DNA from: Deltaproteobacteria bacterium
GTDB taxonomy: Bacteria > Myxococcota_A > UBA9160 > UBA6930
Assembly: GCA_019312665.1 (NCBI GenBank)
Contig: JAFDCZ010000017.1
Span: 1-33,247, forward strand
DNA length: 33,247 nucleotides
Direction: 5' to 3'
Position numbers and translations under genes: made by a program. Position 1 is the stretch's first letter, and every line of letters starts with the position of its first letter. Below are positions 1-33,247 of this stretch, piece by piece. The notes beneath the pieces are model-generated. The model saw only the letters and a program-made list of their open reading frames with translations. It was not told the origin of the DNA and ran no database searches.

Positions 1-1707
1 TTCGACCGCCGCGAGCTGCGAGCGCAGTTCATCTTCGAGGGGGCCTTGGATTGCGAGGCCGCGTTCGAGCGCGCGCCGCGCTGCCGGGTTGTCGCCCCGC
101 ATGCGGTGAGCCACACCGAGCGAGAGGAGCTCGGGCTGGCTGGGCGATTCGACGCCGCCCCAGCGGTCGATCCAGCGCTCCGCCATGTCGGAGAGCACCG
201 CTCGGAAGCGGGGATCACCACGCAGCGGAAGCAACCTCGGGTCGGCCAGCAGCTGGTCGAAGCTGTCGTAGCCGCGGTCGAGGCAGGCTCGCAGCGCATC
301 TATGGCGCCCGCCGCATCCCCTACCTCAGCGGCCTGCTGGGCGCGTCTCATCTGCGCATGCACGCCCTGCGGATAGTTGCGCACGGACTCGGCCAGCAGG
401 AACGCCGGTGTCCCCCAGAGCCGTGCCCGCTGATAGCTGCCGAGTCCGAGTCCGACGAGCAGCAGGCATGCGGCCGCCATCAGCCAGGGGGTGGCGCGCT
501 TCAGGAGGGCGGGTCGCCGGCCCACCCATTCGTACCCCGCAAGCAACGTGGCGCCGAGTAGTCCCGGAAGGATCGCGTAGAGGTAGCGGTCAGCGATGGG
601 GAACGGAAACGGAAAGACCTGGGAGATCGGCAGGAACGAGATGGCAGCCCAGGCCCAGTAGACGGCCTCTTCCCGGCCTTGGACCAGCACGTAGAGAGTG
701 CGCGCCCCCAGCAACGACAGGCAGACGAGCCCTCCCAGCCAGGCTGGATCGAGCAGCTGGATGCTGGGGTCGGGTTCGTGAAAGGCGGAGAGCCCCAGAG
801 TGGTGGTGGCCATTACGAGATAGCGGAACACGTGTGCGATGGAGGTGCGAAGCTGCACGAGAAGATCCGGGTGCAACCTTTCGACATAGGAGACGGCGTG
901 CTGGAACGCGATCATCTCGATGATCGCGAAGACGATGAAGACGACGCCCCAGCCGCCTAGCCAGCGCCAACGCCGCGACGGGTCCGAAAGCGGTTCCTGC
1001 CCCCGTCGCGCCCTGCCGAATCCCTGCAAGATTGCAACGGGGAGGGCAACCGCGGCAATCGGCTTGGCGAGCAGCGCGGTTCCGAACGCGACGGTCGCCC
1101 AGCCGGGCCGCCGGTCGAGTGCCAGGAGCGCCAGCAGCGCGAGCAACATGGAAGTGGTCGTCTTGAGCTGCGTGACCCACGCCACGGCTTCCACATTGGC
1201 CGGGTGAAGGAGGAAGACGGCGCCCCCGAAGAGTGCGGCCGCTTCGGGCAGGCCGGAACGCCAGAGCATCAGGACGAACAGCAGCGAGACGGCCGCGTGT
1301 GCAAGCAGGTTCATCAGATGGTGGCCGGTCGGATCAGCGCCGAAGAGCGACCAGCCGAGCGCGTGCAGCAGCAGGTGGACCGGTGCGTAGTTCGCCACGA
1401 GCGGCACGAGCGCGCCGCGTGGATCGAGGATCTCGATCAGATGATCGGCCGAGAGGTCCTGGACGTAGGGGTTGTTGACGAGGTACTGCGAGTCATCCGA
1501 TACGAAAGGGCCAGAGACGGCAGGGCTGTAGACGACCAGACAGGCCAGCGCGAAGAGCAGCCCGACAGCGGCCAGCCGGTTCGGGTGGCCGAGTACGCTG
1601 ACTGTGGAACTCTCCTCGCCCGAAGTGTCGCCAGAGCTGCGAGGGCGTTTCGAGCCCGCTCGCTGGTCGCCGGGCCGCTTCTTGGATGTCTGCCCGCTTT
1701 CTGTCAC
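1..1707 (-). CDS. Multi-TM membrane protein with C-terminal TPR-like region (TMTC/PMT-like glycosyltransferase type), truncated at window start
   Basis: Frame open from GTG at 1707 to position 1, not listed in ORF track because it runs off the edge. Translation includes ...FVSDDSQYLVNNPYVQDLS...YAPVHLLLHALGWSLFGADPTGHHLMNLLAHAAVSLLF..., typical of the TPR-containing membrane O-glycosyltransferase-like family; C-terminal part looks TPR-like. Confidence 0.7.
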   Translation of the reverse strand, partial: MTESGQTSKKRPGDQRAGSKRPRSSGDTSGEESSTVSVLGHPNRLAAVGLLFALACLVVYSPAVSGPFVSDDSQYLVNNPYVQDLSADHLIEILDPRGALVPLVANYAPVHLLLHALGWSLFGADPTGHHLMNLLAHAAVSLLFVLMLWRSGLPEAAALFGGAVFLLHPANVEAVAWVTQLKTTTSMLLALLALLALDRRPGWATVAFGTALLAKPIAAVALPVAILQGFGRARRGQEPLSDPSRRWRWLGGWGVVFIVFAIIEMIAFQHAVSYVERLHPDLLVQLRTSIAHVFRYLVMATTTLGLSAFHEPDPSIQLLDPAWLGGLVCLSLLGARTLYVLVQGREEAVYWAWAAISFLPISQVFPFPFPIADRYLYAILPGLLGATLLAGYEWVGRRPALLKRATPWLMAAACLLLVGLGLGSYQRARLWGTPAFLLAESVRNYPQGVHAQMRRAQQAAEVGDAAGAIDALRACLDRGYDSFDQLLADPRLLPLRGDPRFRAVLSDMAERWIDRWGGVESPSQPELLSLGVAHRMRGDNPAARRALERGLAIQGPLEDELRSQLAAVE

Positions 1708-1713
1708 CCGCTT

Positions 1714-4218
1714 CTATCTCCGGGCTCGCTGCACAGCTGCGCGCAGGTTTTCCCACTCGATGAGCTGCTCCAGCGCCAGCGGATTGCCGGGGTCCAGGCT
1801 CAGGGAACGGCGCAGTAGCTGACGCGAGCTCTTGAGATCCCGGTTCTTCAACGCCAGACGAGCCTGGAGCCAGAATTTGTGGGAGCGGAAGGCGTCGCGC
1901 ACGCCCTGGGTGGCTCCGGGCGGCGGGGACTTCTTCCAGGTCAGGAATCGGCGGAGGTTCGTCGACCAGGTGTCGGCGCGTTGGAGCTTGGGCGCGGCGA
2001 ATTCGAGGTAGGGATGGTCATCGGTGTTCTCGGGGACATCCATCGCGAGGGTATGCTCGGGCCCGATGACCGTCACGAAACTGCCCAGCAGGCGCTCGGC
2101 CGAGTGGAACCCGATGGAGATCAAGTCGTCTCGCACCGCGGGGATTTCCATTCTTTGTGCGATGCGCTCCACATCGAGGTTCAGGGGTTCCTCGGAGCCT
2201 ATCAAGATGCTGTCGCCGCCCGTCAAGAACAAGGTGACGTGTTCGAATACCGCATCGAATGCCTTGAGGATGGAAGTGAACTCCTGGGGTCCGAGTTCGT
2301 AGAGGGGAATCCATTGGCTCATCAAACCGCCCGGTGCCAGGCGCGACCGGGCAATCTCGAAGTGCTCGCGTGTGAAGAGGCTGGCCGCCGGGCCGACGAC
2401 CGGTTCCAGGGGATCGCTGGCCAGGACGTCGTAGGTGCGGCGGGTCATCAGGAGATGGTTGCGGCCGTCCTGGAACAGAATGCGCAGGCGCTCATGGTCG
2501 ACGATGCCGTGGTTCTCCTTCTCGAAGAATCGTGCCGCCTCCACCATATGCGGTTCGAGTTCTGCGACATCGATGACACGCGGTCCGTGCGTAGCGAGGG
2601 CACCCACGGTCAGGCCCGCGCCCAGGCCGAGATTGAAGACACTCTCGGGCGCGGGATGGAGCAGCATCGGCAGGTGAGCGAGGAGTTTGCCCAGCCGGAC
2701 ATCGACCTGTTTGGTCGTCATCTCGATCTTGCCGTCCACCCGCAGGATCTTGAGCGCGATATCCGGTGCCTCCATGACGGTGACCGTGGAGATCTTGCCC
2801 TCGGCGTGATACACGACCGACTTGATGCCCTCCGCCTCCAGGGAACGCCGTGACTGCAGCCCGCGCAACTGGAACATGGTTGCCACGTCCCAGGGCTGCA
2901 GCGCAGCAAGGAGAACGCCGGCAGCGATGGCAAGAGCGGCCGCTTGGCGGCGCAGGTCCGTTCGCCATGCGAGCACCAGGCCTACCAGGCCCAATGCCAC
3001 CGAGAGGGCTCGCAGGCTGTTCAAGGTCCCGAGCACGGGCACCAACAAGAAGCCCGCGGCCACGCTTCCAAGGATGGCTCCTGTGGTGTTGCAGGCGTAG
3101 ATGGTTCCGGTCCAGCGCGCGAGAGGCCCCGGTTCTGACGGGCCGACACGGATGACCAGCGGGAACATGGCACCCAGGAGCAATGACGTCGGCAGAAGGA
3201 CGATGGCCGAGACGAGCGCGCGACCGAGGATGTCGCCTCTCCAACTCAAGTTCAGCTGAATCAAAGTGCTTGCGAAGACGGATGGCAGCAGATCGACCAT
3301 GTGAGCGGCAACGCCCGCCGTGATTGCCAGAAGCAGGGGGATCAACGCGATCCAGGAGGCGGGTTGGTTCACGCGGGAGGCGAAGCGTCGAGTTGCTGCC
3401 GCGCCCAGCGCGATCCCGGCCAGAAAGGTCGCCAGCATCACCGAGAAGGCGTAGACGGTGCTGCCAAAAACCAACAAGAGAATGCGCGTCCAGATTACCT
3501 CCAACGCAAGGCCGAACATCCCGGTTGCGAAGATGGCGGCCTGGGCTGCCCTTCGGTCGGGCGTCAGCGTCACGGCGGCAGAAGCGACTGCGGGACCAGG
3601 CTCGCTCCGGCTCGCCATCGACCAGCCGGTGGCCGCCACGACCAGGTTGATGGCCACCGCGACCATGCTGGTGGAAGAGAGCCCCAGGCTGGGGATCAGC
3701 AAGAAGCCGGTCAGCACGACACCGAGCACGCCGCCGGCCGTGTTGGCGGCGTAGAGGGCACCGAGAGAGGCCGCCGCCTCGCCCTCTCGAGGCGCGATCG
3801 CACGCACCAGAATGGGAAGCGTGGCTCCCATCAGCGCAGCCGGCAGGACCAGGTAGGTACTGACCATGACGAAGCGCACCCCCGTGAGCGCCAGCGGGGA
3901 GGTGGCCAATTCGGGGTAGATCCATCGATAGACGGGGAGGAGGGCCTGGAGGTACAGCGGGAAGCCAAGAGCGAAGATCGCAATGCCTGCTTCGAGTGCG
4001 GCGTAGGCCTTCAGGGGCGGCGTTTTCAGGCTTGCCGCGATCCGCCCACCGGCAACGCCTCCCAGGGCCAGTCCGCCCATGAAGGCGGCAAGAACCGTCG
4101 TCGTGGCATCGACGGTGTTTCCGAACACGAGTACGAGTTGCCGTGCCCAGAGGACCTCGTAGACGAGGGCAGAGAAGCCGGAGGCGAGAAACAGCGCGGG
4201 AAGGGCAAATGCAGGCAT
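1714..4218 (-). CDS. Fused MFS-like transporter / spermidine synthase-like protein
   Basis: 834 aa; N-terminal multi-TM (FALPALFLASGFSALVYEVLWARQLVLVFGNTVDATTTVLAAFMGGLALGG) followed by a spermidine-synthase-like domain (VFNLGLGAGLTVGAL...DVAELEPHMVEAARFF...DGRNHLLMTRRTYDVLASDPLEP). Confidence 0.85.
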   Translation of the reverse strand: MPAFALPALFLASGFSALVYEVLWARQLVLVFGNTVDATTTVLAAFMGGLALGGVAGGRIAASLKTPPLKAYAALEAGIAIFALGFPLYLQALLPVYRWIYPELATSPLALTGVRFVMVSTYLVLPAALMGATLPILVRAIAPREGEAAASLGALYAANTAGGVLGVVLTGFLLIPSLGLSSTSMVAVAINLVVAATGWSMASRSEPGPAVASAAVTLTPDRRAAQAAIFATGMFGLALEVIWTRILLLVFGSTVYAFSVMLATFLAGIALGAAATRRFASRVNQPASWIALIPLLLAITAGVAAHMVDLLPSVFASTLIQLNLSWRGDILGRALVSAIVLLPTSLLLGAMFPLVIRVGPSEPGPLARWTGTIYACNTTGAILGSVAAGFLLVPVLGTLNSLRALSVALGLVGLVLAWRTDLRRQAAALAIAAGVLLAALQPWDVATMFQLRGLQSRRSLEAEGIKSVVYHAEGKISTVTVMEAPDIALKILRVDGKIEMTTKQVDVRLGKLLAHLPMLLHPAPESVFNLGLGAGLTVGALATHGPRVIDVAELEPHMVEAARFFEKENHGIVDHERLRILFQDGRNHLLMTRRTYDVLASDPLEPVVGPAASLFTREHFEIARSRLAPGGLMSQWIPLYELGPQEFTSILKAFDAVFEHVTLFLTGGDSILIGSEEPLNLDVERIAQRMEIPAVRDDLISIGFHSAERLLGSFVTVIGPEHTLAMDVPENTDDHPYLEFAAPKLQRADTWSTNLRRFLTWKKSPPPGATQGVRDAFRSHKFWLQARLALKNRDLKSSRQLLRRSLSLDPGNPLALEQLIEWENLRAAVQRARR

Positions 4219-4360
4219 GGGTCTCGTCTGGTGGATGGGATCAGTTTTCGAGGTTCAAGAGAGGATCCTCGAGTCCAGGCAGGTACCCAGGAATCTACTC
4301 CGGCCTGCAACGCTCGAGGGATCGAGTTCCACCCGTACGTTCGACCTGTTCCTGGCCATT

Positions 4361-6160
4361 CTACTGCACGTAGCCAATGGCCTTGAGCCTCTCCGTGAGA
4401 TCGTCCTGGTCGATCACGACGTCGGATTGGATCCCTGCCGAGAAGGACTCTGCCTCGGCCAGGTAGGCGTCGAAGAGTTCTTCCAGCGCGGCCTGCCGGG
4501 CCGGTTCCTCCACACGCCACTGGTCCTCGGGAACGGTCGCCGGGTAGGGGCCCGGCCGCAGGAGCGTGCGTGCGCCGTCGCGCCAGTTCACGAGGAGTTT
4601 GTCGGGGCCGACGCGGAGCGCGGAGAGATCGTCTCCCTTGAGCTGGAAGTCGGCAAAGATGGGCCGAGCCGCGGAACTCGCCGGTGCGCCAAGCAGGGAG
4701 CTTCCGTGCAGCATTCCCTCCTCGTCCTCGGCCCCCACGACGGCCAGGACGGTTGGAACCAGATCGACCAGAGCCGCTTCGCGGTCATCCGTGCCGGGTT
4801 CGACACCGAGGCTCTCCGGGTAGTGGACCACCAGGGGAACCCGAAGCAAGACATCGTCCATGCTGCCGCCGTGACGCTCACCCAGCCGGCCTGGTTCGGA
4901 GAGGTGCTCCCCGTGATCTGAGAAGAAGATGACGAGGCTGTCTTTCAGGCCGACCGTCCGGTCCCAGAGCTTCAGCAAGTGCGAAAGATGACGATCCGTC
5001 TCACGGACACGGAAGGCATATTGCTTGGCCCTCTCGTCGGGGTCCAGGTCGTGTATTGCGTTCCCTCCCGGTGCCCAGTTGAGGTACTCGTGAACGTCCA
5101 TGTAGTGCACGAGCAGGAAGAAGGGAACGTCCGGGTCGCGCCGCCGGAGCAGCCATCCGGCCAATTGGTTGATCACGCTACCCTCGACCGCCCGGCTGTC
5201 GATGGCGAGATCGAAGCCGTCCTTGAGCAGCCCGGAAGCGCTGTAGAAGGTATTGCTCACGACCGCCTCGGTCGCGTAGCCGCGGCGCTGAAGTCGCTCG
5301 CCGAGGGTTTCGAGGTCGTGCGCATAGGCGCTGAAGACGTAGTAGGTATCCCCCCATTGAATGCGGAACTGTCCGGGAGGGAGTTTGCGACGACTGTCCC
5401 AGTCTGTTCCCTCTTCTACGCGCACACCGGTGCGATGGAAGCGGGGGTGAATCCCGGTCAACGTGGATACGATGGATGGAAGCGTCCAGCTCGCGTTCGA
5501 GTAGGCGCGTGGGTACACGACCGACTGGGCAGCAAATTGTTGAAACTCCGGCATGTGTTCGCGGCCCTGTGCACCGAGGGCGTAATCGTAACGGTGCTGG
5601 TCGGAGCAGATCAGCAGAATCGGTGGAGCCACGCGTTCCGCGACCGGCACGATTCGAACCCGGGAAAGGCTGATCTGACGGCCCTTGCAGCCCTCGCTTG
5701 ACTTCCAGCTCAAGCGAAGAACCTCGCCCGCGAGGTCCGCCAGATCGATCCGCTGCGGCCGTGGAAAATCACCATGCAGGGCGAAACCGCTCGAGCGGAC
5801 GGACATCACGCCAGGCTCACCGTTCCAGAGAGTGCGGGTCCCGCCGTCGGACTCGGCCTCGAGAGTGACTGTGCAGCCAGGTCGGGGCGCGTTGTGCAGC
5901 AAGGGGATGAACTCGAGCACTTGCCGCTTCCCGATCAGCAGCGGAGAACGCGCTGTCAGGATGCCTTCGAGTGGATGGATATCGAGCCTTATCTCGCTCT
6001 GCGAGAGCTTGATACGCAGAGGACGCGACGGGCCAAGGAGGCTCGCGAGTTCTTCCGCCGGCAAGGGGAGTTCCTCACCCGGTCCGCAGGCCACGCCCAT
6101 CGTCGATGCCAGGATCGCGAGCAGGATCCGGCACAGGTGCATCGAGCACGGTGATCGCAT
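4361..6160 (-). CDS. Alkaline phosphatase superfamily / sulfatase-like lipoprotein
   Basis: 599 aa; lipobox-like signal (LASTMGVACGPG), sulfatase-fold motifs (PILLICSDQHRYD, SNASWTLPSIVSTLTGIHP, VIFFSDHGEHL). Confidence 0.8.
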   Translation of the reverse strand: MRSPCSMHLCRILLAILASTMGVACGPGEELPLPAEELASLLGPSRPLRIKLSQSEIRLDIHPLEGILTARSPLLIGKRQVLEFIPLLHNAPRPGCTVTLEAESDGGTRTLWNGEPGVMSVRSSGFALHGDFPRPQRIDLADLAGEVLRLSWKSSEGCKGRQISLSRVRIVPVAERVAPPILLICSDQHRYDYALGAQGREHMPEFQQFAAQSVVYPRAYSNASWTLPSIVSTLTGIHPRFHRTGVRVEEGTDWDSRRKLPPGQFRIQWGDTYYVFSAYAHDLETLGERLQRRGYATEAVVSNTFYSASGLLKDGFDLAIDSRAVEGSVINQLAGWLLRRRDPDVPFFLLVHYMDVHEYLNWAPGGNAIHDLDPDERAKQYAFRVRETDRHLSHLLKLWDRTVGLKDSLVIFFSDHGEHLSEPGRLGERHGGSMDDVLLRVPLVVHYPESLGVEPGTDDREAALVDLVPTVLAVVGAEDEEGMLHGSSLLGAPASSAARPIFADFQLKGDDLSALRVGPDKLLVNWRDGARTLLRPGPYPATVPEDQWRVEEPARQAALEELFDAYLAEAESFSAGIQSDVVIDQDDLTERLKAIGYVQ

Positions 6161-6208
6161 CGGGGGATCCTAGAAGCCTCGCCCACAAGGGGCCATTTAG
6201 ATGGGTGC

Positions 6209-8179
6209 TCATCGGCCAGGGACCCGCTTGGGGGCTTTCTCGTCCTCGCGGAGCAGCAGTGTGTATCCACCGCTTCGCCGCGCCACTTTCCAGTCACCGC
6301 CGTAGGATGCCAGTAGTTGCCTGATCGCCAGTTGAGATTTGGGCCCGCAGCCTCCGAGCACCACCGCATCCACGCCTCCATCGACCGAGCCCTTCAGGGC
6401 AGCCGCGGGCCCCGGCGCAGACCTGCAGCCGGTGACCACATACTGCGCAGCCATCCGGCGCAGCCCTTCCTCTTTCCGCCCGGCGATCTCGAAGGCGAAT
6501 TGCGTCTGGAACGCACGTGCGGTTTCGAGCTGGATGTTCGGGTTGAGCAAGGGAAGGACGTGAACGATCGACTCGGGCGCGAGCAGATGACGGCCGTCGA
6601 GCTGGTCTGCGACCGTGCGCGAGAACTCGAGTTCAGCCGGCGGAAACCGGTACTCCATCGGCTGCTTCAACCAGACGTGCGATCGGCCCGGCCCCGGAGC
6701 GATCGGCGAGTGATCGTAGGCGAGGGCGATCGAGGCGAATGCCAACAGGCCCACGACGAGTTCTGCTCCGCGTTCCCGGGGGCCCTGCCCGACGGCAAGA
6801 AAGCATCGGACCAGCAGTCCTGCGCAGAGAGGGACGGGGAAGAGGTAGGCCAGGCGCCAGTAGGCTCCCGATTGCAGCAGCTTCAAGAACACGGGGCCGG
6901 TCAGGGGGTTCGTGAAAAGCGCGGCCAGCACGAGGGTCAGAAGGATCACGAAACTTCGGAAGGGCCTGGGGAGCAGCACCGCCGGAACCGCAATCAACAG
7001 GATGATGTTCCTGGCCAGGGTCCAGGGGCTGTCGATGACGAGTTGGAGGTTCGCCATCCAGGTTGCCGGCCAGGTGATGTAGAGCTGCTCGAGGGGATAT
7101 GTCGGTAGCCAGCCGAGCATCATGGCCGCCAGGATGCAGCCACTATAGGTAGAGGCCAGGTTGACTCGAAAGGCGAGGCCGAGGTTTTCGCGGGTCGGTC
7201 CGCGGCTCAACACGAACGCCGCAGAGACCGCGAACGTCAAGGCGGGCACCATGAAGAGACCGGAAGAACTCAACCCCCCAGCGGCCACCGAGACCATGAG
7301 CACGGGCAGGAAGCGTCCGAGGCTCGGAAGCACCAGATAGCGATAGGACATCAACATGGCCAAGGGGACCATGAGCGACCACATGATGGCTTTGCCCTGC
7401 CAGATGCGCACGAGCGTGACGTTGCCGAGCGATCGGTGGACGTTGCCGTCGACTAGCATGAATGCGCATACGAGGGCGGTTGCGGCGATGGAAGTCATGC
7501 GCCCCAACCCGAGCTCCCCGAAGATCAGGACATACGCGAAGACGAAGAGCATGCTGGCCGCGATGGCGCCCAGGTTGTGGAAGGCCATGAGCGGATCGAT
7601 GCCGAGGAGATCCGCAGACATCGCCACGAAGAATTCGTAGGAGGTGACCGTCAGGACCGAGCTGAGCGGAAGCTCCGCGACGTCGTGGATCATCTCCGTG
7701 ACGATGAAGGGTTGGCCGAGACCACGGAGTTGCAGAAGAGCGCGATGGAAATACTGCACGTCGTCTGCGTCGGGGCGAGAGACGATCAGCACGAGAAGAC
7801 CCAGTACGCCTCCGAGCAGAAGCGCGGCGGAGAGAAGACGCAGATCCCCCGGGCCCGCCAGGAGGGCGCGCCGCCAATGCTTCAGCGAAGCCCAGCCGCT
7901 TGCGCTGAGGAGCAGCATGAAGGGGAGCCAGATCCAATGCGCCGCCAGCTGAAGAGAAGCAATCAGGTGGTAGGCCAGGGTCCAGCTGAACAGGACTGCG
8001 AGGGCCGCTTCGCAGAGCATCCGAATCGGCGCACCGGCTGAATCGCTCAGGGCCGCGCTGGCCGGATCGCCCAGAGGCGCACCCGGATTCCTGCTACGCG
8101 GGCTTAGGCTGGGGCTCACGAGTTCATCGTACCGGAGTAGCCTCGGCTGCCTATTCGGACTCGAGGGTTCCGAGGACAC
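6209..8179 (-). CDS. Multi-pass membrane protein, unknown function
   Basis: 656 aa ORF (GTG start), many hydrophobic segments; same strand and tightly spaced with the downstream sulfatase-like gene. Confidence 0.7.
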   Translation of the reverse strand: MSSEPSSPNRQPRLLRYDELVSPSLSPRSRNPGAPLGDPASAALSDSAGAPIRMLCEAALAVLFSWTLAYHLIASLQLAAHWIWLPFMLLLSASGWASLKHWRRALLAGPGDLRLLSAALLLGGVLGLLVLIVSRPDADDVQYFHRALLQLRGLGQPFIVTEMIHDVAELPLSSVLTVTSYEFFVAMSADLLGIDPLMAFHNLGAIAASMLFVFAYVLIFGELGLGRMTSIAATALVCAFMLVDGNVHRSLGNVTLVRIWQGKAIMWSLMVPLAMLMSYRYLVLPSLGRFLPVLMVSVAAGGLSSSGLFMVPALTFAVSAAFVLSRGPTRENLGLAFRVNLASTYSGCILAAMMLGWLPTYPLEQLYITWPATWMANLQLVIDSPWTLARNIILLIAVPAVLLPRPFRSFVILLTLVLAALFTNPLTGPVFLKLLQSGAYWRLAYLFPVPLCAGLLVRCFLAVGQGPRERGAELVVGLLAFASIALAYDHSPIAPGPGRSHVWLKQPMEYRFPPAELEFSRTVADQLDGRHLLAPESIVHVLPLLNPNIQLETARAFQTQFAFEIAGRKEEGLRRMAAQYVVTGCRSAPGPAAALKGSVDGGVDAVVLGGCGPKSQLAIRQLLASYGGDWKVARRSGGYTLLLREDEKAPKRVPGR

Positions 8180-8233
8180 GAAGCGCCTCGCCTTCCCGCT
8201 CTGAGAGATCGCAAGGCTGGGAACTCGGAGGCC

Positions 8234-8245
8234 GTTGGCGCCAAC
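8234..8245. promoter_or_regulatory. 12-bp perfect palindrome GTTGGCGCCAAC in divergent intergenic region (possible operator)
   Basis: Direct reading; lies between the start of the minus-strand membrane protein (8179) and the plus-strand CBS gene (8294). Confidence 0.35.
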
Positions 8246-8293
8246 CTCGCGTCAAGCGCAGACCTGGGCATGCATCCTGCAGCTCCTGGAGCC

Positions 8294-8992
8294 ATGAGCG
8301 AACAGAACCTGATTCTCGACATCACGGAAACCGGTCGGGGTGCCTCTGAAGGCCAGATCGCCCGGATCGCAGTGGGCACCTCGGCTGGACTCACGCGAAG
8401 CGGCGATGCCACATTGACCAGCGACTGCAGGACGATCGGCGCTCTCGCCGCAGAAATCACCCGGTTGAAGGCGGAGCTCGATGACATCGCCAGTGAGCTG
8501 AGTGAGAGATGGGGAGCGGAGGAGACCGCGCCTGCGAAATCCGAGCCCGCGTCCATTGAATCGGACACCGAGCGCCCCTCGCTCCAAAGCGATCTCACGG
8601 TACGGGAGGTGATGACCCACGAGGTCAAGACCGTGAGCCGCAACGATCGACTCTCGGTGGCGGAGGATCTGATGAAGGTCGGCCGCTTCCGTCACGTCGT
8701 GGTGGTCGAAGAAGATGGGCAATTGGCAGGCGTCGTCAGCCAGCGCGATCTCTTCTACGGAGCGCTTGCATGGTCCCTCGGGCAGGGGTCGGAGGCGCAT
8801 CGGCGTACGCTGGAGGCCCTGCCCGTGAAGCAGGTGATGACGACCAACCTGGCCGTCGTCGAGCCCGACATGCTGCTCTCCCGGGCGGGCGCGCTGATGA
8901 TCGAGCATCGCGTCGGCTGTCTTCCGGTGGTCGAGCAAGAGCGGGTGATCGGCATCCTGACGGAAGGCGATTTCCTGGCGTTGCTGGCCTGA
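8294..8992 (+). CDS. CBS-domain-pair protein
   Basis: VREVMTHEVKTVSRNDRLSVAEDLMKVGRFRHVVVVEEDGQLAGVVSQRDL...VKQVMTTNLAVVEPDMLLSRAGALMIEHRVGCLPVVEQERVIGILTEGDFLALLA: two tandem CBS motifs. ATG at 8294 preferred over 8270. Confidence 0.88.
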   Translation: MSEQNLILDITETGRGASEGQIARIAVGTSAGLTRSGDATLTSDCRTIGALAAEITRLKAELDDIASELSERWGAEETAPAKSEPASIESDTERPSLQSDLTVREVMTHEVKTVSRNDRLSVAEDLMKVGRFRHVVVVEEDGQLAGVVSQRDLFYGALAWSLGQGSEAHRRTLEALPVKQVMTTNLAVVEPDMLLSRAGALMIEHRVGCLPVVEQERVIGILTEGDFLALLA

Positions 8993-9058
8993 GGACGGAC
9001 CCCGGGTCGCATGGGCAATCCGTCGTCCGGTTCCAGGCAATGCAGCCGGGCTCCATCA

Positions 9059-9120
9059 TGCCCCGTTTTAGTGGGGCACTTCGGGACAGAAAACCGACCG
9101 GGTTTGCCTCGAACTGTCCC
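9059..9120. repeat. Cluster of inverted repeats upstream of nirE (structured leader or REP-like element)
   Basis: TGCCCC(9059-9064)/GGGGCA(9073-9078); GGGACAG(9083-9089)/CTGTCCC(9114-9120) with nested AAACC(9091-9095)/GGTTT(9101-9105). Confidence 0.55.
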
Positions 9121-9161
9121 CAGACGGGTGAAAGCAGCTGTTTGGCGGCATTCCCGTTCGG

Positions 9162-9172
9162 CACGATTCGTG
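9162..9172. promoter_or_regulatory. 11-bp palindrome CACGA-T-TCGTG 26 bp upstream of nirE ATG (possible operator)
   Basis: Direct reading of gttcggCACGATTCGTGaaaac. Confidence 0.3.
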
Positions 9173-9198
9173 AAAACACTTCGAGGTGGTAGCCCACG

Positions 9199-10047
9199 AT
9201 GTCCGCCCAAGAGCCCCAACTCATCTCCGATCCCTCTGGGCCAGCCCCGGGGCTTCTCGAGTCCAAGCGGCGTGGCGGTGGCGGCCGGCCAGGCTTCGTC
9301 TGGTTCGTGGGCGCCGGTCCGGGAGATGCCGACCTGATCACCTTGCGGGGTTGGCGGGTGCTGCAGAAGGCGGAGATCGTCCTGCACGACAGCCTGGTGG
9401 ATCCGGCGTTGTTCGAGGACCTGGGCGCTGAATGCGTCTTCGTCGGGAAGCGCTGCGGTGAGCACTCGATGAGCCAAGAGCAGATCATCGAGCTGCTCAT
9501 CGGTCTGGCCCTGCAAGGCAAGAGGGTCGTTCGTCTGAAGGGTGGCGATCCGGCAGTTCTCGGCCGGCTTGGAGAAGAAGCCCTGAGTGTCGCGGACGCC
9601 GGGATTGGCTTCGAAGTCGTTCCCGGTGTGACCAGCTCGACGTCGGTGCCGGAACTGGCGGGGATTCCTGTCACGCATCGCAGCCTGGCGGATAGCTTCG
9701 TCGTTGCCAGCGCTCATCGCTGCGCCGAAGGGGCTGAATTGTCGATTCCGCCCTACCTGGCGCGCACGACGCTGGTCCTGATGATGGCTCGGGCCACGGC
9801 GACGGAGTGGCAGCAGCAGTTGCTTCGTGAGGGCTACCCGCCGGAGCTGCCCGTGGCCCTCATCAGCCGAGGGGCGACGGAGCAGCAGCGCGTCGTCGTG
9901 ACGTCCGTCGCTTCCGCGGCGACGGATCTTCAGGCTGCCGGCCTGGAGACGCCGGTTCTGGCCGTTGTTGGCCGTGTCGTTTCGCTTCGCGCTCATCTCG
10001 CGTCGCGGCCAATCGACTCGGCTGAGGAACGCATCCATTGTCAATGA
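9199..10047 (+). CDS. nirE: Uroporphyrinogen-III C-methyltransferase (SUMT), heme d1 pathway context
   Basis: FVGAGPGDADLITLRGWRVLQKAEIVLHDSLVDP, VRLKGGDPAVLGRLGEEA, EVVPGVTSSTSVPELAGIPVTHR: canonical SUMT/CobA/NirE motifs; no CysG-type dehydrogenase/ferrochelatase extension; neighbours are other heme d1 genes. Confidence 0.92.
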   Translation: MSAQEPQLISDPSGPAPGLLESKRRGGGGRPGFVWFVGAGPGDADLITLRGWRVLQKAEIVLHDSLVDPALFEDLGAECVFVGKRCGEHSMSQEQIIELLIGLALQGKRVVRLKGGDPAVLGRLGEEALSVADAGIGFEVVPGVTSSTSVPELAGIPVTHRSLADSFVVASAHRCAEGAELSIPPYLARTTLVLMMARATATEWQQQLLREGYPPELPVALISRGATEQQRVVVTSVASAATDLQAAGLETPVLAVVGRVVSLRAHLASRPIDSAEERIHCQ

Positions 10048-10059
10048 AGGAGAGGGGTC

Positions 10060-11352
10060 ATGATGAGGAAGACGACGATTTCAGGTCAGCGAAGGGGAAG
10101 CCTCATTGGGCTATGCGCCATCATCGCGATGGGGTTCGCTCTTGTGGCGATTCCAGGCTCGGCGGTAGCCGACGAATCTGCTGAGACACCGGCCGGCTGG
10201 GAGAGCTGGCTGGACAACGAGTACTTCAAGGTGAACTTGAATGTCCGGGCTCGAATCGAACTGGCGGATTTCGACGGTCTGGATTCGTCCCAGGCTTATA
10301 CGGTCCGCACGCGGTTGGGGATCGGGACGAAGCCGTTCTACGGCTTCTCGTTCTACGCGGAGGGGGAGAACATCTTCGCCATCAACGATGACGAGTACTT
10401 CGATGTGGTCGAGACGCCGACCGGCCAGGCGCCGATCGCCGATCCGGAAAACACGGAGCTGAACCAGCTCTTTGCGCGCTATCAGAACAAGGATGCCCTT
10501 GGACTCGACCTCAAGGTCGGGCGCCAGCGCGTCATCCTCGACGACCATCGATTCGTGGGCAACGTAGGCTGGCGGCAGAACGAGCAGACCTACGATGTCG
10601 GGCTCATCACCGTCTCTCCGGTGGAGCACCTGAGTGCGACCTACGGGTACCTCTGGGACATCCATCGGATCTTCGGCGACCAGGGGCCGGCAGGTCTCAG
10701 GGATCTCGATTCCCAGTCGCACGTCGTCCATTTCGCCTACGACGGAATCGAGGGGATGACGATCGCCGCTTTCGCCTATCTCCTGGACGTCGATGACGCG
10801 CCGGGTATCTCGTCCGACTCGTACGGTTTCCGGGTGACGGGCAAGCGGGCCCTGGACGGACCCCTGAGCCTGAACTACGCCGGTTCCTACGCCATCCAGA
10901 CCGATGCCGCGTCCAATCCCGTGAACTACACCGCCCACTACGTGGCGGCCGAAGGCGGATTGACGCATGCCGATGTCGGCAGCTTGGCGGTCGGCTACGA
11001 GTTGCTGAGTTCGGATGACGGCAAGGCGCGCTTCGTGACGCCCCTGGCCACGGCCCACAAGTTCAACGGCTGGGCAGATGTCTTCCTGAACAACGGTGGC
11101 GTGAACGGTCTCCAGGATCTCTATGTCTCGATAGGGCCGAAGCTGCCCTGGGGCCTGAAAGGGAAGCTGGTCTACCACCACTTCTGGAGCCACGAGGACA
11201 CGAACTCCCTGGGTGACGAGGTCGACATCCTGCTCAAGAAGCCGATCAACGACCACGTCACGCTCCTGACCAAGGCAGCGTATTTCGATGGGACCTCGAA
11301 GGGCCCCGTGGACCGCTGGCGCTATTGGCTGGAAGTGACCTTCACGTACTGA
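10060..11352 (+). CDS. Outer-membrane porin, alginate-export-like family
   Basis: 430 aa with signal peptide; beta-rich, FKVNLNVRARIELADFDGLDSSQAYTVRTRLGIGTKPFYGFSFYAEGE..., GRQRVILDDHRFVGNVGWRQNEQTYD, C-terminal aromatic residue (VTFTY). 12 nt downstream of nirE. Confidence 0.8.
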   Translation: MMRKTTISGQRRGSLIGLCAIIAMGFALVAIPGSAVADESAETPAGWESWLDNEYFKVNLNVRARIELADFDGLDSSQAYTVRTRLGIGTKPFYGFSFYAEGENIFAINDDEYFDVVETPTGQAPIADPENTELNQLFARYQNKDALGLDLKVGRQRVILDDHRFVGNVGWRQNEQTYDVGLITVSPVEHLSATYGYLWDIHRIFGDQGPAGLRDLDSQSHVVHFAYDGIEGMTIAAFAYLLDVDDAPGISSDSYGFRVTGKRALDGPLSLNYAGSYAIQTDAASNPVNYTAHYVAAEGGLTHADVGSLAVGYELLSSDDGKARFVTPLATAHKFNGWADVFLNNGGVNGLQDLYVSIGPKLPWGLKGKLVYHHFWSHEDTNSLGDEVDILLKKPINDHVTLLTKAAYFDGTSKGPVDRWRYWLEVTFTY

Positions 11353-11367
11353 GCGCGCCCGGGTGCC

Positions 11368-11405
11368 GGCCCACGGCGGAGACCTGGCGTCATCCGCCGT
11401 GGGCC
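11368..11405. terminator. Strong 13-bp inverted repeat at convergent gene ends (putative bidirectional terminator)
   Basis: GGCCCACGGCGGA (11368-11380) / TCCGCCGTGGGCC (11393-11405), 12-nt loop; right arm lies in the last codons of the nirDL gene; no clear T-tract. Confidence 0.65.
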
Positions 11406-12412
11406 GACCACCACTCGTCGAGCTCCGGCAGGAAGTAGCGCAGGCGCGTCTTCTTGAACTCGCGCGTGCTGAACAGGACCGCGTAGTCGTCCACGCCGGT
11501 CCGTTCGGACAGCTCCTGGGCCAGCTTTCGGCATGTGGTCTCGTCCGGTCCGTGGATCATGCTGTAGACGGAGTACGGGAAGCCCTGCACGACGTTCCTG
11601 GCGTAGCAGTGGCTCACCTCGGGAGCTTCGGCGAGCTGGCGACCGACGGTTTCGATGTCGGATTCCGGAACCTGCCACACGGCCATTCCGTTGGCGCGAA
11701 CGCCGAGCTTTCTGTGGCGCAGGGTGCCGACATAGCGCCGGATCGCGCCACCCAGGTGCCGATGTGCGAAGGCGAGCAGATCGTCGACTTCGACACCGAC
11801 GTTCTCCGCCAGGAGATCGAAGGGTCGGGCGGTGATCGGTAGAGGCGTTTGAAGGGCCCGGAAGCAGCGCTGGTCGCTCTCTGAGATCTCGATCCTTGCG
11901 ACCTCGGAACCGAACACGGTCGAGGTGGCGTTCTTCCGCGTCTTCGGGTCGAAGTTGACACCGATCTTGAACGTCTGTGTGCGTCGAAGGGGATGGAAGC
12001 GACGGACACCGCTGGAACGCGCGAGGGCGGCGAGCGTCGCATCGATCCCCATAGAAGGGGGGACAGCGACGGTGAACCAGAGGTTGAAGCGGTGGCTGCG
12101 CAGGTAGTTGTGCGTCACCGTCGGGTGCGCGTTGATCACTTCGACGACCCGATCGAGTTCCGGCTCGGCGACCTCCGCCGCGACCAGGGCGCTCTCGTAG
12201 CCGAGTGCGCTGCCCTCCAGCACGGCTGAGATCTCGCGCAGGACACCCTCGCGCTCGAGGTCAGCGAGCTCCTCGATCACCCGGGCCTCTTCGATCCCCA
12301 GGTCAGCTCCGAGCTGCCCGAAGGGGGTCGAAGCGAGCGGCACGCCTGCCTGGATGGCTCGGATCAAAGCGTCGCGGGGAGTCTCCGAAGAATCCGTGCT
12401 CGCGCCGCTCAC
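11390..12412 (-). CDS. nirDL: Fused siroheme decarboxylase (NirDL / AhbA-AhbB type), heme d1 biosynthesis
   Basis: 340 aa with two Lrp/AsnC-like halves, each with an HxYxR-type motif: VTHNYLRSHRFNLWFTV and VSHCYARNVVQGFPYSVYSMIHG; GTG start overlaps nirF stop by 4 nt (GTGA). Confidence 0.9.
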   Translation of the reverse strand: MSGASTDSSETPRDALIRAIQAGVPLASTPFGQLGADLGIEEARVIEELADLEREGVLREISAVLEGSALGYESALVAAEVAEPELDRVVEVINAHPTVTHNYLRSHRFNLWFTVAVPPSMGIDATLAALARSSGVRRFHPLRRTQTFKIGVNFDPKTRKNATSTVFGSEVARIEISESDQRCFRALQTPLPITARPFDLLAENVGVEVDDLLAFAHRHLGGAIRRYVGTLRHRKLGVRANGMAVWQVPESDIETVGRQLAEAPEVSHCYARNVVQGFPYSVYSMIHGPDETTCRKLAQELSERTGVDDYAVLFSTREFKKTRLRYFLPELDEWWSAHGG

Positions 12413-13593
12413 AGCCCGATCCTGAACGCGCGCCAGACACCGAAGATGCCCGACGGTGATTCCAGGGTCTGGACGTCCTCGATGCGTCGTGTGGCGGCGT
12501 TCACCAGCACGAGCTTGTTGTCGCGATTCGCGCTCACCAGCACATGGGAGCCTCTTGGCGTGAAGTCCATGTGATAGATCCGGCCCCCGACCTCGAGCGT
12601 GTCGACCACCTCGAGCTTCTCCGTGTCGATGATCTGCACGAACGCATCGTCCTCTTCTCCCGAGAAGCTCACCCAGATCTCACGCTCGGTAGGCGAGCGC
12701 ACCGCATACACCGGGTGGCCCCGAACGGGAATCGACCGATGGAATTCCCAGGTGCTTCGGTCGAGCACGGCGAGCCGCTTCTCTCCGACGAGTGGCACGA
12801 ACACCCATTTCCCGGCTACCGCCCAGGAGGCCATATGCGGAAGCTTCACCGGTGCGTTCTTGTCGTACTTCAGCGTCGGGTCGCGCAGGGAGATCTCACG
12901 AACGCCGGCCTCCGGCTTCGTGAGATCGAGCACGGAGACCCGATCGGATTCCAGGTGGCCGACCACGTAGTAGCGCCCGTCGGGCGTGATCATCGCGTCA
13001 TAGGGCAGGGCGGCGTTGGTCGGAATGCGATGCTCGATGGGAAACCCGGGCTGGCTTGCGTCGATGATCCAGATCTCGCCGCCCTCGATGAGCACACAGA
13101 CGAAACGGTTTCCTGGAGCGTCCACGATTCCAGTGACGCGCGAGGGAAAGGTCTTGCCGTCTTTCTCGAAGGTCGCGCGATGTTCCTTCAGGAGGTGGAG
13201 ATCCTCGGCGTCGATGAGCGTGACACCACCCGGAACGTATTCAGCGGTCGCGATCACGCGGCCATCTTGGCTTATCGCGTTGTCGATGGAGTTCTGCGAG
13301 GTGAAGATCTCACCGGTGCGCTCGAGGCTCTGCAGGTCGATCCGGCTGACCTTGCCGCCCCGGGTTGCGAGGTAGCCGTAGCGGAGGTCCGGGGAGAAGA
13401 TCATCGTCGCGTGGCGCAGGTTTCCGAGATCCGTGATCCGCTTGGGTAGAAGCTTGCGAGCCTGGTAGTCGTAGACGGCGAGGCTGCCCGATGCGCGTTC
13501 GACCACGAACACACGCGAGCCGATCCCCTCACTCGCAGCCTGCCCCGGGCCGAGCAGCAAAGGGAGCAGGAAAATCCAAACCAGGCGCCGCAT
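12409..13593 (-). CDS. nirF: Heme d1 biosynthesis protein NirF (cytochrome d1-like beta-propeller)
   Basis: VFVVERASGSLAVYDYQARKLLPKRITDLGNLRHATMIFSPDLRYGYLATRGGKVSRIDL...; d1-type propeller without a CxxCH; start at MRRLVWIF (13593) with signal peptide, overlapping nirJ stop by 1 nt. Confidence 0.9.
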   Translation of the reverse strand: MRRLVWIFLLPLLLGPGQAASEGIGSRVFVVERASGSLAVYDYQARKLLPKRITDLGNLRHATMIFSPDLRYGYLATRGGKVSRIDLQSLERTGEIFTSQNSIDNAISQDGRVIATAEYVPGGVTLIDAEDLHLLKEHRATFEKDGKTFPSRVTGIVDAPGNRFVCVLIEGGEIWIIDASQPGFPIEHRIPTNAALPYDAMITPDGRYYVVGHLESDRVSVLDLTKPEAGVREISLRDPTLKYDKNAPVKLPHMASWAVAGKWVFVPLVGEKRLAVLDRSTWEFHRSIPVRGHPVYAVRSPTEREIWVSFSGEEDDAFVQIIDTEKLEVVDTLEVGGRIYHMDFTPRGSHVLVSANRDNKLVLVNAATRRIEDVQTLESPSGIFGVWRAFRIGL

Positions 13594-14792
13594 CACTCGA
13601 GTTCCTTCGCTTTCGAGGAGGGGTTCGCGTCGAAACCGATCTCCGTATCCGTCATCAGACAAGCAGGGTCCGGGGCCCACATGTCGCCATGGCAGGTGAC
13701 CGCCCGTTCGCGATGGGATCCCCGGCAGAGCTCCACGTAGTTGCACTGGCCACAACGTCCCGTCAGATGCTTGGCGCGTTCACGCAGCTGCTGGCGGAGG
13801 GGATGGGCGAGGATGGTTTCGAAGCGCTCGCGTCGGACATCACCGAGCACCGCGCCCCGCCAGAACTGGTCCGGGTGGACCTGCCCAAGGTGGTCGACGT
13901 TCAGAACCCGTTCGCCGGCGGAGTTCCCTCCGCGCTCGCGCAGCAGCTCTTCGACAGGAGCGGCCGCAGCGGCTCCGTAACGCTCCTCGATCCAGCGAAG
14001 CAGGAGCGGTCCGTCCGAATCGTTGGAACCGGTCACGACGCGAAGTGTGTGCCCTCGCTCGAGCAGCTTCTCGGCCGCCTCGAAGAGCTGGACGACCGCC
14101 GACCGAGCGCGATTGCGAGGCAGATCCTCATCGACGAGGTGACGCCCCCGTCCGGAGTAGACCAGGTGGGAGGCATAGAAACGGCTCGCACCTACCTCTC
14201 GCGCGGTGTCGAGTACGGCGTCGAGCTGGTCGATGTTCCGACCGGTCAGTGTCATGCGCAGCCCCGTGCGCATGCCGGCGGCCTTGGCAAAGCGCAGGCC
14301 CGCGAGGGCGGCCTCGGTTCCGCCCTCCATGCCGCGATAGGGGTCGTTGAACTCGCGGACTCCGTCGACACTGATGCCTACATAGGGAACGCCCACCTCA
14401 GCCAGGCGGTTGGCCATCGCTTCGTCGATCAGGGTTCCGTTGCTGGAGAGCTGCGGCGCGATGCCCACCGAGCGGGCGTGGGCGAGCAGCTCGAAGAGGT
14501 CGGGCCGCAGCAGCGGCTCGCCTCCGCTGAAGATGACGATGGTCACGCCGCTGGCCGCCATCTGGTCCAGCAGGTCGCAGGCCTCGGCCGTGGTGAGATC
14601 CTTTGGGGAGGGTCGTGAGCCTGCGGACGCGTAGCAATGCGGACACGTCATGTTGCAATGGACGCAGACATTCCAGACGATCACGGGCCCGTGGAGTTGG
14701 GTCCGTGTGAAGCGCTGGGGAGCACGGGCGCTCGCCTCAGCTGTCGAGAGCTGATTCATTCCAACCTCGAGGAGGTCGCTCACGGGAAGCAT
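13593..14792 (-). CDS. nirJ: Radical SAM heme d1 synthase NirJ
   Basis: CNMTCPHCYASAG (CxxxCxxC), FSGGEPLLRPDLFELL, C-terminal CGQCNYVELCRGSHRERAVTCHGDMWAPDPACLM. Alternative start at 14759. Confidence 0.92.
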   Translation of the reverse strand: MLPVSDLLEVGMNQLSTAEASARAPQRFTRTQLHGPVIVWNVCVHCNMTCPHCYASAGSRPSPKDLTTAEACDLLDQMAASGVTIVIFSGGEPLLRPDLFELLAHARSVGIAPQLSSNGTLIDEAMANRLAEVGVPYVGISVDGVREFNDPYRGMEGGTEAALAGLRFAKAAGMRTGLRMTLTGRNIDQLDAVLDTAREVGASRFYASHLVYSGRGRHLVDEDLPRNRARSAVVQLFEAAEKLLERGHTLRVVTGSNDSDGPLLLRWIEERYGAAAAAPVEELLRERGGNSAGERVLNVDHLGQVHPDQFWRGAVLGDVRRERFETILAHPLRQQLRERAKHLTGRCGQCNYVELCRGSHRERAVTCHGDMWAPDPACLMTDTEIGFDANPSSKAKELE

Positions 14793-14897
14793 GGTCTCTC
14801 CGCCCAGGCAGAAATCGGTTGCACAGCATACCGGTGTGGGGAACGACCGAAAACCCATCGCTTGAGAGGGCTGGAACGGGCTGTTACAACCGCTGTC

Positions 14898-16439
14898 ATG
14901 CACGCCGGCACCTTTGCTCCGTCTGGCAGCCCAGCTCCGGGTTCCGATCGTCTGGGCTCCGATCGTCGAGAACGAGCTTGGCGCCGCCTGGGAGCCGCCC
15001 ACGTGCTTCTGGCGCTCGCCCTGGTCTCCTCGGCCGCCGCGGACACGGAACCGGATCCGTCAGCCCTGTATCAGGAGCATTGCGCCAGCTGCCATGGAGC
15101 CGAGCGCTACGGTGGCTACGCGCCGCCGCTCTACTCCGAGGCGCTGGCCCGCAAGAAGGACGATGCGCTCCTGCGGGGAATCCTCGAGGGGCTTCCCAAT
15201 ACGCAGATGCCGGCCTTCGGGGATCGGATGGACGAGGCCGCTGCCAAGGGCCTCGTCGAATTCGCGCGAAGGCCCCTCCCCGAGGTGGCCTGGGGTGTCG
15301 ATGCGATTGCGGCGAGCCGCGTGGAGGAGGATCCCGGCGCGGATCGGATCTCGCCGTCCATCCGGCGGGATGCGCTCATCCTGGTCGTCGAGCGGGCAAC
15401 GGGAAGCATCTCCGTCCTCGACGGCGACCGGCTCTCGGAGCTCGATCGCTTCTCCGTCGGGCGCATTCATGGGGGCCCGAAGTTCGACCGGGATCTTCAT
15501 CGCGTCTACGCCGTGACCCGCGATGGCACGGTCGTGGAGTACGACATCGATCGGCTCGCGCTCCGGACCCGAGTGAAGGTCGGGGTCAACACGCGCAACA
15601 TCGCGGTCTCGCCCGACGGAGCGTTCGTCGCCGCAGCGAACCAGTTGCCCCGGAGCCTGGTGATCATGGATGCTCAGCTTCGGCCGATTCGGAGCATCCC
15701 TCTCACCGCCCAACCTAGCGGCGTGTATTTCGTTCCGGGCCAGCAGCACTTCATCCTCGGTTTTCGGGATGAGTCGAAACTGCTGATCGTCTCCCTTCCG
15801 GATCTCGGGCTCCGCTGGCTGGAGCTTCCCGAGCCTTTCGAAGATTTCATCCTGGTCCCGGGCCGCAACCAGATCGTCGCGAGTTCCCGCAAGGGGAAGC
15901 GGCTGATCCTCTACGACCTGGCGAGCGAGCGCATCCTGGGGACCCTCCCGACCAACGGTTTGCCTCACCTCTTTTCCGCGTGCTTCTTTGGCGAGGACGG
16001 AGCCCGCCGCGCAGCCTTCAATCACATTGGCGTTCCGCGGCTCTCGATCGTGGACATGGAGTCCTTCGAGATCCTGCGCGAGATCCCGCTGAAAGGCTCC
16101 GGCTATTTCGTTCGCACGCATACCGCGACGCCTTTCCTCTGGGTCGATTCGAATACCGAGGAGATCGAGCTGGTCGAGAAGAGCACGCTGCGGCTTCTCG
16201 AGCGGACGCTGCATCCGGCTCCGGGGAAGAAGGCGATGCACGTCGAGTTCACGGCCGAGGGTGACAAGGCGCTGGTCAGCGTCTGGCACGCCGATGGAGC
16301 GGTCGTGGCCTACGATTCGACGACGCTGGCTGAGGTCGCGCGCCTTCCATACGCTATGCCCGTGGGCAAGTACAACGCTCGGAATCGAACGCGTGACTTT
16401 CGCCGTCCCAAGGCCGGCATCGAAAGTCCCTCGGAATGA
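14898..16439 (+). CDS. nirN: NirN-like cytochrome c / cytochrome d1-domain protein
   Basis: Signal peptide, N-terminal CASCHG heme-c domain, C-terminal d1-type propeller ending MPVGKYNARNRTRDF; in heme d1 gene context. Differs from the window's NirS, which ends TPTGKWNVYNTVHDIY. Confidence 0.85.
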   Translation: MHAGTFAPSGSPAPGSDRLGSDRRERAWRRLGAAHVLLALALVSSAAADTEPDPSALYQEHCASCHGAERYGGYAPPLYSEALARKKDDALLRGILEGLPNTQMPAFGDRMDEAAAKGLVEFARRPLPEVAWGVDAIAASRVEEDPGADRISPSIRRDALILVVERATGSISVLDGDRLSELDRFSVGRIHGGPKFDRDLHRVYAVTRDGTVVEYDIDRLALRTRVKVGVNTRNIAVSPDGAFVAAANQLPRSLVIMDAQLRPIRSIPLTAQPSGVYFVPGQQHFILGFRDESKLLIVSLPDLGLRWLELPEPFEDFILVPGRNQIVASSRKGKRLILYDLASERILGTLPTNGLPHLFSACFFGEDGARRAAFNHIGVPRLSIVDMESFEILREIPLKGSGYFVRTHTATPFLWVDSNTEEIELVEKSTLRLLERTLHPAPGKKAMHVEFTAEGDKALVSVWHADGAVVAYDSTTLAEVARLPYAMPVGKYNARNRTRDFRRPKAGIESPSE

Positions 16440-16867
16440 GGTCGTTCTCGTCGTCGTATGGGTGGGCGCTGGTGGTGGTCGTGATGCTGGCGTTGCCCGT
16501 AGCCGGTGACGCCCGGGATGATGTCCCTGAGGATCTCCTGCACGCGAAGAACACGCTCAGCCTCTCACCCAAACGGATCGCGTATTTCGAGAAGCAGTTC
16601 CGGGCCAAGTGCGCGCGCTGCCACGGTGCCCTCGGAGATGGTGCCGGTAGCGACGCTGAGAAGGATGTCCCGCCGGCTGATCTCACCAACGCTTCGCTGA
16701 TGAGCCAACGCAGCGACGGCCAGCTCTTCTACCAGATCCTGGTAGGAGGCATGCCCCGCTGTGCCATGCCAGCATTCGGCCCCGAATCCGACCACGGCTG
16801 GCCCGAGAAGAAGATCTGGGAGATGGTCGCCTTCGTCCGACGCTTCTCCGAAACATCGGACGAATAG
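16436..16867 (+). CDS. Periplasmic monoheme cytochrome c (NirC-like position)
   Basis: Signal peptide, CARCHG heme site, GGMPRCAMPAFG putative Met ligand; ATGA overlap with nirN stop. Confidence 0.88.
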   Translation: MRSFSSSYGWALVVVVMLALPVAGDARDDVPEDLLHAKNTLSLSPKRIAYFEKQFRAKCARCHGALGDGAGSDAEKDVPPADLTNASLMSQRSDGQLFYQILVGGMPRCAMPAFGPESDHGWPEKKIWEMVAFVRRFSETSDE

Positions 16868-16878
16868 GCAGTCGGCCG

Positions 16879-17418
16879 CTACTCCTCCTTCTGGGTCTTC
16901 ACCCTCGTGAAACTCGTGGCCGGGGTCTTCACGTTCGTAGCCTGGGGTACATGGCACATCGTGCAGTCGTACCGGGCGCCCGAGAGGTCTTTTCCTTTCG
17001 CGTAGGACCCGACCTTCAGGCGCATCGGCTCCCCCGGTTTCCCTTCCACCATCTGTGCGTTCTTGAAGTGGCTCTCGGTGACCGGAATCTCATCATCTTC
17101 CGTGACGTTCATCGGGTGATGACACTCGAGGCACTCGTTCGAATCGCGCCGGATCGGCAGCATGTCCTCCACGGAGTGGGGGATGGAGGGCGGCGCATCG
17201 GGGAACGCGCGATCCAGAAGCTTCGATTCGCCGGGCTCCTCGTCGAGGTAGATCGGGAGCTCCTGGCTCGCAAGCGCACTCAGATCCACGTCGCGAAAGT
17301 ACACGTCGACGCCATCGTCGACCTCGGCGTTCTCGATGTCTTCCGCGCTGACTCCGAATGCCAGCAGGGCCACGAGCATCGTGGCGATCGAAAGGCGGAA
17401 CCAGATTCTTGACTGCAT
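16879..17418 (-). CDS. napB: Periplasmic nitrate reductase diheme cytochrome NapB
   Basis: PPSIPHSVEDMLPIRRDSNECLECHHP...YDCTMCHVPQ: two CxxCH plus NapB motifs; ATG 17418 preceded by AGGAGG. Confidence 0.9.
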   Translation of the reverse strand: MQSRIWFRLSIATMLVALLAFGVSAEDIENAEVDDGVDVYFRDVDLSALASQELPIYLDEEPGESKLLDRAFPDAPPSIPHSVEDMLPIRRDSNECLECHHPMNVTEDDEIPVTESHFKNAQMVEGKPGEPMRLKVGSYAKGKDLSGARYDCTMCHVPQATNVKTPATSFTRVKTQKEE

Positions 17419-17432
17419 GACAGCCTCCTGCA

Positions 17433-18260
17433 CTAGATCTCTGTCGTTGCCGGCTCGTCACCGGCGCGGATGGGTCGAACGTTGAAAGAAAAGACTTCTT
17501 GCGGGCAGACCTCGATGCATCGCGCGCAGTTCGTGCACTCTCCGCCTCCGACGAATCCCGCTGCAGCGATCCTGTCGAAATGGAGCACCTGGGGCTCCGG
17601 GCAGACCCGGACGCAATCCCCGCAGTGGTCGCATCGCTCGGCCGCAAAGGCCGGCCGAAGCAGGGAAGCACGGCCGATCAGCGCATAGAAGGCACCGAGC
17701 GGGCAAAGGGATCCGCACCAGCCGTGGCGCAGGACCAGCACGTCGAGCGCCAGGATCCAGGGGATCACGAGCAATCCGAGGCCCGCTCCGAAGATGATCT
17801 CGCGATGAAGCATGGATACGGGGCTGATCCATTCGAACGCGGCGACACCGAGCACAGCCGAAAGCACGAGCCCGAGCAGCATGAATCCGTATCGGGCCTC
17901 ACGGGCAACGGCCAGCTGGCCGTGGGGGTGGAAACGTCGCTTGATCACGCGGCCGAGGTCGGCGACCGGATTGACCGGGCACACCCACGAGCAGAAACTG
18001 CGGCCTCCAACGAACCAGTAGAAGAGGACGACCACGGCGGCCCCGATCAGTACGGTGCTCGAGATCAGGTGGCCACTGGCGAGGACCTGGAGCGCAGCAT
18101 AGGGATCCGACAAGGGCACGGTACGAAACACTCGGGAGCTCGAGAGATTGCCCGTGAGCCAGCCCAGGTGCATGTGAGCGCCGAGCCAGAACAACAAGAG
18201 GATCCCAGCCTGACTGAGCCGGCGAAGCACGAGGTAGCGATGAGCGAGGATCCAACTCAT
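17433..18260 (-). CDS. napH: NapH quinol dehydrogenase membrane component
   Basis: Multi-TM with FCSWVCPVNP and CGSLCPLGAFY motifs and two [4Fe-4S] ferredoxin motifs (CDHCGDCVRVCP, CTNCARCIEVCP); ATGA overlap with napG. Confidence 0.93.
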   Translation of the reverse strand: MSWILAHRYLVLRRLSQAGILLLFWLGAHMHLGWLTGNLSSSRVFRTVPLSDPYAALQVLASGHLISSTVLIGAAVVVLFYWFVGGRSFCSWVCPVNPVADLGRVIKRRFHPHGQLAVAREARYGFMLLGLVLSAVLGVAAFEWISPVSMLHREIIFGAGLGLLVIPWILALDVLVLRHGWCGSLCPLGAFYALIGRASLLRPAFAAERCDHCGDCVRVCPEPQVLHFDRIAAAGFVGGGECTNCARCIEVCPQEVFSFNVRPIRAGDEPATTEI

Positions 18261-19042
18261 GGCGTCGTGGTCTCTTCGAGCTCATCCAGTGCGTCGAGCA
18301 CCTTGCTCGTATTGTCCTGCCACGCTTCCGGCTGCACGGCATCCGAGGGCCCGAAGTCCCGGCTGATCGTCGGCTCCTCCTCCCAGCCGAAGCGATAGTT
18401 GGATCCGAGCTTGCCCTGCGCGAGATCGCGGGGCAGCACCTTGATCGCCGCCTCCTCCAGAACGCAGGAGTGCTCGCACATCCCGCATCCCGTGCACGCA
18501 TTGGAATTGACCACCGGAAGGAAGAACGCGTGCTTGCCGGTGCGTTCCTGCGGCCGGAACTCGAGCTGGATGGCCTGGCCGATGAGCGGGCAAGCGCGGT
18601 AGCACACCTCGCAGCGCAGTCCTTGGAACGCGAGACAGGTCTCCTGATCGCTCAGGACGGCGAGCCCCATTCGGGCGTCCTCGATCGCCGTGTCGGGCAC
18701 CAGGGAGCCGCTCGGGCAGGCTGCCACGCAGGGCACATCCGGGCACATGTGGCAGGGGATCTTCCTGGGCTCGAAGGACGGCGTGCCCAGCGATTCCTGG
18801 CCGGCGGTGGCGAGCTCCAGGGTGTCGTACGGACACGCTTCGACGCACTGGCCGCATTTGGTGCAAGTAGCGAGGAACTCGGGCTCCGCGCGGGCACCCG
18901 GCGGGCGGCGCCGGAGGATCGGGCCGCGCTGTCCCTCGACCAGCTGGGCCCACACGGCTCCACCCGTGCCCGCAAGGGCGAGATTGCGCCCGCGGAACGC
19001 GCCCGCAAGGAACTCGCGTCGGCTGAAGCCCGAGTCGCTCAT
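18257..19042 (-). CDS. napG: NapG ferredoxin-type protein
   Basis: Tat-like SRREFLAG, four Cys clusters (CTKCGQCVEACP, CHMCPDVPCVAACP, CEVCYRACP, CTGCGMCEHSC). Confidence 0.92.
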   Translation of the reverse strand: MSDSGFSRREFLAGAFRGRNLALAGTGGAVWAQLVEGQRGPILRRRPPGARAEPEFLATCTKCGQCVEACPYDTLELATAGQESLGTPSFEPRKIPCHMCPDVPCVAACPSGSLVPDTAIEDARMGLAVLSDQETCLAFQGLRCEVCYRACPLIGQAIQLEFRPQERTGKHAFFLPVVNSNACTGCGMCEHSCVLEEAAIKVLPRDLAQGKLGSNYRFGWEEEPTISRDFGPSDAVQPEAWQDNTSKVLDALDELEETTTP

Positions 19043-19044
19043 GT

Positions 19045-21645
19045 TCAGATCTTGCGCACCCTGGCTGCGCACTTCTTGTAGTCGGTCTCTTTCGAGATCG
19101 GGCAGGTGGCATCGAGGGTGAGCTTGTTGATCAGGACGTTCTCATCGAACCAGGGCACGAAGACGAGTCCGCGGGGCGGTCGATTCCTCCCCTGGGTCTC
19201 CACGCGCACCTTGACCTTCCCTCTGCGGGATTCCAGTATGACCTCCTCGTTGCGTGCGACGCCCCGCTCCTTCGCATCTTCGGCGTGCATGAAGCACACC
19301 GCGTAGGGGACGGCGCGGTTGAGTTCTTCCACGCGCTTGGTCATGGAGCCGGAGTGCCAATGCTCGAGTACTCGACCCGTGCAGAGCCAGAGGTCGTACT
19401 CGGCATCCGGGCTCTCGGCCGGCTCGGCGTAGGGTCGGAAGAAGATCTTCGCCTTGCCGGCGAGATCGATCTTCTCTCCCTTCAGGCTGCCCTGAGGAAT
19501 CTTCTTCAGCGCCTTGCCGTAGAAGTTGAACCCCTCACCGGGCTTGACGTAGGGGTCGTAGCCTTCCTTGAACCGCCACTGGGTCTCCCTCCCGTTGACG
19601 ACGGGCCAACGCAAGCCGCGCACCCGATGATAGGTATCGAAATCGGCCAGGTCGTGGCCGTTGCCGAGCCCGAATTGGCGGTACTCCTCCCAGAGAGCCT
19701 TGTGCACGAAGAAGCCGAAGTGCTCGGCCATGTCATTCGGATGGCCCTCGGCGATCGGGTCGGGCCAGGCCACCTTCTTCATCTCGTCCGTGGCGAAGAG
19801 CACCTCATACAGGGTCTGCTCCGGGTCGTATCCCATCGCCTTGGCGCCGGCGAGTACGTCCGGGAGCTTTCCGTCTTCGAAGCCGTCGGCCTTCAGGCCG
19901 GGGATCGGTTGCTCCCCCCAGACTTCCTTCAGCTTGAAGCGCTTCGCGAACTCGAGGATCTGCCAGAGGTCGCCTTCCGCCTCTCCCGGTGCCTTCACCT
20001 GCTGGCGCCAATGCTGGGTGCGACGCTCCGCATTTCCGTAGGCGCCCCACTTCTCGTAGATCATCGCGGTCGGCAGGATCAGGTCCGCCACCTTGGCGGA
20101 TACGGTCGGGTAGCAATCCGACACGACGATGAAGTTGTCGCCTTCGCGCGCGGCACGGATCCACTCGCTGGCGTTGGCGAAATCCTGGAAGGGGTTCGTC
20201 ACCATGGCCCAGAAGAAGCGGACCGTCCCGGCGCGAAGGGCTCGCATCATCGCGACCGCATGGGTTCCCACCTTGGGATTCAGGGTTCCTGCGGGCAGCT
20301 TCCAGAGCTTCTCGGATTTTGCCCGGTGGCCCGGGTTGAAGACCACCATGTCCGAAGGCAGGCGGTGGGCGAAGGTCCCCACTTCTCGGGCCGTGCCGCA
20401 CGCAGACGGCTGGCCCGTGAGCGAGAAGGCGCCAGCGCCTGGCGTCGAAATCTTCCCGGCGAGGAGGTGGATCATGTAGATCTGCTCGTTCACCCAGGTT
20501 CCGCGAGAGTGCTGGTTGAAGCCCATCGTCCAGAAGGAAACGACCTTCCGCTCCGGGTCCGCGTAGAGATCGGCGAGCTCGAGGAGCTCCTCCTTCGGGA
20601 CTCCCGAGAGTTCGCTGACGTACTCGACGGTGTAAGGCTCGAGCTTCTGCTTGAACTCCTCGAACGAGATCGCCCAATGGGCGCCCGCCTTGTTGCGCAT
20701 CGTCTGGCCTTGCTCGCGGGGGTGGTCCGCCGGCAGGCCGTAGCCGATGTCCGTGGGGCCCGTTGCGAAGATGCAATGCTTCTTCACGAAGTCGTGATTG
20801 ACCGCATCCTTCTCGATCATGTGCTTCGCAATGAAGTTCATGATGGCCAGGTCGGTCTGGGGTTTGAAGACGATCTCCAGATCGGCGAGATCGCCACTGC
20901 GATTCCCGAACGTGGTGAGGTTGATCACCTTCGTCTTCTTGTGCGTCAGCTTGCGGTCGGTCACCCGCGACCAGAGGATCGGGTGACACTCGGCCATGTT
21001 GGCCCCCCAGGAGACCACCGCATCCGTCACTTCGATGTCGTCGTAGCAGCCCGGGGGCTCGTCGATGCCGAAGGTCTGGATGAACCCGGCGACCGCGGAA
21101 GCCATGCAGTGGCGTGCGTTCGGGTCGAGGTTGTTGGATCGCACGCCGGCCTTCATGAACTTCGCGGCGGCGTAGCCCTCATCGATCGTGTACTGGCCCG
21201 ATCCGAAGATCGAAACCGACGAGGGGCCGGATTCCTCGTAGGCCTCCTTGAACTTGGCGGCCATCACGTCGAAGGCTTCTTCCCAGCTCACCGGGGTGAA
21301 CTTGCCCTGCTTGTCGTATTTCCCGTCCTTCTTGCGGAGCAGCGGGCGCGTCAAGCGATCCTCGCCGTACATGATCTTGGCGTTGAAGTAGCCCTTGATG
21401 CAGTTGATCCCGCGGTTCACGGGCGATTCCGGGTCGCCCTTGACGGCCACCACACGCCCCTTCTTCGTCGCCATCATGATCCCGCAGCCGACCCCGCAGA
21501 AGCGGCATACGGACTTGTCCCACTTCCACCCCGCTTCCAGTGCCTTGGCTTTCGCCTGAGCCTCTGCCGGCACCAGCATTCCCATGCTGGTCGCCGCGGA
21601 GGCTGCAACTGCGGTCTTCAGAAAACTTCGACGCGTCTGTTCCAT
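19045..21645 (-). CDS. napA: Periplasmic nitrate reductase catalytic subunit NapA
   Basis: Tat signal [12 protein letters not shown], [4Fe-4S] site [39 protein letters not shown], Mo-ligand Cys region [13 protein letters not shown]-terminal [21 protein letters not shown]. Confidence 0.97.
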
Positions 21646-21706
21646 GGTGCCCTCTCTCGTCATGCGCGCGGCCGCGAACCGTGCGGCGCTGCGCCCTCGG
21701 ATACAA

Positions 21707-21722
21707 AGCAAGGTTCGCGCCA
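21707..21722 (-). promoter_or_regulatory. Putative sigma-54 (-24/-12) promoter for napA
   Basis: Minus-strand TGGCGCG-AACC-TTGCT, 11 of 12 specified positions of TGGCACG-N4-TTGCW, correct GG-N10-GC spacing, 62 bp upstream of napA ATG. Confidence 0.6.
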
Positions 21723-21830
21723 GCAGAGAGCGATTCTGGAGCCCCCTTGGCCCCAATTTCAGACTTGGTGCGGCGCAGGGCCCCGGCCGATGCGGAAGCA
21801 AGCCTCAGTTGGCTGGAACCTGCCGTCAGC

Positions 21831-22076
21831 TCACTTGCCAGCCTCGTCATCCACGAAATGCTCGACCATCTCGGCGAGAAGGATATGCGGCAGGTTTCGA
21901 AGCTCGAGGATGCGCGCGGTGGCCTCATGCGTGGTCGCGGCTTCGATCGTCGCGATGATTCGTCCTTTTTCGCTCTCTACGTGGTGGACGTCCGCCCATT
22001 CGTGGGCCGCGACGGCGGCCCGGGTCTCGTCGACGTGCTCGGGAAGCGTCGCCACCAGGACGGCTGAAATCATCAT
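21831..22076 (-). CDS. napD: NapD-like chaperone
   Basis: 81 aa; ISAVLVATLPEHVDETRAAVAAHEWADVHHVESEKGRIIATIEAATTHEATARILELRNLPHILLAEMVEHFVDD: NapD-like size and pattern, in nap context; ATGA overlap with upstream gene. Confidence 0.82.
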   Translation of the reverse strand: MMISAVLVATLPEHVDETRAAVAAHEWADVHHVESEKGRIIATIEAATTHEATARILELRNLPHILLAEMVEHFVDDEAGK

Positions 22077-23077
22077 GGCCCAGTCTCCTCCTCAGGGTTC
22101 TCGAGGTTCCAGACCAACAGCCGCGCATCATTGCCGGCGCTGATCAAATTTCTTCCTTCCGACGTGAACGCAAGGGCCTGGATGGGCGCTGTGTGCCCCG
22201 CGAGCTGCCTCAGGATCCGACCGGTGCCGAGTTCGATCAGGCCGATCGCGTGATCCTCGAGCGTTGCGGCCAGCCGCGTCCCTGCCGGGTCGATCGCAAC
22301 GGCGGTGACATAACGATCGCCCTGGTAGAGGGTCCGTGATCTGGGAGGATCGAGCGTAAGATCCCAGTAGAGGATTCGCTTGTCCTTGCTTCCGCTGATG
22401 AGCACTCCATCGTCTGCCCAGCACAGGGCGAAGACGCTGTCCCGATGCCCTTCCAGAACCTGGAGTGTTCGGCCACTTCGTGCGTCCACGACCCGGATGC
22501 GGCTCGAGCGCAGCGCGATCGCCACCCGGCTGCGGTCCGGACTCACCGAGATCGCGTAGATCGGGTCGTAATCGAGCTGCCGGCGGTAGACCTCCTGGCC
22601 CCCATCGGTCTCCACGAGGGCGAGCTCTCCGCGCATGTTTCCGAGCAGCAGATGCCGGTCATCCAGGAACCGGCATGCCAACACGCTACCGGAGGTGGAC
22701 AGGGGAGGAGGCAGCTCCTTGCCATGCCCTTCCGGGTCGAAGAACCACAGCTGTTCGTCAGAGCTGGCGGCTGCTGCACGGAGGCCCCCCGGAGCGACGG
22801 CGACGCAGGAGATCGTGGGCGGGAGATCGCGTCCGGGCCCAGGCAGAAGGGAGAGAGGTGCCTCGAGCTTGGTTCCCTTCCGCCAATCGTAGGCCTCGAC
22901 CCGCCCCGACTGGGTTGCCACGAAGACCCGATCCCCGCGGAGCGCCGCGTCCAGGATCATGTGATCCGCCCGAAAAGCACGACGAGGCGCTTCGGATTCG
23001 TCTTCCTCCGCCCCCGCTGCGCCCGCGAGCCCGGAGAGCGTCAGCACAAGGGCGAGCGCACTCGAGAACGAACTCAC
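22073..23077 (-). CDS. Periplasmic WD40-type beta-propeller protein, NapL-like
   Basis: GTG start at 23077 (GTGA overlap with NrfD gene), signal peptide MSSFSSALALVLTLSGLAGAAGA; WD-repeat-like segments (LQVLEGHRDSVFALCWADDGVLISGSKDKRILYWDL, LRQLAGHTAPIQALAFTSEGRNLISAGNDARLLVWNL). Confidence 0.85.
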   Translation of the reverse strand: MSSFSSALALVLTLSGLAGAAGAEEDESEAPRRAFRADHMILDAALRGDRVFVATQSGRVEAYDWRKGTKLEAPLSLLPGPGRDLPPTISCVAVAPGGLRAAAASSDEQLWFFDPEGHGKELPPPLSTSGSVLACRFLDDRHLLLGNMRGELALVETDGGQEVYRRQLDYDPIYAISVSPDRSRVAIALRSSRIRVVDARSGRTLQVLEGHRDSVFALCWADDGVLISGSKDKRILYWDLTLDPPRSRTLYQGDRYVTAVAIDPAGTRLAATLEDHAIGLIELGTGRILRQLAGHTAPIQALAFTSEGRNLISAGNDARLLVWNLENPEEETGP

Positions 23078-24297
23078 GTCCGCCGATACCCGAACTCCCC
23101 AAGCGTGATGGCGATCGAGATCTTGGCCATGAACGTGAAGCTGAGAAGCCCCACGCCCCAGATGCCTGCACCTACCATGAGCTCGTTCAGGCTCGGGGTG
23201 TAGCGATAGACCTCTCCAATGACATCTGGCGTCAATCCGGGCAACAACAGTCCGAGGCCCTTCTCCACGTACACCCCGGCAACAGCCAGCACGCAGCCAC
23301 AGAGAAGGACGGGAATGCGATTGCGGAAGGCAGGCACGATGAAGATCACGAACGCCGTGACGTTGCACGTCAAGGCGAACAAGGAGTAACCCGCGATGCC
23401 GTAGCCGCCCTCCAAGCTGAACCATTGGAACTGCGCGTGGATGATGTGATGGCTGTGGGAATAGAACTCTTTGAAGACTTCGCAGCCGAGAAGGAAGAGG
23501 TTGATGGCCATCGCGTAGGCCAGGAGCTCGCCGATCTTCCGCAACGCGGCGTCGGAAATCTGGATCGGTCGCACCTTTCGCAGGACCTGGAAGATCAGGA
23601 CCAGCAATGCGGGGCCAGAGCAGAAGGCACTCGCCAGGAAGCGAGGTGCCAGGATGGCCTCATTCCAGAAAGGCCGGGCCTTGAGGCCCATGAAGAGGAA
23701 TGCGGTCACCGTGTGGATGCTGATGGCCAGGGGGATCGACAGGAAGATGATCGGCATGATGAAGGCCGGGTTGTATTTCCGACCCGTGTAGCTCATGAAG
23801 ACGAGATACGTCGCGACGAAGAAGTTGAGGACGAAATAGGCGGAGAGAACGAAGACGTCCCATACGAGCAACGAGTAGGGGAAGTTCGGCGTGCCCACGC
23901 CTGGCATCATGTGCCAGACCATCTCAGGACGCCCGATATCGATCGTGACGAAGAGCATGCACATGATGATGGCGGAGATCGCCAACAGCTCGCCTAGCAA
24001 GGCGACCTCACGAATGGGCCCCCAGTTGTAGATGTAGGCGGGGATGATCAGGATCACCGCTGCCGCGGCCACTCCGACCAGGAACGCAAAGTTGCCGATG
24101 TAGAAGCCCCAGGAAACCGGATCACGCATGTTGGACGTGACCAATCCGAAGCTCAGTTGATTGGAGTACGCCCAGGCTCCGCCCAGGATCATCATCACCA
24201 GCAACGCCAACCAGGCCATGTACCCATGGCTCCCGCGGGTGACGAGGGCCAGGCTCTCCTTGGAGAAATGCCAGAATTCCGCGAGGTATACCTTCAT
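23074..24297 (-). CDS. NrfD/PsrC-family integral membrane quinone-interacting protein
   Basis: 407 aa, about 10 predicted TM segments by eye; WGFYIGNFAFLVGVAAAAVILIIPAYIYNW, LLVWDVFVLSAYFVLNF; downstream of a four-cluster Fe-S protein. Confidence 0.9.
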   Translation of the reverse strand: MKVYLAEFWHFSKESLALVTRGSHGYMAWLALLVMMILGGAWAYSNQLSFGLVTSNMRDPVSWGFYIGNFAFLVGVAAAAVILIIPAYIYNWGPIREVALLGELLAISAIIMCMLFVTIDIGRPEMVWHMMPGVGTPNFPYSLLVWDVFVLSAYFVLNFFVATYLVFMSYTGRKYNPAFIMPIIFLSIPLAISIHTVTAFLFMGLKARPFWNEAILAPRFLASAFCSGPALLVLIFQVLRKVRPIQISDAALRKIGELLAYAMAINLFLLGCEVFKEFYSHSHHIIHAQFQWFSLEGGYGIAGYSLFALTCNVTAFVIFIVPAFRNRIPVLLCGCVLAVAGVYVEKGLGLLLPGLTPDVIGEVYRYTPSLNELMVGAGIWGVGLLSFTFMAKISIAITLGEFGYRRT

Positions 24298-24309
24298 GTC
24301 GGGTTCGCC

Positions 24310-25239
24310 TCAGCCATAGAAGTAGAAGAATTTGGGCCTCGTGTTGAGCTCGGCTTTGAGCACGAAGGTCCGTTTGTTTTTCAGCAGGTAGGAGATCTCG
24401 CTATTCGGGTCGAGAAGGTTTCCGAACTTGCGCGCTCCGACCGGACAAGCCTCATGGCACGCCGGATAGCGTCCATCCCGGACACGCTGGATGCAGAAGC
24501 TGCACTTCTCCACCACCCCGCGTCCGCGCGGCCGGTTGCCGAGCGGATGGATGTTCGTGTTGACCTCGTCCGCAGGAATGTTCGGCTCGGCCCAGTTGAA
24601 ATGTCTCGCGCCGTAGGGACACGCCGCCATGCAGTAGCGGCAGCCGATGCACCAGTCGTAGTCGATCACGACGATGCCGTCGGGCTCTTCCCAGGTTGCG
24701 CCTGTCGGGCAGACGTTGGTGCAGGGCGAGTCCTCGCAATGCTGACAGGCGATCGGGAGGTAGACCATGCCCTCGGCGGGCGCCTGCTCGTGGTCGTAGT
24801 ACGGGTTCCCGTCTTCGAGTTCGAAGCCCCGCACCACGCGTTCGCGCTCGAATTCGAGCACGCGGATCCACTGGATCTCCGGATCGCGGGATTGGTTGTT
24901 CTCCTGGACACAGGCATCGACGCAGCGCCGGCAGCCGATGCAGCGCGAGATGTCGAGGCCGTAGCCGAAGACGACGTTGTCTACAGGGCCTGTGGCCTGT
25001 ACGTCGAAGGGCTTGCCGTACTTCTTCTCGTATTTCCGAGCCAGGCGATCCGTGAGCTCGTCGATTTCCTCGTCGGACATGCTCCGGAAGTTCTTCTGGA
25101 AGAACGTCTCGAAATCGAAGGCCTCGGCGGCGGCAGGCACGCCGGCCGCCGCGCCCACGCCCGCAGCCGTCGTGCGCAGGAACTTCCGCCGGGACGCCCC
25201 CTTGGCATCGAGCTGTTCGTCCCGTTCAGGGTTCTTCAC
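24310..25239 (-). CDS. Tat-exported four-cluster [4Fe-4S] electron-transfer protein (DsrO/HybA/NrfC-like)
   Basis: [12 protein letters not shown] Tat motif; [73 protein letters not shown] start at 25239, 14-nt overlap with upstream gene. Confidence 0.9.
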
Positions 25240-25858
25240 GATCGGTTTCCTCCGGCTCGATGCGCGGCTTCCAGGTGATCGAGGAAGGCCGGACCGGAGG
25301 TGGCTTTGGCTCGATCGGTTTGAACACGGGCGAATGCGGATCGTGGCAGGCCACGCAGGTCCAGTACTCCTTGGCCCCCCACCAGTGGCCAGTACGTTTC
25401 CCGTGGACGCCGGCCTTCCACTCCTCGAGACGCTGGCCATGGCATTGGGTGCAGAGCTTCCAGGAGTCCTCGAAGTCCACCAGGGTTCCATTGGAGAGGC
25501 GGAGGTTGTCGCGCTGGTCCGTGTCGTGGCAGCGCAGGCACCAGAGATCGCCGTGTGCGAGCACGGTCTCTTCGTGGTCGTCCTCGAGTTCGCGCGGCGT
25601 CGGGTTGGTCGGCTCGCCTTCGTGACAGTCGTCGCAAGGCATGTACTCGTCGTTCATCTCGGGCGGCGGTAGCAGCACCGGGAGAGGTTCGGGCGGCAGC
25701 GTCCTGCTCGGGTAGGAGCGAGCGGCATCGGGGCCGAGGGCGCAGCGGAGTGAGAGCAGTCCAAGGACCAGGACGACCGCCAATCCCAGGACGACCCAGG
25801 TCGCCAATCCGCCAGGCTGGGATTGATCGCCCACCTCTCCCGGGTCGTCGTCCGCCAT
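25226..25858 (-). CDS. Membrane-anchored tetraheme cytochrome c
   Basis: N-terminal TM helix ([20 protein letters not shown]) and four CxxCH (CDDCH, CLRCH, CTQCH, CVACH). Confidence 0.88.
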
Positions 25859-25860
25859 CG

Positions 25861-26466
25861 TCAGTCCGCCTCATCCTCGGCCATCGGGTCGTAACCCTCG
25901 GGGACCGGATGTGCGATTTCTGTGACCGCCTTGTCGTAGTCGAAGCCGCTCTTGGTCCCGTCCGCGAGCGTGTACTTCTCGGGATCCCAGGCCGGGCTCT
26001 CGTCGTTGTGACAGGTCGTGCAGACATCGGCGCTCTGGAGGACCAGGCCCTTTTCCACCGCGACATCACGATCGATCATGATCTTCTTCTTGCGGTAGTC
26101 GGTACCTGCCCCGTGGCAGGCTTCGCACTGCACGCCGTTTTCGATCTTGAACTTCATTCCGAGGCGTTCTGCGGGAACGCCGTATGCCGTGACGTGGCAT
26201 TTCACACAGGCCTCGTCGGTGGTCGGGTCGGCGACACCTGCCTCGTCGGCCCATTCCTTCGCCTGGTCCGAGGAGAGGGTCTTGAAGGCCTTGGCGTGGC
26301 TGGTCTTCTCCCAGGAGCCGTACTGGTTGCCGATCGACTCCTTCTTGTGGCAGGACCGGCACTTCTTCACGCCACCGTATTTGTGCTCACCCGCCGGGCT
26401 GCCTGCGAAGGCTGGCCCGGCGAGGAGCCACATCATGGCGACGGCGATCGTCATCATCCGATGCAT
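25861..26466 (-). CDS. Tetraheme cytochrome c, cytochrome c554-like
   Basis: Signal peptide; KYGGVKKCRSCHKKESIGNQYGSWEKTSHAKAFKTLS...CVKCH...VQCEACHGAGTDY...CTTCH: four CxxCH with cytochrome-c554-type spacing and motifs. Confidence 0.87.
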   Translation of the reverse strand: MHRMMTIAVAMMWLLAGPAFAGSPAGEHKYGGVKKCRSCHKKESIGNQYGSWEKTSHAKAFKTLSSDQAKEWADEAGVADPTTDEACVKCHVTAYGVPAERLGMKFKIENGVQCEACHGAGTDYRKKKIMIDRDVAVEKGLVLQSADVCTTCHNDESPAWDPEKYTLADGTKSGFDYDKAVTEIAHPVPEGYDPMAEDEAD

Positions 26467-26490
26467 GGTTCTCTCGGCTTCCCATCCGGC

Positions 26491-28119
26491 CTAATAGATA
26501 TCGTGCACGGTGTTGTACACGTTCCACTTGCCGGTCGGGGTGACGAGCCAGTCGCCCTTGATCCGCTTGATCTCCTTCAGGGTCTTGTCGTCATAGATGA
26601 TGATCTCGCCCTTTCTGTCCCAAACGGAGGTCCAGACCTCGTTGCCCGCCTTGTTGTACTCGAAGTGGACGATCTTTCCGTGGTCCGCGGCCTTCCAGCA
26701 CTTGGGCCCATCGTCGAAGGCCGCCTTCTTGTAGACGCAGATCTTCTGATTGTCGCCTTCGTCCTTGGCCAGGGTGCTGTCCACCCAGATGTTGTCGCTC
26801 TCCGGATGCGTCTTCAGGAAGAGCCCGGGGCCCATCGTCTCCTGCTCGCGAACCACCTTCCAGGCGTGCTCGGGATGGCCCGCAGGATCGGAGCCGAATA
26901 CAGTGATCTTGCCCTCGCCCAGGTGGGTGGTGGCACTCACGGGGCCGTATTCGGGATCGATCCAGTTGGCGCCGCGGCCCGGATGAGGCTTGATGCCCGT
27001 CTCGAATTTCGTGACGAACTTCTTCTCCTTGGTGTCGATGACGACCATCTGGTCTCGCATGTTGGCTGCGAGCAGCAGGTAGCGCTTGGTCGCGTCCCAG
27101 CCGCCGTCGTGGAGGAACCGCTCCGCTGCGATCTGGGTCATCTTGAGGTTGTCGAGGTCGGAGTAGTCCACCAGCCAGACCATCCCGGTCTCCTTGATGG
27201 CAACGACCCACTCCGAATCCGCGTGAGACGCCACGATCGTCGCCACCCGGGGCTCCGGGTGATACTCGTTCGTGTCATAGGTCGACGAACGCGTGGAGAT
27301 GACCTTCTTAGGCTCCAATGTCTGTCCGTCGAGCACGACCATCTGCGGGGGCCAGTAGCAGCCCACGACGGCGAGAGAATCCTCGAAGTCGCCCTTCGGG
27401 CCCTTGTATTTGGACACGTCGATCGAGCGGGCATCCAGGCACGTGCGCACCGAGGCGACGACCTTGGGTTTGTCCGAGTACAGATCGATCAGGTTGACTA
27501 CGCCGTCGCGGCCGATCGTGTAGAAGTACCGGCCCGTCGCCGAGGCACGGAAGATGTGCACGGCGAACCCGGTATCGAGCACTTCGATGAGCTCCTTGGA
27601 ATCGCCGTCGATGATCGCGCCCTTGCCGGCATCGCGAAGGATGAAGCCGAAGTAGTTCTGGATGTCGCGATCATGCTGCGGCTTCGCCGGCCTCGCGTCG
27701 ACCGGCACGATGATCTTATGACTCTCCTTCATCGCCTTCAGGCCCATCTCAGGCGGAATCGGGGCCGGGTGCTGGACGAATTTTGCCATCAGCGCCGTCT
27801 CGGCCTTCGTCATTTCGCCGGTCCTGCCCCAGCCGGGCATGCCGGCTTCGGTCCCGTCGAAGATCACTTCCTCGAGCTCGATGAGCGTCTTCTTCAGCAT
27901 CTTCTCGTCGCTGATGTTCGGTCCCGTCGCTCCCTTGCGAAGGGCGCCGTGGCAGCCCGAGCATCGATCGAAGTAGATGAACTCAGCCTTCCCGAAGTCC
28001 TCTTCGCTCAGCTGCGGCACGGCTTCGGCGCTCGCGACCTGCGCGCCCAACGGCACCCATGCCATCAGGAGCAGGCAGCCCAATGCGTTCGACCACCAGT
28101 TGGAATGGATTCGGCTCAT
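26491..28119 (-). CDS. nirS: Cytochrome cd1 nitrite reductase NirS
   Basis: Heme-c domain CSGCHG; d1 domain motifs YHPEPRVATIVASHADSEWVVAIKETG, FLHDGGWD, HPGRGANW, TTHLGEGKI, C-terminus WLVTPTGKWNVYNTVHDIY. Confidence 0.96.
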   Translation of the reverse strand: MSRIHSNWWSNALGCLLLMAWVPLGAQVASAEAVPQLSEEDFGKAEFIYFDRCSGCHGALRKGATGPNISDEKMLKKTLIELEEVIFDGTEAGMPGWGRTGEMTKAETALMAKFVQHPAPIPPEMGLKAMKESHKIIVPVDARPAKPQHDRDIQNYFGFILRDAGKGAIIDGDSKELIEVLDTGFAVHIFRASATGRYFYTIGRDGVVNLIDLYSDKPKVVASVRTCLDARSIDVSKYKGPKGDFEDSLAVVGCYWPPQMVVLDGQTLEPKKVISTRSSTYDTNEYHPEPRVATIVASHADSEWVVAIKETGMVWLVDYSDLDNLKMTQIAAERFLHDGGWDATKRYLLLAANMRDQMVVIDTKEKKFVTKFETGIKPHPGRGANWIDPEYGPVSATTHLGEGKITVFGSDPAGHPEHAWKVVREQETMGPGLFLKTHPESDNIWVDSTLAKDEGDNQKICVYKKAAFDDGPKCWKAADHGKIVHFEYNKAGNEVWTSVWDRKGEIIIYDDKTLKEIKRIKGDWLVTPTGKWNVYNTVHDIY

Positions 28120-28147
28120 GATCTAGGTCTCCCTGGTTCAGTGGGTT

Positions 28148-28192
28148 CCTTGAGTGCAACTCCTATGCCTGCATCCTCGGCCACCCTCAAGG
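28148..28192. repeat. Inverted repeat CCTTGAG / CTCAAGG in nirS upstream region
   Basis: CCTTGAG 28148-28154 and CTCAAGG 28186-28192, 31-nt spacer that includes the nirS -24/-12 candidate. Confidence 0.3.
28155..28170 (-). promoter_or_regulatory. Putative sigma-54-like promoter for nirS
   Basis: Minus-strand AGGCATA-GGAG-TTGCA, 9 of 12 specified positions with GG and GC at correct spacing; predicted +1 about 25 nt upstream of nirS ATG, which has a GGGAG Shine-Dalgarno. Confidence 0.4.
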
Positions 28193-28211
28193 GGGCGCGC
28201 GATTCGGGAAA

Positions 28212-28228
28212 GCCCAGCGTTGCTGGGC
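28212..28228. promoter_or_regulatory. Palindrome GCCCAGC-GTT-GCTGGGC (possible activator site or hairpin)
   Basis: 7-bp perfect arms, 3-nt centre, in nirS/dksA-like divergent region. Confidence 0.4.
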
Positions 28229-28280
28229 CTTCAGCCCAAAAATGGGGTGGAAAGCCCGGCTGGCGAGGGCCCGAGCGGGT

Positions 28281-28290
28281 GTCTCGAGAC
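28281..28290. promoter_or_regulatory. 10-bp palindrome GTCTCGAGAC (possible activator site)
   Basis: About 120-130 bp upstream of the predicted +1 of the plus-strand sigma-54-like promoter. Confidence 0.25.
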
Positions 28291-28384
28291 GAGGAAGAAC
28301 GACCCGAAATGACCGTTTGTGGGTCTAAATGCAGCAGTTCGCCGCCTCGGGTCGCCCGTCGCAGCCTGCCGCGCAGCCCCAGGC

Positions 28385-28400
28385 TGGCACTGCGTTTGCG
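28385..28400 (+). promoter_or_regulatory. Putative sigma-54-like promoter for dksA/traR-like gene
   Basis: TGGCACT-GCGT-TTGCG, 10 of 12 specified positions of TGGCACG-N4-TTGCW with correct GG-N10-GC spacing. Confidence 0.5.
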
Positions 28401-28474
28401 TCAGGATCCAGTTGGGCCCTGCTGAGGGGGCCTCTCCTGCGGGCAGGCAGGGCGGATCAGGAGGCGTGAGCGCA

Positions 28475-28792
28475 ATGGTTTCAGCAGAAGCACATCAGAA
28501 GAGACTCGAAGAGCGACGCCAGAAGATCGGCCGACGGGTCGGGCGCATCACGGAGGACCTGCGCCGCTTCCAGGATCCGGATTCAGCGGAGCGGGCTACG
28601 GAATCCGAGAACGACGAAGTGCTGGAGGGCCTCGATGCCGCCGGCCGCCAGGAGCTCGAGGCCATCGAAGCCGCGCTCTCGCGAATCGCGACCGGCACCT
28701 TCGGCACGTGCGCTCAATGCGGCGGAGACATCGACCAGCGTCGTCTCGAAGTGATCCCACATACACCGAACTGCGTCGACTGCGCCAGCTGA
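28475..28792 (+). CDS. DksA/TraR-family C4 zinc-finger protein
   Basis: 105 aa; N-terminal coiled coil, LEAIEAALSRIATGTFGTCAQCGGDIDQRRLEVIPHTPNCVDCAS; AGGAGG upstream of ATG. Confidence 0.88.
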   Translation: MVSAEAHQKRLEERRQKIGRRVGRITEDLRRFQDPDSAERATESENDEVLEGLDAAGRQELEAIEAALSRIATGTFGTCAQCGGDIDQRRLEVIPHTPNCVDCAS

Positions 28793-28871
28793 GGCCATTC
28801 CCTGGGGTCTTTTCGTGAGCCACCGTGGGTCTTCTGCACGAGCAGGTTGCAAGGGGCGCATCCGCCAGGAA

Positions 28872-30176
28872 TCAGAGCGGCACGCCCAGTTCCGTGAGGG
28901 TGGCCCGGAGTCGATCGACGTCGACGTTCGCCGCACTCGCCTGGTCAGCGATCATGCGTTGTGCGGCGGCGGCGACCGCTTGCCCCTCCAGCATGCACGG
29001 GCCGAGTAGGCGAACCGATGCGAAGGCCGCGGACTCTGCTGATAGGCAGCGTCCTGCGACCAGCAGGTTCGAAACGTCCCTTGGAACCAGGCAGCGGTAG
29101 GGGATCGCATAGGATTGGCCGCGGTCGAGAAAACGCCAGAAGGTTTCGCCTCCCGCCACATGCCGTTCGATGGGCCAAGCCGAGCGGCCGATGCCGTCCT
29201 CGAAATCCCGGGCGCCGAGTACATCGTCCTCGCAGAGCACGTATTCGCCGATGATCTTGCGGGTTTCGCGGACTCCGAGACGCGCCGCATAGTCCGCCAG
29301 AAAAGCGTCGGAGAAACCCGGCACTTTGGCCTTCAAGAACTCGCAAAGATGTTGTGCCTGGTGGCGGCCTTCGAGCTCGGCCCAGCTGAGTTCATGTTCC
29401 AATCCGGCATCCACCGGACGTCCGTTCAGCTCGAGTCGCGAGAGCGCCACGATGATCTCCCCCGGCCGGCCGGTCGGGATCAGGTTGCCGCTCTTACGAG
29501 GCAATCCTTCGCTCTCGTAGTGGGCCTCGAGAATTTCGTCTAGCTTGGGAACGCTCGCGATGGCCGCGCCCACATCGACGTTCTGCATCGTGAACATCAT
29601 CGAAGGATATTGGACTTCCTCGCCCTCGATGATCGGCGCACCCACCATGCGAGAGAGGATGGCATCACCGGTCGCATCGACGTAGACGCGGGCTCGCAAT
29701 GCGACTCGGCCCTCGCGGGTCTGTATGACCACCCCGCGGATGACGCCCGCCTCGACCTCCGCATGGGTCAACTTGCTATGCAACCGGACCCGCAGCCGTG
29801 ATTCAGCACGCACGCGCTCCTCGAACGCACGCTTCAAGCCCACCGGTACGTAGGGGAGAACGGCAGTATCCCGGTAGGGGATCGGCCCGATTGCATCGCT
29901 ACGGCCAAGCAGCGTCTGGGTGATTTCCTGCGGAAAGCCGCCGGTGAGTGGCTGGATGCTACCAGCGCTGTCCAGCATGTAGACCCCGCAGAAGCTGCCG
30001 ACACATCCTCCCGTGCTCATGCCACCCAGGAACGGCATTTCCCCGACTAGGGAGGTACGCAATCCCAACCGCGCACCGGTGACGGCAGCGGCACAGCCCG
30101 CCGCTCCCCCTCCGATGACGAGCAGGTCCACCTCTTCGCTGACTTCGATTTCTTCAGCCGGTATCCGGATGCTCAA
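28872..30176 (-). CDS. FAD-dependent oxidoreductase
   Basis: EVDLLVIGGGAAGCAAAVTGARLGLRTSLVGE (Rossmann GxGxxG-type), GGMSTGGCVGSFCGVY, C-terminal YRCLVPRDVSNLLVAGRCLSAE. TTG start at 30176 inferred from proximity to upstream gene. Confidence 0.85.
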   Translation of the reverse strand: MSIRIPAEEIEVSEEVDLLVIGGGAAGCAAAVTGARLGLRTSLVGEMPFLGGMSTGGCVGSFCGVYMLDSAGSIQPLTGGFPQEITQTLLGRSDAIGPIPYRDTAVLPYVPVGLKRAFEERVRAESRLRVRLHSKLTHAEVEAGVIRGVVIQTREGRVALRARVYVDATGDAILSRMVGAPIIEGEEVQYPSMMFTMQNVDVGAAIASVPKLDEILEAHYESEGLPRKSGNLIPTGRPGEIIVALSRLELNGRPVDAGLEHELSWAELEGRHQAQHLCEFLKAKVPGFSDAFLADYAARLGVRETRKIIGEYVLCEDDVLGARDFEDGIGRSAWPIERHVAGGETFWRFLDRGQSYAIPYRCLVPRDVSNLLVAGRCLSAESAAFASVRLLGPCMLEGQAVAAAAQRMIADQASAANVDVDRLRATLTELGVPL

Positions 30177-30181
30177 AGGGT

Positions 30182-31369
30182 CTAGCCTTCCCTCCCGTCG
30201 ACTCGGTAACCGCCTGCGAGGTCGATCTCGAAACCGTGCTGGCGCAGCAGGTCTTTGGCGATGGTGAGTTGTTGGATCTCGTTCGTTCCGCCACCGACCG
30301 TCCAGAGCTTGATATCGCGGAACAGCCGCTCCGGTGCATGCTCGCGGAGATAGCCGGCACCGCCCATGATCTGCATCGCGTCGAGGGCCGCGCTGGCGGC
30401 TTCCTCGGTCGCGTACCATTTGGCAGCGCTGACTTTCCGCTCGGTCAGGTCTCCGTCCTTCTGCGCGCGGATCAATTCGAACATCGAGTTGCGCACATTC
30501 TCGAGGGCGACGTACATGCGGCCGAGTTTTTGCTGCGTGAGCTGAAAGGCAGCAATCGGTTTTCCGAACTGAATACGTTGGGTGGCATGCTGGAGCGCCT
30601 CATCGAGGCTGCGTTCGATCACACCCAGACACATCGCGACGATGACCACGCGCTCGCCGCTCAAGGTCTGCTCCGCAGCGGCGCGAGCGGGCCGGTCGGG
30701 ATCGCCGAGGAGATTCTCGCGCGGCACGCGTACGTCGTCGAGGAAGATGTCGCCCGTGGGCGAAGCGTGCATGCCGAACTTCTTCAAGGGCGGCCCAGTC
30801 GTCAGGCCGGCTGTTCCGCGTTCCACGACGACGGGGTAGATGCGGCGTTTGTCGCGCGGGTCGCCTCCCGTGAGGCGTGCGTAGATCAGCAGCACCTCGG
30901 CCTCCGGAGCATTGGAGGAGAAGGCCTTGCTGCCATTCAATACGACCTCGTCGCCATCGATGCGCGCTGTCGTCTTCAATGCGAAAGCATCAGACCCACT
31001 CTCTGGCTCGGTCAACGCCCAACAGCCGACCCTCTTCAAGGAGAGCACGGGCATGCCGCAGCGTTCGATCAGGGCACCGGAACCCCGAGTGAGGATCGTC
31101 GCTCCGCAGCCGAAATTCGAAATCACGGAAAGGGCGTAGCCAGGGCTCACGCGGGCGAGTTCTTTGGCGATGATGGCCGGGACGGCCGGGTCGGCGATGG
31201 CGCCAGAGGTGATCAAGCCCTCCATGTCGAGGGCGTCTGACATCTGGCGCATGAGTTTGAATGGCGAGAAGCTGCCGGCTTCGAGCTCGGGGATGCGTGG
31301 CTCGATCTCGCGATTGCAGAAATCGCGAATCACGGCCTCCATGGCCTGATGGGTTTCGTCGAATTCCAC
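30182..31369 (-). CDS. Acyl-CoA dehydrogenase
   Basis: CWALTEPESGSDAFALKTTARIDGDEVVLNGSKAFSSNA, AAKWYATEEAASAALDAMQIMGGAGYLREHAPERLFRDIKLWTVGGGTNEIQ; GTG at 31369 preceded by AGGGAG. Confidence 0.93.
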   Translation of the reverse strand: MEFDETHQAMEAVIRDFCNREIEPRIPELEAGSFSPFKLMRQMSDALDMEGLITSGAIADPAVPAIIAKELARVSPGYALSVISNFGCGATILTRGSGALIERCGMPVLSLKRVGCWALTEPESGSDAFALKTTARIDGDEVVLNGSKAFSSNAPEAEVLLIYARLTGGDPRDKRRIYPVVVERGTAGLTTGPPLKKFGMHASPTGDIFLDDVRVPRENLLGDPDRPARAAAEQTLSGERVVIVAMCLGVIERSLDEALQHATQRIQFGKPIAAFQLTQQKLGRMYVALENVRNSMFELIRAQKDGDLTERKVSAAKWYATEEAASAALDAMQIMGGAGYLREHAPERLFRDIKLWTVGGGTNEIQQLTIAKDLLRQHGFEIDLAGGYRVDGREG

Positions 31370-31387
31370 AGTTCTCCCTTGGCCTTC

Positions 31388-31419
31388 TTGCGCCTGGCGC
31401 AATCGGGGAAGGCGCAATC
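31388..31419. promoter_or_regulatory. Operator-like palindrome TTGCGCC-T-GGCGCAA plus extra half-site GGCGCAATC
   Basis: Perfect 7-bp arms at 31388-31402 and direct repeat GGCGCAATC at 31396-31404 and 31411-31419, 19-50 bp upstream of the acyl-CoA dehydrogenase GTG. Confidence 0.5.
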
Positions 31420-31536
31420 TTGCTCATCTCCATCGACAGCGCGAAACGCACGCTACCGACGCGCGATTCGCTCCAGTGTCGATCTCGCCCACCCGCATCA
31501 CGCCGCACGGGTTCCTCGAACCGAATGGCTTTGGCC

Positions 31537-32568
31537 CTATGCCTGGAAGGTCTCGGCGATCGCGGTTGCGTAGAAGAACGCCTTCTCCGGGCTCAGGCCG
31601 TACGCCGGAGGAACGATGCAGATGGAATCGGCCAGGCCATCGAGCTTGCCGATCCTCTCTCGAACCTTCTCAGGCTCTCCGACGCTGACGAAGGTGCGCA
31701 CCATTTCGTCGGGAACCAAATGCGCCACGCTCATGAAGTCGCCGCGCTGGACACCTTCCTGAAGCTTGCGCGCAACATCGAGGTAGCCGTGAGCCTCGAA
31801 AAAGGATTCGTACTGCTTCACGCCGCCGTAGAACGCGATCGTAGGCCGTGCGTCCTCGATGGCCTCGGCTTCGTTGGGGTTGGGAGCCGCCCAGGGCCAG
31901 ATGTTGACCTCGATCTCGCTACGGCTCCGGCCGGCAGCTTCGAGAGCGCGGTCGAGCTCTGGGGCCATCGTCTCCCGCGCCCACTCGATCGACCACATCG
32001 GATGGCCGATCAGCCCGTCGGCGACGCGCGCTGCCATCCGAACCATCGGGGCTCGAAGGGCAGCAACCCAGATGGGAATCTCCTCGCGCACCGGTGGTGC
32101 GGTCGGCTGGAGCTCCTTGAAATCCGCCTGGTAGTACTCGCCCTCGAAGGGTTCGAGCCCCTTGTGAGCACCCCTCACGATGTGGCGAACGGCCTCGACC
32201 GTCTCCCTCAAGTGGGTGACGGGCTTGTGCACTGGTGCGCCGAAGACCCCATGCGACCAGGCCTGCACGCTCGCACCCAGGCCGAGCGTGAAGCGCCCGC
32301 CGGAGATTCGATCCATGTCGATGGCGGCCATGGCCGTCTCGAAGGGGCTGCGCGCGGCCGCGATGGCGATGCCGCTGGCCAACTGCAGGCGCTCGGTCAC
32401 GCCGGCCGCCACGGCCAGGGGCAGGAAGGGCGGGCCCATGACCTGCGGCGCGAAGCAGCCGTGAATTCCCATGGCTTCCGCCTGGCGGGCCATCTCGACC
32501 AGAATCGGTGCGGGCAGCGGCTGCAGCACACTCCAATGCCGCGGAGCCGAGGTTTCCGTGTTCGTCAT
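31537..32568 (-). CDS. Luciferase-like (LLM-class) flavin/F420-dependent oxidoreductase
   Basis: PILVEMARQAEAMGIHGCFAPQVMGPPFLPLAVAAGVTERLQLASGIAIAAARSPFETAMAAIDMDRISGGRFTLGLGASVQAWS: typical LLM-class motif set. Confidence 0.9.
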   Translation of the reverse strand: MTNTETSAPRHWSVLQPLPAPILVEMARQAEAMGIHGCFAPQVMGPPFLPLAVAAGVTERLQLASGIAIAAARSPFETAMAAIDMDRISGGRFTLGLGASVQAWSHGVFGAPVHKPVTHLRETVEAVRHIVRGAHKGLEPFEGEYYQADFKELQPTAPPVREEIPIWVAALRAPMVRMAARVADGLIGHPMWSIEWARETMAPELDRALEAAGRSRSEIEVNIWPWAAPNPNEAEAIEDARPTIAFYGGVKQYESFFEAHGYLDVARKLQEGVQRGDFMSVAHLVPDEMVRTFVSVGEPEKVRERIGKLDGLADSICIVPPAYGLSPEKAFFYATAIAETFQA

Positions 32569-32598
32569 AGCTTGCCTCCCAGCGCTGTCGTGCAGGCT

Positions 32599-33243
32599 TC
32601 AGTCTTTTCGGCTCATCCGTTCGATCCCACCGAGGAAGAGCTCGGTGGCAAAAGTGGTGGCCTTCTCTACGTCCGCCTTCGTGCGTACGCAATGAACCGC
32701 CAGCTCGCTGGCCACGCCGATGGCGGACAGGGCGACGAACTCGAAATCCATCGCGGGCACGACGCCCTCTCGTGCCTTGGCGAGCAGATCGTCTTTGAGA
32801 TCGGCGATTGCCGGCTCCAATGCTTTGTACGACATCAGCTCTTCGATCTCTCCAGCGTTGCGTGTCAGCAGTGCCAGCACCATTTCATCCTCGACGAAGA
32901 TCTCGAAACAGACCTTGAACGCGGATCTCAACAGGTCTTCCAGTGTTTCCGCGGCCTCGCGGGCTTCGTGGACCCGCCTTCGGAGTTCGGTCTGGAACCC
33001 CTCGATCAGCTCGTGGAGCAGGGCTTCCTTGTCAGGGAAATAGTTGTAGAAGGTGCCGCTTGCCAGGTCCGTACGGCGAGTGATGTCGCGTACGGTCGTG
33101 GCGCCGAAACCCAGTTCGCAGAAGGCATCGTGGGCGGCCCGAAGGATCTCTGCCCGATTTCGCGCAGCATTGCGCGCGCGCTTCCCCAACTCGGCTTCAC
33201 CGTCCTCCTCGGGGCGGCTCGACGGTGCACTTTGTTCGCTCAA
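32599..33243 (-). CDS. TetR-family transcriptional regulator (5' end at window edge; start uncertain)
   Basis: RAEILRAAHDAFCELGFGATTVRDITRRTDLASGTFYNYFPDKEALLHELI: TetR helix-turn-helix. Confidence 0.9.
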   Translation of the reverse strand: MSEQSAPSSRPEEDGEAELGKRARNAARNRAEILRAAHDAFCELGFGATTVRDITRRTDLASGTFYNYFPDKEALLHELIEGFQTELRRRVHEAREAAETLEDLLRSAFKVCFEIFVEDEMVLALLTRNAGEIEELMSYKALEPAIADLKDDLLAKAREGVVPAMDFEFVALSAIGVASELAVHCVRTKADVEKATTFATELFLGGIERMSRKD

Positions 33244-33247
33244 GACC

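Follow-up and report, generated by a model that had tools for sequence, protein, structure and literature searches.

Introduction

In denitrification, the cytochrome cd1 nitrite reductase NirS is regarded as the soluble end of a bc1/cytochrome c chain, with bc1 and cytochrome c551/NirM/azurin forming its canonical supply. Among the closest described systems, DsrMKJOP of sulfate reducers and sulfur oxidisers brings together a multiheme cytochrome, a DsrO-type Tat Fe-S protein and a DsrP-type NrfD (DsrP1 and DsrP2 are reviewed in PMC8076601). Geobacter Cbc4 (CbcSTU) is an inner-membrane, quinol-linked three-gene set of a c-type cytochrome, an Fe-S protein and a membrane subunit, in which CbcT is described as a DsrO ortholog (PMC11434368). 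In NrfABCD, NrfD, the four-cluster NrfC and the cytochrome NrfB deliver electrons from quinol to a nitrite reductase in the periplasm (PMC8076601). Alternative complex III (ACIII; ActABCDEF), which also contains Fe-S and NrfD subunits, is a quinol:cytochrome c oxidoreductase.

Here we analyse a locus from a group of uncultured Myxococcota, within a window of 33,247 nt (the whole stretch of DNA studied), in which nirS is followed by genes for a c554-like tetraheme cytochrome and for a set of three proteins, hereafter the module: a membrane-anchored tetraheme cytochrome, a four-cluster Fe-S protein and an NrfD-like protein. The module resembles DsrMKJOP in its kinds of subunit, its Fe-S protein scoring just under the DsrO cut-off, but it has neither DsrM nor DsrK beside it, its cytochrome is tetraheme rather than triheme as in DsrJ, and it comes with an extra c554-like carrier and linkage to nirS; furthermore, dsrA scored above cut-off in none of the 17 genomes of this group. 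Judged by its description, Cbc4 is a similar set of cytochrome, Fe-S protein and membrane subunit, yet it is proposed to act in extracellular electron transfer and has no nitrite reductase client. The likeness to NrfABCD is a functional analogy, the delivery of quinol electrons to a periplasmic nitrite reductase; NrfA, however, is pentaheme, ammonium-forming and unrelated to cd1 NirS, and the client gene here is nirS. ACIII differs in its pentaheme ActA, the molybdopterin-like domain of ActB, and ActD, ActE and ActF, all of which the locus lacks. The canonical supply ends in the same enzyme, whereas here multiheme and Fe-S carriers are encoded with nirS. The building blocks are thus known (DsrJOP, Cbc4, NrfBCD); their combination is new as far as we have searched, and no description of nirS with an NrfD module was found in the literature searched.

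Results

Gene order and identity of the subunits

The seven genes from nirS to napD all lie in frame on the minus strand (Table 1), separated in that order by 24, 2, -14, 12, -4 and -4 nt, and each label is backed by Pfam/NCBIfam matches. Order and gaps of -14 to +24 nt agree with the minus-strand run from nirS to napD described in the first-pass annotation. The gap between nirS and the c554-like gene reaches 310 nt in one related genome, so that a single transcript is uncertain. Of the accessory genes further along, the fused nirDL/GH encodes a siroheme decarboxylase of the AhbA/AhbB type.

Table 1. Features of the nirS locus and its neighbours (positions in the window)
Feature	Position	Strand	Remarks
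nirS, cytochrome cd1 nitrite reductase	26491..28119	-	ATG start, 542 aa, one CXXCH, both d1-site His motifs
c554-like tetraheme cytochrome	25861..26466	-	201 aa, Sec signal, four CXXCH
membrane-anchored tetraheme cytochrome	25226..25858	-	210 aa, one N-terminal TM, four CXXCH
DsrO/PsrB-type Fe-S protein, Tat-exported	24310..25239	-	GTG start, 309 aa, four [4Fe-4S] Cys clusters
NrfD-like (DsrP-type) integral membrane protein	23074..24297	-	407 aa, 9-10 TM; putative quinol site
WD40 propeller	22073..23077	-	GTG start, signal peptide
napD	21831..22076	-	NapD match in Pfam/NCBIfam
napD-napA-napG-napH-napB, encoding periplasmic nitrate reductase and a dedicated NapGH quinol dehydrogenase	16879..22076	-	
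heme d1/nir accessory genes	11390..16867		nirN, nirC-like (+); nirJ, nirF, fused nirDL/GH (-)

By sequence, the first gene encodes a true nitrite reductase. It matches Cytochrom_D1 (Pfam) with 409 bits and aligns end to end with Pseudomonas aeruginosa NirS at 561 bits, as against 160 bits for NirN, and both of its d1-site His motifs (FLHDGGWD, THLG) match those of P. aeruginosa NirS; on these grounds we reject an identity as NirN.

Fer4 domains, an RRKFL Tat motif and the four Cys clusters mark the Fe-S protein, which comes closest to DsrO but stays just below the NCBIfam cut-off (189 bits vs 200). Its NrfD-like partner, encoded 12 nt away, matches NrfD (PF03916) with 130 bits and passes the DsrP cut-off (NF045798, 361 bits vs 350), a model against which four other nirS-linked NrfDs reach 359-377 bits; against the NrfD equivalog TIGR03148 (cut-off 348) it reaches no more than 19 bits, and its nearest solved relative is ActC (59 bits). 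An NrfD-family subunit and a four-cluster Tat Fe-S partner encoded in one operon, the mark of NrfD-like/CISM quinone complexes, are both present here, and together the subunit types make up a putative quinol-oxidising NrfD/FeS/multiheme unit.

The c554-like cytochrome carries the tetraheme c554/c-prime domain (Cytochrome_C554, PF13435, 74 bits) and is homologous to Nitrosomonas europaea c554 (1bvb, 62 bits in a profile search). Outside its four CXXCH, alignment conservation reveals just two invariant His, which leaves room for five-coordinate hemes. In the anchored cytochrome, by the same measure, four invariant CXXCH are joined by four further invariant His, and its four hemes are therefore probably bis-His. 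AlphaFold2 modelled the anchored and c554-like proteins with pLDDT of ~50 (14 sequences) and ~48 (12 sequences), respectively.

Distribution of the module

The order from nirS to the NrfD-like gene recurs in 13 of the 15 evaluable Myxococcota genomes with the NirS type of this locus (at least 74% identity), and is absent from all 36 loci of other NirS types (16 from Myxococcota, 20 from Acidobacteriota/Planctomycetota), a difference with a Fisher value of 2e-10 that ignores relatedness among the genomes. Repeated in 13 genomes, the cassette order is far from chance, and the module accompanies this NirS type across families, with the c554-like gene between nirS and the module in all intact nirS cassettes; one genome (G277) has nirS alone on its contig. 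The first-pass annotation had proposed looking for its five-gene order in other genomes and would have given up the idea had the module lacked association with nirS elsewhere; in Myxococcota the order recurs and the association is present. Taken as a whole, the wider module family (in Geothrix, Holophagaceae, Planctomycetota and others) shows no linkage to nirS. Genome matches to the NrfD-like subunit came from an alignment-based query, a single-protein query having returned none.

Phylogenetically, the nirS-linked NrfDs form one clade (SH-aLRT 100, 11 rows), as do the nirS-linked FeS proteins (support 90, 10 rows), and NrfD distances correlate with those of nirN and nirJ (r = 0.94).

Other electron donors encoded in the genomes

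Across the 17 genomes, the bc1 cytochrome b family PF00032 matched only in G336, and strong matches to PF13631 were confined to G336, G149 and G258; by these two families, a clear bc1 cytochrome b was not found in 14 of the 17. PF13631 alone proved a misleading marker of bc1, most matches being weak and lying in frames of ~700-900 aa, one of which, on examination, was a cytochrome b/Fe-S/FlpD protein and not bc1. ACIII, detected through ActB, is encoded in 15 of the 17 genomes (weakly in G258), and the gene for a NirC-like monoheme cytochrome lies beside nirN; another route to NirS therefore exists.

Near nirS, several relatives encode heme-copper oxidase-type candidates for NO reduction. The multi-TM proteins of 556-605 aa beside the wider module family were discarded as oxidases or NO reductases, two of them having no Pfam match and one matching DUF2339. 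A further candidate, of 648 aa and in family f16, has two heme-like motifs but proved to be a sensor kinase.

Discussion

We think it probable that NirS is the main client of a quinol:cytochrome c oxidoreductase made up of the c554-like and anchored tetraheme cytochromes, the Fe-S protein and the NrfD-like protein. Quinol, probably menaquinol, would be oxidised in the NrfD-like subunit. By way of the four [4Fe-4S] clusters, electrons would reach first the anchored bis-His tetraheme cytochrome and then the c554-like protein, a soluble tetraheme carrier that would hand them to NirS; there they would enter at the heme c domain and move to heme d1, the site of nitrite reduction to NO. This four-protein unit would stand to NirS as NrfBCD stands to NrfA, in place of electron delivery from bc1 through a small cytochrome or cupredoxin. 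That the module stays with NirS across 13 genomes, even without neighbouring nap, suggests a means of powering the NO-forming step that had not been described before, through a four-part membrane electron feeder of NirS's own. The earlier proposal of a quinol feed to NirS independent of bc1 holds in part: the module tracks this NirS type, its subunits are of quinol-oxidising kinds and most genomes lack a clear bc1 cytochrome b, whereas ACIII and the NirC-like cytochrome are also encoded and bc1-type matches do occur in three genomes.

The module might instead be a quinol oxidase for nitrate reduction by NapAB, or one that NapAB and NirS share as periplasmic nitrogen-oxide reductases. Indeed, nap genes lie inside the cluster in nine module genomes, the order in G258 is napA-G-H-B-tetraheme-FeS-NrfD, the module is divergent from canonical napA in an Acidobacteriota bin (L139) and in G266 (L069), and in a separate Myxococcota clade it adjoins a NapA-like enzyme. 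We nevertheless consider this unlikely. Five genomes (L036, L038, L039, L040, L043/L044) retain a nir-module cluster that lacks nap genes, NrfD there running directly into heme d1 genes of the nirC/N/J/F type, which places the module with nir. Five of the nine clusters with nap encode NapG as well as NapH, giving Nap a quinol dehydrogenase of its own there; the NrfDs linked to NirS and those linked to NapA-like enzymes fall into separate clades, and the c554-like gene consistently intervenes between nirS and the module. Since the G258 module is joined to napAGHB while nirS lies elsewhere in that genome, the module may have an additional or ancestral role with Nap. The WD40 gene occurs solely in clusters that also hold nap; we therefore assign it to nap and reject it as a module subunit.

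Alternatively, ACIII (or bc1) could feed NirS through the NirC-like or another small cytochrome c, leaving the module a neighbour with a separate role. The wide occurrence of ActB, the position of the NirC-like gene and the clear bc1-type cytochrome b of G336 all accord with this; we doubt it, however, as among NirS types only this one is accompanied by the module, which stays beside nirS even without nap, and ACIII, where its location was read (L081, in the genome of this locus), is on another contig. NO reduction by c554 raises a less likely option still, in which the c554-like cytochrome, rather than supplying NirS, deals with NO, hydroxylamine or some other toxic intermediate and the module feeds it, protecting the cell from NO made by NirS. 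Its homology to the N. europaea protein and possibly five-coordinate hemes would fit, but the heme ligation is read from conservation alone, the structural model is of the low pLDDT given above, and the heme-copper oxidase-type candidates could reduce NO in several relatives. That a DsrMKJOP-type sulfur-cycle complex lies here by chance strikes us as very improbable: the NrfD exceeds the DsrP cut-off and the FeS protein is nearest to DsrO, but the lack of any dsrA above cut-off in the 17 genomes, the absence of adjoining DsrM/DsrK and a tetraheme instead of triheme partner all speak against it.

Were the quinol-to-NirS assignment true, some bacteria would draw on the quinol pool directly to form NO, which would alter energy yield and control, and nitrite reduction by NirS would possibly not compete with oxygen respiration. 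There is also a hazard for annotation: the NrfDs tested pass the NCBI DsrP model, yet "DsrP" would be a misleading name, one that ties these subunits to sulfate reduction where no dsrA is detected. The remaining Myxococcota NirS types mostly come without the module and with an additional cytochrome c domain fused to the enzyme, as if electron supply had been solved differently there.

Gene order and association with nirS

The window spans an entire contig (C253) from a metagenome bin of 5.3 Mb and 90% completeness, placed in Myxococcota by its named close relatives, and the minus-strand run from nirS to napD described in the first-pass annotation is borne out, with all genes located in that order at spacings of 24, 2, -14, 12, -4 and -4 nt, and with napA, napG, napH and napB following in turn. 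NirS matches P. aeruginosa NirS at 561 bits over nearly its full length and carries both d1-site His motifs; judged by sequence, it is a genuine cd1 nitrite reductase. A separate NirN, adjoined by a monoheme NirC-like cytochrome, is encoded on the plus strand. One further protein fuses NirD/L and NirG/H siroheme decarboxylase halves (AhbA-like, 204 bits; AhbB-like, 222 bits).

Features of the window and of loci in other genomes (L)
Feature	Location	Strand
nirS	28119-26491	minus
c554-like tetraheme cytochrome	26466-25861	minus
Membrane-anchored tetraheme cytochrome	25858-25226	minus
Tat Fe-S protein (FeS)	25239-24310	minus
NrfD-like protein	24297-23074	minus
WD40	23077-22073	minus
napD	22076-21831	minus
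Fused NirD/L-NirG/H	11390-12412	
NirS with second CXXCH, N-terminal extension	L097-L105, L108, L110-L112, L201-L203, L205, L220	
~700-720-aa cytochrome b/[4Fe-4S]/FlpD protein	L040:1635-3791; L209-L219, e.g. L210:6536-8632	
Divergent heme-copper oxidase set	L036:14901-18801, L037:14601-18867, L041:14783-18595, L209-L219	
NapA-like enzyme	L048, L071, L073-L079, L082-L087, L090-L092	

Across 379 genomes of the phylum, NirS occurs in 29 (E<=1e-60) and DsrP-type NrfD in 113 (E<=1e-20). Sixteen genomes form a close group by NirS (at least 74% identity; the remainder at most 58%), and 13 of them carry nirS with the two tetraheme cytochromes, FeS and NrfD (the module). The genes run in order on a single contig in G000, G006, G346, G094, G159, G232, G115, G336, G282, G001 and G089, the contig end cutting NrfD in the last two, while contigs break within the cassette in G080 and G310. 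In G277 nirS stands by itself on one contig, and the nap-nir contig ends at napA; in G258 nirS lacks an adjacent module; G240 was left out, since its contigs end on either side of the place where the cassette is expected. Among loci with other NirS types, the module was found neither at the 16 from Myxococcota nor at the 20 from Acidobacteriota and Planctomycetota; the contrast (13/15 versus 0/36, Fisher p = 2e-10) is among kin, and its p value is not a probability of independent events. One other-type locus (L204) has an ACIII-like pair downstream.

Does the module serve nir or nap? In five genomes (L036, L038, L039, L040, L043/L044) nirC/nirN/nirJ-type genes come straight after it, and the cluster holds no nap gene; the WD40 gene is confined to nap-bearing clusters; and NapG and NapH, which can act as the Nap quinol dehydrogenase (Wolinella, as cited in PMC3475470), both occur in 5/9 of these. 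The module thus belongs to nir, with nap as an optional insert; the exception is G258, in which napA-G-H-B-tetraheme-FeS-NrfD form a single run and nirS lies elsewhere.

Subunits and evolution

By its score the NrfD-like protein belongs to the DsrP type (361 bits, cut-off 350), with ActC of alternative complex III (ACIII) as its nearest solved structure. FeS best matches DsrO (189 bits, cut-off 200), its nearest structures being a 4Fe-4S ferredoxin-type subunit (6cz7), PsrB/NrfC and ActB. Across 14 relatives, the anchored cytochrome keeps exactly four invariant His beyond those of its four CXXCH motifs, the pattern expected of four bis-His hemes, a ligation we infer from conservation; the c554-like protein, homologous to N. 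europaea c554, has just two such His besides its four CXXCH.

In quick trees made without bootstraps, nirS-linked NrfDs form one clade among 88 proteins (SH-aLRT 100; 11 rows, including that of G080, whose NrfD contig lacks nirS), as do nirS-linked FeS proteins (support 90), which sit beside a set linked to pentaheme cytochromes. Pairwise distances correlate between NrfD and both nirN and nirJ (r = 0.94), so the module and heme-d1 genes were inherited together. Scanning 85,462 species genomes gave 197 relatives. Of the 80 kept, the top seven are of the nirS type, and no nirS adjoins the others (49-58%; Geothrix/Holophagaceae, other Acidobacteriota, Planctomycetota, Bdellovibrionota and others).

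In Geothrix, cultured species included, a related tetraheme-FeS-NrfD triad is frequent (L128, L136, L150 and other Geothrix/Holophagaceae loci), often adjoining a ~600-aa protein of 10-15 TM that, in the one tested, had no Pfam match. NrfDs beside a NapA-like enzyme form a separate clade (support 100). In many Myxococcota this enzyme, which scores slightly below NCBI's NapA cut-offs (893 vs 904 bits in L073) and often has a NapG-like protein and a tetraheme cytochrome with it, is paired with tetraheme-FeS-NrfD modules that make up a clade of their own.

Probable electron delivery to NirS

Most likely, reaching beyond gene content, the module passes electrons from quinol to NirS: quinol would be oxidised in NrfD, and electrons would cross the four [4Fe-4S] clusters to the anchored tetraheme, then the c554-like carrier, NirS heme c and finally d1. 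Ion movement has been proposed for NrfD-like subunits (PMC8076601). DsrJOP and Geobacter Cbc4 (PMC11434368) are known three-gene cytochrome/FeS/NrfD units, and related uncharacterised sets appear in PMC10732223; in the open-licence literature searched, no such unit was found with nirS, and NrfD goes unmentioned in the NirS survey PMC10999283. Within those papers, we rate the module as a known quinol module type and NirS as its new client.

The first-pass annotation proposed that this route is independent of bc1. Matches to bc1 cytochrome b are sparse in the 17 genomes of this group (PF00032 in G336 only; strong PF13631 matches in G336, G149 and G258 only), so independence is plausible for most of them, but a further quinol:cytochrome c route exists: ACIII ActB was found in 15/17, weakly in G258, and not in G336 or G282.

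Most other Myxococcota NirS types may have their own electron-entry solution in an N-terminal cytochrome c extension, with a second CXXCH at 13/16 other-type loci. Two-CXXCH loci are found in families f12, f15, f17 and f18 of Myxococcota and elsewhere, and the module is absent from every one tabulated.

A ~700-720-aa protein combines cytochrome b with an FlpD/HdrA-like domain and two [4Fe-4S] motifs. Several Planctomycetota loci encode it immediately upstream of nirS, and one Myxococcota genome has it in its nirS region (mutual scores 500-576 bits); most module genomes give weak PF13631 matches in frames of about this length. It is possibly a further quinol-linked NirS donor, or a NO reductase. 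Also adjoining nirS in both phyla are a divergent heme-copper oxidase subunit I, a 175-186-aa CuA subunit II and SCO, a candidate unusual NO reductase resembling bNOR/sNOR.
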